Shown here piece by piece: positions 1 to 64,000 of a stretch of DNA of 64,000 nt. Under the pieces are notes generated by a model. The model was not told the DNA's origin and ran no database searches. It saw only the letters and a program-made list of their open reading frames with translations. Every line of letters begins with the position of its first letter. The stretch's first letter is position 1. The stretch is from Pleurocapsa sp. FMAR1 (GTDB lineage: Bacteria > Cyanobacteriota > Cyanobacteriia > Cyanobacteriales > Xenococcaceae). The position numbers were made by a program, and so were the translations under genes. The stretch is from NCBI RefSeq assembly GCF_963665995.1, contig NZ_OY762512.1:2480001-2544000 (forward strand), written 5' to 3'.

Positions 1-984
1 GAATTAGATTACCTTTATGAATTAGGCTGGCGACGTTCGGTCTTTATGGTAGACGATAACTTTATTGGCAACAAGCGCAACGTCAAGCTGTTTCTTAAAG
101 AATTAAAAGTCTGGCAAGAGAAACATCAATATCCTTTTGATTTTAATACAGAGGCTTCGGTAGATTTAGCTGCCGACTCTGAATTGATGGAATTGATGGT
201 GCAGTGTAATTTTAACGCTGTCTTTTTAGGAATTGAAACTCCTGATGAATCAAGTTTACAGTTAACAAAAAAATTCCAAAATACTCGTAGTTCTTTAGCA
301 GAAACTGTCGATACTATGATTAGGGCCGGGTTGCGTCCGATGGCGGGATTTATTATCGGTTTTGATGGCGAGAAAACAGGTGCTGGTCAACGAATTATTG
401 ATTTTGTAGAGTCAGCAGCAATTCCCACTGCTATGTTTGGGATGTTGCAGGCTTTACCTTTAACTGCTTTGTGGGCGCGTTTAGAAAAAGAAAATCGTTT
501 GCGAGACAGTAACCAGCAAGACATCAACCAAACTACCTTGATGAACTTTGTGCCTACTCGACCCATTGAAGAAATTGCCCATGAATACATTGAGGCATTT
601 TGGACGCTGTACGAGCCAAAAACCTATTTAGATAGAGTTTATCGCTGTTTTCTAAAGTTGGGAGCAGCAAAACACGAAGCACCCTTTACCATGCCTAATT
701 GGGTAGACATTCGCGCCTTAGGGATTGTTATTTGGCGACAGGGCGTTAAACGAGATACTCGCTGGAAGTTTTGGCATCATCTATTTGGTATTTTCCGTCA
801 TAATCCTGGGGTTTGGGAACATTACCTAACCATGTGCGCTCATAACGAGCATTTCCTCGAATACCGGCAAATTGTCAAAGATGAAATTGAAGCGCAGCTA
901 GCAGAATTTCAGACACAAGAAAGGCAGTTACAGCCAGCAGATTTTGAAAAGGTGAATGCGATCCTTGAGCTACGTAAAGCTTAA
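1..984 (+). CDS. Radical SAM protein, C-terminal part (5' end outside window)
   Basis: The reading frame is open from base 1, so this is the C-terminal part of a longer gene; the ATG at 46 is internal. The visible part holds the second half of a radical SAM TIM barrel (FMVDDNF near the start, then FLGIETPDESSL and AGFIIGFDGE) and a C-terminal region resembling DUF4070, which is typical of B12-binding-domain radical SAM enzymes of the cyanobacterial type. The cobalamin domain and the CxxxCxxC cluster motif would lie upstream and cannot be seen. The substrate is unknown. Family membership is fairly sure from the barrel motifs and C-terminal architecture. Confidence 0.85.
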   Translation, partial: ELDYLYELGWRRSVFMVDDNFIGNKRNVKLFLKELKVWQEKHQYPFDFNTEASVDLAADSELMELMVQCNFNAVFLGIETPDESSLQLTKKFQNTRSSLAETVDTMIRAGLRPMAGFIIGFDGEKTGAGQRIIDFVESAAIPTAMFGMLQALPLTALWARLEKENRLRDSNQQDINQTTLMNFVPTRPIEEIAHEYIEAFWTLYEPKTYLDRVYRCFLKLGAAKHEAPFTMPNWVDIRALGIVIWRQGVKRDTRWKFWHHLFGIFRHNPGVWEHYLTMCAHNEHFLEYRQIVKDEIEAQLAEFQTQERQLQPADFEKVNAILELRKA

Positions 985-1166
985 TCGCAGACTATTTTTG
1001 CTCGAACATAATATAAAACAGATTACAGATCTGTAAAGATGCTCACAGAATTTGATATTTTGCACCTTAATCAAATAAAGAATATCAAGATCAGTTAAAA
1101 TTCAAACTGAGGTAGTTAATCAATAATTAATTACCTCTTTTAACTTCAAACAGTAAATATCTTTTA

Positions 1167-1991
1167 ATGATCTGGCCGTTTAATAAAACTAAAAAACAAA
1201 TTGCGCGCATTGAAATCACTGGTGCGATCGCTTCAGAGACTCGTAAACACGTTCTTAAAGCTTTTAAAACCATTGAAGAAAAGAAATTTCCTGCCCTATT
1301 GTTACGCATCGATTCTCCTGGGGGGACAGTGGCAGATTCTCAAGAAATCTTTGCCGCCCTTCAGCGATTGCAGTCTGAAAAAGATGTTAAAGTTGTCGCT
1401 AGCTTTGGCAATATCTCTGCTTCAGGAGGAGTTTATATTGGCGTAGGCGCAAAGCACATTGTTTCTAACCCAGGTACTATCACAGGCAGCATTGGCGTAA
1501 TTTTGCGTGGTAATAATTTAGAAAGATTGTTAGATAAAGTAGGAGTTTCTTTTAAGGTTATCAAATCTGGACCCTATAAAGATATACTGGCGTTTGATCG
1601 CCAATTGACCGAGGAAGAAGAAGTTATTCTCCAACAGTTAATTGATGTTAGCTATGGTCAGTTTGTCGCCACCGTAGCTAAAGGTCGTGGCTTAGACGAA
1701 GAGACAGTCAGAACCTTTGCTGATGGTCGGGTATTTACTGGTGAACAGGCTTTAGAACTAGGTCTAGTAGATCGCTTGGGTACAGAAGAAGATGCCCGAC
1801 GATGGGCAGCAGAATTAGTCGGGCTAGATCCTGAAAAAACCGAATGCTTTAATATTGAAGAACCAAAACCGTTTATTAATCGCTTTATTCCTGGTAGAAG
1901 CCAAGTTAGGTCTGGCATTGGCATGGCAATAGATTCACTACAGTTCGATCTTGCTACTAGTGGTTTACCTCTGTGGCTATATAGACCTTAA
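1167..1991 (+). CDS. sppA: Signal peptide peptidase SppA, short (36K) type
   Basis: Serine protease of family S49 (ClpP fold), which degrades signal peptides left in the membrane after secretion. The 274 residues match the short bacterial form with one catalytic domain. The Ser-Lys dyad is visible: Ser86 in SASGGVY and Lys138 in SGPYKDI. Their spacing of 52 equals that in Bacillus SppA (Ser147/Lys199). The substrate-groove motif RIDSPGGT lies at residues 47-54. No clear N-terminal membrane anchor is present, since the protein starts MIWPFNKTKK; the cyanobacterial short form may bind the membrane peripherally (inference). It is co-oriented with aroH, 188 bp downstream. Confidence 0.92.
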   Translation: MIWPFNKTKKQIARIEITGAIASETRKHVLKAFKTIEEKKFPALLLRIDSPGGTVADSQEIFAALQRLQSEKDVKVVASFGNISASGGVYIGVGAKHIVSNPGTITGSIGVILRGNNLERLLDKVGVSFKVIKSGPYKDILAFDRQLTEEEEVILQQLIDVSYGQFVATVAKGRGLDEETVRTFADGRVFTGEQALELGLVDRLGTEEDARRWAAELVGLDPEKTECFNIEEPKPFINRFIPGRSQVRSGIGMAIDSLQFDLATSGLPLWLYRP

Positions 1992-2100
1992 GTAAGCCAG
2001 TAAGTATTATTTATGCTTTTCAATGCTTGCTTGTCCCTAAACCTGAGCTTCAATAAGCTTAAGATAATACCTTTTGAACAAATATATTAAATTGACAGTT

Positions 2101-2121
2101 GTTCATTGTTCATTGTTCATT
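2101..2121 (+). repeat. Heptanucleotide tandem repeat (GTTCATT)x3
   Basis: Three exact copies of GTTCATT in the sppA-aroH spacer. This is a short tandemly repeated repetitive (STRR) array of the kind common in cyanobacterial intergenic DNA. Arrays with other heptamers recur at 20666, 23026, 26196, 34550 and 43198. Confidence 0.8.
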
Positions 2122-2179
2122 GATAATAGTGTGGTGTTAAATATAAGAATTTAAAAATCAACTTTAGGGGAAAAAAACA

Positions 2180-2563
2180 GTGGAGTGGAAAGTAAGAGGC
2201 ATTCGGGGGGCAACAACTGTAGCTAAAAATGCACCAAGAGCGATCGCCGAGGCAGTTAATGAACTATTAGATGAAATTGAGGCGCACAATCAATTTCGAG
2301 CAGAAGATATAGTTTGCGTCTTTTTTACTACCACTGCCGATCTTGACACTATGTTTCCTGCTGCTGCTGCCAGGAAACGTCCTGGTTGGGATCATGTTCC
2401 TCTAATAGATCTAGATCAAATGAAAGTGAAAGGCAGCTTAGAATATTGCATCAGGATTTTAATTCAAGTCAATACTCCTCATGCTCAATCGGCAATGGTA
2501 CATTGTTATTTGCGACAGGCGCAAAATTTACGTCCAGACTTAGATCTTCAAATCTATAGCTGA
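2180..2563 (+). CDS. aroH: Chorismate mutase, AroH class
   Basis: Converts chorismate to prephenate for phenylalanine and tyrosine synthesis. The 127-residue length and the N-terminus WKVRGIRGATT are characteristic of the trimeric AroH (Bacillus-type) fold rather than the AroQ helical fold. The early Arg in RGIRGATT and the later RILIQVNT segment correspond to known active-site positions of this class. The start is a GTG at 2180, preceded at a good distance by an AGGGGAA Shine-Dalgarno sequence around 2166; no ATG would retain the conserved N-terminus. It stands alone between sppA and a convergent pentapeptide gene. Confidence 0.93.
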   Translation: MEWKVRGIRGATTVAKNAPRAIAEAVNELLDEIEAHNQFRAEDIVCVFFTTTADLDTMFPAAAARKRPGWDHVPLIDLDQMKVKGSLEYCIRILIQVNTPHAQSAMVHCYLRQAQNLRPDLDLQIYS

Positions 2564-2585
2564 TAATTTATTTATTTAAAGTAGA

Positions 2586-3509
2586 TTAAATTAGTCTCAT
2601 TCCCATATTAGAAGGTATAAATCCAGGATCGAAAAAAGTTTCAGAATTGTAGGATGCACCTTTAAAATTAGCACCTTGAAGTTTGGCATTACGTAGATCC
2701 GCCCCTTGAAAGCAGACGTTAACAAAATAACCGTGTCTTAGATCGGCTTCTCTTAGATTTGCTTGCTGAAAATTAGACCCTTCTAAATGAGCATCGGTCA
2801 AATTAACATGATTCAAACAAGCTCCTTCAAAATCTACTTCCTTTAGAATTGCTTTTTCCAAATTAGCGCCAGTTAAATTAACTAGTTTTAAAGACGAATT
2901 ACTTAAATTAGCCTGCTTTAATTCTGCACCTGTCAAATTGGAATGATTAAGATTGACTCCTTTAAGGGTTACATTATTTAACTTTATTTTTTTTAATTGC
3001 GATCTTTGAAAATCAGTTTCTCCTCTAATATAATTTTTTAGTAACTCGTAAGGAGTAGCAAAAGATTTACGGGGTGACCTATCGTTTCGACCAAGAATCA
3101 GTATATTTTTAACCAAGAAATCGACGGTTTGTTGCTTAACAAAACCCATTTTAACTGCTAAGTGATGAAAACGAACTTTTTCTTCTTGATTAGTTTGCTC
3201 TTCTAAAATATAGTTAATTTGTTTTTCGCTTAAGAGTGCAGCTTTTCTAAAATAGTAAACGAGAGGATATTTTTCTTGGGCTATTAGTTTATACCATTCC
3301 TCAACAAAAAAGTCTGCGGTTTCTTGTTTGATCCAACCTCTTAAAGCCATAATTTCGCCAATTTTAAGATTGGGACTTTTAAATTGATCCTGTAAAGCAA
3401 TTTCAATTTGTTGAGCCGAAATTAAACCAGCTTCATTTAAAAGCTGACCTAGAGGTTGCTTATGACTTTGATTCGAGACTGAAGAATCAGAGGATAAAGG
3501 TTGATTCAT
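2586..3509 (-). CDS. Pentapeptide-repeat protein with two helical N-terminal modules
   Basis: A 307-residue protein in two parts. Residues 20-145 hold two copies of a helical module (LGQLLNEAGLISAQQIEIAL..., then LLSEKQINYILEEQ...) like the small N-terminal domains found before many cyanobacterial pentapeptide proteins and in GspE-like proteins. From about residue 172 to 290 runs a right-handed quadrilateral beta-helix of A(N/D)LXX repeats (LKGVNLNHSNLTGAELKQAN and similar). No catalytic motif is visible. The function is unknown; such proteins are thought to act by protein-protein contact. It converges on aroH, with only 22 bp between the stop codons. Confidence 0.85.
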   Translation of the reverse strand: MNQPLSSDSSVSNQSHKQPLGQLLNEAGLISAQQIEIALQDQFKSPNLKIGEIMALRGWIKQETADFFVEEWYKLIAQEKYPLVYYFRKAALLSEKQINYILEEQTNQEEKVRFHHLAVKMGFVKQQTVDFLVKNILILGRNDRSPRKSFATPYELLKNYIRGETDFQRSQLKKIKLNNVTLKGVNLNHSNLTGAELKQANLSNSSLKLVNLTGANLEKAILKEVDFEGACLNHVNLTDAHLEGSNFQQANLREADLRHGYFVNVCFQGADLRNAKLQGANFKGASYNSETFFDPGFIPSNMGMRLI

Positions 3510-3784
3510 AATTGTCTAAGAATATAGTCCAATTATTAAACACTTTTTTGAGTACACAATTATAACTGTGTTTTTTATATTGTTAATTTTAGTCTCCTAA
3601 AAAAAGAATCGGCAACAGTAAAAACACTTCTCTCGATCTGTTTTTCTTTATATAGTCAATGACCTTGGCGATCGCAAAGTTGCTTGAATTCGGTTTAATT
3701 GTCATAACTTACACTAGCAAAGCTAATCGCAATATAGATAAACTGAAATATATTTAGTTTAGATAAAGGATTGATTTAAACAGG

Positions 3785-5257
3785 ATGCAAATCAAAGCAA
3801 CCAATACAGCATTACTAGACTGGACTGGCGACTTGCTAGCAGTTGGTATCTTAGAAGGTGAAACGGAGCTTCTAGGAGACTTAGCTAAGTTAGATGAGAA
3901 ATTAGCAGCGACAATTTCTGAATTAATTGCTGACGAAGAATTTGAGGGAAAAGCTGGTACTACTGCCGTAAGTCGTGTTGGAGGCAAAAATCCCGTGCGT
4001 AAAATTGCTTTAGTTGGCTTAGGTAAAGCCCAGGATTTAAAATTAGATAGCTGGCGTAGTGCAGCAGCAGCGATCGCTCGCCTAGCGACCAAAGAGAAGA
4101 CTTTAGGAATCAGCTTACCTAACGGATCAGAATCAGCAGAAGATATCGCTCAGAGTATGACTGAGGCAATTATTCTCGCTCTTCATCAAGATAATCGCTT
4201 TAAATCTAAACCTGAAGATAAAGAACCTAAATTAGAAACAATCGATCTAATTGGCTTAGCTGGACAAGATCGAGCGATCGCTAATGCTCAAATCATTGCC
4301 GATGGTGTAATTTTTGCCAGAGAATTAGTTAATGCCCCTGCTAACGAGGTTACTCCCGTAACTATGGCCCAAAAGGCACAACAGTTAGCAAAAGAGTATG
4401 GCTTGGAAATAAAAATCTTGGAACAAGCAGACTGTGAAAAATTTGAGCAGGGCATGGGTGCGTACTTAGGAGTTGGACAAGCTTCAGATATACCACCCAA
4501 GTTTATTCATCTGACTTATAAGCCCCAAGGTACAGCTAAACGTAAAGTAGCCATTGTCGGTAAAAGTGTAACCTTTGATTCTGGTGGTTTGAACCTTAAA
4601 CCTAGCGGTAGTGGCATTGAAACCATGAAAATGGATATGGGCGGTGGTGCAGCTACTCTGGGGACAGCAAAAGCGATCGCCAGGCTTAAGCCTGATGTGG
4701 AAGTTCACTTTATCTGTGCTGCTACAGAGAATATGATTAGCGGTAAGGCAATGCGCCCAGGAGACATTCTTAAAGCCGCAAATGGTAAAACTATTGAAGT
4801 TAACAATACGGACGCAGAGGGTAGACTTACTCTGGCAGATGCTTTAGTCTATGCAGAAAAATTAGAGGTAGATGCGATCGTCGATCTGGCGACTCTCACT
4901 GGGGCTTGTATTGTAGCTTTGGGCAACAATATTGCTGGACTGTGGAGTACTGACGATACTTTGGCAACAGAAATGAAAAAGGCTGCGGAGTCAGCAGGGG
5001 AAAAGTTTTGGCAGCTACCAATGGAAGAAAAATATTTTGAAGGCTTGAAGTCAGAGATTGCTGACATGAAAAATACTGGACCACGTCCTGGTGGTTCAAT
5101 TACTGCTGCTTTGTTCCTCAAACAATTTATCAAAGATACACCTTGGATGCATTTAGATGTAGCAGGACCAGTTTGGGCAGATTCTCCTAATGGTGTTAAT
5201 AATAAAGGGGCAACAGGTTTTCCCGTGAGGACTTTAGTTAACTGGGTAAATAGCTAG
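3785..5257 (+). CDS. pepA: Leucyl aminopeptidase (M17 cytosol aminopeptidase)
   Basis: Two-metal aminopeptidase releasing N-terminal residues from peptides in the cytoplasm. At 490 residues it has the usual family length. The M17 signature NTDAEGRL, carrying metal ligands Asp and Glu plus the catalytic Arg, lies near residue 340. Upstream are the metal-binding segments [10 protein letters not shown] and MDMGGGAA. The N-terminal 160 residues form the variable alpha/beta domain, rich in Leu and Glu. The ATG at 3785 gives the normal family N-terminus and follows AACAGG. The gene is monocistronic in appearance, 222 bp before the porin. Confidence 0.96.
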
Positions 5258-5479
5258 ATTTATCAAATAAATCTTCGATCTGCTCAAGCCATAGCTGGAA
5301 GCAAAAGCTTGACAATTACAAATATTGATAAAATTTTAACAAAAGCGTATCCCAGGATACACAATGACTAAAATATAGTTGTTAATTTTGTTAGTGAATT
5401 CTAATACCAAAACTGAAAATATTGGTTTGGTATTGAGGCGATCGCCAAAAAGCGATTATTTTTTTAAGGTGTGAGGAAA

Positions 5480-7084
5480 ATGTTGAAAATATTACGTAAT
5501 TTGTTGTTGGCATCTCCAGCAATAGTAGCTTTGGTATTAGGCTGTGAGTTATCAGCCTCTGCTGAGTCAGCTTCAGAAGTAAAAGACAATACTCAACTGC
5601 TAGATCAAATCAATAACTATAGTCAAGAAGGGAAGACCAATCCTCGTAATCAGGTAACTAACGTCAATCAGTTAAGAGATGTTTCTCCTACAGATTGGGC
5701 TTATGAAGCTTTACGTAGTCTCGTTGACCGCTATGGCTGTATTGCTGGTTATCCAAATCAAACCTACCGTGGCGATCAGCCCCTAACTCGTTATGAGTTT
5801 GCTGCTGGTTTAAACTCTTGCTTAAACCAAATTGAACGCTTGATTGCTTCTCAAGGATCGGTTAGTCAAGAAGACCTTGATACTATCAATCGTCTTCAAC
5901 AAGAGTTTGAAGCAGAATTAGCTACCTTGGGTGGTCGGGTTGACGAACTTGAAACTCGCACCGCTACTTTAGAAGATAACCAATTTTCTACTACTACCAA
6001 ATTAGAAGGAGAAGCCGTTTTTGGGATCACCAATGATTTTAATAACACTGATCTTAATAAGACAGTATTTCAAGATAGGATACGTTTAGCTTTTGTATCT
6101 AGTTTCTTTGGAAAAGATGCTCTATACACTCGTCTTGATGCTGCAAACGCTGGATTTGGTTTTCAAACCAAAGACGGAAATGGAGATCCTGTCGATCTTC
6201 AGACTGGTGCTTTAACCTATCAGACTGGTGACACTGGTAACGATATCGTTATCGGCTGGTTGGCTTACTATTTCCCCCTTGGTGAAAAAATCGATGTTTA
6301 CCTGCCTGCTGCTTTCCCTCTATGGGTTGACTTTGTTCCTTCTCTTAGCCCTTATTTAGATTCATTTACTGGTGCTACTGGCTCTCTTTCCAGCTTTGCT
6401 GAGTCTAGTCCTATCTATAAGATTGGTTTACCTTCGGGTGGTGGTATTGGTTTTAACTTCAAACCTGTAGATTTTGTTACCGTCAGTGCTGGCTACTTTG
6501 GTGGAGATTCGGCTAACCCAATCGGAGCTGAAGATGGTGGTTTATTCAACGAAGAATATTCTGCTTTGGGTCAGGTTACTCTTAGCCTTTTAGATGAAAA
6601 ACTACAGATAGCTGGTACATATGTACTAGGTCAGTTTGGTGCGACTGATAACACTATTTATGACTTAGGGGTGGGTACTGCTTTGGCAAGACAGCCCTTT
6701 GGCGAAGGTGTTAGAGTTGCTGCTAACTCCTACGGTGTAGAAGCTGCATATCAACTGGGAGACAAGCTTGCCCTAAATGCTTTTGGTATGTATAGCAATA
6801 CTAAAGAAGCTGCTGGTAACGGTAATGCAGATATATGGTCTTATGGTGCTGGGCTTTCATTCCCCGATTTCGGCAAAGAAGGTAACCTGGCTGCTCTATT
6901 TGCTGGTGTAGAACCCTATGCAGGAGATGAAAGCAATCCTATTCACCTTGAAGGCTTGTACAAATATCAATTCAGTGACAATATCTCAGTTACTCCAGGT
7001 GTGGTTTATATAATCAACCCCAACGGCAACGATACAGATGATGATGGCATAATCGGTGTGCTTAGAACAACCTTTACTTTCTAG
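5480..7084 (+). CDS. Outer-membrane porin with SLH domain (iron-uptake porin / OprB-like)
   Basis: Cyanobacterial outer-membrane channel for ions and small solutes. The protein begins with a signal peptide (hydrophobic residues about 6-21, ending ASA). An SLH domain follows at about 65-118 (DVSPTDWAYEALRSLVDRYG..., TRYEFAAGL), which anchors to peptidoglycan-linked polysaccharide. A coiled-coil linker (EDLDTINRLQQEFEAEL) leads to a beta-barrel of the carbohydrate-selective porin type that ends in Phe. A GTG at 5471 is in frame upstream, but the ATG at 5480 has a better Shine-Dalgarno (AAGGTGTGAGG) and starts the signal peptide cleanly, so it is chosen. A strong terminator follows the stop. Confidence 0.92.
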   Translation: MLKILRNLLLASPAIVALVLGCELSASAESASEVKDNTQLLDQINNYSQEGKTNPRNQVTNVNQLRDVSPTDWAYEALRSLVDRYGCIAGYPNQTYRGDQPLTRYEFAAGLNSCLNQIERLIASQGSVSQEDLDTINRLQQEFEAELATLGGRVDELETRTATLEDNQFSTTTKLEGEAVFGITNDFNNTDLNKTVFQDRIRLAFVSSFFGKDALYTRLDAANAGFGFQTKDGNGDPVDLQTGALTYQTGDTGNDIVIGWLAYYFPLGEKIDVYLPAAFPLWVDFVPSLSPYLDSFTGATGSLSSFAESSPIYKIGLPSGGGIGFNFKPVDFVTVSAGYFGGDSANPIGAEDGGLFNEEYSALGQVTLSLLDEKLQIAGTYVLGQFGATDNTIYDLGVGTALARQPFGEGVRVAANSYGVEAAYQLGDKLALNAFGMYSNTKEAAGNGNADIWSYGAGLSFPDFGKEGNLAALFAGVEPYAGDESNPIHLEGLYKYQFSDNISVTPGVVYIINPNGNDTDDDGIIGVLRTTFTF

Positions 7085-7128
7085 GAAAGTAGCTTTTGAG
7101 TATTTTATTATTTATCAATCATTTTATT

Positions 7129-7161
7129 AACCACAGTTAATTATTAAACTGTGGTTTTTTT
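7129..7161 (+). terminator. Rho-independent terminator of the porin gene
   Basis: A 10-bp perfect stem (AACCACAGTT / AACTGTGGTT, 7129-7138 with 7147-7156) with an 8-nt loop, followed by a run of seven T at 7155-7161. It lies 45 bp after the porin stop. Confidence 0.9.
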
Positions 7162-7292
7162 GATGATTAACCTGAGTTCGTATTGAAGCTAAAAGCTTAT
7201 CTTTGGATACACTACAAGTTTTAATTTTATATTCGTTGGACGCTAACCTTAATCTAGTTTAGATTGGCTTAACTAATTTAGATTGGCTTAGA

Positions 7293-8177
7293 ATGAACAA
7301 AAAAACAGAAATACCTTTAGCAAACTTTAATGAAGCTGAATATCTTCGATTGAATCGGGATATATCAGATGCAGTGCAGCGAGGTGATTTTGCATTTGGC
7401 TGGGAACACTATTTGAGGTTTGGAATCAATGAAGAAAGACCTGGATTAAGCCAGACCAGCGCAATTGTCGAGCAGCTAACAAAAAATATTGTTTCCATAC
7501 CCGTTCCACCTCCTGTCTTAAGGACTAGAGTACATGGTGCAGAAGCAATGTCGGAGTTTCATAAAATAGGTAAAGTAGTTGCCTTAGATCTTGAATCTAC
7601 TATTTATTCTAATCGTATTCAGCTTGGCGATCGCAGTAAGATCCTCGACTTTGGCTGTGGTTGTGGTCGAATTATTACCTGGTTTCAAAATCTCTATCCC
7701 CAGAGCAAGTTTTACGGGAGTGATATAGACGGCGAAGCTATAGCTTGGTGTCAGTCAAATCTGGCAAATCGAGGCGAATTTTTGGTAAATAAAAATCTAC
7801 CGCCATTACCCTTTGCCGATGATTTCTTCGATCTGGTATACTCTATTTCTATATTTACTCATCTACCCGAAGAGATGCAGTTTGTCTGGCTCAAAGAACT
7901 AAATAGAGTTTGCAGAAAAGGGGCGTATTTATTATTGACGGTTCATGGAAGTCACTGTTTTCCTGTGAAGACAGAAGAAGCAAAAGCTGAATTTGCTCAT
8001 AACGGTTTTTATTACTTAGTAGGTGATGGCACCAGCGGACTACCAGAATTTTATCAAAACTGCTATCACACTGAAGCCTATATTCGCGATCGCTGGAGTG
8101 ATTTTTTTGAAATTCGACAAATTGTCACCAAAGGAGTTGCCAACTTTCAAGATTTAGTTATCTGTTCTAATAAGTGA
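7293..8177 (+). CDS. Class I SAM-dependent methyltransferase with N-terminal helical module
   Basis: Residues 116-126 (ILDFGCGCGRI) are the SAM-binding motif I. SDIDGEA follows as motif II and a DLVYSISIFTHL segment as motif IV, so this is a Rossmann methyltransferase. Residues 11-50 (NFNEAEYLRLNRD...WEHYLRFGINEERPG) form a small module often seen in front of glycosyltransferases and methyltransferases of surface-polysaccharide clusters. The acceptor is unknown; a sugar or glycolipid target is inference from that module. It is a single gene between the porin and the convergent psbDC operon. Upstream at about 7251-7290, a 14-nt stretch TTTAGATTGGCTTA occurs twice. Confidence 0.85.
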   Translation: MNKKTEIPLANFNEAEYLRLNRDISDAVQRGDFAFGWEHYLRFGINEERPGLSQTSAIVEQLTKNIVSIPVPPPVLRTRVHGAEAMSEFHKIGKVVALDLESTIYSNRIQLGDRSKILDFGCGCGRIITWFQNLYPQSKFYGSDIDGEAIAWCQSNLANRGEFLVNKNLPPLPFADDFFDLVYSISIFTHLPEEMQFVWLKELNRVCRKGAYLLLTVHGSHCFPVKTEEAKAEFAHNGFYYLVGDGTSGLPEFYQNCYHTEAYIRDRWSDFFEIRQIVTKGVANFQDLVICSNK

Positions 8178-8230
8178 TAGGACTACCTTTTACCCTTTCA
8201 TTTTAATACTCCGAGAGTGACATAAAAGAA

Positions 8231-8268
8231 ATAAACAAGCCTCTGCAAAATTGCAGAGGCTTGTTTAT
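8231..8268 (-). terminator. Terminator of the psbDC operon
   Basis: A perfect 18-bp inverted repeat (8231-8248 with 8251-8268) containing AAGCCTCTGCA on one arm, 48 bp beyond the psbC stop. On the minus strand the stem is followed by the T-rich stretch TTCTTTTATG. It may also stop transcription of the convergent methyltransferase gene. Confidence 0.85.
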
Positions 8269-8315
8269 TAAATAGACTATAGTTCAAGTACCCAATTTAC
8301 TAATTCAGTAATTGA

Positions 8316-9701
8316 TTAGTCTAAGTCAGGCATAAATAATGTAGGTTCGGTTTCCCGTTCGATACCTTTTTCAAAACCACCAGCAGTGGCTCTTGATCTA
8401 CCCGCGTGCCACCAGTGACCCACTAGGAAGAAGAAAGCCATAACGAACTGGAATGAAGCCAGCCACTGACGAATATTTACGAAGTTAAAAGAGTTAGACT
8501 CAGTGATAATACCACCAACAGAGTTGATCGAAGCATTAGGAGCATGAGTCATATACTCAGCAGCACGACGTAATTGCCAAGGCTGAATGTCATTTCTAAT
8601 TTTGTCGAGGTCAATACCGTTAGGACCACGCATAGGCTCTAACCAAGGACCGCGGAAATCCCAAAAACGCATTGTTTCTCCACCAAGAATGATTTCACCA
8701 GTAGGAGAGCGCATTAGGTATTTACCTAAGCCTGTAGGACCTTGAGATGAACCAATGTTCGCACCCATTTGTTGGTCACGAGCTAAGAAAGTAAAGGCTT
8801 GTGCTTGAGAAGCTTCGGCATTTGTAGGACCGTAAAACTCACTGGGATAAGCAGTGTTATTAAACCAGATATAGCAAGCAGCGATGAAGGACATCATGGA
8901 TACAGCAGCAAGACTATAGGAAAGATAAGCCTCGCCATTCCAAATCAAAGCACGACGCGCCCAACCAAAAGGCTTAGTCAAAATATGGAACACACCGCCA
9001 GCAATACAGATCAAGCCAACCCATATATGACCACCGATGATGTCTTCCATGTTGTTAACACCAACAATCCAGCCCTCGCCACCAAAAGGAGAAGACGTTA
9101 GATAGCCAAAGATTGTGGCAGGGTTGAGAGTGGGGTTAGTAATGAGACGAACATCTCCACCACCAGGAGCCCAGGAGTCATATACACCACCAAAGAACAT
9201 AGCCTTAAAGACTAATAGAAATGCACCAAGTCCCAGCAGAATTAGGTGATAACCAATGATATTAGTCATTTGGTTTTTGTCTTTCCAGTCTTGACTGAAA
9301 AAGTTTGAATATTCTTCTAGTTTCTCTGGACCACGCAGTGCATGGTAAATACCACCCAAACCAAGAACAGCGGAAGAGATTAGGTGTAAAACACCAACTA
9401 CGAAATAGGGGTAAGTATTAATTACTTCACCACCAGGACCTACGCCCCAGCCTAATGTGGCTAGGTGGGGAATAAGGATCATGCCCTGTTCATACATGGG
9501 CTTGTCAGGAACATAGTGTGCAACTTCATAGATAGTCATCGCACCAGTCCAGAAGACAATTAAGCCAGCGTGAGCGACGTGCGCGCCCAGAAGCTTACCG
9601 GAAAGATTGATTAAACGAGCATTGCCCGCCCACCAGGCAAAGCCGGTGGAATTAATGTCGCGACCTGCGCCACTGACAGCAGGATTAGAGAGCGTTACCA
9701 C
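8316..9701 (-). CDS. psbC: Photosystem II CP43 inner-antenna protein
   Basis: CP43 binds chlorophylls in the PSII core and supplies a ligand loop to the Mn cluster. With the GTG start at 9701 (MVTLSN...) the protein is 461 residues, the normal cyanobacterial length; the frame is open further up, but the overlap with psbD and a strong AGAGGAGG at 9711-9717 fix this start. The six-helix family pattern is intact ([27 protein letters not shown] near the end). Oddities: the chlorophyll-ligand His numbered 430 in crystal structures (residue 418 here) is Gln, in [10 protein letters not shown]. The Trp before structural His251 is Phe ([13 protein letters not shown]). It is co-transcribed with psbD, overlapping it by 17 bp. 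Confidence 0.95.
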
Positions 9702-10743
9702 GTGGTAGAACCTCCTCTGGGAATTCAAAGTTTTGATGTGGTTGGTCTTGTGATGCCATCCATGCTCTTAGACCTTCGTTGAGCAAGATGTTTTTAGTGT
9801 AGAACGTTTCAAACTCAGGATCTTCGGCTGCTCTCAACTCTTGAGAGACGAAGTCATAAGCTCTTAAGTTCAAAGCAATACCGATGATGCCGATACTTGC
9901 CATCCATAGTCCGGTTACGGGTACGAATAACATAAAGAAGTGCAACCAACGTTTGTTGGAAAAAGCAATCCCGAATATCTGTGACCAGAATCGGTTGGCT
10001 GTAACCATACTGTAGGTTTCTTCTGCTTGGGTAGGTTCAAAGGCTCTAAAGGTGTCAGCTTCGCCACCGTCATCAAACAGGGTGTTTTCGACTGTTGCTC
10101 CGTGAATTGCACAGAGTAATGCTCCACCAAGTACACCTGCTACTCCCATCATGTGGAAGGGATTAAGGGTGAAGTTGTGGAATCCTTGAACAAACAGGAT
10201 GAAACGGAAGATTCCCGCTACGCCTAAACTGGGTGCAAAGAACCAGCTTGACTGTCCTAAAGGATAGAGCAAGAATACTGAAACGAATACGGCGATGGGG
10301 CCAGAGAAAGCGATCGCATTGTAAGGACGAATCCCTACTAGACGCGATATCTCAAACTGACGCAGCATAAAGCCGATTAGGGCAAATGCACCATGGAGGG
10401 CGACAAATGCCCACAAACCACCGATTTGACACCAGCGGGTAAAGCTCCAGCCTGCTTCTGGCCCCCAAAGGAACAACAGGGAGTGACCCATGCTGTCTGC
10501 TGGGGTTGATGCGGCTACGGTTAGGAAGTTGCATCCTTCTAGGTATGAAGAAGCTAAACCGTGGGTGTACCAGCTTGTCACGAAAGTGGTGCAGGTTAGC
10601 CAACCACCAATTGCCATGTAGGCACAGGGGAATAGAAGAATACCCGACCAGCCTACGAATACAAAGCGATCGCGTTTTAGCCAGTCATCAACTGCATCAA
10701 AGATGCCCTGTTGTGACGGCGCGCGTCCTACTGCTATTGTCAT
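9685..10743 (-). CDS. psbD: Photosystem II D2 reaction-centre protein
   Basis: D2 carries P680, the non-haem iron and QA with D1. It is 352 residues, the standard length, so structure numbering applies directly. Key residues are present: His117 (ChlZ), Gln129, Tyr160 (TyrD), His189, His197 (P680 ligand), His214 (iron/QA) and the Trp in ANRFWSQ next to QA. Departures from the usual sequence: residues 98-100 are Gly-Trp-Ser where Gln-Gly-Asp/Asn is normal, residue 191 is Phe instead of Trp ([10 protein letters not shown]), and residue 14 is Ile instead of Trp. The start ATG at 10743 has AGAGGA about 10 nt upstream. It is cotranscribed with psbC and divergent from ycf4. Confidence 0.96.
9711..9717 (-). 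promoter_or_regulatory. Ribosome binding site of psbC, inside psbD
   Basis: GAGGAGG read on the minus strand, inside the last codons of psbD and 9 nt before the GTG at 9701. It decides the psbC start and supports the classic psbD-psbC overlap. Confidence 0.85.
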
Positions 10744-10793
10744 AATTTTTTAATCCTCTTGCTTAAATGAGTAAACTGCAAGATTTATCAAAC

Positions 10794-10856
10794 TTGCGCG
10801 TTCCCTTGCGCCTAGATGCGGCTAAAGCCTTTCTGGCGACGCGGGGTCGCTCGTCG
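10794..10856 (-). repeat. REP-like palindromic element in the psbD leader
   Basis: GC-rich hairpin element with arms TTGCGCGTTCCCTTGCGCC and GGCGACGCGGGGTCGCTCG around a 22-nt centre. The same arms occur at 36811-36851 with a 4-nt centre and, inverted, at 38111-38146 with a 6-nt centre. It lies 51 bp upstream of the psbD start, so it may be in the psbD 5' untranslated region (inference). Confidence 0.75.
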
Positions 10857-11374
10857 AAATGTACTTTTGTATCATGCCTTTGACACTAGCTTAACAAAAT
10901 GTTGAGAAGTGCCAAGTTTTATAAAATTTTAGCAGATTATCAGCTAGCATCTCCTGTTTCGAGATGAGATAATCTTTAAGATGTTATTACAAAAATGTCC
11001 TTAGAATTACATTAGGGTAACGTAATTAAAATAGCACAAAATCACTGTTTACAGGTAGTTGAAGACAATTGTTCAATTTTAAAACTCAATGGTCTTAAAC
11101 TATTAGTAGCCTTTAAATAATTATTAGCAAAAAATTTACAAAATGACACATAAATCAAATCCCTGAGCAAAAGCAAAGTTTAATTTTGATTTTGTTCTTT
11201 CCTTTCGAGTGCGTTGATAGTTGCTGGATGATTGAGCATTATTGACGCTCAATCATTTCTCAATTCTCTACGTCAATTTAAACCATCTCATAAAGATGCA
11301 ACACCCTTTAAAGGTCATGGCTCAGATTTTATTTATTCAGCTTTAACATACTAATTAAACTATAACGATTAATA
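10857..11374. other. Divergent psbD / ycf4 intergenic region
   Basis: No gene is seen. AT-rich DNA that must hold the psbD promoter (minus) and the ycf4 promoter (plus). One hairpin is clear: ATGATTGAGC at 11228-11237 pairs with GCTCAATCAT at 11247-11256, about 120 bp before ycf4. No confident -35/-10 pair can be named. Confidence 0.6.
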
Positions 11375-11935
11375 ATGACCACTAATAAAACCAAACAACA
11401 AACACTTAGACAAAATATTTTAGGCTCTCGCAGGTTTAGCAACTTCTTATGGGCAAGTATAGTATCTATGGGTGGAGTCGGATTTCTGTTAGCAGGATTA
11501 TCTAGTTATCTCAAAACTAATTTGCTGATCGTCTCTGATACTAGTGAATTACAGTTTATTCCTCAAGGAGTTGCTCTTACTTTTTATGGCGTTGCTGGTT
11601 TGCTTTTGGCTAGCTATTTGTGGCTACTCCTTGTGTGGAATGTAGGTGGAGGCTACAACGAATTTAGTAAAGAAACGGGCAAAATAACAATTTCTCGCCA
11701 GGGATATCCAGGCAAAAATCGCCAAGTTGAGGTACAAATACCTATTGATGAAGTTCAATCCATTAGAGCCGAAATCAGAGAAGGTTTAACCCCCAAACGC
11801 TCTTTGTATTTGCGTTCTAAAAAAAGAAGAGATGTTCCTCTGACTCGTGTTGGTGAACCCATCGCTTTATCTACTTTGGAAAATCAAGGCGCAGAGTTGG
11901 CAAGATTTCTCGAAGTTCCTTTAGAAGGATTGTAA
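11375..11935 (+). CDS. ycf4: Photosystem I assembly protein Ycf4
   Basis: Thylakoid-membrane factor that helps assemble photosystem I. The 186 residues match the family length. Two membrane helices are visible (about 26-46 and 64-88, ending LLVWNVGGGYNEF). A soluble C-terminal domain follows with the conserved stretches GYPGKNRQV, IPIDEVQSIRAEIREGLTPKR and VGEPIALSTLENQGAELARFL. It is divergent from psbD, a neighbourhood seen in other cyanobacteria. Identification rests on end-to-end sequence character and is firm. Confidence 0.95.
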   Translation: MTTNKTKQQTLRQNILGSRRFSNFLWASIVSMGGVGFLLAGLSSYLKTNLLIVSDTSELQFIPQGVALTFYGVAGLLLASYLWLLLVWNVGGGYNEFSKETGKITISRQGYPGKNRQVEVQIPIDEVQSIRAEIREGLTPKRSLYLRSKKRRDVPLTRVGEPIALSTLENQGAELARFLEVPLEGL

Positions 11936-12367
11936 AAGTTTAAATTGAGTAAGGCGATCGCTTATTGAATGAAGTCATTTCAAACTAGCAACATCGCCTA
12001 AAGTAATTCATCGCTTTTCATAGAGACAAAACAGTATTTTCCAATACTTTTACCTGTAACTCTGATTAGCGATTTTTTGTTGATGTTTAAAACTAAACTG
12101 TATGTACTGAAATCAATAAATATTAAAATCTCTTTTCATATTTAATTGCGTAATTCTAAATTGGATTATATTTTCTTTTATTAAATTTCTATTTTTAGCT
12201 TGATAGCTTTCAAAGTCTAAAGATAAAATTAATACTATTTTTATAATTTTATACCTTCACAGACGCGATTAAATTTTTTAAATGTTGTTACTCTATGTTA
12301 TTTCAGACCATTCTGAGGGAACAATAACTTTTAATGAATCAAATTTAAGAGTTGGAAAAAATTGCTT
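11936..12367. other. Intergenic region, no gene seen
   Basis: 432 bp of strongly AT-rich DNA between ycf4 and a hypothetical gene. It contains one HIP1 octamer near 11953. No open frame of coding character, hairpin terminator or repeat array was found. Confidence 0.55.
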
Positions 12368-13568
12368 ATGTTACCAGGATGGACTGTATCTAGGGTTATT
12401 CCTTATGAAACCTTTGCAGGTTTAATTACAGGTCAATATAAGTTATATGGTGGGGTAATTAGATGGGCATTAGGTACACCCCATGCAGGACAAATAGTTA
12501 GACATTTAGTTCCTAACGTACTTGGAACGATACCAGGACTTAACTTTATTCCAGGTATTGCTAATAGTTTTGAACTAAATCAAATCAGGCAAATGACCAA
12601 GTTTAATACTCATCAGTTGATGCAAATATCGGGACAAATTTCTTCCCTGTCTCAAACAACAGAACGAGTTTTGCAAATTGCTACAGGTACTGCATTATTG
12701 TCAGGTTTAGGTTTAACGGTAAGCTGTATTGGCTTTGCTGCTATCGATAAAAAGCTAAATACAATCGATAAAATGCTTAAAACTATTCAAAAAGACGTTT
12801 TGGCAATCAAATTCTTTTTAGAAAGTAGTGAAAGAGCAAAATTACGTGCTGCTTTAAATGCTCTCCTTAAAATTGATGGAAAAACAGCAACAGAACACCG
12901 TCACACCATATTACATAATTCTAGAAATACTCTTGCTGAAATTAATATGCGCTATCGAGAGCTATTATCTGAAGCGAATAGTATTGAAATAGCAATGACT
13001 TATGAGGAATATTTTTCCTTGACTGCTTTGGCTCAAGTTCGATGTACCTCAGAATTAGGTATGTTTGATATTGCTTGTAAAGAAATGGAAGAAATTAATT
13101 TGTTTTGGCAAGTTCAGACTCGTCGAATTAGCTGAAGTTTTAATTGGAATATATCCAGAAAGATTTCTCGCAACAGATTTTGCTAATGAGGTTTCGATTA
13201 CTGAACTAGTTGAATGGTTAGATTTTGTTTATCAGGAAAAAGGTTTACTTTGGATCGACGAACTAAGACTTAGTATGAATGAAGTTTGGTATAGAAATTT
13301 GTTCAAGAATGACTATACAGGATTGAATAAAAAAATCGGCGTAGGTCTTGAAAAAGAACAACAAATGGTAATTCCTGCATTAAGAAAAATAATGGCTAGA
13401 AGCGCAATTTTTGAAAGTTACACATCACAATACAAACTTTTAGAAGCGCAACAAATAAAGCCATCTGATTTTGAACAAAAATTGGCAAGTTTACCAGAAT
13501 CATCATTAATTGAGGGTTACGCAATTTTAGAACCAATTCAAAACGAAGCAGAGAAAGTCACGATATAA
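12368..13568 (+). pseudogene. Hypothetical protein gene split by a frameshift
   Basis: Two overlapping frames, 12368-13135 and 13065-13568, look like one gene. The first frame ends NLFWQVQTRRIS; the second continues as ELAEVLIGIYPERFL. Removing one base near 13121-13125 (in CGTCGAATTA) joins them through TRELAEV and gives exactly 399 residues. The N-terminus (MLPGWTVSRVIPYETFAGLITGQYKLYGGVIRW, here given by position 1-33) resembles a family of cyanobacterial hypothetical proteins. There is a hydrophobic helix around residues 113-126 (TALLSGLGLTVSCIGF) and a helical, charged remainder. The function is unknown. The frameshift could be real decay, a sequencing error or programmed. The ATG at 12368 is preferred to the TTG at 12362. 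Confidence 0.7.
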
Positions 13569-13601
13569 AAAGCTACATCAGTTATTCTCCTCTTAGTAAC
13601 A

Positions 13602-13629
13602 TAAAAAAAAGGGAGAATAATACTCTCCC
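13602..13629 (-). terminator. Terminator of rtcB
   Basis: Stem GGGAGA (13611-13616) with TCTCCC (13624-13629). On the minus strand it is followed by eight T (complement of 13603-13610). It lies directly after the rtcB stop. Confidence 0.85.
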
Positions 13630-13646
13630 TGCCGATAAATTGTTAT

Positions 13647-14828
13647 TTATCCTTTAACACAAACAATCTGCTTGAGAGTAGCAACAACTTCAACTAAATC
13701 AGACTGATTTGCCATAACTTGCTCTATCGGCTTGTATGCCCCAGGAATTTCATCGATGATTTTGCTATCTTTACGACATTCAACTCCTTGGGTTTGTGCG
13801 ATTACATCTTCAAGCGTAAACTCTTTTTTAGCTTTGGTACGAGACATTAATCTTCCTGCGCCATGGGAACAAGAGCAATAGCTATCATGATTGCCTCTGC
13901 CTTTGATAATATAAGATTTAGTTCCCATTGAACCAGGAATAATTCCATAATCTTCTTTTTCTGCCCGCACTGCACCTTTACGAGTCACATAGACATCCTC
14001 GCCAAAGTGAATTTCTTTTTCGGCGTAATTATGGTGACAGTTTACAGATAACAAAGGCTTAGTTGTTTTACCTCCCGTGACAAAATCCTCTACTAGCTTT
14101 TTAAAACGCCCCATCATCACGTCTCGATTGAAACGAGCATAATTTTGCGCCCACTGTAAATCGCGCCAATATGCCTCAAATTCAGGCGTACCAGCCACAA
14201 AATAAGCTAAGTCAGGATCGGGCAAACTAAGATCGGCTAATTCTGCTAGTTTTTTTCCCGTAGAAATATGACACTGCGCCAGTTTGTTGCCGATGTGTCT
14301 AGAACCAGAATGCAGCATCAACCAGACATAGTTGTCTGTATCCAAACAGAGTTCGATAAAGTGATTTCCTCCACCGAGAGAACCCATTTGTTGCAGTGCC
14401 TTGTCGTCTAAATCCTGCACCCCTGGATGCAATTCTTTAAAATCTCGCCATCCTTGCCAATTGGTAACGTTGCTTTCAATTCTTTTATTTCCCCATCTGC
14501 CAACGGGAATCGATCGCTCTATTTGATGACGAATTTTTTTTAGTTTACCTTCGACGCGATCGCCTGTAAAGGGCAGCTTAACCGCAGCCATCCCGCAACC
14601 TATATCTACACCCACAGCAGCAGGAATCACCGCATCTTTTGTGGCAATTACTGAGCCTACTAACGCACCTTTTCCCAAATGAACATCAGGCATAAGTGCC
14701 ACGTGCTTAAATACAAATGGGAGAGAGGCTACGTTTTTTGCCATTTGGGCTTCATTATTACCAAGATTATGGTTTGCCCAAGATAAAACTGGTTTGTCAC
14801 TTGCTAAATCTAATTGTTCGTGTGGCAT
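13647..14828 (-). CDS. rtcB: RNA-splicing ligase RtcB
   Basis: GTP- and Mn-dependent ligase that joins 2',3'-cyclic phosphate (or 3'-phosphate) RNA ends to 5'-OH ends, in RNA repair. The metal-binding motifs appear in order: MPDVHLGKGA, VGVDIGCGM, LGGGNHFIEL and HSGSRHIGN. The guanylation site His lies in CSCSHGAGRLMSR near residue 324. At 393 residues it is slightly shorter than E. coli RtcB but has all catalytic elements. No rtcA or rtcR lies nearby, so it stands alone, which is common outside proteobacteria. Confidence 0.96.
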   Translation of the reverse strand: MPHEQLDLASDKPVLSWANHNLGNNEAQMAKNVASLPFVFKHVALMPDVHLGKGALVGSVIATKDAVIPAAVGVDIGCGMAAVKLPFTGDRVEGKLKKIRHQIERSIPVGRWGNKRIESNVTNWQGWRDFKELHPGVQDLDDKALQQMGSLGGGNHFIELCLDTDNYVWLMLHSGSRHIGNKLAQCHISTGKKLAELADLSLPDPDLAYFVAGTPEFEAYWRDLQWAQNYARFNRDVMMGRFKKLVEDFVTGGKTTKPLLSVNCHHNYAEKEIHFGEDVYVTRKGAVRAEKEDYGIIPGSMGTKSYIIKGRGNHDSYCSCSHGAGRLMSRTKAKKEFTLEDVIAQTQGVECRKDSKIIDEIPGAYKPIEQVMANQSDLVEVVATLKQIVCVKG

Positions 14829-14993
14829 TTTACTAAAATTTTTACCTACATATATAATACGATATTGAAAATAATTTAGTTACAGAAACTATAAAGATAT
14901 ACTGAAAAATGAGATTGTATTAAATGACCCCAGTTGAGAAAAAATTAGGCTACAACGTTCAATGTTATGAGCGGTAAAGTCAAAATTTAAAAT

Positions 14994-15755
14994 ATGGCTA
15001 AAAACAATAAAGAATGGTTGATTAAGATGTTTTCTTTGCTGCTGATTAGCAGCATGATTTTGGGAGGCTGCGCTACATCAGCTACAAATATTTCCCAATC
15101 AAGTTCATCATCTGATAATCTGACAAATAACCAAGCACAAACGGCGATCGCCAAAGATAAAAATAGTAATAAAGAAATGAGTAATAATTTGCCCCAACTA
15201 GAGGGGATGGCGAAAGTCGAATTTCAGGTTAATGGTTCACCAATAATCATGGAAATAAACGGTAAAGAAGCTCCAACAACGGCAGGAAATTTTGTTGATT
15301 TAGTTTCTCAAGGTGTTTACGACGGATTAGTATTTCACCGCGTTATTCCTGGCTTTGTAGCTCAGGGTGGCGATCCTCAAGGTAAAGATCCAAACTTCCG
15401 TGGACAATTGGGAACAGGAGGATTTACAGATCCTGCCACTGGTTCTGAAAGACGTATTCCTTTAGAAATCAAACTAGAAGGAGAGGATAAGCCTACTTAT
15501 AGCAAAGCTAAACTTTCTGGTTCTGATGTCGTTCTCAAGCACGATCGCGGTGCAATTGCCATGGCGCGTTCACAAATGCCTGATTCAGCTTCTTCACAGT
15601 TTTATATTGCTTTAGAAGATTTACCTTCCCTCGATGGCGACTATGCCGTATTTGGCAAGGTTGTTGAAGGAATGGATGTGGTTGATAAAATTAAGCAAGG
15701 CGATCGCATTACTTCAGCCAAAGTCATCGAAGGCATGGAAAACCTCAAGAAATAG
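14994..15755 (+). CDS. Lipoprotein cyclophilin-type peptidyl-prolyl isomerase
   Basis: Catalyses cis-trans isomerisation of prolyl bonds, probably as a lipid-anchored folding factor outside the cytoplasmic membrane. A signal sequence ends in the lipobox LGGC with Cys26 as the acylated residue. A low-complexity Ser/Asn/Gln linker runs to about residue 72. The cyclophilin domain then fills the rest, with [20 protein letters not shown] (active-site Phe-His-Arg) and [18 protein letters not shown]. The C-terminus [18 protein letters not shown] is typical. It has its own terminator. Confidence 0.94.
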
Positions 15756-15793
15756 ACTTGTTCAAAGTCGGTTCAGAATCTTTAAATTTATCT

Positions 15794-15837
15794 AAATCTC
15801 TTGTGTAATTATTATTCGCAAGAGATTTATTTTGTTA
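15794..15837 (+). terminator. Terminator of the cyclophilin gene
   Basis: A 10-bp stem AAATCTCTTG (15794-15803) with CAAGAGATTT (15819-15828), followed by the T-rich ATTTTGTT. Confidence 0.8.
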
Positions 15838-15911
15838 TAAGGATTTATTGCTACTGGAAAAATTAGAGGCTATTATTAAAATGCTAAAAAAACAAAATAT
15901 ATTGTATTTTA

Positions 15912-16511
15912 ATGTCTTTACAAATTGAATTACTAGAAGAAAGTTTTGAAAAAATTAAGCCTCAAGCAAACAACTTTGTAGATAGTTTTTACAAAAATTT
16001 ATTTATAGCTAGTCCAGAAGTAAAACCTTTATTTGCTCATACTAATATGGAAGAACAGAAACAAAAACTTTTGGCTTCTCTTATCTTGATAGTAGAAAAC
16101 CTCAAAATTCCTAGCGTAATTAACAGCAGCCTAAAAGGTTTGGGAGCAAGACATATTAAGTATGGCGCACTTCCAGAACATTACCCTTTTATTGGTTCGG
16201 CTCTTTTGACAACATTTGAACAATACTTAAAAAGCGAATGGACTCCTGAAGTAAAGCAGGCTTGGGTGGATGCTTATGGTACTGTTGCAGAAATTATGTT
16301 AGATGGAGCAGATTACTCTAAAGAAGATATAACACTACAAACAGCAACTGATATTAAAAAAGCATCACATTCTAAAAATAATCTTTTGCTTTTTTGGGGT
16401 GCTGGAGTAGTAGCTGTAATTCTTCTGCTTTCTATCATATTGGGCGTTACTCAATTAAGACATGAATCGAAAATTAAAAACACTGTCCCAGAACCTAAGC
16501 TAGTTAACTAG
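15912..16511 (+). CDS. Membrane-anchored single-domain globin
   Basis: Residues 1-135 form a haem globin domain of the flavohaemoglobin / single-domain type (ELLEESFEKIKPQANNFVDSFY at its start). The proximal haem ligand is probably His81 in GARHIKYGA, a motif typical of this subfamily, and a Gln (Q49 or Q51) falls near the distal E7 position. Instead of a reductase domain, the protein continues through a 20-residue linker to one strongly hydrophobic helix (about 157-179) and a short charged tail. It is therefore likely held in a membrane with the haem domain in the cytoplasm. Oxygen or NO sensing or detoxification is inference. It is a lone gene. Confidence 0.85.
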   Translation: MSLQIELLEESFEKIKPQANNFVDSFYKNLFIASPEVKPLFAHTNMEEQKQKLLASLILIVENLKIPSVINSSLKGLGARHIKYGALPEHYPFIGSALLTTFEQYLKSEWTPEVKQAWVDAYGTVAEIMLDGADYSKEDITLQTATDIKKASHSKNNLLLFWGAGVVAVILLLSIILGVTQLRHESKIKNTVPEPKLVN

Positions 16512-16613
16512 CAAATGAATTAAATCCTTGTATGCTGACATTTTTTCTTAATTATTTAACACTTCTATAGGTAAAATCAATTGAGCTTCTAAGCCAATAT
16601 TACTTTCTTTATT

Positions 16614-16901
16614 ATGATTTTTCTGAAAATTGAAAAACTAGAACAAAAAAACATCCATCTCAAAGGAAAAACAAAAATCGTTTTTCAAAATAAGTCGTAT
16701 GAGATAAAAACTGTAATATCCAAGAAGTTTCAAAATCAGATAACTGAAATTGCTGAAAAATATCAACTTGATGGATTAGACATTATGATTGTAGAATATA
16801 AATCATATTTTGCTATTTGGAGAGAAATAAATCCTTTGCAAGATACTAAAGAAGATCTTAATAACTTTATTAATCAAAAGCTAAAGGATCTCGGAATTTA
16901 A
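16614..16901 (+). CDS. Hypothetical protein, 95 residues
   Basis: Short Lys-rich protein beginning MIFLKIEKLEQKNIHLKGKT, with predicted beta strands then a C-terminal helix (DTKEDLNNFINQKLKDLG). It has no signal peptide, membrane segment or known motif. The codon use and the absence of a better overlapping frame make it plausible as a gene. It sits 100 bp after the globin gene in the same direction. The family was not recognised. Confidence 0.55.
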   Translation: MIFLKIEKLEQKNIHLKGKTKIVFQNKSYEIKTVISKKFQNQITEIAEKYQLDGLDIMIVEYKSYFAIWREINPLQDTKEDLNNFINQKLKDLGI

Positions 16902-17161
16902 GACATATCAATAAATAACATAATCAGATTAAGTAGTTACACTTTATTAAACATAAAGCAGTTTGGTGGAGGTCACAGGTCAGAGAAAATATATTTTAAG
17001 TAGCTATATTTGTTTTGCGTTTTTTAGGTGGAGCTACTTAGACTTCTTGCATAAATCAAGGCTCTGAAGTTCACGACTAAAAGCTTTTTGATAAAATCAT
17101 AAATGTGAGAGCCAAATAAATCAAGCCTCGAATTTATGGAGTGGAATATGCAGAGTAATAT

Positions 17162-18292
17162 ATGCAGAATATTAGACATGACGTTGTTGTCACTGGGATA
17201 GGATTAATCTCGTGTCTCGGTTCACTCCAAACAACCTGGTCAAGTATTGTGCAGGGTAAATCAGGGATCAAACTCCAGCAGCCTTTCGCTGAACTCCCAG
17301 TTTATCCTTTGGGCTTAATTAACTCTCAACCGAGCAGAATAGATAATTTAACCCAGAAAATTCTGCTTGCTACCCTCATAGACGCTAAGTTACAAATTCC
17401 TTTGCTTGAATGTGGCGTGGTTATAGGTTCGAGTCGTGGTTGCCAAGCAACCTGGGAAGAATTAATAGTTCAAAAAGATGGTCATATTCTTAACTGGTTA
17501 GAAACTCTACCTCATCAAAGCGCGATCGCAACTGCTCAATATTTACAAACCAATGCACCTGTTTCAGCTCCAACGGCTGCTTGCGCTACGGGAATCTGGG
17601 CATTAGCCAGAGGCTATGAGTTAATTAAAACTGGTCGATGTGAAAGAGTATTTGCTGGTGCAGTTGAAGCTCCAATTACGCCTTTGACTCTGGCTGCTTT
17701 TGAGCGCATGGGAGCATTAGCATCTACAGGCTGTTATCCTTTTGATGTTAAGCGAGAAGGACTGGTTTTGGGAGAAGGAGGAGCAATGTTTGTTTTAGAA
17801 ACAGGAGAGTCAGCAACTCGCCGTCAAGCAAAAATTTACGGCAAAATATCAGGCTTTGGATTAACCTGCGATGCCCACCACATTAGCGCACCCAAGGCGA
17901 CAAATGGTAGTGCAGCCAGAGCGATCAAACAAGCTTTAGAGCGAAGTAATTTAGAAGTTCAGGCGATCGACTATATTCATGCTCACGGTACTAGTACGTC
18001 TTTAAACGATCGCCATGAGGCACAGTTAATTAAACATATATTTCCTCAAGGAGTTGCCGTAAGCTCTACCAAAGGAGCCACAGGACATACTTTAGGCGCA
18101 TCAGGGGCAATTAATGTGGCATTGACTCTCATAGAAATGAAGCATAGCTATTTACTCCCCTGTGTAGGTTTAATTAATTCTGAATTTAACTTAGATTTAG
18201 TTACTCAGCCAAGAAAAAAACAGGTGCATCATGCCATGTGCTTCAGCTTTGGCTTTGGAGGACAGAATGCCGTAATAACCTTGAGTAAATAA
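17162..18292 (+). CDS. Beta-ketoacyl-ACP synthase, FabF-like, short form
   Basis: Condensing enzyme of the KAS I/II fold that extends acyl-ACP with malonyl-ACP. The Cys-His-His triad is complete: Cys141 in PTAACATGIW, His275 in HAHGTST and His309 in GATGHTLGASG. The C-terminal gating motif FSFGFGGQNA is present. At 376 residues it is about 35 shorter than typical FabF, with a reduced cap region after residue 40 and around 95-115. No acyl-carrier protein or fab gene lies beside it, so it may serve a special lipid or natural product instead of bulk fatty acids (inference). Confidence 0.9.
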   Translation: MQNIRHDVVVTGIGLISCLGSLQTTWSSIVQGKSGIKLQQPFAELPVYPLGLINSQPSRIDNLTQKILLATLIDAKLQIPLLECGVVIGSSRGCQATWEELIVQKDGHILNWLETLPHQSAIATAQYLQTNAPVSAPTAACATGIWALARGYELIKTGRCERVFAGAVEAPITPLTLAAFERMGALASTGCYPFDVKREGLVLGEGGAMFVLETGESATRRQAKIYGKISGFGLTCDAHHISAPKATNGSAARAIKQALERSNLEVQAIDYIHAHGTSTSLNDRHEAQLIKHIFPQGVAVSSTKGATGHTLGASGAINVALTLIEMKHSYLLPCVGLINSEFNLDLVTQPRKKQVHHAMCFSFGFGGQNAVITLSK

Positions 18293-18512
18293 GCTGTTAG
18301 CCTCCGTAATTATATTGTTTGGTAATTATGTTAATCGATCTAAGTCGTACAATACAATAGGTATATATCTATAAGAAAAGTTTGATAGTCGCAAACAATG
18401 ACTACCACCACAACTTCATTAAGCCTCGAAGAATATCTTGCCTATGACGACGGTACAGATAGTCGTTACGAACTGGTAGATGGAAAATTAGTAGCTATGC
18501 CACCAAAAAGCG

Positions 18513-18612
18513 ATGCAGCACGTTGGGCGGGTTCGCCGACTTGAAGTGACATAGAGGCTAACGCCTCAAAGTCCCTTCGGGACGCTGGCGCGAATGCGCC
18601 GTTCAAGAAGCG
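18513..18612 (+). mobile_element. 100-bp multi-hairpin insertion element in the Uma2 gene (copy 1)
   Basis: Begins ATGCAGC and ends CAAG, flanked by the direct repeat AAGCG at 18508-18512 and 18608-18612 (a target duplication or target-site preference). The interior holds several small hairpins: GAGGC/GCCTC (18553-18567), GTCCC/GGGAC (18571-18583) and GGCGC/GCGCC (18587-18600). It has no coding capacity. Its end sequences are shared with copy 2 at 18884. Confidence 0.8.
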
Positions 18613-18883
18613 CTCGCAACAATTTAATTGCCCTTTATTTGCTTTCAAAATTTATTAAGCTAGTTCCTATTCAACTAATTCGTCATAAAAATACAGAGAT
18701 TGTCGTCACGGGTAATCGTACTAGAGTCAGAATTCCTGATTTAATGATTCTGACAGAGGATTTGTTAGCAGCAATAGGCGGTAGACGAGCTACTATCACT
18801 GCTGATATGCCACCTCCTGCTTTGGTTGTAGAAATTGTATCTCCTGGTAAAGCAAATGAAGACAGAGATTATCGGTATAAGCG

Positions 18884-18935
18884 ATGCAGCGCGGTCTTGG
18901 GGGTTTCCCCCAAGACCGCGCTGCATCAAGAAGCG
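18884..18935 (+). mobile_element. 52-bp perfect-hairpin insertion element in the Uma2 gene (copy 2)
   Basis: A 20-bp perfect stem (18884-18903 with 18907-18926), beginning ATGCAGCGCGG, has a 3-nt TTT loop, then CAAG. AAGCG flanks it at 18879-18883 and 18931-18935. It has the same start (ATGCAGC), end (CAAG) and flank (AAGCG) as copy 1, with a different, shorter interior. Confidence 0.85.
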
Positions 18936-19268
18936 TTCTGAATATGCTGCAAGAGGCATTTTAGAATATTGGATTGTCGATCCTCAAAGTGACAAAATTA
19001 CAATCTTGTCGTTAGTAGATGGTTTTTACGAAGAAACTGTTTTTGAAGGAGATCAAGCGATCGCTTCACAGGTTTTGAAAGAGTTATCAATAGCAGCAGC
19101 AGAAATTCTAAACTTTCAATAAAGAAATTGATAACTGATTAATATTCGTTAACAAACCACCACAGAGTAACGTAACTGTTAGAGAATATTGATCTATAAG
19201 CACCTAAATGATGGCAACTGTTAGAGTCAGATTGTCTAAATAGAAAAAGAAGTTAAGTATTTAAAATA

Positions 19269-20345
19269 ATGGTAGACAGTCTTAAAAAACCACAGTTTGA
19301 GGAAGTGCGCCCTGGAGTAAAATCTCCTGCGGAGGAAACTATTCTCACTCCTCGCTTTTATACAACCGATTTTGACGAGATGGCTAAGATGGACATCTCG
19401 GTTAATGAAGATGAATTAAAAGCAATCTTAGAAGAGTTCCGCATTGACTATAACCGCCATCATTTTGTCAGAGATGAGCAGTTTCAAAAGTCTTGGGATA
19501 GCATTAGCGGAGAAACTCGCAAGGTATTTATTGAATTTCTCGAACGTTCCTGTACGGCTGAATTTTCTGGCTTTCTACTCTATAAAGAATTAGGTAGACG
19601 TTTAAAAGGAAAAAGTCCAGTATTGGCAGAAATCTTTACTCTCATGTCGCGAGATGAAGCTCGTCATGCAGGTTTCTTGAATAAAGCCCTATCTGACTTT
19701 AATCTTTCACTTGACCTAGGGTTTTTAACTAAGAGTCGCAAATATACTTTCTTTAAGCCTAAGTTTATTTTCTATGCAACCTATCTTTCTGAGAAGATTG
19801 GTTACTGGCGTTATATTACAATTTTCCGCCATCTACAGCAGCATCCTGAAAACGAAATTTATCCTATCTTCAGCTTCTTTGAAAATTGGTGTCAGGATGA
19901 AAACCGCCACGGTGACTTCTTCGATGCAATTATGAAGTCCCAGCCTCAGTTTCTTAATGATTGGAAAGCAAGACTATGGAGTCGTTTTTTCTTGCTGTCA
20001 GTGTTTGCGACTATGTATCTTAATGATGTTCAACGCTCTGGTTTTTATGAATCTTTGGGCTTGGATGCTAGAGAATATGACAAGCACGTCATTGAAAAGA
20101 CTAACGAAACCGCAGGTAGAGTATTTCCTGTAGTATTAGATGTTGAACATCCTGATTTCTATAGCCGTTTAGAAAAGTGTATAGTCAATAACGAGAAATT
20201 GACTAAAATTGCTAGTTCAAATTCTCCCACACCTATTAAGCTTCTACGTAAGCTTCCTCACTATATTTCTAATGGTACGCAGCTTATCAAAATGTACTTT
20301 ATCAAGCCAATCCGCGTAGATCAATTAGCTGATACTGTTCGTTAA
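19269..20345 (+). CDS. acsF: Mg-protoporphyrin IX monomethyl ester oxidative cyclase (aerobic)
   Basis: Di-iron, oxygen-dependent enzyme that forms the isocyclic E ring of chlorophyll. The 358 residues match cyanobacterial AcsF (ChlA). The di-iron carboxylate motifs appear as [20 protein letters not shown], the [14 protein letters not shown]2[15 protein letters not shown] (second ExxH) and a late Glu. The N-terminus [25 protein letters not shown] is highly typical. The gene is monocistronic with a terminator after it, and 167 bp separate it from the broken Uma2 gene upstream. No second low-oxygen isoform lies in the window. Confidence 0.96.
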
Positions 20346-20378
20346 AATAATTGATTTTGATTATCTGTCAAACTTTTG

Positions 20379-20405
20379 AGTCCTGTTTTTTAGCAGGGCT
20401 TTTTT
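20379..20405 (+). terminator. Terminator of acsF
   Basis: Stem AGTCCTG with CAGGGCT (one G-T pair), loop TTTTTTAG, then TTTTT at 20401. The following gap (20406-20838) contains no gene, only a heptamer array and AT-rich DNA. Confidence 0.8.
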
Positions 20406-20665
20406 AATATCTTATTAAAACGATCGCTTTCGTCGGGTGTGTTTTTTTGTACACCAAAAGTTTTTGGCAAATAACTTAAATTGAGAACGCACCAATTTAA
20501 TAATTTGTTGTTTTTATTTAATTGAGTGCGTTACATTTCATTAATGCACCCTACTGTTTAGTTATAGTCGTACAAAATTAGATTAGGACAGTGAGGCTGA
20601 TTGGCTCGTAGTACTAAATCCGATCAGGAGAAGTATCTTAAAATTTTTAACTTATTAAACAGTTA

Positions 20666-20698
20666 CCTACTACCCACTACCCACTACCTACTACCTAA
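20666..20698 (+). repeat. Heptanucleotide tandem repeat (CCYACTA)
   Basis: Four consecutive units (CCTACTA, CCCACTA, CCCACTA, CCTACTA) plus a partial unit, in the gap between acsF and the GGDEF-EAL gene. Confidence 0.75.
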
Positions 20699-20838
20699 CC
20701 CAACAGTTACGTAACCTACTTGAACAAGATTTAGTATTACTCCTCATCCCTTTATCCTTTCATTCCTTAAAAAAATGTTGCTTTTAAATTTTATCTGGGC
20801 ATTATAGGGTTGTAATTTTCGCAATTGTAGCCAATTAG

Positions 20839-23025
20839 ATGTCCGATCGGGAAATAGTAGAAATTGTACAGCAGCAGAATTCTCTTTTAAACCGAATTGA
20901 AGCAGTCTTGGCTGAAAATCAACGATTGAGAACAGAATTACAGGAGTTGAAAGAGAGGGAGGAACGTTTTCGACAAATTGCGGAAAATGTCCGCGAGGTC
21001 TTTTTTGTCATCTCTGCTAAGACTGACGAAATACTATATATAAGCCCTACTTACGAAACAGTATGGGGTCGTAGCTGTCAGAGTTTGTATGAAGATCCTC
21101 AATCTTGGTTATTGGCAATTCATCCAGAAGATTCTTATAAAGCGATCGCCACAATTGAAACTCAATTTAGAACAGGAGACGATTTTGAAGAAGAATATCG
21201 AATTATTCGTCCTGACAAATCTATATGCTGGGTAAGAGTTAGAGCCTTTCCTGTTCGCGATGTAATGGGCAAAGTTAACCGCTTTGTAGGTATTGCTGAA
21301 GATATTACTAAACGCAGAGAAGCAGAAGAAGCTTTAAAAAAGAGTGAAGAACAGTTTCGTCTTACCTTTGAAATGGCTCCTATTGGCATGGCTATTAGTA
21401 GCCTAAAGGGCAGGTTTAAGAGGGTCAACCAGGCTTTATGTGATGCTTTGGGATATACCCAAAAGGAATTGTTAGAATTATCGTTTGCACAAATTAGCCA
21501 TCCTGAAGACTTGCAAATACACCGCAGCTTAGAACAGCAATTAATTAAGGGTAAAGAGTCAGACTTTCAAATAGAAAAACGTTTTATTGCCAAAAATGGT
21601 CGGATAGTTGATACTTTGCTCAAAGTACTAGTTGTTCTTGATGCCGACGATCGACCCCTACATTTTAATAATCAGATCGTCGATATTACCGAACGCAAAT
21701 ATATGGAGCAACAATTACTTCACGATGCTCTCCATGATGCGCTGACAGGATTACCTAATCGAGCTTTGTTTATGGATCGCTTAGAACAACAGCTTAAAAA
21801 AAGCCAAAATCAAAAAGACTATCTATTTGCTGTACTGTTTCTCGATCTCGATCGCTTTAAAGTAGTCAACGATAGCGTTGGTCATTTAGTTGGGGACAAA
21901 TTATTAATTGAAATTGGTCGTCGTTTGGAAGGCTCGATCGCACCCACAGATACAGTAGCTCGTTTGGGAGGAGACGAATTTACTATTCTGCTGGAAAATA
22001 TTGCTAGTAAATCTGAGGCTACTTTGGTGGCTGAAAGTATTTATCAAACTTTAACTTTCCCGTTCAACATTGAAGGTTATGAGCTATTTACTACCGCTAG
22101 TATTGGAATTGCCCTTTCTTCTCAGGGATATAAAAAACCAGAGGATATTTTACGAGATGCGGATCTGACGATGTATAGTGCTAAGGAACAGGGCAAAGCA
22201 CGTTATGAAATCTTTGATAATTCCCTGCGCGATCGCGCCGTAAAAAGATTAGAGCTGGAAACAGACCTCAGACGGGCGTTAGAGCGAGGAGAATTTGAAG
22301 TTTACTATCAGCCAATCACTTCTTTAAGACTAGGAATATTATCTGGCTTTGAGGCACTTGCTCGCTGGAATCATCCGACAAAAGGTCGGATTAAACCAGA
22401 CAATTTTATTCCTATCTGCGAGGAAACTGGTTTAATTGTGCCTCTAGGTAACTGGTTGCTTCAGCAAGCTTGCCAGGCTGCGAAAGATTGGCAGTTGAAA
22501 TATCCCGAACATCCTACAATTAGGATGAGCGTTAATCTTTCTGGTCAGCAGTTTCGTGAACCACAGTTAATTGAAGAAATCGATCGCATTCTCGAAGAAA
22601 CTGGTTTAGAAGGAAAGTTTCTTAAGTTAGAAATTACCGAAAGTATTTTAATTGATAATTTAGAAACAGTCACAGATATTATTTTAACCCTGAGAAAAAG
22701 ACAAATTCAGTTTAGTATCGATGATTTTGGCACAGGATATTCATCTCTTAGCTATTTAAACCGTTTTCCTGTAGATACAATCAAAATAGACCGTTCTTTT
22801 GTCAGTCAGATGCAGGCTAACGGCGAAAACTCAGCCATTGTCAAAGCGATTGTTATTCTGGCTCATATGTTAAAGATGGACGTTATCGCCGAAGGAATTG
22901 AAACCACTTCTCAGTTGGCACAGCTAAGATTATTAGAATGCGAGTATGGACAGGGTTTCTTCTTCTCTAGACCATTGAACCATCAACAAGCAGAAGCTTT
23001 AATTGCTAGTTTGCCCCAGTGGTGA
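20839..23025 (+). CDS. PAS-PAS-GGDEF-EAL cyclic-di-GMP signalling protein
   Basis: A soluble 728-residue protein. A short coiled coil (8-45) leads to two PAS domains (about 42-165 and 168-290). A GGDEF diguanylate cyclase domain follows with the intact motif at 377-381 (RLGGDEF), then an EAL phosphodiesterase domain with E505-A506-L507 and the later motif DDFGTGYSSL. Both catalytic signatures look intact, so it could make or degrade cyclic di-GMP; which activity dominates cannot be told. There is no membrane segment or REC domain, so the PAS pair is the likely input. The ATG at 20839 follows a long AT-rich leader. The stop runs directly into a heptamer repeat array. Confidence 0.94.
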   Translation: MSDREIVEIVQQQNSLLNRIEAVLAENQRLRTELQELKEREERFRQIAENVREVFFVISAKTDEILYISPTYETVWGRSCQSLYEDPQSWLLAIHPEDSYKAIATIETQFRTGDDFEEEYRIIRPDKSICWVRVRAFPVRDVMGKVNRFVGIAEDITKRREAEEALKKSEEQFRLTFEMAPIGMAISSLKGRFKRVNQALCDALGYTQKELLELSFAQISHPEDLQIHRSLEQQLIKGKESDFQIEKRFIAKNGRIVDTLLKVLVVLDADDRPLHFNNQIVDITERKYMEQQLLHDALHDALTGLPNRALFMDRLEQQLKKSQNQKDYLFAVLFLDLDRFKVVNDSVGHLVGDKLLIEIGRRLEGSIAPTDTVARLGGDEFTILLENIASKSEATLVAESIYQTLTFPFNIEGYELFTTASIGIALSSQGYKKPEDILRDADLTMYSAKEQGKARYEIFDNSLRDRAVKRLELETDLRRALERGEFEVYYQPITSLRLGILSGFEALARWNHPTKGRIKPDNFIPICEETGLIVPLGNWLLQQACQAAKDWQLKYPEHPTIRMSVNLSGQQFREPQLIEEIDRILEETGLEGKFLKLEITESILIDNLETVTDIILTLRKRQIQFSIDDFGTGYSSLSYLNRFPVDTIKIDRSFVSQMQANGENSAIVKAIVILAHMLKMDVIAEGIETTSQLAQLRLLECEYGQGFFFSRPLNHQQAEALIASLPQW

Positions 23026-23060
23026 AAGTAAAAAGTAAAAAGTAAAAAGTAAAAAGTAAA
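23026..23060 (+). repeat. Heptanucleotide array (AAAAAGT)n, left flank of four-helix-bundle gene
   Basis: About five units of AAAAAGT beginning directly at the GGDEF-EAL stop codon. The reverse complement of the same array (ACTTTTT)n occurs at 26196-26226, directly after the stop of the four-helix-bundle gene. The gene is thus bracketed by inverted heptamer arrays. Confidence 0.85.
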
Positions 23061-23117
23061 GAACAGTATCAACTGCTTTCCAATGATAAAATTAAGTTAA
23101 GATGCTCAATTTTAATC

Positions 23118-26100
23118 ATGAATAATAATAGCCCTTCTATTCAAGAAAGAACTGAGAATTTTGCTATTAGATGTATAAACGCCTATGCAGAAATTAACAA
23201 AAAAAATAATTTTAGCCATGCAGCAGTAGTTCTATCAAAACAATTTTTGCGTTCTTCTACTTCCATTGGAGCAAACTGTTCAGAAGCTACTTTTGCTCAA
23301 TCTAGAAAAGATTTTATTTCAAAATACTCAATAGCTTTAAAAGAAGCAAATGAAAGTCGGTACTGGTGCGATTCGTTCTCCTGAAACCTATTTATATAGG
23401 GGGATAGGAGGCATTTATAGAGTAACCCATAACGGGTAGAGTTCGCACTTTAATCCTCTATAAAAGACAACTTACATATCATCATAGTGAGATGAGTAAC
23501 CTAGAAAATCAAGTCTATGCGCCCTGATGCGGGGCTGAAAGCATACAGCGTCCCCCTTGGTGACGAGGGTGTGAAGTTTCCCTTATATGTGGGTTGATAA
23601 CCCAGATGTAATCTGCGGGAGTAAACGTAAGTAAGGGTGATAATTGCTGAAAACACCCGCTGCTAGCAAGAGTTTTATATCCGACCCTGGACTGAGATTA
23701 CATCGAGGAAAAGGACATCGTGGGGTAGAAAAACGAATCATCGCCAACAACCGTCTTAAACTTTCAGCAAGGAATATAAGCTAGTGGGTTAAGCCACACC
23801 TTGTCCCCCGAAACAACGGGAAGGACGACGGATTACTAGACTCAGTATTTCTAGTAACGCATCTCTAGTCTACATAGGCGGACAGATGAACCCTAAAGAA
23901 CTCAAACCAATGATATGTAGGAACGAAGTAACCCAACTACATCTCCAGTGAACTCTGGTAGGTATCAACCAAATGAGGTAGTTGGATAGGAAGGGTTAAG
24001 AAGCAAATGCCTAATCTGATTTAACAGGTAATGCCACAAAAAGGATGGGGTAACTCCCAGGATAAGCAGACGTAACCCGCAAACGTAATAAAGCTAAAGG
24101 TGTAAGTATCAGTGAATAAGCCTAATACAGATTCATTAACGGAGACTGTGGGATGGGATGATATCAATTGGAATAAAGCCGAAAGATATGTCTTCAAGCT
24201 GCAAAAACGCATTTATGCTGCTTCTCGTCGTGGAGAAATAAAAACAGTCCGAAAACTCCAGAAAACACTGATGAGTTCTTGGTCAAATAAAGTGTTAGCG
24301 GTTCGTCGGGTAACACAAGACAATCGCGGTAAAAAGACGGCAGGAGTGGACGGGATTAAAAACCTATCCCCAGAAGCCCGATTGAAACTCGCAGGACAAC
24401 TTACCTTAACAGGTAAAAGTAAACCTACTCGCAGAGTATGGATTCCCAAACCTGGAAAAGAGGAGAAACGTCCACTAGGCATACCCACAATGCACGACCG
24501 CGCACTTCAAGGAGTATTAAAATCTGCCTTAGAACCCGAATGGGAGGCTTATTTTGAACCAAACTCCTACGGATTTCGACCAGGAAGGTCGTGTCACGAT
24601 GCAGTGTACAAGATAAAACTAGCAATACAATCTAAAACCAAGTATGTCTTAGATGCCGATATTGCAAAATGTTTTGATCGTATAAATCATACTGCATTAC
24701 TCCAAAAACTCAATCACCGAGGTAAAGTCAGGCAACAAATTAAAGCATGGCTAAAATCGGGAGTAATAGACCAAGGAGCATTTGCACCTACGAGTGATGG
24801 AACGCCTCAAGGCGGGGTTATTTCACCGTTACTCGCTAACATTGCATTACATGGTCTGGAGAATATGTTAACTGACTACGCAAAAACCATCAAGCTGAGA
24901 TATCCAGGTGGAAAAGCAGCTAGTTGGCAGGCGAAAGTCAGATCACTTACATTCATTCGATATGCGGATGATTTCGTAGTGATTCATCAAGACCTTGATG
25001 TAATTCTTAAGTGTAAAGAACTAATCTCCATCTGGCTAAGTGATATCGGCTTAGAACTAAAACCATCCAAAACCAGAATAGCTCACACACTAAACGGTGA
25101 ACAAAGCGAAGATGGAATATCTGGATTTAATTTTTTAGGGTACAATATTCGACAATTTCCAATAGGAAAACATAAGTCGCCAAAACACCCACATGGATTT
25201 TATTTAGGTTTTAGAACTCTCATCATCCCCAGCAAAGAATCTTGCAAAAGACATCAAGAAAATATCAAAAAGGTTGTCAAGGAACATAAAAAATCCCCAC
25301 AACCAGTGCTTATTAGTAAGCTTAACCCAATTATTAGAGGTTGGTGCAATTACTATAAATTTTCCGATGCAAACACTATGAAATTGTTTTCAAAACAAGA
25401 CTTCTTAGTAATGCAAAAATTAAGAGCCTGGGGAGTAAATCGGTGTGGAAACTTCAGCAAAGCTTGCAGAAAGTATCTACATAGGATAGGAAATCGAATC
25501 TACTTTGCAACTGGAAATGAAGGAACATCACCTCTACGGTTGCTATTTCACAATACTTTCAGCAGTAGTTCAACTGAATACGTGAAGGTTAAAGGAGATA
25601 AAAGTCCTTATGACGGAGATTTGATTTATTGGAGTACCAGAATGGGGAGAAGTGCTGAAATGCCCCAAAACAAAGCATTTTTACTTAAGAAACAAAAAGG
25701 GAAATGTAACTGGTGCGGATTAAATTTCCGCAACGGAGATGTTCTTGAGAATGACCATATTTTAGCAAAAGCTTTAGGAGGTATTAACGATAACTCTAAT
25801 AAACAGCTACTACATGGTCATTGCCACGATGAAAAAACAGCACTTGATTTGATACAAATTAGGGAAAAAAGAGCTACAAAATTCTTTAAGGAATTAGCTC
25901 TTATATGGTCAAAAACCAAATATACATGGATTGACGATACCCCAGTTGTATTAAAAAACTGAGAAGTCCGTTTATGACAATTGGTACAACGTTTGAGTAG
26001 CCGTGTGTTGGGAAAACTAACAAGCACGGTTCGGAAGAGAGGGGAGAGATGGAAACATCCTCCTCGACTCTAACGATTAATCTCTTGATAAAATCTAATA

Positions 26101-26195
26101 GCGTACCTGAATACAAATTTAATCCACTACTGAGTGAATTAATCGAAATTATTAATATTTTAATTACTACTTTAAAAAAACTAAAACAAGATTAA
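23118..26195 (+). CDS. Four-helix-bundle protein (23S rRNA intervening-sequence family), interrupted by a group II intron
   Basis: Exon 1 is 23118-23365 and exon 2 is 26075-26195. Joined, they give 369 nt, that is 122 residues. The Trp codon is split (TG/G) and the sequence reads ANESRYW-INLLIKSNSVPEY across the junction, in frame to a TAA. The protein has the S23/IVP pattern: hydrophobic heptads, LRSSTSIGANCSEA, SRKDFISKYSIALKEA. The family is common and multi-copy in cyanobacteria. Its function is poorly known, with a distant relation to the Avd proteins of diversity-generating retroelements. Without splicing the frame ends at 23384, so expression should depend on intron removal. Confidence 0.88.
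24112..25962 (+). CDS. ltrA: Group II intron-encoded reverse transcriptase/maturase with HNH endonuclease
   Basis: A 616-residue protein that splices its own intron and reverse-transcribes it into DNA targets. The N-terminal RT domain (about 60-310) has GIPTMHDRALQ, YGFRPGRS, DADIAKCFD, GTPQGGVISPLLANI and the catalytic YADD at 284-287. Maturase domain X follows (about 390-470, LNPIIRGWCNYYKF). The C-terminal HNH module begins with Cys532-x2-Cys535 and ends ENDHILAKALGG...LHGHCHDEKT. All key residues look intact. The GTG start at 24112 has AAAGGTG about 10 nt upstream; no ATG fits. It lies wholly inside the intron. Confidence 0.95.
   Translation: MNKPNTDSLTETVGWDDINWNKAERYVFKLQKRIYAASRRGEIKTVRKLQKTLMSSWSNKVLAVRRVTQDNRGKKTAGVDGIKNLSPEARLKLAGQLTLTGKSKPTRRVWIPKPGKEEKRPLGIPTMHDRALQGVLKSALEPEWEAYFEPNSYGFRPGRSCHDAVYKIKLAIQSKTKYVLDADIAKCFDRINHTALLQKLNHRGKVRQQIKAWLKSGVIDQGAFAPTSDGTPQGGVISPLLANIALHGLENMLTDYAKTIKLRYPGGKAASWQAKVRSLTFIRYADDFVVIHQDLDVILKCKELISIWLSDIGLELKPSKTRIAHTLNGEQSEDGISGFNFLGYNIRQFPIGKHKSPKHPHGFYLGFRTLIIPSKESCKRHQENIKKVVKEHKKSPQPVLISKLNPIIRGWCNYYKFSDANTMKLFSKQDFLVMQKLRAWGVNRCGNFSKACRKYLHRIGNRIYFATGNEGTSPLRLLFHNTFSSSSTEYVKVKGDKSPYDGDLIYWSTRMGRSAEMPQNKAFLLKKQKGKCNWCGLNFRNGDVLENDHILAKALGGINDNSNKQLLHGHCHDEKTALDLIQIREKRATKFFKELALIWSKTKYTWIDDTPVVLKN
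25998..26074 (+). ncRNA. Group II intron domains V and VI
   Basis: The domain V hairpin has the catalytic AGC triad at 25999-26001 and arms CCGTG / CACGG around a GGAAAAC loop. The domain VI hairpin (about 26036-26070) carries the expected bulged A region near GATGGAAACATC. The intron ends at C26074. Confidence 0.8.
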
Positions 26196-26226
26196 CTTTT
26201 TACTTTTTACTTTTTACTTTTTACTC
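26196..26226 (-). repeat. Heptanucleotide array (ACTTTTT)n, right flank
   Basis: About four units, starting immediately after the four-helix-bundle stop codon. It is the reverse complement of the array at 23026-23060. Confidence 0.85.
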
Positions 26227-26256
26227 ATGGTCACCAGACTAAACAGTAATCATTAA

Positions 26257-28245
26257 TCATTGATTACTAAGCTTGTGTCCTTCAATTTTTACCTCATGTT
26301 CCCTGAGACAGCGCATCCAGCCATGAAGGCGACGAATGGCATCTGTGTTTTCTAGCAAGCCTGATTTTTGTTCTTTTTTGGTTAGTCGGACGAATTTGTT
26401 GTAGCTAGGATAGTCTGGCGCAACTAAGGTATCTTTTTGATGCAGAATTAGCGGGTTAGTCTCATCAGAAATATCGTGATAGGTGACAGATAGATTATGT
26501 AAATCTACTTCCATTGTTGCCTGTAAAGCAGGATGAGCTTTAGTGTCAAATTCTGGATAGACTAGATAGGTTATTTTTGGCTTGTTGTAGTAGAGTTTGA
26601 CAATGTTGGCATTTTCTAAGCGGTAGAAATTGCGACTAGCACAGCCTTCATATAGTCGTAGTAAGGGAGGCAGTTTTTCGAGTGCGCTAACGTGAACTGC
26701 GATCGCATCATTTAGCTGTTTACCAATGTTGCTGGTTTTACAGAGGTTAGCAATTTTCTTCATGTCTCCCACTTGAATTAGTAAGAGATCGGCGATGGTA
26801 CAGGCTTGTTTGTAGTTACCAAATAAAGCCTTGACATCGGCTTTGACTTCAGGTGCTAGCTTTCTGATGGTAGGGCGACCGCTAAATTTGCCCAATGCTA
26901 AATAGACTAAAAGATCTTGGCGACGTTTTTCAGCGATCGCCTCCCATTCTTTTCTATCTGTAGCCTGGAAGATTACCTTAAATGCTCGCTGATAGCTACG
27001 AAATTCGGCTTTAATCTCAGCTTCTGCGCTTAATTCGCCTTTGACTGGCAATCTACCCCTCTTAGTATAAAAATCCATCAGAGGGGTTAATAGCTGGCGA
27101 TAGTCCTCAAAATTTCTAACTTGAGCTTGAACCCTAGGAGTACTAAGGTGGGAATAAACGCGGAAGGCACGGAAAGACTCGGCTTGAGCTTCGTTACGAA
27201 ATACAAGATAAATACCTAAACCCGCAGGAATTGCTTCAACTCCTAAGACTTGCTCTATATACAGCTTTAGTTCTTCCTGTTCGTAATATTTCTGGAAGGT
27301 ATTACGGTTGGTAACTATGCCATCGCCGTAGGCAATTAGACCACGACGGCGATCGTCAACTAGAACTTGAGCCGAGACAATCAGCACCTGCTGTGCCAAT
27401 TCCCAAGCGTTGATTAGAACTTCTCGTCGTTCGGCAATATCCTCTATAACGTTAATGATATAGCCTAAATTCACAACGTCAGCCGAGTTGATTTTGGTAT
27501 TAGGGCGATAATAAGGATCCCAGCCAGAACTATCATAGCCCAGTTCACTAATACGTTTTATGTCTTCTCCACAACCACAGCCATAATCAAAAAAGGTAGT
27601 ACCAACCGTAAATAAATCTGCTTCTAAGGCAACCCTCACAGGACGGGATAATTCTGAACGTTTTAAAGCTGCTTTATGCCTTTCAATTAAGACAGTTTGC
27701 TGTTTGGCAAGGGGAGAGTCTATGGGACAAGCCAGATGATGATTCACTATACATATTCCCTGTTGTAGTAATAAACGTGTCCACTCCTGCAAAGTACCAA
27801 TGTGACGGGAGTTGTCTAATAAGCCTAAAGCCACTTCTGCTTCAGTCAATTCAGCGAAGGTTTGATAATTAGGATACTCGGCGGTAACAAAGGTTTCTTT
27901 GCGATGGAGAATTGGCGGATTATGAGAATTATGATACTGTCGAACCGTTACCTGTTCGGTGATTAAATCTACCACAACACTTTGGTGTAGTTGAGGATGA
28001 GGATCGAGGTCAAAGCCTGGATAATATAAATAAGATATTTTAGGACGATCGATACCAAATTTAATGATGGTAGCTTTATCGGTATTTTCTATTAAGCCTC
28101 TTGCCTGATGCTCATAATCTTTTAAAAAAGGATCGAGTTTAGATAAAGCAGCAGTATGAACATACAGCGCATTAGGCAAATGTTTCCCTATGGGACTATT
28201 TTTACAGCTAGAGACAATTGAGGAATATTTTTCGAGAGTTACCAT
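26257..28245 (-). CDS. DNA phosphorothioation-associated putative methyltransferase, with duplicated terminal module
   Basis: Resembles the dnd-associated methyltransferase family (TIGR04096 type). Residues 217-230 (TFFDYGCGCGEDI) are SAM motif I, followed by LGYIINVIED as motif IV. The protein begins and ends with copies of the same ~165-residue module. The N-terminal copy (about 10-172) has IGKHLPNALYVHTAAL, KFGIDRPKISYLYYPGFD and ILHRKETFV. The C-terminal copy (about 493-660) has IGKQLNDAIAVHVSAL, KLYYNKPKITYLVYPEFD and ILHQKDTLV. The terminal modules may bind DNA (inference). No dndA-E or restriction genes are in the window, so it is an orphan here. It is transcribed away from the phosphorylase gene. 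Confidence 0.82.
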   Translation of the reverse strand: MVTLEKYSSIVSSCKNSPIGKHLPNALYVHTAALSKLDPFLKDYEHQARGLIENTDKATIIKFGIDRPKISYLYYPGFDLDPHPQLHQSVVVDLITEQVTVRQYHNSHNPPILHRKETFVTAEYPNYQTFAELTEAEVALGLLDNSRHIGTLQEWTRLLLQQGICIVNHHLACPIDSPLAKQQTVLIERHKAALKRSELSRPVRVALEADLFTVGTTFFDYGCGCGEDIKRISELGYDSSGWDPYYRPNTKINSADVVNLGYIINVIEDIAERREVLINAWELAQQVLIVSAQVLVDDRRRGLIAYGDGIVTNRNTFQKYYEQEELKLYIEQVLGVEAIPAGLGIYLVFRNEAQAESFRAFRVYSHLSTPRVQAQVRNFEDYRQLLTPLMDFYTKRGRLPVKGELSAEAEIKAEFRSYQRAFKVIFQATDRKEWEAIAEKRRQDLLVYLALGKFSGRPTIRKLAPEVKADVKALFGNYKQACTIADLLLIQVGDMKKIANLCKTSNIGKQLNDAIAVHVSALEKLPPLLRLYEGCASRNFYRLENANIVKLYYNKPKITYLVYPEFDTKAHPALQATMEVDLHNLSVTYHDISDETNPLILHQKDTLVAPDYPSYNKFVRLTKKEQKSGLLENTDAIRRLHGWMRCLREHEVKIEGHKLSNQ

Positions 28246-28348
28246 CGTTTAGTATCAGTCAATAGTAATTAGTAATCAACAATCAGTGTTAATCTGACAT
28301 AAATTTGCTAATTATTAATAGTTTTGAGTTTATAGTCTAGATTTTAAA

Positions 28349-29116
28349 ATGAAACTTTATCATATTGGCTTTAGCCAGTCAGATCTTGGTCTTGACGCGC
28401 CCCAGACTGTACTATTGTCTGGAGAACCAGAGCGATCGCAATACATCGCTCATACTTATTTACAAAATGTTAAACTTCTTTCAGAATATCGAGGACTTCA
28501 TAGTTATTTAGGTAATCTGCCTAATGGTAGACCCATCTTAATCGCTACTAGCGGAATGGGGGCATCTTCTTTAAGTATTGTAGTAAATGAACTAGTTAAA
28601 GTCGGCATCAAACAATTTATTCGAGTTGGTACTTGTGGTTCGATTCAGCCCAGCGTAAAGGTAGGTAGCCTTGTTGTATCTCAAGCAGCTTTATGTCGTC
28701 AAGGTGCAGCTTTAGATATTGCCCCTGTGGAATACCCTGCCGTTGGCGATCCTTATTTAACAGTGGCTCTAGTAGAAACGGCTCGACGTTTAGAAATTGA
28801 CTGTCACTTGGGTATTACCGCTTCAGTAGATACCTTTTATGAAGGACAGGAAAGAACCGAGTCTTCGGCTAATCCCCATCTCCAACCTTGGCTCAAAGAA
28901 ATTACTGCTACCTATCGTCATCTCAATATTTTGAATTATGAAATGGAAGCAGGAACTCTATTTAAGATGGCTGGGGTCTATGGTTTTGCTGCTGCTTGTG
29001 TCTGTGGGGTAGTGGCACAACGTACCGAGACTGAGAATATAATAATTGCCGATAAAGATCAAACCGTTGAGCGAGCTATTAAAGTAGCGGTTGAAACACT
29101 GGTTAATCTTGTTTAA
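28349..29116 (+). CDS. Nucleoside phosphorylase, PNP/UDP family (uridine phosphorylase-like)
   Basis: Phosphorolysis of a nucleoside to base and ribose-1-phosphate, for salvage. The 255-residue length fits the trimeric/hexameric NP-I family. Visible motifs are LLSGEPERS (phosphate-binding loop, normally GDPxR), TSGMGASS, the FIRVGTCGSIQ family signature, DTFYEGQER as in uridine phosphorylases, and NYEMEAGTLF (ribose-binding Glu-Met-Glu). The FYEGQER segment favours uridine over purine substrates; this is inference. It is divergent from the methyltransferase gene across 103 bp. Confidence 0.87.
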   Translation: MKLYHIGFSQSDLGLDAPQTVLLSGEPERSQYIAHTYLQNVKLLSEYRGLHSYLGNLPNGRPILIATSGMGASSLSIVVNELVKVGIKQFIRVGTCGSIQPSVKVGSLVVSQAALCRQGAALDIAPVEYPAVGDPYLTVALVETARRLEIDCHLGITASVDTFYEGQERTESSANPHLQPWLKEITATYRHLNILNYEMEAGTLFKMAGVYGFAAACVCGVVAQRTETENIIIADKDQTVERAIKVAVETLVNLV

Positions 29117-29184
29117 ATTTTTTATTGCCATTTATTCTCCAGATTACTAATTTTGTTTTGATAGCTAAAAGCTAAAGGCTATTC

Positions 29185-30618
29185 TTAAGATCGTGATTGT
29201 TGTTCAATCTCAGTACGGGTAGACAGTTTTTTGATTAGGGAATTTTCTCCTAAAGAGCGTTTGGCAGCTACTTCTATTTCTACTTTTAATCCTGGCTGGA
29301 GATATTCAGGCGGAATAGGTAACTTGCCTAACTGCAAGGTAAATAAATTGCCGTTTTTGGCGATCGCTTGAGTTGGAACTGTTCCCTCATATTTAGTTTT
29401 ATATTCGGTGCTACTACCACCAAAAAAGTTTTTCTCTTCGGACTTTTCGCCCACACTGTATCTAATCGTAAAGTCAGTGCCGATCAAATTAGACTGTTCG
29501 GCTTTGTCAAAGACATCTAGCTCTAAACCTGCTCCTTGTCCAAATAGACCATCTATAGTTAGATCGTCAACATCTTTAGTGCGAACGGCATTAAAAATAT
29601 GCAGTTCGGTTACCTTATTTTGTTTTTCTGTTTTGGTTTCTAACCACAAGTCTTTAGGTAAAAAGATATCAGCGTCATTTTCTCCCTTAATAGCTAAAGT
29701 CATATTCTGATCGTCAAAATTTTCGGCTGGCTGGGGTGCATCCCAAACTACCAGTACTGTATGTTCATGACGAGCTACTAATTCTTTGTATTTATTAGCA
29801 ATAACTGAACCAGGGGCAAGTAAAGAAGCAGCATTATTTTTGTTCTGCCAAATATTTTTTGATAAAGTATAGCCCCTTCCTTTTAACTCACTAATTGGCG
29901 CAGTAACTTCTGGTAAATCTGGATCGAGGGACTTATCCAAATTAATTAAAGTCAGATTGCCAATTTCACCGTCTCTACCTTTGACACCAGTGCGTCCTTT
30001 TCTGCCTGATTCACCGTCGGTACATTGAAATTCTTCGGTAGTGCAGCTATAGTTAGAGCTTCCAGGATCGCCAAAGCAGGTTTCTTCATTCCAATAAGGG
30101 CGATCGCATTGACAGCCTTCTCCTCCTACTCCCGCTTTTCCTGATGCGCCTCCTTCTCCCCCCGCAGCAATTACATAGACCTGCTTTAAGCTTTCTTTAT
30201 TAGTGGTGTAGATAGTCAAAGAGCCACCATTGCCGCCGACTCCGCCGTCGCCTCCATCGCCTCCGTCACCGCCATTTGCTCCCCGTAGGTTTTTGCCTAT
30301 TTTGTCGCCTTGCTGCTCGCACAAAGCATCATATCCTTGGATTCCTTGTTGTCCTGCGGCACCGCCACCACCTGTTAAATCTAAATTCATAGGTGTGCCA
30401 TCGGCAAACACAGTTAAATTATCGCCATTACGACCATTATTACCCTTTGCTCCCTCTTCTCCATGATCTCCACTTTCGCCCAAATCTTGGATATCTGCTG
30501 CCAGTACAGCCGAACAGAGTAGGGATTGAGAAGTGGAAGTGGTGGGAATAAATTGTGGTAAGACGAAGATTGCCATAAACAATGACACCTTGCTTAAAAA
30601 ACGTACTTCCATAACCAA
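29185..30618 (-). CDS. Secreted collagen-like Gly-rich protein
   Basis: A 477-residue protein with an N-terminal hydrophobic signal (about residues 4-42, ending LAADIQ). Residues 46-225 are dominated by Gly-X-X and GGDGGDGGDGGVGG-type repeats, interrupted by a Cys-rich stretch (CQCDRPYW, CFGDPG, CTTEEFQC). The C-terminal half (230-477) is a non-repetitive, beta-rich domain, perhaps globular and extracellular. Function unknown; a surface or matrix role is inference from the export signal and collagen-like repeats. It is convergent with the phosphorylase gene. The second Met (30612) is an equally possible start. Confidence 0.75.
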   Translation of the reverse strand: MVMEVRFLSKVSLFMAIFVLPQFIPTTSTSQSLLCSAVLAADIQDLGESGDHGEEGAKGNNGRNGDNLTVFADGTPMNLDLTGGGGAAGQQGIQGYDALCEQQGDKIGKNLRGANGGDGGDGGDGGVGGNGGSLTIYTTNKESLKQVYVIAAGGEGGASGKAGVGGEGCQCDRPYWNEETCFGDPGSSNYSCTTEEFQCTDGESGRKGRTGVKGRDGEIGNLTLINLDKSLDPDLPEVTAPISELKGRGYTLSKNIWQNKNNAASLLAPGSVIANKYKELVARHEHTVLVVWDAPQPAENFDDQNMTLAIKGENDADIFLPKDLWLETKTEKQNKVTELHIFNAVRTKDVDDLTIDGLFGQGAGLELDVFDKAEQSNLIGTDFTIRYSVGEKSEEKNFFGGSSTEYKTKYEGTVPTQAIAKNGNLFTLQLGKLPIPPEYLQPGLKVEIEVAAKRSLGENSLIKKLSTRTEIEQQSRS

Positions 30619-30822
30619 TAAAAACTATTCTGATCGCATTTTGTTATATTTGTCTTTTGTGTATCGCACACTTTTTCTGATTTGTCATTATTTTTGGGAA
30701 TTTTGTTGACTTAACTTAACTGTGAGCGACATTTTATTACTAAAAGCGATCGCTTTAATTTGCAACAAGCAAAAAAATATTTTATTTTCTAGATGATTTT
30801 AAAGTGTAGGATATTCTGGCAA

Positions 30823-31374
30823 TTAAAAACTCGCTCCAGGTTGTGTCAAAAACTCTTGCTCTGCTAAAGTTGATTCTCTAGCCAATATTGAGTTGCGGTG
30901 AGGAAAACGACCAAAGCGATTAATAATCTCTTGATGTTGAATGGCAAATTGAAGATTATCTTCTTTGCCTAATTCGCTAAAAAGCCTGACACACTTAGCC
31001 TGATCTACTTTGTTTTCACTGTGCATCAGAGGCATATAAAGAAATACCTGCCGATCTTTTGATAAACTTTGCTGATAATTATTATTAACGGCAAATCTTG
31101 TTAATTCAACTGCCTTCTTGTCTGTGGCAAATGCTTGAGGTGTATCCCGAAAGATATTGCGGGAAAATTGGTCTAATACAATAATTAAAGCCAGCGCATC
31201 ATCAGGATTACTTTTCCAATCATTTAATGTACCCGTTTTTGCCATTAAATAAGTATTAATAAAACGTGCTTCGATTTCTCGATCGAATTCTGCGCTTTTC
31301 TTAAACCATAGCGGTTTAACCTTTTCAGAAAACCAAAACTCTAATACCTCAGATGATTTGCAAGATTTATCCAT
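30823..31374 (-). CDS. DUF924 family protein
   Basis: Helical (TPR-like) protein, 183 residues from the chosen ATG. It carries the family hallmarks VLEFWFSEKVKPLWFKKSAEFD at the start, ALALIIVLDQFSRNIFRDTPQAFATD in the middle, and the C-terminal FGRFPHRNSILARESTLAEQEFL. The frame is open to 31425, but the region upstream of MDKSCKSSEV lacks family character, so 31374 is preferred; the ribosome site is weak either way. Molecular role unknown. It is the last gene of a minus-strand run with metF and trpS, 67 bp after metF. Confidence 0.88.
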   Translation of the reverse strand: MDKSCKSSEVLEFWFSEKVKPLWFKKSAEFDREIEARFINTYLMAKTGTLNDWKSNPDDALALIIVLDQFSRNIFRDTPQAFATDKKAVELTRFAVNNNYQQSLSKDRQVFLYMPLMHSENKVDQAKCVRLFSELGKEDNLQFAIQHQEIINRFGRFPHRNSILARESTLAEQEFLTQPGASF

Positions 31375-31441
31375 TCGTTCAATAAAAGTTCTATAGGCGA
31401 TACGGGGGGTGCGATTAGTGGGCAAAAATAACCAAAGTGAC

Positions 31442-32338
31442 CTATTTTACCGCTATGGGTTCAATTCCTGCCAAACTTAGTATTTCGGGAATTAAGTCTT
31501 CTCGCTTCACTGCCATCATGTGAACTCCTTGGCACATGGTTTTAGCTAGCTCAACTTGTTCGGCTGCAATTTTGACCCCTTCTTGAAGTGGATTCTCGGC
31601 ATTACCCAAGCGTTCAATTGTAGATTCGGGTATATCTACCCCTGGCACATATTTATTGATAAATTGAGCATTTTTAGCTGATTTCAAAAGAAATATGCCA
31701 GCTAAGATGGGTTTATTGCTGACACAGGCAATCTGACTCATAAATTTATCTAATTTGTCAAAGTCGGTAATCATTTGACTTTGAAAAAATTCTGCCCCAG
31801 CCTCTAATTTCTTTTCAAATCTTTTTTGTAAACCAGATACGCTTTTCAACTGCGGATCGACAGCAGCACCAGGAAACAGATCTAGAGATTCATCTGGCAT
31901 TGTTTTGTCGTTAAAGTCAAATCCACTGTTTAACTTACTAATTAATTTCAGCAGCCTAACCGATTCCAGTTCAAAAACTCCCCTAGATTTCGTGTGATCG
32001 CCAGCCTTGATCGGATCTCCAGTAAGTGCCAAGACATTGCGGACACCCAAAGCATAGGCACCCATTAGATCTGCCTGCAAGCCAAGACAGTTGCGATCGC
32101 GACAGGCTACCTGACATACTGGTTCAATATTATGCTGTTGCAAAATAACCGAAGCAGCCACAGAAGACATTCTTAGTACGGCACGACTACCATCAGTAAC
32201 GTTGACTGCATGAACCCTACCTTTTAGTTTTTCTGCCACTTCTAACATTCTGGCAGGGTTTCCCCCTTTTGGAGGAGCAACTTCGGCAGTGACTAAAAAA
32301 TCTTTATTAAGTACGGCTTGTTGAAGATTACTCGTCAT
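31442..32338 (-). CDS. metF: Methylenetetrahydrofolate reductase (MetF family)
   Basis: FAD enzyme of the TIM-barrel family that reduces 5,10-methylene-THF to 5-methyl-THF for methionine synthesis. The 298 residues match single-domain bacterial MetF. Visible motifs are TAEVAPPKGG (catalytic Glu region), VNVTDGSRA, the flavin/folate region NVLALTGDPI, and FFQSQMITD with the substrate-side Gln. It lacks the C-terminal regulatory domain of eukaryotic enzymes. It lies 52 bp downstream of trpS in the same direction. The metK gene for the next step in the methyl cycle is elsewhere (48681). Confidence 0.9.
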   Translation of the reverse strand: MTSNLQQAVLNKDFLVTAEVAPPKGGNPARMLEVAEKLKGRVHAVNVTDGSRAVLRMSSVAASVILQQHNIEPVCQVACRDRNCLGLQADLMGAYALGVRNVLALTGDPIKAGDHTKSRGVFELESVRLLKLISKLNSGFDFNDKTMPDESLDLFPGAAVDPQLKSVSGLQKRFEKKLEAGAEFFQSQMITDFDKLDKFMSQIACVSNKPILAGIFLLKSAKNAQFINKYVPGVDIPESTIERLGNAENPLQEGVKIAAEQVELAKTMCQGVHMMAVKREDLIPEILSLAGIEPIAVK

Positions 32339-32390
32339 TGGAATTGGTAATTTTTGGTTTTGGTATTCTAAACGGTTTAATTATTTACGT

Positions 32391-33401
32391 CTACATAGGA
32401 GGTAAAAAACCCATAGCATCTTTGACTCTAACTAAAGTTTGATTGGCTACACTACTGGCTTTGGCTGCACCATCTCGCAAAACAGAATTAAGATAATCTT
32501 GATTATCCATTAATTCATTATATTTGACTTGAATTGGTTTTAATGCTTCAACGGCAGTTTCTGTTAGCAGAGGCTTAAATTGACCCCAGCCCATATCTTG
32601 ACATTCTGCTGCTACTTCTTGTTTAGTTTTATTGCCCAAAAGTTGATATAGAGTAAGCAGGTTATGACATTCAGGACGCTCAGGATCATCAAATGCCAAT
32701 CCCTTCACGGGATCTGTTTTGCACTTTTTAATTTTCCTGGTAATAGCATCAGGCGGATCGAGTAAATCGATGCGACTTAATTCTGAAGGATCGGACTTAG
32801 ACATTTTTTTTGTCCCATCCGCTAAGCTCATTACCCTTGCGCCTTCTTTGCGAATCATGGGTTCGGGTACTTTTAAAACGGGCTGCTTCTTTTTACCGAA
32901 TTGATCGTTAACCCTACCTGCAATATCTCTAGTTAGTTCTAAATGCTGTTTTTGATCTTCGCCTACAGGCACTTTGTCCGCATCGTAAAGTAATATATCT
33001 GCTGCCATTAGCACAGGATAATCCAATAAACCAACACCTACATTTTCACCTTGTTTAACAGCTTTTTCCTTAAACTGGATCATTCTTTCCAACCAGTTAA
33101 GCGGAGTAACACAGTTGAGCAGCCAGGCAAGTTCACTATGAGCAGATACATGAGACTGCACAAAAATAGTTGAGCAGTTTAAATCAATGCCACAAGCTAG
33201 ATATATTGCTGCTAAATTGAAGGTGTTGGCTGCTAAAACTTTGGCATCATGGGGTACGGTAATAGCGTGAAGATCGGCAAAAAAGAAGAAGTTGTCATAG
33301 TCCTGTTGTATTTCGACCCAGTTACGAATTGCGCCTAAATAATTGCCTAGATGTAGGTTACCAGTAGTTTGAATTCCAGATAAGACTCGCTGTTTACTCA
33401 T
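32391..33401 (-). CDS. trpS: Tryptophanyl-tRNA synthetase
   Basis: Class I aminoacyl-tRNA synthetase charging tRNA-Trp. The HIGH-type motif TGNLHLGNY lies near the N-terminus and the KMSKS loop appears as TKKMSKSDPSE near residue 197. Tryptophan-pocket motifs such as VPVGEDQKQHLELTRDIA are typical. The start at 33401 (MSKQRVLSGIQTTG) gives the normal 336 residues; the frame is open to 33428 but the extra MFYGNFLLN is not family-like. It is followed by metF at 52 bp. Confidence 0.96.
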   Translation of the reverse strand: MSKQRVLSGIQTTGNLHLGNYLGAIRNWVEIQQDYDNFFFFADLHAITVPHDAKVLAANTFNLAAIYLACGIDLNCSTIFVQSHVSAHSELAWLLNCVTPLNWLERMIQFKEKAVKQGENVGVGLLDYPVLMAADILLYDADKVPVGEDQKQHLELTRDIAGRVNDQFGKKKQPVLKVPEPMIRKEGARVMSLADGTKKMSKSDPSELSRIDLLDPPDAITRKIKKCKTDPVKGLAFDDPERPECHNLLTLYQLLGNKTKQEVAAECQDMGWGQFKPLLTETAVEALKPIQVKYNELMDNQDYLNSVLRDGAAKASSVANQTLVRVKDAMGFLPPM

Positions 33402-34420
33402 GTTCAGTAGAAAATTGCCATAAAACATCCCTCTCTTAAATACTTAGAACTTAGAAAAGGGTGTTTAGTTATGGAGATCAGTATTACACGATTTTAAATG
33501 ATTAACTTATTAAAGGATGAAGAATGAGGAATAAGGAATAAAAAATTTATTACTTTTATAGACTTATTCTCTGACAACTTTTTATTGCCTCAGATAAAGC
33601 GTCTTGATTTAAACTCCACCATTCTTTAAGCAACATTAAAGCTGGGTATAATCGGATATCTCCTATTTCTGCTGCTGCTTCTACTGCAAGTACGCTAACT
33701 TGATCGCTTTCAAGTTCTTTTCGTAAAATAGGAATTATTCTTTGATCTTTTCTTCTAGCTAATCCAACTAGAGCTTCGCCGTAGATTTCATAATTCTCAT
33801 TGGTATCGATATCTTCTTCGATTAAACGTTGCCACAAGGCTTCTCTAATTCTAGTTGTGTCCGTATCAATTAAAGTTCCTAGCCCAAAAGTTGCCCAGTT
33901 TCTGACATCTGCATCATTATCGGCTGTTAATTCTACTAAAGCATCAATCGCTAAAGGAGTTTCGTGTCCTGAAATGCCTGATACGACTCCATAGCGAACA
34001 TCTTCGTGAGGATGATTTTTAAATTTAACTAGTAGTTTAACTGTTCTTGGATCTTTTAAATGCCCTAAAGCAATTCCAATTGAAGATAATATTTGACTGT
34101 TAGTTTCAGTGTTTAATAGCTGCAATAATATGTACAAGCATTCTTCAGGAAATGTTCTTTGTGGGATACCTAATTGACCTAATATGTTTACGCCAAGCTC
34201 TTTTTCTGAAAGTATATGACTTTGACAAAGTTTCTGTGCTGCAATCAATACTTCTTGACTGCCTCTATATTGTAAAACAATAATATAATCCCCTGGTTGA
34301 CTGACAAAAGATGAAGAGAAAAACCTGAGAATAGAGATTCAGTAAAGAGTTGAGGGATTGACACAAAGCAAGGGGAGTCAGCACTCTGAGATTAGATACC
34401 ACTCATAATTTCAGAATACT

Positions 34421-34474
34421 GTGAATCAAAACTCCCGTCTCTACAATGCCTTGAATCAATGGATGAGTCAATAG
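34421..34474 (+). pseudogene. Transposase N-terminal remnant
   Basis: GTG-started frame reading NQNSRLYNALNQWMSQ then a stop. It resembles the N-terminus of cyanobacterial IS4-family transposases (ALYxALNQW...). It lies about 130 bp inside the left end of the IS, as expected for a transposase start. Confidence 0.5.
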
Positions 34475-34549
34475 AAGTTTGAAGACAGAAGTATGAAGGC
34501 GCGAAGTTTCAAGTTTGTTCGAGGGCTTGTACCTCATACGAAGGAAGAA

Positions 34550-34577
34550 GTTTGAAGTTTGAAGTTTGAAGTTTGAA
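34550..34577 (+). repeat. Heptanucleotide array (GAAGTTT)n inside the IS remnant
   Basis: Four units of GAAGTTT. Related fragments recur at 34475-34490 and 34818-34850. Nearby are runs of a second heptamer, TACCTCA / TACTTCA, at about 34611-34652 and 34902-34940. Confidence 0.75.
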
Positions 34578-34651
34578 GGAATTCGGAATTCGGGAAGGAT
34601 TTTTTGTAGCTCATACCTCACACCTCATACTTCGCGCCTTCATACCTCATA

Positions 34652-34726
34652 CACAGGGCTATCGCCCAGATCGTCCGTCCTTCGGACGACTTCGATGCTT
34701 CGCATCGTGTAGGGCGAAGCCCTGGT
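34652..34726 (+). repeat. 75-bp multi-hairpin repeat, copy A
   Basis: Identical over 75 bp to copy B. The outer stem CAGGGCT..CGCCC pairs with GGGCG..AGCCCTG. Two inner hairpins are CGTCCG/CGGACG and CGATGC/GCATCG, giving a branched, cruciform-capable fold. Confidence 0.9.
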
Positions 34727-35027
34727 ACCTCTACCAAACTAAGAGCGATCGTGAACGACGGGGCTTGCAACTATAGTGGAACAAAGGACTTGTCCGCATG
34801 TAGGAGGAAGTAGCTGTTTACGAAGTTTGAAGGAAGAAGTTTGAAGGAAGAAGGAAGAAAGATTTTTTGTACCTCATACGAAGGAAGAAGTAGCTGTTTT
34901 ACTTCATACTTCATACCTCATACTTCATACTTCATGCAGCTGTTTTACTTCATACACGGACTCTCTGTCCGTCGCCGTTCCCGAGGAGACGTCGGAACGC
35001 AGAGAGCGTTCACCTCACACTTCGCGC

Positions 35028-35102
35028 CACAGGGCTATCGCCCAGATCGTCCGTCCTTCGGACGACTTCGATGCTTCGCATCGTGTAGGGCGAAGCCCTG
35101 GT
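35028..35102 (+). repeat. 75-bp multi-hairpin repeat, copy B
   Basis: Exact duplicate of 34652-34726, 376 bp downstream in direct orientation. It ends exactly where the surviving transposase frame resumes (35103). Confidence 0.9.
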
Positions 35103-35672
35103 CAACCTAAAAACTTTCACTTTCATTTAGCAGAGGCAATTTGCTTACACAACGTACAGATTCACAAAGGTGAATTTTCTGGCAAAGTTCATGTGATTCT
35201 TGGTCGCAACAACGTTAACGGCGAACTATGGGCAATTGTCAGTAATGAAAAAACTACTCTACAAACCTTTGCTGAATATGGATTACGTTTTGATATCGAA
35301 GCGAATTTTTTAGATGACCAATCTGGTGGTTGGAATGTTCAACGCTCGATGATTCGAGATGTATGCGCTTTGTCCCGTTTGTGGTTTATCTTATCTGTGG
35401 CTACTCTCTACGTTAGTGCCCAAGGTGTTGAGGTAGTTCGTATTGGCAAACGAAGATGGGTTGATACTCATTGGTTTCGTGGTAATAGCTATTTTAGGAT
35501 TGGTTGGGATTGGGTCAAAGCTGCACTCATTAATGGTTGGAATTTACTTCATTGCGTGACTTTCTCTAGTAATCAAGATCCCTCACCTGCAATGGCATCA
35601 CGATCGCAATATCAAAAACGAGCAGATCAGTTGGAGTTCAAAGTTTTAACTTATTCCTACAATATTTCTTGA
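35103..35672 (+). pseudogene. IS4-family transposase, C-terminal fragment
   Basis: The frame is open from 35103, with no own start; the GTG at 35193 is only internal. It encodes the C-terminal third of a DDE transposase. The IS4 signature Y-x2-R-x3-E is visible in YGLRFDIEANFLDDQ, but the Lys expected seven residues after the Glu is Gln. That, and the missing N-terminal two thirds, make it inactive. It stops 20 bp before the right end of the IS. Confidence 0.88.
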
Positions 35673-35869
35673 AAGTTTTGTCAGTCAATCAGTATAATCC
35701 CATTGTTCAGTTTGGGTTAAAGCAAGTTCAATTAACTTATCTGTCGCCAGTTTCTTTAATTCTTCCTTCATGGCTATGCTTTAATATTTATATTTAAATA
35801 AGAAAAGAACTAGTGGTTTTTTTTGAACGCTAAATTAATTACATATTTCTCAATATTATTTATATATTT

Positions 35870-36709
35870 ATGAAACAGCGATCGCTCGAAATAGACAAAA
35901 CCTCTTTGCCATTTTCTCTGGTAAATATTTCGCGAATCAACGTATTAATTTTACTGGTTTTATTAATTGGAGCAATAGTTGTTTTATTTCCTTTGTTAGT
36001 TGTCATAAAAACCTCTTTTACCTCACCTAAAGATAGCTTTACTTTTGCTAATTATCAAGCAGCTTGGCATCGGGGTAATTTTTTATTGGCTTTTGCTAAT
36101 TCTACTTTAGTGGCTTTGGGGGTAACTGCCTTGCAAATAGTTACTTCTGCGCTAGCGGGATATGCTTTAGCTAGACTAAAGTTTAAAGGACAACAGGCAG
36201 TATTATTACTGATTTTAACCACTTTAGTCATTCCTTTTCAGCTATTAGTAATACCTGTATTTGTAATTTTAAAATGGGCGCATTTAATCAACAGTTATTG
36301 GTCATTGATTTTACCAACAGCAGCCAATGGATTTGGTATTTTCTTAATGCGTCAATATTTTGCCAGCATTCCTATCGAATTAGAAGAAGCTGCTGCATTA
36401 GATGGAGCTAATCGTTTACAGATTTTAATGCGCATCATGTTGCCATTATCTCGTCCTGCTTTAGTAACTTTATTTCTCTTTACTTTTATTGGGGAATGGA
36501 ACGATTTATTTAAACCCTTGGTGTTTACTACTCGTCCAGAATTAAGAACAGTTCAGTTAGCTTTATCGGAGTTTCAGGAACAGTTTACTAGTGATTGGTC
36601 ACTTTTAATGGCAGCTGTAGTTATTGCGACTATTCCCGTATTAATACTATTTTTGATTGGTCAAAAACAATTGATTCAGGGCATTGGTTCAACGGGAATT
36701 AAGAATTAA
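35870..36709 (+). CDS. ABC transporter permease, carbohydrate type (MalG-like)
   Basis: Inner-membrane subunit of a sugar-type ABC importer. The 279 residues hold six predicted membrane helices, starting VLILLVLLIGAIVVLFPLL. The cytoplasmic EAA loop EEAAALDGANRLQILMRIMLP docks the ATPase. Its C-terminal position in the family (ends GIGSTGIKN) is typical of MalG/UgpE proteins. The partner permease, binding protein and ATPase are not in the window, so it is separated from its complex, which is common in cyanobacteria. Substrate unknown. It is divergent from the 5' end of the split HEAT gene. Confidence 0.93.
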   Translation: MKQRSLEIDKTSLPFSLVNISRINVLILLVLLIGAIVVLFPLLVVIKTSFTSPKDSFTFANYQAAWHRGNFLLAFANSTLVALGVTALQIVTSALAGYALARLKFKGQQAVLLLILTTLVIPFQLLVIPVFVILKWAHLINSYWSLILPTAANGFGIFLMRQYFASIPIELEEAAALDGANRLQILMRIMLPLSRPALVTLFLFTFIGEWNDLFKPLVFTTRPELRTVQLALSEFQEQFTSDWSLLMAAVVIATIPVLILFLIGQKQLIQGIGSTGIKN

Positions 36710-36810
36710 ATAGGTAGGAAAAATTAATTAGAAGATAGTCTTGATAACGAGTAACAAGTAATGAGTAACGAAAATAGATTATAGTATCTTGTTTACTTGA
36801 TTTTACCCCT

Positions 36811-36851
36811 CGCGCGTTCCCTTGCGCCTTACGGCGACGCGGGGTCGCTCG
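36811..36851 (+). repeat. REP-like palindromic element
   Basis: CGCGCGTTCCCTTGCGCC, a TTAC centre, then GGCGACGCGGGGTCGCTCG. Same arms as 10794-10856 and 38111-38146. Confidence 0.75.
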
Positions 36852-36940
36852 TTTTAATTCCATCCACATACTTGGCTGAAACAAAAATATTACTTAAAAT
36901 AAGTTAGAAATATGCTTGTTTGTAGAGTTTATAGTTTTCC

Positions 36941-37531
36941 ATGAAGTATATTTTATTTAATAAACCCTACGGAGTTTTATGCCAGTTTACAGATAATAGC
37001 AGTAAGCAAAAACGCCCCCTTCTTAAAGACTATATTCCGATCCCTAATGTTTATCCTGTAGGCAGATTAGATTTAGATAGCGAAGGATTATTATTATTAA
37101 CTGATAATGGACAACTGCAAAATCGTCTTGCTAATCCTAAATTTGCTCATCCCCGCACTTACTATGTTCAGGTAGAACGTATTCCCGATGAATCGGCTTT
37201 GAATAGACTACGGCACGGAATCACAATCAAAAACTATCTTACCCGTAAAGCTAAAGTACGTATACTATCAGAAGAACCTGATTTTCCTCCTCGCATTCCG
37301 CCAATTCGCGATCGCCAAAACATACCTACTTGCTGGTTAAAAATCACCCTCACAGAAGGACGTAATCGTCAAGTGCGACGCATGACAGCAGCGGTAGGCT
37401 TTCCAACTCTTAGATTAGTTAGAGTTTCTCTGGGTAGCAATTCTCAGCAAGTTAATTTAACAGGCTTACAGCCTGGACAATGGCGTAATTTAACTTCACA
37501 AGAAATCAATATGTTACTTACCTTTAAATAA
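36941..37531 (+). CDS. rluE: Pseudouridine synthase, RsuA/RluE family
   Basis: Isomerises uridine in rRNA; RluE-type enzymes act on 23S rRNA position 2457. The 196-residue single-domain protein lacks an S4 domain, which fits RluE better than RsuA or RluB. The catalytic Asp lies in [15 protein letters not shown] near residue 43. Other motifs are the start [14 protein letters not shown] and the late [21 protein letters not shown]. Assignment to RluE as opposed to a close RsuA relative is likely but not certain. Confidence 0.85.
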
Positions 37532-37673
37532 ATAAATATTTTTTCAGAGAAATTAATCAACTAAAATTATTCAAGCAATATAAATAAATTAAGCAGAAAA
37601 AGAAAGTATTTGGGAATTATAAAAGTATATTCAAACTTCATCTAATTAAAAGTAGAAAATACAGGAGATAATT

Positions 37674-37907
37674 ATGGAACCAGTAGGATTTTGGGAATGG
37701 TTTGGACTGTTGTTGCTTCTTTCAATTCCTATACTTAATATAATTGTTTTGATCGTCAGTGCTTGTGGAGTAGGCAAGCCTGGTTTTACTAGTTTTTGCC
37801 GTGCATTTTTACTTTGGATGCTTATAGGGGTTGGAATAGTCTTTTTATATGGATGGCTATCGGGCGGAGATTTTCCTGGGATAATTAATCCAAATAAGAA
37901 TTCTTGA
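37674..37907 (+). CDS. Small two-helix membrane protein
   Basis: A 77-residue protein with two hydrophobic helices (about 8-32, WFGLLLLLSIPILNIIVLIV, and 42-63, CRAFLLWMLIGVGIVFLYGW) and short polar ends. A GGAG Shine-Dalgarno (37662-37665) precedes the ATG at 37674 by 8 nt. No family was recognised beyond small cyanobacterial membrane proteins. Confidence 0.7.
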   Translation: MEPVGFWEWFGLLLLLSIPILNIIVLIVSACGVGKPGFTSFCRAFLLWMLIGVGIVFLYGWLSGGDFPGIINPNKNS

Positions 37908-38016
37908 AAGATATAAAGCTTTTGACTCTTTACCTACATAAATCACAGGAATTAACAGGCGCGATCGCGCCTGCTCAACAAAAACAAGCTAGACAGCTTA
38001 CAGTTATTAGATTGCT

Positions 38017-38168
38017 GGTCAGCGGTACACCGCCTTGAAAAGGAGGAGCGACCCCCTGAAGGGTGAGACAGTTTGCTCAACGGGTCACAGACCCGCAACG
38101 CAACTGTCTCACCGCGTCGCCGCTACTGCGCAAGGGAACGCGCAAGAAATGCGGTGCCTGCGCTGACC
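38017..38168. repeat. Nested palindromic repeat cluster
   Basis: The outer arms GGTCAGCG (38017-38024) and CGCTGACC (38161-38168) enclose further hairpins. GTGAGACAGTT pairs with AACTGTCTCAC around a CGGGTCACAGACCCG hairpin, and a REP-like element (38111-38146) of the 10794/36811 type lies between. It is non-coding and fills the gap between the small membrane protein and the glycosyltransferase. Confidence 0.75.
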
Positions 38169-38186
38169 GCCTTCCGCGGTAAATTA

Positions 38187-39335
38187 TTAAACCCTTACCT
38201 GATCCAAAATACTGTGAGCTAGTTCCTTTAAGTATTTCTCTCTGGCTACCATAGCTGAACTAGGTTCAAGACCTAATACCTTAAGCATATCTCGCCAGCG
38301 ATATGCCCAATCATGCTTAAGTAAAGAATTGGCAACGTTGTTACGACTAATCCGTTCTAGTCTTTCGGGTTGAGCATCTAGTTCAGCAATTGTCTCAACC
38401 ACGTCTGTGCCTGAAAAATCTACTTTGATAATGGCATCTTCCCAATCAAAATAATAAGGGAAAGCATCTCCTGCTGGGGGCATACCTACCATTACCGTTC
38501 CCGCTGCTGCACCTTCAAAAAAGCGGTAGCCGATTTCCTGAGTTCCTCCAGTTTCTGCTGCCTCATTAAACTTAGCGTAGTTGGTAATGTTGTAACGGCT
38601 TCTTTGAAATAGATCGGCTAACAAAAGGCGGTGTTCTCTAGGATTGCTAATTTCTAGCTTGCCTCTAACAGTATCGTAATAGTAAAAGAAATTATCTTTT
38701 TCTGCTTTTTCTATCAAAGCGTCGTGGATAATAGGCGATCGCCTGCCTACATAAGATACGTCAATTGAACGCTGGGGAGGATTGGGATAAGGAGAAAATC
38801 TTAGGGTATCAACTGCTGGCGGAATATAAGTTACAGGAGGTTCAATTAATTTGCTCAAACCTTCAACACACCGAGTTACTCCTAAAAACACATGATCGAA
38901 ACTTGACCAAGGCTCTTTAAATAGTCGCCAGTTTTGTAAATCAGGTTCCCACATTTCAGCAATAAAACAGGCTTTATGACGGCATTTATCCTGCCACCCT
39001 TTGATAGATTCTAATAGGTGCATTTGCCAAGGATTATCGAGTATGGCAAATAGTAAATCGTATTCACGATCTAGAGTTAAATCCTTGGGAAAACGAGCTA
39101 CTTTGGCAGCGCAACTATCAGAAAAACCAGCATATTTTGCTGAACGGTAGATTTTTCTGGCAAAGTCAACCTCTTTTTTAGGTTCATACAGTTGAGCAGA
39201 CTCTAAATCTCTTAGTAAATCTTCAAACTCATAGATACAGCAATTTGCTGCTTGAAATCGGTATCCACGAACAGAAACAACTAGAATACGAGGCGATTCT
39301 AATTTATCTGCATCCAAAGGAGAACTAATAAACAT
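38187..39335 (-). CDS. Glycosyltransferase, CgeB-like family
   Basis: A 382-residue protein with a GT-B pattern. The N-terminal domain reads PRILVVSVRGYRFQAANCCIYEFED. The nucleotide-sugar region reads TYIPPAVDTLRFSPYPNPPQRSIDVSYVGRRSP. A C-terminal motif TQEIGYRFFEGAAAGTVMVG carries the Glu typical of GT1/GT4 donor sites. Spore-coat CgeB-type enzymes share this layout. Acceptor and sugar are unknown. It stands alone, reading away from the SpoIID-like gene. Confidence 0.85.
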   Translation of the reverse strand: MFISSPLDADKLESPRILVVSVRGYRFQAANCCIYEFEDLLRDLESAQLYEPKKEVDFARKIYRSAKYAGFSDSCAAKVARFPKDLTLDREYDLLFAILDNPWQMHLLESIKGWQDKCRHKACFIAEMWEPDLQNWRLFKEPWSSFDHVFLGVTRCVEGLSKLIEPPVTYIPPAVDTLRFSPYPNPPQRSIDVSYVGRRSPIIHDALIEKAEKDNFFYYYDTVRGKLEISNPREHRLLLADLFQRSRYNITNYAKFNEAAETGGTQEIGYRFFEGAAAGTVMVGMPPAGDAFPYYFDWEDAIIKVDFSGTDVVETIAELDAQPERLERISRNNVANSLLKHDWAYRWRDMLKVLGLEPSSAMVAREKYLKELAHSILDQVRV

Positions 39336-39522
39336 AAGTAAATTTCAATAGTAAATAATTAAAATTAAGGGATATAACTTAATTACGTTGCACATTGTTA
39401 ATTAATGCACTAGGCAATTTTAAGCTTTATTGCTAGTCAAAAATAAATAATTGACAATAACCAAATCTATTTTAACCGAACTTTTTTTAGTAGCATCCCC
39501 ACAATCTATTAATACAAAATTA

Positions 39523-40668
39523 CTATTTTAACTGTGTCAAACTGGCATTTTGATAATAGTGAGCAAGAATCCGACGATAATCAACTCCTTGTTTGGCTAA
39601 AAAATAAGCACCCCATTGACTTAAGCCTAATCCATGACCAAAACCGCGACCTCTAACTAGAAGATTATTTCCTTCGGTCGAGATTCTAAACAAAGTGCTG
39701 CGAAGATCTAAGGCTGCACGTAAATCCTTGCCACTTACGTCTTGAGTACCGAGATCGCCTGTAACTTTCATGGTAATTATCCGACCATGGGGAGTCATTT
39801 TTTCGGGCTGTAAACCCTGAATGTTGCCCACACTAGCAACTAAAGTTTGAATTTTGCTTACAGGAACTGTTTCTTGCCATTGAAATACAGGAGACTGCTG
39901 ATCGTAATCTACTACTCCTCTAAGATAGGGCAAAGGGGAACTCCAAACATCCTCCACGTTTTCTGTGTATCCGCCAGAAGAAGAATGAAAGGCAGCTAAA
40001 ATAACCTTATTCTGGTAAGTCATAATCTGACCATGAGTATCGTCAACTGCCTCATGGGTTGTAGTATATTCGGTATCTAAACCCTTATATACTTGAGTGC
40101 CAACGGTTGTGTCTAGATCGTAGATACTATTAGCCCCTGTATTGCGTTTATACAAAGCATAGGAACGAGCAGCAACCGCCTGAGCTTTTAGAGCTTCAAT
40201 CGGCCAACTAGAAATCGCTTCTGCCCCTACTACACTATATAGATACTGTTCTAAATCAACGTAATTGACTGCTGTTAAGCTATCTCCCTGACGAATTATA
40301 TGAGTTCGTCCACGATACCAGCGATCGCCAATCCAAACATAACCATTGTCTTGAGGTTCAATAATTAGTTCCTCTCCATCGACACGGTTATCAATCGTAA
40401 TCCCGTTATCCTTTGGTTGAGCAGCCAAAGAAGACATTGGATTTAGCTGACCAATCTGTTTGCCTGCGCCATCTTTAACAATAGCCGTTGTAGAACTGCC
40501 GACTTTTAGGCTGTCAACTTCTTTTTGAACTGCCACTCTCAACTCTACTGCCTGAGCAGGTAAGACGAATAAGAGCCAAACAAGCCCAGAAAATAGCCAG
40601 GATTGTTGACGATGGAAAAATACAGATTTAACAATAAGATTTATGGATTTTAAATTTTGCAATATCAT
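39523..40668 (-). CDS. SpoIID/LytB domain protein
   Basis: A 381-residue exported protein with an N-terminal signal or anchor (about 22-41, SWLFSGLVWLLFVLPAQAVE) and a SpoIID/LytB domain. Typical features are LEQYLYSVVGAEAISSWPIEALKAQAVAARSYAL with its putative catalytic Glu, HSSSGGYTENVEDVW, and the C-terminal GRGFGHGLGLSQWGAYFLAKQG. SpoIID is a lytic transglycosylase of denuded peptidoglycan. In cyanobacteria a role in wall remodelling is inference. It is divergent from the metal cluster at 40891. Confidence 0.93.
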   Translation of the reverse strand: MILQNLKSINLIVKSVFFHRQQSWLFSGLVWLLFVLPAQAVELRVAVQKEVDSLKVGSSTTAIVKDGAGKQIGQLNPMSSLAAQPKDNGITIDNRVDGEELIIEPQDNGYVWIGDRWYRGRTHIIRQGDSLTAVNYVDLEQYLYSVVGAEAISSWPIEALKAQAVAARSYALYKRNTGANSIYDLDTTVGTQVYKGLDTEYTTTHEAVDDTHGQIMTYQNKVILAAFHSSSGGYTENVEDVWSSPLPYLRGVVDYDQQSPVFQWQETVPVSKIQTLVASVGNIQGLQPEKMTPHGRIITMKVTGDLGTQDVSGKDLRAALDLRSTLFRISTEGNNLLVRGRGFGHGLGLSQWGAYFLAKQGVDYRRILAHYYQNASLTQLK

Positions 40669-40779
40669 CCTCTCGATAGTTACTTTTTGATAAAAAGATT
40701 GCTTTCAATATATTGCTGTATTTTATAGACTATGACTATAAAGATTTAGACAAGAATGTTTGTATAGTGTTCTACGTAG

Positions 40780-40860
40780 CTAATTTCCCACCTATTGTTC
40801 AGATCTAAATAAATTTTCCAATTTCTCTTGACTCTACAGTTAACTGGAGAGTTTAAGCTG
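40780..40860 (+). promoter_or_regulatory. MerR-type metal-responsive promoter, copy 1
   Basis: -35 TTGACT (40828-40833), a 20-bp spacer and -10-like TAAGCT (40854-40859). The dyad ACTCTACAGT-TA-ACTGGAGAGT (9 of 10 pairs) fills the spacer. An overlong spacer with a central dyad is the hallmark of MerR-family operators (20 bp as in ZntR/CoaR promoters). The 48 bp upstream are nearly identical to copy 2. No merR-type gene lies in the window. Confidence 0.8.
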
Positions 40861-40890
40861 ACTTTATAACCAAATAAATAAAGTAAAGCT

Positions 40891-42204
40891 ATGAATGACG
40901 CTAATTTTTGGCAGCTTTACAGCGATGCGGTACTTACTTCCTTAAGCTTCTTTTGGAAGGCTTTATGGGCATTTGTTGTCGGCTATATTATCAGTAGTGC
41001 AATCCAGGTATTTGTTACTCGCGAACGAATGCAGAAAACTATGGGAAAAGCGGGCAAAAAAAGTATTGCGATCGGTACTTTCTTTGGTTTTCTCTCTAGT
41101 TCCTGTAGCTTTGCAGCTTTATCTACCACCAAATCTTTATTCAAAAAAGGTGCGGGATTTGTTCCTTCTCTGGCTTTTTTATTAGCTTCAACCAATCTCG
41201 TAATCGAACTTGGCTTTATTATCGCTATCTTCTTAGGCTGGCAATTTGTCGTCGGTGAATACCTTGGTGGAATTTTACTAATTCTTTTTACCTGGCTAAT
41301 CGTTAACTATACTCGTCCTAAAGAGTTAATCAGAAAAGCCAGAAGACGCTTAAACGACCAAGAAGGGGAAGACAAACAAGATAAAAATGCCCCTGACTGG
41401 AAAGACAAAATTACCAGCAAACAAGGATGGCAACAGGTAGCCAAAAAATACTTCATGGAATGGGGTATGGTCTGGAAAGACGTAACCTTTGGCTTTACTA
41501 TAGCGGGAATTATTGCGGCATTTGTACCCCGTTCTTTTTTCCAAACTCTATTTATAGGTGCGGGTACGCAAAATCCTAGCTTTTTTGCCGTTTTAGAAAA
41601 TGCAGTCGTTGGGCCAATAGCAGCCTTTTTTACCTTTATCGGTTCGATGGGTAATATTCCCCTTGCAGCTATCCTATTTAATAATGGCGTTAGCTTTGCG
41701 GGGGTAATGGCTTTTATTTTTAGCGATTTAGTCGTGTTCCCCGTGATTCGCGTCAATGCTAAATATTATGGTTGGAAAGTTGCTTTATATATTGTAGGTG
41801 TATTTTTTGCAGCCTTGGTAGCAACGGCAATTTTGATGCACTATGGCTTTTCTTTGTTTGGTGTTTTACCCAAAAGTGCAGCAGCTAGTAATTCTCAGTC
41901 AACCGAACGTTTTGCGATCAACTATACTTTTTGGCTCAATTTGATATTTTTAGCAGCTACAGGAGTTTTAGCATGGTTGCGTTTTGGAAGTGGTAAAAAG
42001 CAGAAAAAACAGCACCAGCAAAATCAGCATCAAGAACAAGATAACCACGACCATAAAAAACACGAAGGTCATAGTGGACACGATCATGGTGGAGGCAAAC
42101 AAGGATTTATCGATAAGCTACTATTTTGGCTAGCTATCTTATCTTATATCTGGTTAGCTGGTGGAATTATTGCTACTTTTTTCGTTAGCAGTGGCGGACA
42201 GTAA
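40891..42204 (+). CDS. Metal/metalloid permease, ArsP-type (DUF318), with His-rich loop
   Basis: Membrane protein of 437 residues with about ten helices and two repeats of the permease fold. The signature FFGFLSSSCSFAALSTTKSLFKKG near residue 70 contains the single Cys of the SSC(S/C) motif of this family. The second half has FIGSMGNIPLAAILFNNGVSFAG. A His/Gln-rich hydrophilic loop at about 375-401 (HDHKKHEGHSGHDHGGG) could bind metal ions. Characterised ArsP proteins export organoarsenicals; the neighbours suggest copper or another soft metal, so the substrate is uncertain. It is driven by MerR-type promoter copy 1 and followed at 15 bp by a methyltransferase gene. Confidence 0.85.
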   Translation: MNDANFWQLYSDAVLTSLSFFWKALWAFVVGYIISSAIQVFVTRERMQKTMGKAGKKSIAIGTFFGFLSSSCSFAALSTTKSLFKKGAGFVPSLAFLLASTNLVIELGFIIAIFLGWQFVVGEYLGGILLILFTWLIVNYTRPKELIRKARRRLNDQEGEDKQDKNAPDWKDKITSKQGWQQVAKKYFMEWGMVWKDVTFGFTIAGIIAAFVPRSFFQTLFIGAGTQNPSFFAVLENAVVGPIAAFFTFIGSMGNIPLAAILFNNGVSFAGVMAFIFSDLVVFPVIRVNAKYYGWKVALYIVGVFFAALVATAILMHYGFSLFGVLPKSAAASNSQSTERFAINYTFWLNLIFLAATGVLAWLRFGSGKKQKKQHQQNQHQEQDNHDHKKHEGHSGHDHGGGKQGFIDKLLFWLAILSYIWLAGGIIATFFVSSGGQ

Positions 42205-42219
42205 AAATAGTAATTTTGT

Positions 42220-42876
42220 ATGTCAATCAGAAGAATGAAAGAAGCTATAGTTCGTCAACAATATAACCAAAAAGCAGATATATACGATCGCCGTTGGAAT
42301 GGCTACCTAAACAAAACCCTTTCTTTCCTGCAATCTTGGGCGCAGATTTCTCCCGCTGAAAATGTGCTTGATGTTGCTTGCGGTACGGGAGAATTAGAAA
42401 GACTCTTGTTACAAGATAATCCTCAGCAAAGAATAACGGGGATAGATATTTCTGAACAGATGCTAAAAATAGCAAAGCAGAAATTATTGGCATATCCTCA
42501 AGTATTTTGGAAAAAGGCTAGTGCTTCAGAGTTACCTTTTGGCGATCGCAGCTACGACGTAGTTGTCTGTGCTAGTTCCTTTCATTACTTTGACGATCCT
42601 ATTGCTTCTCTTAAAGAAATAAAGCGTGTTCTCAAACCAGGTGGCAGAGTAATAATTCTTGACTGGTGTAAAGATTATTGGGGTACTCAAATATTAGATT
42701 TAGGATTGAAAGTTTTCGATTCAGCCTATCAACAGTGCTACACCCAGAAAGAATTTCATGACTTATTAACTACGTCAGGTTTTGAAGTTAGCCGTAAGAC
42801 TAAATTTCGTTTTGGAATAATTTGGGGCTTTATGATAGCCGAAGCTATGTTACCAGCAAAAAAAGATCGCAAGTGA
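42220..42876 (+). CDS. Class I SAM-dependent methyltransferase (UbiE-like)
   Basis: A 218-residue methyltransferase with motif I NVLDVACGTGEL (about 48-59), the acidic motif TGIDISEQML, and YDVVVCASSFHYFDD. The C-terminal half is short and Cys/Tyr-rich (LDWCKDYWG, YQQCYTQ). It is only 15 bp after the permease stop, so the two form an operon under MerR-type promoter 1. The pairing with an ArsP-type permease raises a metalloid methylation role, but the three-Cys pattern of ArsM is not clearly present. Confidence 0.85.
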   Translation: MSIRRMKEAIVRQQYNQKADIYDRRWNGYLNKTLSFLQSWAQISPAENVLDVACGTGELERLLLQDNPQQRITGIDISEQMLKIAKQKLLAYPQVFWKKASASELPFGDRSYDVVVCASSFHYFDDPIASLKEIKRVLKPGGRVIILDWCKDYWGTQILDLGLKVFDSAYQQCYTQKEFHDLLTTSGFEVSRKTKFRFGIIWGFMIAEAMLPAKKDRK

Positions 42877-42888
42877 TTTATTGCGTTA

Positions 42889-42969
42889 CTAATTTCCCAC
42901 CTATTGTTCAAATCTAAATAAATTTTCCAACTTCTCTTGACTCTACAGCCGACTAGAGAGTTTAAACTA
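42889..42969 (+). promoter_or_regulatory. MerR-type metal-responsive promoter, copy 2
   Basis: -35 TTGACT (42937-42942), 20-bp spacer, -10 TAAACT (42963-42968), with dyad ACTCTACAGC-CG-ACTAGAGAGT in the spacer. From 42889 to 42947 it matches 40780-40838 with only two differences, so the module is a duplication. It drives the chaperone-ATPase-cupredoxin genes. Confidence 0.8.
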
Positions 42970-43004
42970 ATTATAGAAGCAAATAAATAAGGTAATTAAA
43001 CAAT

Positions 43005-43196
43005 ATGATCCAACTCAAAGTTCCGAATATGGCTTGTGGTGCTTGTGCTAAAACTATTACCCAAGCAGTTATTGACATAGATCCCAAAGCGAGTGTCAGA
43101 GCCGATCCTAAAACCAAACAGGTAACAGTAGAAAGCAACGCGGATGAATCATCTGTACGTGAAGCGATCGCAGCTGCTGGCTATCCCCCTGCTTAA
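43005..43196 (+). CDS. Heavy-metal-associated (Atx1/CopZ-like) metallochaperone
   Basis: A 63-residue single HMA domain (ferredoxin-like fold) that binds one Cu(I), or another soft metal, between the two Cys of MACGAC near residues 10-15 (MIQLKVPNMACGACAKTI). It probably hands metal to the adjacent P-type ATPase, whose N-terminal HMA domain has the matching MSCASC site. It is first in the operon behind MerR-type promoter 2, 38 bp ahead of the ATPase gene; a heptamer array lies between. Confidence 0.92.
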   Translation: MIQLKVPNMACGACAKTITQAVIDIDPKASVRADPKTKQVTVESNADESSVREAIAAAGYPPA

Positions 43197-43197
43197 A

Positions 43198-43222
43198 ACA
43201 TTGAACATTGAGCATTGAACAT
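43198..43222 (+). repeat. Heptanucleotide repeat (CATTGAA/CATTGAG)
   Basis: Three units of ATTGARC in the 37-bp spacer between the chaperone and ATPase genes. A repeat array is thus embedded inside an operon. Confidence 0.7.
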
Positions 43223-43233
43223 TTATCAATAAG

Positions 43234-45537
43234 ATGAACACCGCAACGAATACAGAAAAGATAAATCTCAAACTCAGGGGGATGAGTTGCGCTTCCTGCG
43301 CTAGCAGTATCGAATCAGCAATTAGTAATGTACCTGGGGTAGAGTCATGTAACGTCAACTTTGGTGCAGAACAAGCTGCGATTAAATACAATCCCCGCCG
43401 AACTAGCATTGAAGATATTCAAGAGGCAGTAGAAGAGGCAGGATACTCGGCTTATTCTCTTCAAGAACAAGAACTGGTTACGGGAGAAGATGACCGAGAA
43501 AAAGCTGCCCGTAAAGCCGAATCTCGCGACTTAATTCGTAAAATGATTGTTGGTGGCGTAATTAGCGTCATTTTAATTATCGGTTCTCTACCAATGATGC
43601 TGGGGTTGAATTTACCTTTTATTCCTGCATGGTTGCACAACCCCTGGCTGCAATTAATCTTGACTGCGCCAGTACAGTTTTGGTGTGGTTACAGGTTTTA
43701 TATCGGTGCGTGGAAAGCTTTCAAACGTCATGCTGCGACGATGGATACGTTAATAGCTTTAGGTACGAGTGCAGCTTATTTCTATTCGTTATTCGCTACC
43801 ATATTTCCTAATTTCTTTCTCAGTCAAGGCTTGATGCCTGAAGTTTACTACGAAACCGCAGCCGTTGTTGTTACCTTAATCTTACTTGGACAATGGTTTG
43901 AAAATCGAGCCAAGGGGCAAACCTCAGATGCGATTCGTAAAATGATGGGTTTACAGGCTAAAGATGCCAGAGTCATTCGTGACGGACAAGAAATAGATGT
44001 TCCTGTTAATGAAGTTCAAATCGGCGACACCATCTTAGTACGCCCTGGAGAAAAGATTCCCGTTGATGGAGAAATAATTAGCGGGAATTCCACTATTGAT
44101 GAAGCGATGGTGACGGGGGAAAGTATACCCGTCAAAAAGCAGCCAGGGGATGAAGTAATTGGTGCGACTATTAATAAGACAGGTAGTTTTAAATTTAGGG
44201 CTACTAGAGTCGGCACAGATACAGTTTTAGCGCAGATTGTTCAACTGGTACAAGATGCCCAAGGTTCAAAAGCACCAATTCAAAGACTAGCGGACAAGGT
44301 TACAGGCTGGTTTGTGCCTGTAGTAATTGCGATCGCCCTTGCTACTTTTGTCCTCTGGTTTACCATCATGGGGAATGTTTCCTTAGCTTTAATCACTACT
44401 GTCGGCGTATTAATTATTGCCTGTCCCTGTGCTTTGGGTTTGGCAACTCCTACATCTGTCATGGTAGGTACGGGGAAAGGTGCAGAAAATGGAATTTTAA
44501 TTAAAGGTGCAGAGAGTTTGGAACTCGCTCATAAACTGCAAACTATTGTCCTTGATAAAACTGGTACGATTACCGAAGGAAAACCCACTGTTACTGATTA
44601 CAATACCGTTAGAGGAACTGGGAATAATGCAGAATTAAAATTATTACGCTTAGTCGCAGCAGTCGAACGTAATTCCGAACATCCTTTAGCCGAGGCGGTA
44701 GTAAAATACGCCCAGTCACAACAGATAGATCTACCAGAAAGTGATGAGTTTGAAGCAGTAGCAGGTAGCGGAGTACAAGGAACTGTTTCAGATTGCGAAG
44801 CTAGCCGTAGGCATCGCCTAGTACAGATTGGCACTCAACGCTGGATGTCTGAATTGGGCATCAAAACCGATACTTTACAACAACAAAAAGATATTTGGGA
44901 GGCAGAAGCCAAAACCGTAGTGCTAATTGCCATAGATGGCGAACTAGAAGGAATTATGGGTATTGCCGATGCGGTAAAACCATCTTCCACCGCAGCAGTT
45001 AGGGCATTACGCAATCTAGATTTAGAAGTAGTGATGCTGACAGGAGATAACCAAAAAACCGCCGAAGCGATCGCCCGTCAGGTGGGTATAGTAAGAGTAG
45101 AGGCGGAGGTACGTCCCGAGCAAAAAGCTGCCAAGGTAAGGGAATTACAGCAGGAAGGTAAAACTGTGGCTATGGTAGGGGATGGTATCAATGATGCCCC
45201 CGCACTAGCTCAAGCCGACGTGGGTATTGCCATTGGTACGGGAACGGATGTGGCGATCGCAGCTAGTGATATTACGCTCATTTCGGGAGAATTACAGGGT
45301 ATTGTGACTGCCATACAGTTAAGTAAAGCGACGATTAATAATATCCGTCAGAATCTTTTCTTTGCCTTTGTTTATAACGTTATCGGTATTCCCATTGCAG
45401 CAGGAATTTTGTTTCCTTTCTTTGGCTGGTTGCTCAATCCAATTATTGCTGGCGGTGCGATGGCGTTTAGTTCGGTTTCGGTAGTAACTAATGCTTTACG
45501 TTTGAGGAATTTTAGTCCGTCAAAAGTCCGTTCATAA
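43234..45537 (+). CDS. copA: Copper-translocating P1B-type ATPase
   Basis: Pumps Cu(I) across a membrane at the cost of ATP. The 767 residues hold one N-terminal HMA domain (Cys19 and Cys22 in GMSCASC), eight membrane helices, the transport motif Cys397-Pro-Cys399 ([12 protein letters not shown]), the phosphorylation site Asp441 (DKTGT), the SEHPLAEA nucleotide motif and GDGINDAPA at about 649. The C-terminal helix has the MAFSSVSVV motif of Cu(I) pumps. In cyanobacteria such pumps are CtaA (plasma membrane) or PacS (thylakoid); which one this is cannot be told. Residues 521-528 (CEASRRHR) are encoded by a palindromic repeat inserted in the nucleotide-binding domain. Same operon as the chaperone and cupredoxin. 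Confidence 0.95.
44795..44817 (+). repeat. Palindromic repeat translated within the copper ATPase
   Basis: Imperfect palindrome beginning GCGAAGCTAGCC and ending GGCATCGC, of the kind scattered through Nostoc-like genomes. It sits in frame between VSD and LVQIG, adding about 8 residues, most of them polar or charged, to the loop. Confidence 0.65.
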
Positions 45538-45556
45538 GCAAGGAGAAAAAAATATC

Positions 45557-46084
45557 ATGTTAAATAAAAGCAAAATTGTTGGAAGTCTTGCAGGATTAGG
45601 ATTCTTGTTGGCTTTAACTCCTAACATTGTACTGGCACAGAAAGAAGTAAAAATGCCTGCTTCGGCGGGTGAACAAACTAGCCAGTTTCAGAAGATAGAA
45701 CAGCCTCTAAGTCTAAAGCTTGCTGTAGCATTGGGTGGCTTGGGTTTGATTGGTGCAGAACTTTGGTGGTTTATGTATAGTAAAACTAAATCCCAAAAAG
45801 CCAAGGCTAAACAAGGGATTCAAGAGGTTGATATTCTGGTAGACGGTGGCTATACACCAGATAGAATCGAAGTAATTGCTGGCGAACCTGTTAGATTAAA
45901 CTTTTATCGTCAAGATCCTAGTAGCTGTTTAGAACAGGTATTATTACCCGACTTTAATAAGGCATTGGATTTGAGTCTCAATCAAACTACTTCCGTGGAA
46001 ATTGTGCCAGAAAAACCAGGGGAATACACCTTTACCTGCGGGATGAATATGTATCGAGGTGTAATCAAAGCAGAAACTCCCTAA
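45557..46084 (+). CDS. Membrane-anchored cupredoxin-domain protein
   Basis: A 175-residue protein. A signal peptide (about 8-28, ending VLAQK) is followed by a short Gln/Ser region, a membrane helix (about 53-70, VALGGLGLIGAELWWFMY) and a C-terminal cupredoxin-like domain (90-173). That domain has possible copper ligands in PSSCLEQV and FTCGMNMYRG, the Cys-x-Met arrangement of this family. It lies 20 bp after copA in the same operon. A role in periplasmic or membrane copper binding next to the pump is inferred from position. Confidence 0.85.
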   Translation: MLNKSKIVGSLAGLGFLLALTPNIVLAQKEVKMPASAGEQTSQFQKIEQPLSLKLAVALGGLGLIGAELWWFMYSKTKSQKAKAKQGIQEVDILVDGGYTPDRIEVIAGEPVRLNFYRQDPSSCLEQVLLPDFNKALDLSLNQTTSVEIVPEKPGEYTFTCGMNMYRGVIKAETP

Positions 46085-46097
46085 TCCTAAATTATTT

Positions 46098-46406
46098 CTA
46101 TTTCAGAACATTGTCCTTAAATAAACAAGATTGAGTTGTAAATAGATAGCCTCCTGATTCTTTAGGCTTGGCTACACTAATTTTTTTGTAACCAGCTAGT
46201 AATCCCCAATCACCTTGTTCTAAATTGCTGCATTCACTTATTTTATTATCTGGTCGATAATCTACATATACAATTATGTCCTCTGCAATTTGAATCCAAG
46301 AATACTTGTTTACTGCAAATGGAGTGTACAAAAAAGATAAATATAAAATAATAGATAAAATAGACGCTGATAAAGCAGAACCAAGTCCTCTTCCGCCGTT
46401 AAACAA
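46098..46406 (-). CDS. Hypothetical protein, 102 residues
   Basis: Possible small protein with one N-terminal membrane helix (about 8-30) and a soluble part, VYVDYRPDNKISECSNLEQG...QSCLF, of coding character. Its first ~97 nt overlap the histidine kinase remnant in another frame, so the true start may be later. The family was not recognised. Confidence 0.4.
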   Translation of the reverse strand: MFNGGRGLGSALSASILSIILYLSFLYTPFAVNKYSWIQIAEDIIVYVDYRPDNKISECSNLEQGDWGLLAGYKKISVAKPKESGGYLFTTQSCLFKDNVLK

Positions 46407-46513
46407 AAAGGAACGGTAAAAGTGCTTTCTATGCTTCGTTCGCTATCCACTTCAATCGTACCCCTATGAGCTTTAACGATCGCCCGTGAAATTGCCAAAC
46501 CCAGACCGTCTCT
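46310..46513 (-). pseudogene. Sensor histidine kinase remnant (ATPase C-terminus)
   Basis: The minus-strand frame reads DGLGLAISRAIVKAHRGTIEVDS...STFTVPF. This is the G2 box and following strands of a HATPase_c domain. Nothing of the rest of a kinase is found on either side, so it is a fragment. It may derive from a copper-sensing kinase once next to this cluster (inference). Confidence 0.75.
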
Positions 46514-46530
46514 CTAGAGCGATCGCAATT

Positions 46531-46575
46531 AAGTGAAAATGCCTGCTTCGCCTGGGAACAACAGCAATCAACTAT
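46531..46575 (+). pseudogene. Remnant of a second cupredoxin gene
   Basis: The stretch AAGTGAAAATGCCTGCTTCG matches positions near 45648 of the cupredoxin gene at 19 of 20 bases and encodes VKMPASPGNNSNQ, versus VKMPASAGEQTSQ. The similarity fades at the sdhB stop. Confidence 0.5.
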
Positions 46576-47315
46576 TAACTAAACATCGCTTTGATATATT
46601 CTCGACGCATAGAAGAAATAGCATCCAAAGAAATACCTTTGGGACAGACAGCAGTACATTCTCCATGATTAGAACAGTCGCCAAACCCTTCATTTGCCAT
46701 TTGTGCTGTCATATCCAACACCCGCTGTTTGCGTTCGGGGTGTCCTTGAGGAAGCAATGCTAGATGAGAAACTTTAGCTGCGGTAAATAGGGAAGCAGAA
46801 GCATTAGGACAAGCAGCAACACAAGCACCACAGCCGATACAGGCTGCATAATCAAAAGCGCGATCGCTATTTTCTTTGGCTACAGGTAGAGAATTAGCAT
46901 CAGGTGCAGCACCAGTATTAACGGAGATATAGCCCCCCGCAGCAACTATACGATCAAAGGCAGAGCGATCAACTACCAAGTCTTTAATTACAGGAAAAGC
47001 TTTGGCACGCCAGGGTTCTACTACGATTGTGTCTTCATCCTTAAAACTTCTAAGGTGCAGTTGACACACGGCAGTTTGTTTTTGTTCTCCATGCGCCACC
47101 CCGTTAATCATCATGCCACAAGAGCCACAAATCCCCTCACCACAGTCGCTATCAAAGGCTACAGGTTCTTGATCATTTTTGATTAGCTGCTCGTTTAATA
47201 CGTCTAATAGTTCAATAAATGACATACTAGGATGAGCATTAGATACAGTGTACTCTTCTAATTTTCCTTTAGCTTCGGCATTAGGTTGTCGCCAAACTTT
47301 TAAATTAATTTTCAT
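46575..47315 (-). CDS. sdhB: Succinate dehydrogenase / fumarate reductase iron-sulfur subunit
   Basis: Electron-transfer subunit with three clusters. The [2Fe-2S] site is [11 protein letters not shown] in the N-terminal ferredoxin-like domain. The [4Fe-4S] and [3Fe-4S] sites are [12 protein letters not shown] and [14 protein letters not shown] in the C-terminal helical domain. At 246 residues with the inserted [20 protein letters not shown] segment, it is the type found in cyanobacteria, where it reduces the plastoquinone pool. Subunits A and C are not adjacent. The gene ends at the cupredoxin remnant. Confidence 0.94.
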
Positions 47316-47423
47316 AAGATAAATTTAAATATAAATTAGTTTTGCTGAGATTGATTTATAAAGCTATCAGTTATCAGGTTTTTTACCGAACACTCCTTAA
47401 TTTAACAAAATTAGCTAATTGAA

Positions 47424-47454
47424 GGTGAGAGAGGGCGAGGAAACCTCTCTCACC
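47424..47454 (-). terminator. Hairpin between the HHH gene and sdhB
   Basis: An 11-bp perfect stem GGTGAGAGAGG (47424-47434) with CCTCTCTCACC (47444-47454), without a clean T-run on either side. It is possibly the terminator of the helix-hairpin-helix gene. Confidence 0.6.
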
Positions 47455-47493
47455 TTGTTGAAGAATAAATAAGAAGTAGAAAGTATGCTCGAT

Positions 47494-48009
47494 CTAAAAT
47501 TGCAAATAGTGCATTAGCTGCGATATTAACTCACTATCCAAATTTAGACGACGTTGGAGATCGACAATATTGCGATATTTACCGTTTTCCTGACGATTTT
47601 CCAGAAATATAGAGGCTAAATTTGTATCTAAGCCAGGAATTACAGCGATCTCTTCTAGTTCAGCAGTATTGAGATTGACTTTCTTCGGACTTAAAGGACT
47701 GAGACAATCGTAGTAGGCAAAAGTTAGAATCGACTCATAGGGTTGAAGACGCTGCACAGAAACGTTGATTGCAGCAGCAACATCTTCAAGACAAACTAGC
47801 TGCACTCCCATTTTGACTAAATCTACTAGCGATCGCGCCTGATGAATGGAAAACCCTGGCAGCCTTAGCCAATCGTCTATTGTTGCCTGATTCACGTCAA
47901 TTCTGATTCCCATCTCAATGGCGATCGCAATTTCTCGTAACGACTGAAAACGATAATAAGGATCTTTGGCTATTTTATTTCTAATGCCAATTTCAGATAA
48001 CTTAAACAT
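47494..48009 (-). CDS. Helix-hairpin-helix protein (ComEA-like DNA-binding module)
   Basis: A 171-residue protein with two HhH modules. The first is RIDVNQATIDDWLRLPGFSIHQARSLVDLVK (about 36-66) and the second KVNLNTAELEEIAVIPGLDTNLASIFLENRQENGKY (about 109-144). This is the ComEA-type fold that binds DNA non-specifically. It has no signal peptide, unlike competence ComEA, so it probably acts in the cytoplasm. It is in a minus-strand run with the TM2-like gene, 57 bp downstream of it. Confidence 0.82.
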   Translation of the reverse strand: MFKLSEIGIRNKIAKDPYYRFQSLREIAIAIEMGIRIDVNQATIDDWLRLPGFSIHQARSLVDLVKMGVQLVCLEDVAAAINVSVQRLQPYESILTFAYYDCLSPLSPKKVNLNTAELEEIAVIPGLDTNLASIFLENRQENGKYRNIVDLQRRLNLDSELISQLMHYLQF

Positions 48010-48066
48010 TACTCTACGGGCGATCGCAACTTCGCCCCTAACTGATTACTATTCATTGTTAATTAC

Positions 48067-48447
48067 TTATGCAATATGTTCTAATAACTGACGGCGTTTT
48101 TGTTCAAATTCATATTCTGTAACCAAACCGTCTTCTCGTAGTCGATCTAGTTCTCGCATGGCTTCGGCGATCGCTTTTACTTGAGGTGAGGTATTAAGAT
48201 TGTATTGGCTATAGCCGTTAAACTGACGTTCAAACTGTTCTTGATCTTGAACAATATACCAGACTGCATCAATAGCAGCAGCAATTCTAGAGATAGGTGT
48301 TGACCATAAGAGAATATAAATAATTCCCCAGATGGGCTGTCCTAAATATAGTTTATGAAGTCCTGCGATCGGTGTAATTGTTCCTAACAAAGCTAGTGCT
48401 ATGGCAACGCGCCTATTTTTGTGGTGTTTAAATAGTTTGTCTAACAC
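48067..48447 (-). CDS. TM2-like membrane protein with C-terminal SHOCT motif
   Basis: A 126-residue protein with two membrane helices. The region IALALLGTITPIAGLHKLYLGQPIWGIIYILLW resembles TM2 domains, with the Gly-x2-x-Tyr-Leu-Gly turn between helices. A cytoplasmic tail carries the short helix pair MRELDRLREDGLVTEYEFEQKRRQLL, the SHOCT motif. Function unknown. Confidence 0.82.
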   Translation of the reverse strand: MLDKLFKHHKNRRVAIALALLGTITPIAGLHKLYLGQPIWGIIYILLWSTPISRIAAAIDAVWYIVQDQEQFERQFNGYSQYNLNTSPQVKAIAEAMRELDRLREDGLVTEYEFEQKRRQLLEHIA

Positions 48448-48610
48448 TGGTGGATAAATATTGATTGAGGGTAAATAATTGAATTTACTTTAGCTTATTT
48501 TTTTCATTCTTACGTTCCTCTTTTGATTGTTGCCAAGTTTTCCAACAATCTTAGGTGAGTTATTGAAATTAATTGCTGTAAAAATTGTGTGTACTGAAAA
48601 CTAAAAAAAT

Positions 48611-48642
48611 CAAAAATAAAGGAGCTTATCTTATTAAGCTCC
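48611..48642 (-). terminator. Terminator of metK
   Basis: Stem GGAGCTTA (48621-48628) with TAAGCTCC (48635-48642), followed on the minus strand by TTTATTTTTG, just beyond the metK stop. Confidence 0.85.
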
Positions 48643-48680
48643 CTCACATAATCTTTGAATTGTTAATTGAAAATCAATTG

Positions 48681-49952
48681 TTAAACTGCACTATTAGACA
48701 ATAGAGCGTCTTTTAATTGCTCTGCTTTATCAGTTTTCTCCCAAGGCAAATCTAGATCACTTCTGCCAAAGTGTCCATACGCAGCTACATCTTGATAGAA
48801 GCGACCACCTCTTTCTTGAGGAAGATTGCGTAGATTGAGAGTTTGAATAATTCCCGCAGGACGCAACTCAAAATGTTCTTGAGCTATTTTTAACAGCGCA
48901 TCTTCATCAACTTTTGCAGTACCAAAGGTTTCAATAAACACACTAACAGGTCTAGCAACGCCAATGGCATAACTTACCTGGACTTCGCATTTATCTGCTA
49001 AACCCGCTGCCACAATATTATTTGCTACATAACGACAAGCATAAGAAGCACTGCGGTCTACTTTCGTGGGGTCTTTACCAGAAAAAGCACCACCACCATG
49101 ACGAGAATAGCCACCGTAAGTGTCTACAATAATTTTACGACCAGTTAAGCCAGAATCTCCTTGAGGACCACCAACGACAAACTTACCTGTAGGATTAACT
49201 AAAAAACGGGTTTTGTCAGTTGGTTTTAAATCTAAATCAGCGAATACAGGCTGAATCACCCCAGACCAAAGATCTTCTTTGATTTTTTTCTGCACAGCAC
49301 TATTTTCTGAAAGATTGTCAATAGTTTCTGTGTGCTGAGTCGAAACTAAAATAGTATCAATGCCGACTGGTTTTCCATCTTCGTATTGAATTGAAACCTG
49401 AGTTTTGCCATCAGGACGTAGATAAGATAATTCACCGTGTTTACGTACTTCTGCCAAACGACGAGACACCCGATGAGCCAAACTGATAGGCAATGGCATC
49501 AATTCTGGAGTTTCGTTACAGGCAAAGCCAAACATCAACCCCTGATCTCCTGCCCCAATTTTATCTAGCTCACTATCACTAAGATTTTCTCTTTGTTCTT
49601 GAGCCGAAGTTACACCTTGAGAAATATCTGGAGACTGTTCATCTAAGGCAACTAGCACAGAACAGCTATCGGCTGAAAACCCATTTTCAGCATGGACATA
49701 GCCAATTTCGGCTATTTTTTTTCTGACTAAATCTACATAATTGACCTGAGCTTTAGTCGTTATTTCTCCTGTAACTAAAACCAAGCCTGTATTAACTACT
49801 ACTTCTGCCGCAACACGGCTTAAAGGGTCTTGAGTTAGGATAGCGTCTAAAATGGTATCTGAAATCTGATCACAAATCTTATCGGGATGTCCCTCTGTGA
49901 CAGATTCGGAGGTGAATAAGTAGTTACGAGACAATTTGGTATAATCCTCCAA
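48681..49952 (-). CDS. metK: S-adenosylmethionine synthase
   Basis: Makes SAM from ATP and methionine. Full-length at 423 residues. Motifs include [17 protein letters not shown] (ATP/methionine site), [16 protein letters not shown], the P-loop-like [18 protein letters not shown], and the hexapeptide-type GGYSRHGGG. The C-terminus [17 protein letters not shown] is typical of cyanobacteria. It supplies the methyl donor for the several methyltransferases in this window. It lies 73 bp after the HAD gene, with its own terminator. Confidence 0.97.
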
Positions 49953-50025
49953 TGAATGCTATTGCGGTGGCGCGAGATTATGAAATAAGCAGCCAAACAT
50001 AAGACTATATGATACAGCTTTGTTT

Positions 50026-50772
50026 TTAAGATGACAAAGTTTGTAGCTCCAAGAGGTTGGAAATCTGAATATCTGCCTGGGATAATTTCACATTTTTGTG
50101 ACGACAAATGCCAATAGCTGCTGCTGCATTAGCGTTTTTTGCCATAGTTATATCAAACGCAGAATCTCCTACCATTAGTGTTTGTTGGGGTGTAACTCCC
50201 AAAGTTTGGCAAGCTTGAATAAAGAGTCTGGGATCTGGTTTAATAATTTCGCCATCAACTCCCATACTTAGTTGAATATATTTCTTAAGTTCATGAGCGT
50301 CAACGAAGTTTTCAACTTCTGAAGTAGAATCGCTAGATAAAATGCCAATTTTTAGACCTGTATTAGACAAATGCTCAAGAGTTTCCTTTACATCAGCGAA
50401 CAAGGGTACTGTTTGAGGATTTTTGATTATATATTTTGACTCAGATAGTTCTGTAAAAGCCTGTTGAGCAATTTCTCTTGCTTCGTGCCAGCTTCTTCCT
50501 GTTTCAGCAATATAAGCAGCAGCAGCAATCTCGTTTTCAAGGCGACTGCCAACAGCCATTAAACCTGTAGGGTCTAAACTATTATCTAAAATACCAAACG
50601 CCATTAACAAAGGCTCTCCTACCCCTGGTATTTGAGCATCAATCAAACGCGCTCTTTCAGTACCTACCCCGCGCCAGAATTCTAAGGAGTTTTCTAAAGT
50701 GCCATCTTTATCAAAAATAATGGCATCAATATTATTAAATTTTACATCTTGACAAGCGATCGCAACTGACAA
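50026..50772 (-). CDS. HAD-family hydrolase (phosphoglycolate phosphatase-like)
   Basis: Haloacid-dehalogenase-fold phosphatase. Motif I is IIFDKDGTLEN with the nucleophile Asp; motif II is GILSSDSTSE; motif III is KPDPRLF; motif IV is MVGDSAFDITMAKNA. A helical C1 cap lies between motifs I and II. The substrate is not predictable. The start is taken as TTG at 50772 because AGGAGA lies about 7 nt upstream and the product LSVAIACQDVKFNNIDAIIFD fits relatives; the frame is open to 50805. It sits between rpsA (with terminator) and metK, all on the minus strand. Confidence 0.85.
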   Translation of the reverse strand: MSVAIACQDVKFNNIDAIIFDKDGTLENSLEFWRGVGTERARLIDAQIPGVGEPLLMAFGILDNSLDPTGLMAVGSRLENEIAAAAYIAETGRSWHEAREIAQQAFTELSESKYIIKNPQTVPLFADVKETLEHLSNTGLKIGILSSDSTSEVENFVDAHELKKYIQLSMGVDGEIIKPDPRLFIQACQTLGVTPQQTLMVGDSAFDITMAKNANAAAAIGICRHKNVKLSQADIQISNLLELQTLSS

Positions 50773-50810
50773 ACTTTTTCTCCTAAAGTAAATGTAATCA
50801 AGCAATTAGC

Positions 50811-50838
50811 AAAAAAAAGAGAGGAAACTTATCCTCTC
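50811..50838 (-). terminator. Terminator of rpsA
   Basis: Stem GAGAGGA (50819-50825) with TCCTCTC (50832-50838), then eight T on the minus strand (complement of 50811-50818). Confidence 0.88.
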
Positions 50839-50873
50839 TCGATTTCTAATAATTTTACCTTTGTAATCGGCTT

Positions 50874-51995
50874 TTATTCATCTACTGCTGCACCAACCAT
50901 TTCCCCTTCTGAATCTTCAGGGGTATCTTCTGTTGCTTCGCTTGTAGGTTCAACAGTTTCCTCTGCCGCTGTTTCTGCAACTGGTTCTTCTACTGCTTCT
51001 TCACCTTCTGCCACCGTTTCTTCTACAGCAGTCTCATCGTTTACTACAGATTCTTCTACCATTGCAGCAGCTTCTTCTAAAGTAACTCCTTCGGCTTCAG
51101 CCAATAGTTTTTGGCGATATTTTTCAGCCATTTCTTCGGCTTTCTCAAATACTATATCTCTATTTTTGAGCATATCACCTGGTTCTGGCTCAAGCTGCTT
51201 AGTAGATAGAGATATACGACCTCTTTCTGCATCCAGGTCGATAATCATTACCTTTAATTCGTCATTAACACCAAATACGCTGTGAGGAGTATCAATGTGG
51301 TCATGAGAGATTTCCGAGATGTGAAGCAATCCACTTACGCCACCAATATCGATAAATGCACCGTAAGGTTTGATTCCACGTACAGAGCCTCTAACTACTT
51401 GACCTACCTCTAAACCGTTCATCTTACGCTCTACTAGCGCTCGACGATGACTTAGAACCAGTCGGTTGCGCTCTTCATCTACCTCTAAAAATTTGAGTGG
51501 TAAATCTTCCCCAACTAAATCTTCTTTTGCTTCCCTAGCACTAATATGAGAACCAGGAATAAAGCCTCTCAAACCTTCAATTCTGACTAATGCGCCACCA
51601 CGGTTAGTCGCAAAAACATTGGAACGAACTGTAGCATCCTCCTGCTGTAGCTGTCTTACTCGCTCCCAAGCACGCATATACTCAATGCGTCTGATAGACA
51701 AAGTTAGCTGTCCGTCTTCGTTCTCGTCAGTTAAAATAAAGAACTCTCTGGTTTCATCTGCCTGAAGCACTTCAGTAGGATTGTCAACTCTATTGATCGA
51801 CATCTCTTGAATAGGAATATACGCAGCAGTTTTAGCACCAATGTCAATCAAAGCTCCCCTTGGTTCCATACTAAAAACTGTTCCCGCTACTATGTCGCCA
51901 GGACTGAAGTGATAATCGTATTTGTCGAGTAGAGCAGCGAAATCTTCGTGAGTGAAACCAATATCTGTAGTACTTTTTGTTTGCTGATTGACCAT
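50874..51995 (-). CDS. rpsA: 30S ribosomal protein S1
   Basis: RNA-binding ribosomal protein that helps mRNA bind the small subunit. Three S1 (OB-fold) domains are visible: GDIVAGTVFSMEPRGALIDIGAKTAAYIP, the QLQQEDATVRSNVFATNRGGALVRIEGLRGFIP domain, and GQVVRGSVRGIKPYGAFIDIGGVSGLLH. An acidic tail of about 70 residues (rich in EEAVEEP, AAEETVEP) follows. Cyanobacterial S1 normally has this three-domain length. The start at 51995 gives MVNQQTKSTTDIGFTHEDF, the typical N-terminus; the frame is open to 52070, but the extra residues are not family-like. Confidence 0.96.
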   Translation of the reverse strand: MVNQQTKSTTDIGFTHEDFAALLDKYDYHFSPGDIVAGTVFSMEPRGALIDIGAKTAAYIPIQEMSINRVDNPTEVLQADETREFFILTDENEDGQLTLSIRRIEYMRAWERVRQLQQEDATVRSNVFATNRGGALVRIEGLRGFIPGSHISAREAKEDLVGEDLPLKFLEVDEERNRLVLSHRRALVERKMNGLEVGQVVRGSVRGIKPYGAFIDIGGVSGLLHISEISHDHIDTPHSVFGVNDELKVMIIDLDAERGRISLSTKQLEPEPGDMLKNRDIVFEKAEEMAEKYRQKLLAEAEGVTLEEAAAMVEESVVNDETAVEETVAEGEEAVEEPVAETAAEETVEPTSEATEDTPEDSEGEMVGAAVDE

Positions 51996-52517
51996 ATGGG
52001 TTAGATGTCCTTGTTGTATTTCCTTATTTTTTTGATTGATGAGCCTCCTGCTTGATGTACACTCATCCAATTGTTGTGCAGCCTACACCTACATCACCAA
52101 GCATTTCAGCCAACAGTTGAGTCATTTGTTAAATTTAAACAATTCTATAAAATTTAACTGCTACTGAAATATACCTGTCTGTTGGTAAAATGGCATTATT
52201 CTATTCTAACTTTTTATTGAGCTTACCGTAATTTTTTTTACTCTTTTTTACTAAATAAAGGCAATAATTATAATCATGTTGGAAACGCTGGGCTAAATAA
52301 GGATTATTGCCATTTTTTCTTAACAAAAAAAACGCAGTATTGATAAAGTTCTGACACACCTTAGTCATAAACTCTATCTACATTAGTTTAGTTACCGATG
52401 ACTTCGTGGAAGGTTGCCACCGCAGTTTCTAAATGGTTAAAAAATCGATTCGCACCGATTAAATCCGTCAGCCCATCGCGATCAAACTGTTTAAAATCTA
52501 CAGCGCTAACGATCAAT
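51996..52517. other. rpsA upstream region
   Basis: About 520 bp holding the rpsA promoter region (minus). An inverted repeat GGCAATAAT (52260-52268) / ATTATTGCC (52303-52311), with a T-run after it on the plus strand, could be a terminator or an mRNA structure. A short possible frame lies at 52388-52516. No full gene is seen. Confidence 0.55.
52388..52516 (-). CDS. Possible short or remnant reading frame
   Basis: A TTG-started frame of 42 residues overlaps the 3' region just beyond the photoproduct-lyase-like gene and reads IVSAVDFKQFDRDGLTDLIG...LETAVATFHEVIGN. The composition looks coding, but there is no recognised family. It may be the tail of a lost gene. Confidence 0.25.
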   Translation of the reverse strand: MIVSAVDFKQFDRDGLTDLIGANRFFNHLETAVATFHEVIGN

Positions 52518-53600
52518 CTAAGTCCAATATAAAATTTCCCCTTGAGGAAAATTAGTAATGATTTGTGTTTGAATAAATTCTTTAAGTTCTGTCATAGTGT
52601 CGCGAGCATAAACATACTTTACACCACCAAACTTGTTGCGCTTTTGAGCGCGATCGCCTTCTTCTAAATCTAGTTTGCTATTAGGATACCATGTCTGCAA
52701 AACCTCTTTTGATTTAGGGGTAAAGCGATGAGTGATTAATTCAAAAGTAAGATCGCCTTCAAAATCTAATGCCTGACGAATTTTAGCAAACAAGTTTTCG
52801 TAATGCTGCTGCCAATTTGCGATCGCCATAATTGGCGCAACGACAACGCCCACAGGATAACCCTTCAAAGCTAGCTTACGTAATCCCTGTAGCCTCTCTT
52901 CTACGGTAGCCGTACCTCCTTCCATAAAATGACTAACAGGATCGGCATTGACGCTGACGCGACAGCGAGTATGCCCGTTATGAGGTAAATCCAATAGCTG
53001 ATCGACATGATCGAACTTGGTTACCCAACGTAGATAAGCAGATTTCCTGGTACCAAAATAGCGAATACATTCAGCTAAACTACCAGTCAAGTGTTCTATG
53101 CCCAAAGGATCTGTATAACAGCTAACTTCATAGGTTGTATCTTGATCTTCCTGTTCGTAATTGCTCAAATTTGCCAGAATTTGCGGTAAATTTCCATAAG
53201 CTTTAACTACGGGTACTCCTGATAGACTTCCTGCCAAATAACAATACTGACAGTGTGCAGGACAACCTTGTGCCAAATGAAATTGCCAATCAGCCGATGG
53301 CGGAATAGGTGTAAGTTTAAGTTGACTGGGTGGTGCGTTAACTATAGCTAAAGTATTTTTGGCGATCGCATAAGTCTCTTTTTCAGTTTTGCCACGCAAA
53401 CCAGTTATTCTATTTTGCGATAGCTTTTGAACTGAAATACCTAAGTCTTTTACCCTGGCAACAATTTGTTGTCCCCAGGGTTGAGAATCAGCAGCAGGAG
53501 TAATTAATACTTGCTTTGGCAGCCAAAGTTTAGTTTTAGAAGCAACAGTCCCGTTGGATTGCGTAGAGTTGATCGGCGTTGAAATAGCAGATTTGCTCAT
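52518..53600 (-). CDS. Spore photoproduct lyase-family radical SAM protein
   Basis: A 360-residue protein with the radical SAM cluster motif CPAHCQYC (Cys-x3-Cys-x2-Cys) near residue 114. It is followed by YLAGSLSGVP and later YTDPLGIEHLTGSLAECIRYFG, WVTKFDHVDQLLDLPHNG and RVSVNADPV, which are family features of SplB relatives. SplB repairs the spore photoproduct in DNA using SAM chemistry. Cyanobacteria do not make endospores, so the real substrate here may be another DNA lesion (inference). The N-terminal 30 residues are low-complexity. It is a monocistronic minus-strand gene. Confidence 0.87.
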   Translation of the reverse strand: MSKSAISTPINSTQSNGTVASKTKLWLPKQVLITPAADSQPWGQQIVARVKDLGISVQKLSQNRITGLRGKTEKETYAIAKNTLAIVNAPPSQLKLTPIPPSADWQFHLAQGCPAHCQYCYLAGSLSGVPVVKAYGNLPQILANLSNYEQEDQDTTYEVSCYTDPLGIEHLTGSLAECIRYFGTRKSAYLRWVTKFDHVDQLLDLPHNGHTRCRVSVNADPVSHFMEGGTATVEERLQGLRKLALKGYPVGVVVAPIMAIANWQQHYENLFAKIRQALDFEGDLTFELITHRFTPKSKEVLQTWYPNSKLDLEEGDRAQKRNKFGGVKYVYARDTMTELKEFIQTQIITNFPQGEILYWT

Positions 53601-53685
53601 GAAATTATCTTAATTAAGCAGTTGTCTTTAAAACAGCTACAGGCGATCGCTATGAGTGAAGCAATTAATAATCCAAGCGGCTAAA

Positions 53686-54039
53686 TTAAAAGCTACTAGC
53701 ATCTTTAAACATTTGCCTAATTCTTTCTAGAAGTTTTGCATCAGGGTCAGCGCGATCGATACTTGGCTGTTTCTGAGCGGGAATTTGAGCAGGATTTAAG
53801 AGCGCTCGCTGTGTTTCAGGACTAACAAAATCATCAACGCTTTTCAATGATTTTACTTTTTTCGAGTCGGAATAAAGCAAACCTACTTTTTGTATACCAT
53901 TAGACAAGTCTGATCGATCGGATTTGTCAGAAACTTTGCTTACGTCTTTGCTTGTACAGGCGGTGGTTGCCATTAAAAATATTCCTAATAAAAATGCCGT
54001 GACAATTCTACTAGTCTTGAGCTTTCTTAGCATATTCAT
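53686..54039 (-). CDS. Putative lipoprotein, hypothetical
   Basis: A 117-residue exported protein. The N-terminal signal (about 8-27, RIVTAFLLGIFLMATTAC) ends at Cys28 with a lipobox-like TTAC. The rest is polar, rich in Ser, Asp and Lys (KVSDKSDRSDLS), with a possible helix at the end (DAKLLERIRQMFKDA). The family was not recognised. It lies 85 bp after the lyase-like gene start on the same strand and reads away from it. Confidence 0.72.
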   Translation of the reverse strand: MNMLRKLKTSRIVTAFLLGIFLMATTACTSKDVSKVSDKSDRSDLSNGIQKVGLLYSDSKKVKSLKSVDDFVSPETQRALLNPAQIPAQKQPSIDRADPDAKLLERIRQMFKDASSF

Positions 54040-54163
54040 GAGTGCTACCTAGGAATTATAAGATCGTTATGCAATACCAAACCATGAAGTTGAAAACTTC
54101 TGGTAATTAATAATTTATCTATCTTCTGGCGAAATAGCTTCTGACTTAAGTTGTATTAAAATA

Positions 54164-54297
54164 TTTGGCGTTGCTGAACGCATAAGACTCAAATTTAATT
54201 TGACTTATTTATTCATACAATACAGACTGCTTAAAAGCTAATATCAGCTACGAATAGTATTGTCATGTATATCATTACTCAAATTAGCAACGCCAAA
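54164..54297. mobile_element. MITE-like element with 12-bp inverted ends
   Basis: TTTGGCGTTGCT (54164-54175) is repeated inverted as AGCAACGCCAAA (54286-54297), enclosing 110 bp of non-coding DNA in the gap between the lipoprotein and GMC genes. The ends resemble IS termini. Target duplication is unclear (AT-rich flanks). Confidence 0.5.
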
Positions 54298-54343
54298 AAT
54301 AAGATATCTCAATAGTTTTACAACTTAACCAGCCCTAGGCTTT

Positions 54344-55861
54344 TTAGCCCAAACTATCTTTAATATGATCGCTTACTCTTAAAGCATTTGCCACGATGGT
54401 TAAGGTAGGATTTACCGCACCCATACTAGGAAAAAAGCTAGCATCCACAACATAAAGATTCTCGACATCATGAGTACGACAGTTAAGATCGAGAACGTTG
54501 GTTTTAGGGTCTGAACCAAATTTACAAGTACCTACCTGATGCCATACAGCACTAAGAGGAACTTCTTTGATCATAAACATAAAGAACCCAACTTTGCGCA
54601 AATACCCTTGCCACATATCAATAAACTGATTGTGAGCTTTAGTGTTGTTGCGAGTAAAGTTTACTTTAATTTTTCCTGCTTCTGTGAGGGTGACACGATT
54701 ATCAGGATCGGGTAAATCTTCGCTAGTTAGCCACCAGTCTACCGCGTGGTCTGCCATATACTCTAAAGTTGCTTGAGGTACGGAGTCGGGAGAAAAAGTT
54801 GCTAATCGATTCCATTTTGATTTACCCGTCATTTGGATTTGTCCTAAAGGATAGTCGTGTTCGGGACTACCAAAATAAAAGTCATTAAAGCCAAGAGTTT
54901 TTTGAAATTTAACTGGATTAGGCTTGTCGGCGATCGCCACTACGGCAGAATGATTATGTAACATCAAGTTGCGTCCTACCATACCCGAAGAGTTGCCCAA
55001 ACCATTAGGATGCTGCTCATTAGCAGATTTTAGGAGTAAGGTAGCGGAGTTAATTGCCCCAGCAGAAAGCACAAAAGTATCGGCAGAATATTGTTCTTTG
55101 TTGCCGTCAATTTCTACTTCTACAGCTTTTATCTGTTTGCCACTATCATCGGTAATCAATTTGGTAACTAGAGCATTTATTTTTAACTCTATATTTTCAT
55201 ATTCTGTAGCAGGATCGACACAGGCTATTTGAGCATCAAGTTTGGCATCAATTTTGCAGGGATAAGGATCGCAAGTAGCACAGCGAATACACTTACTATT
55301 TTCGGGGTCTTCAACATTGCGATCTACTGCTAGGGTTAAATGATGAGGATGTAAACCCAGGTTCTGCAAATCATTTGCTACCTCCTGCATACGGGGTTCG
55401 TGAGGTAGAGGCGGGAAAGGATATTCGGCGGACATAGGCGGTTCGGTAGGATCTTCCCCTTTTTGTCCGTGTATTTTAAATATACTCTCGGCACGGGTAT
55501 AGTAAGTCTCTAGGTCTTGATAGCTTAATTCCCAAGCAGGAGATATACCGTCTTGATGCTTTACTTCTCCAAAGTCAGCCTCACGCATTCTTTGCAAAGC
55601 TGCGCCATAAACTTTGGTATTACCGCCAACATTATAAAAAGCCTGGGGTGAAAAACTGTTGTTGTCTTTGTCAAACCATTTTTCTGTTACCTGATATTTT
55701 CTACCCTGAAAAATTGCCTCAGGATTCCAATTGTCATCTTCTTTTGGTAAATATCCTCCTCTTTCAATAATTAAAATGCGTTTTCCTGTAGGCGCAAGAG
55801 AATAAGCTACTGTTCCGCCACCGGCACCCGCACCGATAATAATAATGTCGTAATGGTTCAT
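54344..55861 (-). CDS. GMC-family FAD oxidoreductase with Cys-rich insert
   Basis: FAD-dependent alcohol/sugar oxidoreductase of the glucose-methanol-choline fold, 505 residues. The FAD site IIIGAGAGGGTVAYSL starts at residue 6. The GMC signature regions YNVGGNTKVYGAALQR, SAGAINSATLL and the C-terminal VDASFFPSMGAVNPTLTIVANALR are present, with the catalytic His in SAVWHQVGT. An unusual Cys-rich stretch CIRCATCDPYPC at about 196 could bind a metal or iron-sulfur cluster; this is seen only in some GMC members. It is downstream of the Rieske oxidoreductase on the same strand, with a long hairpin between. Confidence 0.9.
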   Translation of the reverse strand: MNHYDIIIIGAGAGGGTVAYSLAPTGKRILIIERGGYLPKEDDNWNPEAIFQGRKYQVTEKWFDKDNNSFSPQAFYNVGGNTKVYGAALQRMREADFGEVKHQDGISPAWELSYQDLETYYTRAESIFKIHGQKGEDPTEPPMSAEYPFPPLPHEPRMQEVANDLQNLGLHPHHLTLAVDRNVEDPENSKCIRCATCDPYPCKIDAKLDAQIACVDPATEYENIELKINALVTKLITDDSGKQIKAVEVEIDGNKEQYSADTFVLSAGAINSATLLLKSANEQHPNGLGNSSGMVGRNLMLHNHSAVVAIADKPNPVKFQKTLGFNDFYFGSPEHDYPLGQIQMTGKSKWNRLATFSPDSVPQATLEYMADHAVDWWLTSEDLPDPDNRVTLTEAGKIKVNFTRNNTKAHNQFIDMWQGYLRKVGFFMFMIKEVPLSAVWHQVGTCKFGSDPKTNVLDLNCRTHDVENLYVVDASFFPSMGAVNPTLTIVANALRVSDHIKDSLG

Positions 55862-56022
55862 GTTTTTAGTTGATTAATTTTTAACTGTATTGATGTTTTT
55901 TTGATGCACATCAAATATAATTTTGGCTTTTTAGAGGGATGATTTTTAGGGCAAGATTTATCTAAAATATTGACCCTCAAATGATCCCTCTGTCGAACGC
56001 CTACATTAACTTTTGACCAACG

Positions 56023-56066
56023 GTCACAGCAGGCTTTGTCCCTTTAGGGACAAAGCCTGCTGTGAC
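56023..56066 (-). terminator. 20-bp perfect hairpin between the Rieske and GMC genes
   Basis: Perfect inverted repeat 56023-56042 with 56047-56066 (GTCACAGCAGGCTTTGTCCC and its complement), loop TTTA, 4 bp beyond the Rieske gene stop. It could be a terminator or a mobile palindrome; there is no strong T-run. Confidence 0.65.
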
Positions 56067-56069
56067 TAA

Positions 56070-57677
56070 TTAAATCAGATCAATCCAGTTAATTTCAGTA
56101 TTTTTTATTTCATTTGCGTCTGGCATTTTTTGCCGACGCATCAGTTCGGAAATAGCTGCAATATCCTTGTCCCTATTTACCCCTGCAACTGCCATTACCT
56201 TATTGTTTTGTAAATAGAATGCCAGAAATTCTAACTCATCTAGACTTTTATTAGACTCAGCGAGTTCTCCATCAATTTTAATTTCATCCCATGATTCAGC
56301 GTGTCCCACATAACGTAGTTTCAAATCGTATTGACCAGACCAAAAGAAAGGAACAATATCGTCAGCTTTTGTTAACTTGCTTTTTTCCAGCATATTAATT
56401 GCTGCAATTTTCCCATGCTGTGCTGCTAGTCGCCAGTGTTCGATGCGGGTTGATTCTCCCATAGGTTGATAGGGAAAAGAAGCAATGTCTCCCGCTGCAT
56501 AGATATCTTTTATTTCAGTTTGCAGATATTCATTGACAGGAATACTGTGATCTTTCTCGTTAAGTTCAATTCCCTCTAAGTAACTAGTGTTGGGTTGAAC
56601 ACCAATACCAACAATAACTAGGTCAGTAGCTATTTTTTCACCATTTTCCAAAACGGCATATTCAACTTTGCCATCGCCACCAAATTCTGTCGCTTTAGTT
56701 CCAAATTTAAAGGTTACGCCGTTTTGCTCATGAAGTTTTTGGAACATCTTGCCTAATCGATCGCCTAAGATCTTTTTAAAAGGGACATCACTAGGAGAGA
56801 CTACAACAACTTCTAACCCTTGCTGATTTAAACTAGCTGCTGCTTCCATGCCAATAAAGCTCGAACCAATTATTAAAGCTTTTTTGGCTTTTTTAACTTC
56901 CTCCAGGATCGAGTTGACATCTTCTGTGTTCCTCAAGGTAAAGATATTAGCTAAATTTGACCCTGGCAGATCCATTTTCTTGGCTTGTCCTCCTGTAGCA
57001 AGCAGCAAGGAATCATACTCAAGGGTTGAATTGTCTTCAAAGGTAATTAACTTATTTATGGAATCTACCTTAGTGACTGCCTCACCAAAGCGCAACTCTA
57101 TATTATGTTGGTCGTAAAACTCACAGCTACGTAGAGGTAAAGAATCTTCTTCAGCTTTACCTTGAAGATAGTTTTTACTCAACTTAGTACGGTCATAGGG
57201 TAGCTTTTGTTCGGCACTTATTAAAACAATCTGTCCCTGGAAACCTTGCTGACGTAAAGTTTCTACGGCAACTGTACCCGCTGAACCCGCCCCCAAAACT
57301 ACAAAGGTACGCTGGTCAACTTTAGGTTCATACCTTGCCATAGCTAGAGTTCGCTGCTGAGATATATCCTCTGGCAGCTTTACTAATACTTGCTCTCCTT
57401 CTATCCTGACAGAAAAATTTGTGAGAGAATCTAATGCGGGTGGTTCTTCCTGTTGTCCTGCGATCGCATTAAAACAGGCATTATGCCAAGGGCAAACAAT
57501 TCTTTCGTTACATAAAATTCCTTTAGCCAGAGGTGCGCCATAGTGGGTGCAAAATGCTCCCGTAGCGTAAAATTGACCGTCAATCTTGGATAATAATATT
57601 TGGTCGTCACCTACAGCTATTTGCTGCATTTGACCGTCTTGTAGTTCATCGACTTTGGCTACAGCTATTTCTTTCAT
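56070..57677 (-). CDS. Rieske [2Fe-2S] / FAD-NAD(P) oxidoreductase (AIF-like)
   Basis: Single polypeptide of 535 residues with an N-terminal Rieske domain (1-105). The cluster ligands are Cys43-x-His45 (CTH) and Cys62-x2-His65 (CPWH). An FAD/NAD-linked reductase of the pyridine nucleotide-disulfide type follows. The FAD site FVVLGAGSAGTVAVETL is at about 125 and the NAD site ALIIGSSFIGMEAAASL at about 270. It resembles AIFM3-like and ferredoxin reductase-type proteins. The electron acceptor or partner is unknown; co-direction with the GMC gene suggests a shared redox pathway (inference). Confidence 0.9.
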   Translation of the reverse strand: MKEIAVAKVDELQDGQMQQIAVGDDQILLSKIDGQFYATGAFCTHYGAPLAKGILCNERIVCPWHNACFNAIAGQQEEPPALDSLTNFSVRIEGEQVLVKLPEDISQQRTLAMARYEPKVDQRTFVVLGAGSAGTVAVETLRQQGFQGQIVLISAEQKLPYDRTKLSKNYLQGKAEEDSLPLRSCEFYDQHNIELRFGEAVTKVDSINKLITFEDNSTLEYDSLLLATGGQAKKMDLPGSNLANIFTLRNTEDVNSILEEVKKAKKALIIGSSFIGMEAAASLNQQGLEVVVVSPSDVPFKKILGDRLGKMFQKLHEQNGVTFKFGTKATEFGGDGKVEYAVLENGEKIATDLVIVGIGVQPNTSYLEGIELNEKDHSIPVNEYLQTEIKDIYAAGDIASFPYQPMGESTRIEHWRLAAQHGKIAAINMLEKSKLTKADDIVPFFWSGQYDLKLRYVGHAESWDEIKIDGELAESNKSLDELEFLAFYLQNNKVMAVAGVNRDKDIAAISELMRRQKMPDANEIKNTEINWIDLI

Positions 57678-58093
57678 ATACTTATACTTTTAGTGCTGAC
57701 TATATTTAGACAAAAGTTATCAGTTAATAACTGAATTTATTCAAAACGCTTAAAATATTTAATAGCGATCGCAACTTTAACTTAACATTTATTAACATTT
57801 ATTTTCCAATAAATTAAATCTTGTTTGTATCTGACAATAGTATTAGATCGATTTCAAAATTTATGCTTATATCTGCATTTGATGCTTTAGTAGTCAGAAT
57901 GCTGTCTTCGATCATCTATCAAAGGTTGTATATTGTCTCAAAGGCTTATAGCTATTTCAACCGTCTGATAATCTCAAACTGAAATGACGTTGTTTTATAG
58001 CCACCAGATAGTTAATTTTTACGTAAGACTCAACGAAACCATAAAAGTGCAAAAATAAATAATATACAGTAAATTGCATCTATCTAAACTACT
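57678..58093. other. Divergent promoter region, Rieske gene / alaS
   Basis: 416 bp without a gene. AT-rich with one HIP1-like octamer near 57763. No repeat or hairpin of note. Confidence 0.55.
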
Positions 58094-60790
58094 ATGGTCG
58101 ATCTCCCACACCTAAGCGGTAGCGACATCCGCGACAAGTTCTTAAAATTCTACGAGTCCAGACAGCATAAAATATTGCCTAGCGCATCTTTAATACCCGA
58201 AGATCCGACGGTAATGCTTACTATTGCGGGAATGCTACCATTTAAACCAATATTTTTAGGACAGCGCAGAGCATCCTCTCCCCGCGCTACTACATCCCAA
58301 AAGTGTATTCGTACCAATGATATTGAGAATGTAGGACGTACCGCCAGACATCATACTTTCTTTGAGATGCTGGGTAACTTTAGCTTTGGCGATTATTTTA
58401 AAGGACAGGCGATCGCTTGGGCGTGGGAACTTTCTACTCAGGTTTATCAGCTACCAGCAGAGAGAATTATTCCTAGCGTTTATCACGATGATGACGAGGC
58501 TTTTGATATTTGGCGCGACAACATAAATATCCCCGAACATCGTATTCAGCGTCTGGGAAAGGAAGACAACTTTTGGGAATCTGGCATTACTGGTCCTTGT
58601 GGTCCTTGTTCGGAGTTATATTATGATTTTCATCCAGAATTAGGCGATGAGAATATCGATCTAGAAGATGACAGCAGATTTATCGAGTTTTATAACCTGG
58701 TATTTATGCAATATAATCGCGATGCAGAAGGAAATTTGACACCTTTAGCCAACAAAAATATTGATACGGGTTTGGGTTTAGAGAGGATGGCACAAATCCT
58801 CCAGCAAGTACCAAATAATTATGAAACTGATTTAATTCTGCCCATTGTTAATACTGCTGCTGAGATTGCAGCCATCGACTATACTCAAGCCGATGAGCAA
58901 ACTAAAACTTCCCTCAAGGTAATTGGCGATCATGTTCGGGCAGTAGTTCATATGATTGCTGACGGGGTTACTGCTTCTAATGTCGGTAGAGGTTATATTC
59001 TACGTCGTCTAATTCGTCGAGTGATTCGTCATGGCAAATTGATTGGTATTGAAGGGAATTTTATTAACCAAGTTGCCGAAAGTGCGATCGCTTTATCTGA
59101 ATCAGCTTATCCTAACGTTAGAGAAAGAGAAGACTACATTAAAGGTCAGCTTCAAAGGGAAGAATCCCAATTCCTCAAGACATTAGAGAGAGGAGAAAAA
59201 ATACTAGCAGATATTATTGCTGAGGCAGCTAATTTATCGGCAAGTCAGATATCGGGCAAAGATGCTTTTGAACTCTATGACACCTACGGTTTTCCTTTAG
59301 AATTAACCCAGGAGATCGCTGAAGAACAGGGATTAACGATCGATCTTGGAGGTTTTGAACGAGAAATGGAGTCGCAAAAAACTCGTTCCAAAGATTCCCA
59401 TGAGGCGATCGATTTGATGACTCAAAACGCTTTGGGCGAAATAGTCAAAGACAGTAATGAAACTAGCTTTTTAGGTTATTCTCAGCTTGCAGTACAATCT
59501 CAGATTATGGGCATTGTGGTTAACAGTAATGATCCAGGTAGGGGCAGTTCGCGAACTGCCCTTACGCAAAACGCTCCTACGGCAACTGCGGGTGATACGG
59601 TTCAAATCATTCTCGATCAAACCCCATTTTATGGCGAGTCTGGAGGGCAAATAGGCGATCGCGGTTATCTGTCTGTAGGGGCGAATGGCCATTCGCCCCT
59701 ACAAATCCGCATTGAAGACGTACAAAAGGACGGCAATGTCTTTATCCACAAAGGAAAAGTTGAGCGGGGTACAGTCAACCTGGGAGATGTGGTTAACTCA
59801 ACTATAGACCGCGCCTGTCGTCGTCGAGTTCAGGCAAATCATACCGCCACCCATTTATTACAGGCTGCCCTCAAGAAAATAGTTGATGATTCAGTGTCTC
59901 AAGCTGGTTCATTAGTTAGCTTTGACCGCTTGCGCTTTGATTTTAATTCTCCTCGCGCTTTGACCCCAGAAGACGTGCAGCAGGTAGAAGATTTGGTTAA
60001 TACCTGGATTTCTGAGGCGCACGAAGCCGATATAAACGTGATGCCCATAGATGAAGCTAAAGCCAAAGGGGCAACGGCTATGTTTGGCGAAAAATATGGT
60101 GATGAAGTAAGAGTTATTGACTTCCCAGGAGTCTCGATGGAACTTTGTGGCGGTACTCATGTAACTAATACCGCAGAAATCGGCGTATTTAAAATCATCT
60201 CCGAAACTGGTATTGCTTCTGGAGTCAGAAGAATTGAAGCAGTAGCTGGGGCTGCTATTCTAGACTATCTCAACGTTAGAGAGAAGGTAGTTAAAGAATT
60301 GAGCGATCGCTTCAAAGTTAAGCCAGAAGAAATTGGCGATCGCGTCTTGAGTTTGCAAACGGAACTTAAAACTACTCAAAAAGAATTAGAAGCAGCAAAA
60401 CAAGAACTGGCACTGGCTAAATCCGACAGCTTATTATCTCAAGCTGAAACGGTAGGTGAATATAAAGTATTAGTGGCAAATATGGGAGAAATGGATGCCA
60501 AATCCTTGCAGTCTGCTGCTGAAAGATTACAGCAAAAATTAGGCGAATCAGCCGTAGTTGTTGCTTCTATTCCCTCAGAAGATAAGGTTAGTTTGGTAGC
60601 TGCCTTTAGTCAGCAGGTTATTCAAGCTAAACAACTACAGGCAGGTAAATTCATCGGCGAGATTGCCAAAATCTGCGCTGGTGGAGGCGGTGGCAGACCA
60701 AATCTAGCGCAGGCTGGAGGCAGAGATGCTAGTAAAATAGATGAGGCTTTAGATACCGCCAAGCAACAGTTAATTGCAAAGTTAAGTTAG
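58094..60790 (+). CDS. alaS: Alanyl-tRNA synthetase, with two palindrome-encoded insertions
   Basis: Class II synthetase charging tRNA-Ala, 898 residues, about 15-25 longer than is usual in cyanobacteria. Order: catalytic core (motif 1 around [31 protein letters not shown]), tRNA-recognition helices, editing domain with Zn ligands in NHTATHLL and [12 protein letters not shown], coiled coil ([19 protein letters not shown]) and C-terminal C-Ala domain ([14 protein letters not shown]). Residues about 482-491 ([10 protein letters not shown]) and 528-538 ([11 protein letters not shown]) are encoded by 28-nt palindromic repeats inserted in frame at the linker and the beta-barrel before the editing domain. 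Monocistronic, with a terminator. Confidence 0.96.
59538..59565 (+). repeat. 28-nt palindrome in alaS, copy 1
   Basis: Starts GTAGGGGCAGTTCG and continues to GCCCTTAC; self-complementary apart from one mismatched pair. It is translated as [10 protein letters not shown]. Same end sequences as copy 2, with a different core (CAGTTCGCGAACTG). Confidence 0.85.
59675..59702 (+). repeat. 28-nt palindrome in alaS, copy 2
   Basis: Perfect palindrome starting GTAGGGGCGAATGG and ending CGCCCCTAC. It is translated as VGANGHSPL. Core GAATGGCCATTC. This repeat type is widespread in cyanobacterial genomes (established knowledge), normally between genes. Confidence 0.88.
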
Positions 60791-60797
60791 ATCTAAT

Positions 60798-60825
60798 GGG
60801 TGGGTCAAATTCCACCCTAATTTTT
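60798..60825 (+). terminator. Terminator of alaS
   Basis: Stem GGGTGG (60798-60803) with CCACCC (60812-60817), followed by TAATTTTT. Confidence 0.82.
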
Positions 60826-60945
60826 GTCATTTGTATTCTCATTGCCGAGAATGATAATCTATGACTACCAAATAGGCTGCGAAAAAATAAACCATCAGTA
60901 GGAAAATTGAGCCATAATTTGTCAGTATAAATAGTCATTTAAAAT

Positions 60946-61233
60946 ATGGAATCTACCAATCAATCTCTTAACACTGGACAGTGGTGTTTAGTTACAGCGC
61001 GTCAATGGAAACGTGGCTCTTTTTTAAAATACTTAAATAACGATATTGACAAAAAACATTTACAAGAATTAATTTTAGAGATTGTCGAGTTAGAAGAGTC
61101 TGTTTATGAAGATATGGTATTACTGCGTATTAGTAATTATGCAGAAGCAAGAAGCCAATTACAGCAAATAGAGCATTTCCAAAATATTCAAAGATTAAAG
61201 CCCAACGAAGTTAGTCGAATGCTTAATAAATAA
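60946..61233 (+). CDS. Conserved cyanobacterial hypothetical protein, 95 residues
   Basis: Small soluble protein, beta then alpha: GQWCLVTARQWKRGSFLKYLNN resembles an SH3-like or KOW-like start. EELELVEESVYEDMVLLRISNYAEARSQLQQ (positions about 42-75) forms a long helix pair. Similar short proteins are frequent in cyanobacteria. Function unknown. It stands between alaS and a convergent acyltransferase gene. Confidence 0.7.
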   Translation: MESTNQSLNTGQWCLVTARQWKRGSFLKYLNNDIDKKHLQELILEIVELEESVYEDMVLLRISNYAEARSQLQQIEHFQNIQRLKPNEVSRMLNK

Positions 61234-61257
61234 ATAATTTGCCTTAATTACTAAATT

Positions 61258-62328
61258 TTACCAGCCAATAAGATAACGGCTATTCTTTTTCAGGACAGCT
61301 TTGATACCGTAAGCGATCGCCATAGAAATAATAACTATTAAAAAAGTTGCCAATACCAAAGTAAAAAAGTTTCCTTGATAACTTAAATCTAAATTTAATT
61401 TCTTAGCAATGCTAGCAATAGCGTTAATTAAAAATGGATGAATAAAGTAAATAGCAAAGCTGGTTTCTGCCGTCTTTTTCATGCTGCTAATATCAGTATT
61501 TTCATAATGATCGAGAATAGACATAAGCAGAAAACAAAGCAAAATTTTCTGAAGTAAATTGACATCAGGAACCGTGATTGACCAAAATTCTTTGGTAAAG
61601 TTACCTGAACTGTGGAGTACAAAAATTTGAATTAAACTAAGAGCGATCGCCAGTAATACAATCACTGCCTTTTTCTTATTATCTTTTAGATAAGCGTAGA
61701 TCTTTTTATTATTAATTGAACTCCAGATTCCAATCAAATATACTGGCAAAAAGTAAACTACAGAATGAAGAGGATTTATACCATCACTTGGTCGATGAAC
61801 AATCAATGAAATAGGTAAAAGAAATGCAATTGCTAATAATATTTTGTTTGACCTGATAATCCAGTTAATTACAGGAGAAATAGCAAATAAAATCATTACC
61901 ATGGGAATATACCAATAGGCAAAATTAATTCTACCTGTAACTAAAAACCAAATAATTGCTAAAAATGGTTGTTCTCTCAAGCTACCAGGGAGAAATTTTC
62001 CACCGTCACCTACAAACACAGTAAGTAATATAGGAACTAATGAACAAAGTAAATAAGGCAAAAGCACAAACTGTGTCTTTTTCTTCATAAACTTTTTGTA
62101 TTCAAATCTAGGGTAAAAAATATGATTGTATAAAAAACCCGAAATAAATACAAAATAAACGCTTCCATTTGAAATCAGAGAATAAAGCAGCTTTTCGGCA
62201 TTAGTTGATGTATCCAAACCACCCAAACCTTGACAATGACCTAACACAATTAGAATAATTGCTATTCCTCTAAAATAATTAATTGAATTGAGAAATTTTT
62301 TCTTTGTAGGTTGAGAGCTTGATACCAT
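61258..62328 (-). CDS. Acyltransferase family 3 membrane protein
   Basis: A 356-residue integral membrane protein with about ten helices, of the type that O-acetylates or succinylates surface sugars. The N-terminus has the family motif NSINYFRGIAIILIVLGHCQG, with the conserved Arg and the catalytic-type His in GHC. A loop RINFAYWYIPMVMILFAISPVI follows, and near the end the typical FAIYFIHPFLI. The sugar target is unknown. A methyltransferase-like gene and a DUF1997 gene follow upstream on the same strand. Confidence 0.9.
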   Translation of the reverse strand: MVSSSQPTKKKFLNSINYFRGIAIILIVLGHCQGLGGLDTSTNAEKLLYSLISNGSVYFVFISGFLYNHIFYPRFEYKKFMKKKTQFVLLPYLLCSLVPILLTVFVGDGGKFLPGSLREQPFLAIIWFLVTGRINFAYWYIPMVMILFAISPVINWIIRSNKILLAIAFLLPISLIVHRPSDGINPLHSVVYFLPVYLIGIWSSINNKKIYAYLKDNKKKAVIVLLAIALSLIQIFVLHSSGNFTKEFWSITVPDVNLLQKILLCFLLMSILDHYENTDISSMKKTAETSFAIYFIHPFLINAIASIAKKLNLDLSYQGNFFTLVLATFLIVIISMAIAYGIKAVLKKNSRYLIGW

Positions 62329-62443
62329 TTTCTATCTTTAAAACGGATTGTTTTATTTGATTGAATTTAAAATAACCTGAGCTAGGAATTTAGCCAAAAG
62401 AATAGGAACTAATTAAATGTCTCTTATTTTTCATCATGAACGA

Positions 62444-63133
62444 TCACAAACTTTTTGATTTAATTACTAGCATTTTGTTGCCACCTGGTTGAAGTTCATA
62501 AGGTACAGTTTTAATCATCACAGAATATCCCCAGTTGCTAAATTCAGTCATAACAAAATCTAAATAGGGAGAAGTTTCCTGCATTAATGTCAACAGCGGA
62601 AATATTCTTACCTCTTGGCTAACCCTCAGCATTTCTTTGATCGAAGCGATATGAAAGTCTCGATCGCAATGTTCAGAATATAAAAACAAAAAATGAGAAC
62701 ATAATGCTAAGTCGAAGCTGCGATCGGCAAAATTTAAATGGGGTAATTCCTGGTTGAGATATCTATTGTCTTGTTTTCCCTGGCTATAATCCTCTAAAAA
62801 AAGCTCAAGGCTTTCGACGCGACTCTTTTTTAGGGCTTGGGGTGATGAATGATATTTCCACACCCAATTATTAGGAGTAGCAATTACCTGATCGATAATA
62901 TTATCCACCACCTCATCAAATCGCTGCTTGATTTCTGCACCGTCAAACTGATAAATAGGATCGACGGAGGTAATATTTACCTCTGCTTTTGTCCCTTGGG
63001 CATTAAAGCTGGCTGGACCATCTCCTACCCCTAGAATCCTTTGCTGTAAATCCTTGGGGGAGAGGTCAAACATTTTAGTATATTCATCGAGCGATCGCCC
63101 AAAAGGAACAACTTTTGCTAATTTCATGACCAT
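62444..63133 (-). CDS. SAM-dependent methyltransferase-like protein
   Basis: A 229-residue protein starting LAKVVPFGRSLDEYTKMFDLS, with ILGVGDGPASFNA as a degenerate SAM motif I (GxGxGP). The FADRSFDLALCSHFLFLYSE segment matches motif IV and the following helix. A short C-terminal strand pair ends it. Cyanobacterial members of this type are annotated as methyltransferases, but the substrate is not known. It lies 24 bp downstream of the DUF1997 gene on the same strand, a likely operon. Confidence 0.8.
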   Translation of the reverse strand: MVMKLAKVVPFGRSLDEYTKMFDLSPKDLQQRILGVGDGPASFNAQGTKAEVNITSVDPIYQFDGAEIKQRFDEVVDNIIDQVIATPNNWVWKYHSSPQALKKSRVESLELFLEDYSQGKQDNRYLNQELPHLNFADRSFDLALCSHFLFLYSEHCDRDFHIASIKEMLRVSQEVRIFPLLTLMQETSPYLDFVMTEFSNWGYSVMIKTVPYELQPGGNKMLVIKSKSL

Positions 63134-63157
63134 AATGGAAACTATTTTTTAATGTTT

Positions 63158-63895
63158 CTAAATAGCACATGGTTGAGATTTATTAACTTTATCAAGTTGT
63201 CTACTGCCTTTTGGTGGCATTGATAAATTATGCCTATTATGAAAATCTTGCTGTACCTTGTAGGTCAAACGAGGGGAAATTTGACGAACAATTTGTCCTA
63301 AAAGGCGATCGCCTGTAGATTGAATTAAAAATGGGGAAATTTTAGCCATAAACTGAGGGAATTCTACCTCAACGCCTAAATTTAAACTCCACCTAACTTC
63401 AGTAATACGGCTTGGGAGTGTAATCTTCTTAGGAAATAAGCCACTTTTAAAGGTATCATCCCGATCTACAGTCATCTCAGTTAATTCCATCGATGCCTGA
63501 TAATTAACCTCATATCCAGTAGAATCATACTCAGGAATAGGAATAGTCTGCATCTGATAAATATTGCCTACAGGTGAATTTAAGACCACGCCAATTTTTG
63601 GCTCTACTTCGTAACCAAACGCGCCATATTGTCCTACAGTCAAAACATAACCATTGTCTCCTAAAGGTTCAACCTTCATTGGTTGAGCGCAGCGACAAAA
63701 CCAACCTTCATGAGCATCAAGGTATTTAGCCACCGTATCTACATCGCTATACATATCCATTCGTCCGATAAAGCTGACCTCAAAGACAAATGTTTTTGAC
63801 TGTTCAAGAGAATTAATATAGTTAAGCTGCATAGAATCAGATGAAGATCCTGGTGAAAATGAATTTTGCGGGTGACTAATAAATTTGGACTGCAT
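63158..63895 (-). CDS. DUF1997 family protein
   Basis: A 245-residue protein of a family limited mostly to cyanobacteria and plastids. The N-terminal ~30 residues are polar. The beta-rich core starts FVFEVSFIGRMDMYSDVDTVAKYLDAHEGWFCRCAQPM and continues with VEPKIGVVLNSPVGNIYQMQTIPIPEYDS. The end reads VEFPQFMAKISPFLIQSTGDRLLGQIVRQISPRLTYKVQQDFH. This resembles SRPBCC/START-like lipid-binding domains in length (inference). Function unknown. It is the promoter-proximal gene of the pair with the methyltransferase-like gene. Confidence 0.88.
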   Translation of the reverse strand: MQSKFISHPQNSFSPGSSSDSMQLNYINSLEQSKTFVFEVSFIGRMDMYSDVDTVAKYLDAHEGWFCRCAQPMKVEPLGDNGYVLTVGQYGAFGYEVEPKIGVVLNSPVGNIYQMQTIPIPEYDSTGYEVNYQASMELTEMTVDRDDTFKSGLFPKKITLPSRITEVRWSLNLGVEVEFPQFMAKISPFLIQSTGDRLLGQIVRQISPRLTYKVQQDFHNRHNLSMPPKGSRQLDKVNKSQPCAI

Positions 63896-64000
63896 ACTAT
63901 TTATTTAAATTACCGTTTTAGAACATTCCCTTACTGTTAATATAATTACAATAAAGGTGTTAATTATCAGCAAAACACTTTTTTTTTGAGACAGGTGTGA

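Follow-up and report, generated by a model that had tools for sequence, protein, structure and literature searches.

Small mobile repeats without genes of their own have been described from several bacterial lineages. The small dispersed repeats (SDRs) of Nostoc punctiforme were reportedly held to be mobile by Elhai et al. (2008); they are said to be 21-27 nt long, to form heptamer arrays and hairpins and to nest, and movement mediated by RNA has reportedly been suggested for them. The smallest mobile repeats are too small to carry anything, and their mode of movement is, to our knowledge, an open question. Elements of the IS200/IS605 kind insert 3' of a short fixed sequence without duplicating their target. 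Their movement is single-stranded (HUH) and their hairpins are recognised (PMC6006769); SDR5 is described as splitting HIP1 after its third base (PMC4390886), and SDRs as being some 20 bp long (PMC2884548). The Rickettsia palindromic elements (RPEs) are palindromic repeats lying in frame within protein genes, and in the two papers cited they are about 150 bp long or tagged with CGTC (PMC10969869, PMC3733652).

The window analysed here is a stretch of 64,000 nucleotides from Pleurocapsa sp. FMAR1 (G000:C1:2480001-2544000 of a 5.43-Mb single-contig genome). It holds a Uma2 gene (18398-19122) interrupted by two inserts, e1 (100 bp) and e2 (52 bp), each flanked by AAGCG, starting with ATGCAGC and ending with CAAG-AAGCG. 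A sequence-only reading had placed the net inserts at 18513-18612 and 18884-18935, to the right of AAGCG at 18508-18512 and 18879-18883, and had claimed that their removal restores a protein of 190 residues; the coordinates hold, and the flanks joined by script give 573 nt encoding 190 residues and a stop. Pieces of the split gene match the Pfam profile Uma2. A better register for both inserts is AAG^CGATGCAG...CAAGAAG^CG, which places them at 18511-18610 and 18882-18933. The features of the locus are as follows.

18398..18510, plus strand: first part of Uma2, up to the AAG before e1 (orthologues L122, L123)
18508..18512, plus strand: AAGCG left of e1, of which AAG is target and CG is element in the revised register
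18511..18610, plus strand: e1, 100 bp, chained form with the 5' end CGATGCAG, several hairpins and the 3' end CGTTCAAGAAG; absent from L122 and L123
18554..18567, plus strand: inverted repeat GAGGC-TAAC-GCCTC of e1, read from the sequence
18573..18585, plus strand: module CCCTTCGGGACGC of e1
18587..18600, plus strand: inverted repeat GGCGC-GAAT-GCGCC of e1
18611..18881, plus strand: middle part of Uma2
18882..18933, plus strand: e2, 52 bp, a member of the 51-bp family in perfect-palindrome form
18884..18903, plus strand: 5' arm of the perfect 20-bp stem of e2
18907..18926, plus strand: 3' arm of e2, exactly complementary to the 5' arm; the common form has CCCCCATGAGCGACTGCAT at this place
18934..19122, plus strand: last part of Uma2

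The two interiors are as different as had been claimed, e1 containing several small inverted repeats whereas e2 is a single perfect stem around the loop TTT. Because both lengths are 1 mod 3, the frame is broken, and the Uma2 gene of the window is a predicted pseudogene, made so by two frame-breaking forms of 100 and 52 nt. A search of 18200-19250 against Rfam gave two matches, both far under the gathering scores.

Related genomes provide clean empty sites. The orthologues in G010 (L122, 193 aa) and G001 (L123, 192 aa) are intact, the former with both neighbours as in the window and the latter with the same upstream neighbour followed by the contig end; the possibility that intact Uma2 genes already contain the two segments was not borne out, as L122 and L123 carry neither. 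In both, the first site reads GAAAGCGATCGCAAT (HIP1) and the second AAAAGA. A further orthologue (L124, in G009) has at the first site a different, SDR5-like insert of 21 bp, GCG-ATGCCTACGGCTAGCTTCGCA-ATCGC, which reads as lying within HIP1 and is soon followed by a stop; this repeat occupies the HIP1 site that e1 occupies in the window, yet it differs from the 51-bp family in sequence and length and is without the CAAGAAG tail. The 21-bp repeat embedded in HIP1 also recurs in the window (GCGATGCCTACGGCTAGCTTCGCA), on the minus strand at 44794-44817, where ATCTG and not ATCGC follows, one HIP1 half being decayed.

Five of 11 further Uma2 stretches (L099-L103, from the same genome) were also read for inserts, and L103 is without a hairpin insert. 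Six inserts were read in all, and four adjoin the same codon of a K-R/M-x-E-Y motif, this codon being AAG in e2, L100 and L102 and GAG in L101; e1 and L099 lie elsewhere. L101 and L102 are weaker cases because the 5' part of the gene is missing, and their inserts are in part of other hairpin frames. In the joined Uma2 gene, AG occurs 45 times and AAG 13 times. Both L099 (G000:C1:2754800-2756200) and L100 (G000:C1:1704000-1705200) combine Uma2 and a hairpin insert in a single open frame, of 269 and 229 residues, and the Uma2 gene L355 (G008:C2:37400-38500) keeps an open frame of 219 residues with two short inserts. The Uma2 profile has 44 matches in the Pleurocapsa genome (G000), 42 in G002 and 40 in G010, as compared to 12 in G008, which has the most simple-element copies among the 30 genomes searched.

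The genome-wide search for further copies proposed by the sequence-only reading was productive. The normal unit is 51 bp long, CGATGCAG...CTGCATCAAGAAG (63 pooled pattern matches, counted as distinct places, with the chance coding match L232 kept in the counts), and its simple form consists of CG, an outer stem ATGCAG/CTGCAT, an inner hairpin and the tail CAAGAAG. In the 76 pooled sites that have 60 bp or more of flank, element length is 51 nt in 48, with a range of 48-58. In the 5.43-Mb genome AAGCGATGCAGC occurs 13 times versus once for the reversed control, several of the 13 continuing into sequence without the remainder of the element, and BLAST of e1 against its own genome gave 35 matches at E <= 1, itself included and the weakest near chance. 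Family copy counts rest on exact patterns; the 8-mer TCAAGAAG is too common for the purpose (465 versus 291 in the control). A strict pattern for the simple form matched 45 stretches in 84,980 species genomes, all of them cyanobacterial by record title and 21 of them letter-identical over 51 bp; the hosts are Moorena, Okeania, Hydrocoleum, Crocosphaera, Cyanothece, Xenococcus, Myxosarcina, Pleurocapsa, Hyella and Mastigocoleus, together with records named only to family, order or "unicellular cyanobacterium". A laxer pattern is present in 13 of 30 relatives, its reversed control in none of 30 genomes. Three partial matches, covering 64-79% of the query, were found on cyanobacterial plasmids; there was no match to one exact pattern in viral_contigs and none in phages. 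A k-mer island scan of 400 kb and the window returned mostly other repeats. The 51-mer is named in none of the titles or abstract openings found by literature search, and it may still be published.

Insertion is just 3' of AG on the CGATGCAG side, often at AAG^CG and including positions inside HIP1 (GCGATCGC). Of the 63 pooled matches, 61 have G immediately to the left and 57 have AG; the corresponding counts in the strict set are 45/45 and 42/45. We consider e1 and e2 to be, with a probability of roughly 0.8, very small non-autonomous mobile hairpins of a cyanobacterial family, SDR-like and moved in trans. The earlier claim of a non-autonomous family with conserved ends, free interiors and a target preference agrees with this; both inserts belong to one family, as was claimed, but they are not of equal kind, e2 being a palindromised simple form and e1 a chained one. 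The unit would move as a single-stranded hairpin, either as DNA or as RNA copied to DNA, and an enzyme supplied in trans would cut and join after AG on both sides; viewed as a single strand, NNAAG-CGATGCAG...CATCAAGAAG-CG, the cuts would fall 3' of both AAG. As to the class of enzyme, a Y1/HUH transposase of the IS200/IS605 kind would best account for the hairpin, for a target that is short and 5' of the element, and for the missing duplication, although we propose it tentatively and at somewhat less than even odds.

In the same genome, seven Y1_Tnp loci were scanned for the end motifs, and no pair bracketing a gene was found. Single end-like motifs are present at L188 and L191 (TCAAGAAG, partly inside the frame) and at L189 (coding); CGATGCAG...CAAGAAG at L189 was rejected as an element, as it lies within the Y1 reading frame without the rest of the element. 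A RAYT-type gene, suggested earlier as a possible partner, was likewise discarded: the gene at L192 of the same genome, which we take to be RAYT-like, is flanked by GTAG repeats of its own (GTAGGGTGGGCA), and GTAG stands at the left junction of the family in 2/63. Left and right ends were listed in seven genomes in search of an autonomous element sharing them, and in the 150-170 bp read before right ends (20 stretches of G008 and 10 other loci) no gene lay between ends; what we found there was hairpin chains, other 5' starts (CGATTAGC, CGGTGCAG) and, in a few places (L249, L252), coding DNA that matched by chance.

The interiors vary although the ends are conserved. The 32 distinct forms fold, taken singly, most as an outer stem with an inner hairpin and some with a weak inner stem only; the RNAalifold consensus fold of the 32 was poor, and single folds were used instead. 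By eye, inner stems vary jointly on both sides (GGGGG/CCCCC, GAAGG/CCTTC, GATGG/CCATC, CGGAG/CTCCG). In e2 the 3' arm of the common form has given way to an exact complement of the 5' arm, and L234 is the mirror case, a perfect palindrome made in the opposite direction; interiors are inverted in L022 and L240, and in G008 arm chimeras occur in every combination of two 5' arms with two 3' arms. Such arm conversion would most simply reflect template switching inside the hairpin during replication, of which changes of this kind would be the expected product in a quasi-palindrome, and template switching would explain the "free interior" noted from the sequence alone. Movement through RNA, in which a structured transcript is copied to DNA and inserted, is a possible route, if a doubtful one: the hairpin is retained in all 32 forms, and SDR-like habits (HIP1 copies that can be read as a third/fourth-base insertion, heptamer arrays, nesting) point to it, but neither the inverted interiors nor the palindrome conversion requires RNA.

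Units also chain and interrupt one another. The 5' and 3' halves of the chained form e1 each recur elsewhere in the genome, in other combinations and split by further hairpins, and the module CCCTTCGGGACGC is itself split in this way at other loci (L043/L050, L045/L051). At L040 and L016 (G000:C1:245999-246312), about 310 bp of chained hairpin units lie between the two end kinds of the family. Elsewhere in the window, 34480-35140 is dense in short repeats (GAAGTTTGAAG, ACTTCATAC) and long hairpins, blocks nearly identical to it standing near 104.4 and 105.6 kb in the genome, and hairpin modules of other frames are found at 36780-36880 and 38030-38140 (GGCGACGCGGGGTCGC; GACAGTTTGCTCAACGGG...GCAACTGTC).

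Copies that lie in apparently coding DNA mostly leave the frame open. By a working definition of a coding site (matching frames on the two sides, each open over 60 residues or more), 21 of the 76 pooled sites are coding, and in 19 of these the copy is 51 or 48 bp long and the frame continues straight across it; the other two are e2 and L233, both of 52 bp. Lengths not divisible by three occur in 2 of 22 coding sites (22 when counted by locus id) as compared to 20 of 54 others. Plus-strand copies are inserted in phase 0 in 10/16, in phase 1 in 6/16 and in phase 2 in 0/16, phase 2 making up 235 of the 848 AG sites in ten such genes; read in phase 2, the common form yields TGA. This bias is suggestive only, because the 21 coding sites are not independent (TnpB three times, PAS twice, DUF4058 twice, and L186 in a heptamer array). 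Nine flanking pieces compared with Pfam gave RVT_1, RVT_N, OrfB_IS605, PAS_3, TPR (two pieces) and DUF4058, with no match for 2/9.

In a reverse transcriptase gene, one and the same Lys-Arg codon carries an identical 51-mer (51/51) both in Xenococcaceae MO_167.B27 (L160/L215) and in Mastigocoleus testarum (L176); the flanking DNA is 63% identical (128/202 and 190/302 aligned columns), and to the right of the 51-mer 65/100 residues are identical. Common inheritance would hardly keep a 51-mer perfect within flanks of 63% identity, which makes independent insertion, or recent conversion, likely; the copies in these two distant genera were probably inserted independently. One could envision a distinct class of codon-sized mobile hairpin, 51 nt or 17 codons long and gene-less, that crosses cyanobacterial orders and re-targets Lys-Arg (AAG^CG) codons. 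The re-targeted homologous genes would be the reverse transcriptases and Uma2, the unit being stop-free in two of three frames; such a hairpin may need only host replication and repair or a generic single-strand enzyme, and the frame would be maintained by selection on the host proteins. We regard so distinct a class as unlikely, though worth keeping in view.

To the right of CATCAAG the sequence is AAG in 52 of the 63 pooled matches, and the left triplet of these 52 is AAG in 27, GAG in 11, CAG in 6, TAG in 4 and another in 4; right AAG is missing in 11/63 and left AG in 6/63, L232 being counted in both. The 3' AAG is mostly the element's own, with only AG regularly common to both junctions, and in 27/63 target and element are indistinguishable because AAG stands on both sides. 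A 2-bp duplication of AG is possible at most sites. An IS607-like serine recombinase with a 2-bp AG core would account for AG at both junctions and for the usual lack of other duplication, but left GG or TG accompanies right AG in 4/63, and we consider such an enzyme improbable. The 51-bp family is also far smaller than known serine-recombinase substrates.

Still less probable are ordinary MITEs of a DDE transposase, for which AAGCG would be a 5-bp target duplication. It is true that AAGCG flanks both inserts, that L002/L017 have AAAAG on both sides, compatible with a 5-bp duplication, and that L321 has GAG on both sides, also compatible with duplication; these are exceptions. A true duplication would copy the left triplet, and as right AAG is constant beside left GAG, CAG and TAG, AAGCG is not a duplicated target, and a direct repeat made by insertion is not supported. 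In G008, for which 30 right ends were listed, the stretches analysed hold 28 right ends, 25 of them with a recognised left end; among these, left GAG is found in 25/25 copies and right AAG in 24/25, with 24/25 lying inside (T/A)CAGGAG heptamer arrays; in G004 the copies L248 and L259 lie in phase within CACAGATGAA arrays. Moreover, the outer bases are unequal, CG adjoining one arm and CAAGAAG the other. No duplication of constant length was found. AAGCG is a real target preference and not a duplication: after L232 and seven same-locus repeats were dropped, AAG^CG was present at 10 of 45 right-AAG sites, as against 1.4% when all AG in a 464-kb sample of the Pleurocapsa genome were counted, and CGATCG (the HIP1 core) on the right at 7/45 versus 0.6%, about 25-fold, the other 38 sites not being HIP1; both enrichments are rough, the background being one genome and the sites coming from many. 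Finally, translational bypassing, in which ribosomes would hop e1 and e2 via matching codons (AGC...AGC at e1 and AAG...AAG at e2, in the right frames, e2 being a strong hairpin) and Uma2 would still be made, is scarcely credible given that the same elements lie in heptamer arrays, that coding copies are usually 3n and read through, and that Uma2 is highly multicopy (44 profile matches) with other copies interrupted too.

As probable mobile hairpins moved in trans, the members of the 51-bp family may be set beside the systems named at the outset. Like SDRs, they are cyanobacterial, tiny, dispersed, hairpin-forming and apparently mobile, and they show the heptamer arrays, hairpins and nesting that are ascribed to SDRs; the 51-mer may equal a published SDR. 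Their HIP1 copies can be read as occupying the third/fourth-base site of SDR5. Unlike SDRs, they are 51 bp or more, HIP1 accounts for only a minority of their sites, and copies within coding DNA mostly lie in frame. They resemble RPEs in being an in-frame palindromic insert in 19/21 coding copies, the two inserts in Uma2 of the window being out of frame; they differ in being 51 bp long, cyanobacterial and inserted after AG, and in none of the 63 matches does CGTC stand at the left junction. With REPs and REPINs that depend on a RAYT they share a hairpin, conserved outer bases and a non-autonomous nature, but not the tag (GTAG 2/63, CGTC 0/63). Their position 3' of a fixed AG (57/63), usually without duplication, recalls IS200/IS605, in contrast to which a single 51-nt hairpin unit takes the place of two end hairpins around a gene. 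Filled and empty sites, an exact size, the AG rule, identical distant copies and arm conversions make the mechanism of the 51-bp family testable, and in-frame "protein-coding palindromes", best known from Rickettsia, would be extended to free-living cyanobacteria, where proteins of the transposase, reverse transcriptase, PAS and TPR kinds would gain 17 residues. What appears to be new by this comparison is the 51-bp variant itself, whereas its habits (a HIP1 site in some copies, arrays, nesting and in-frame insertion) resemble those described for SDRs and RPEs.
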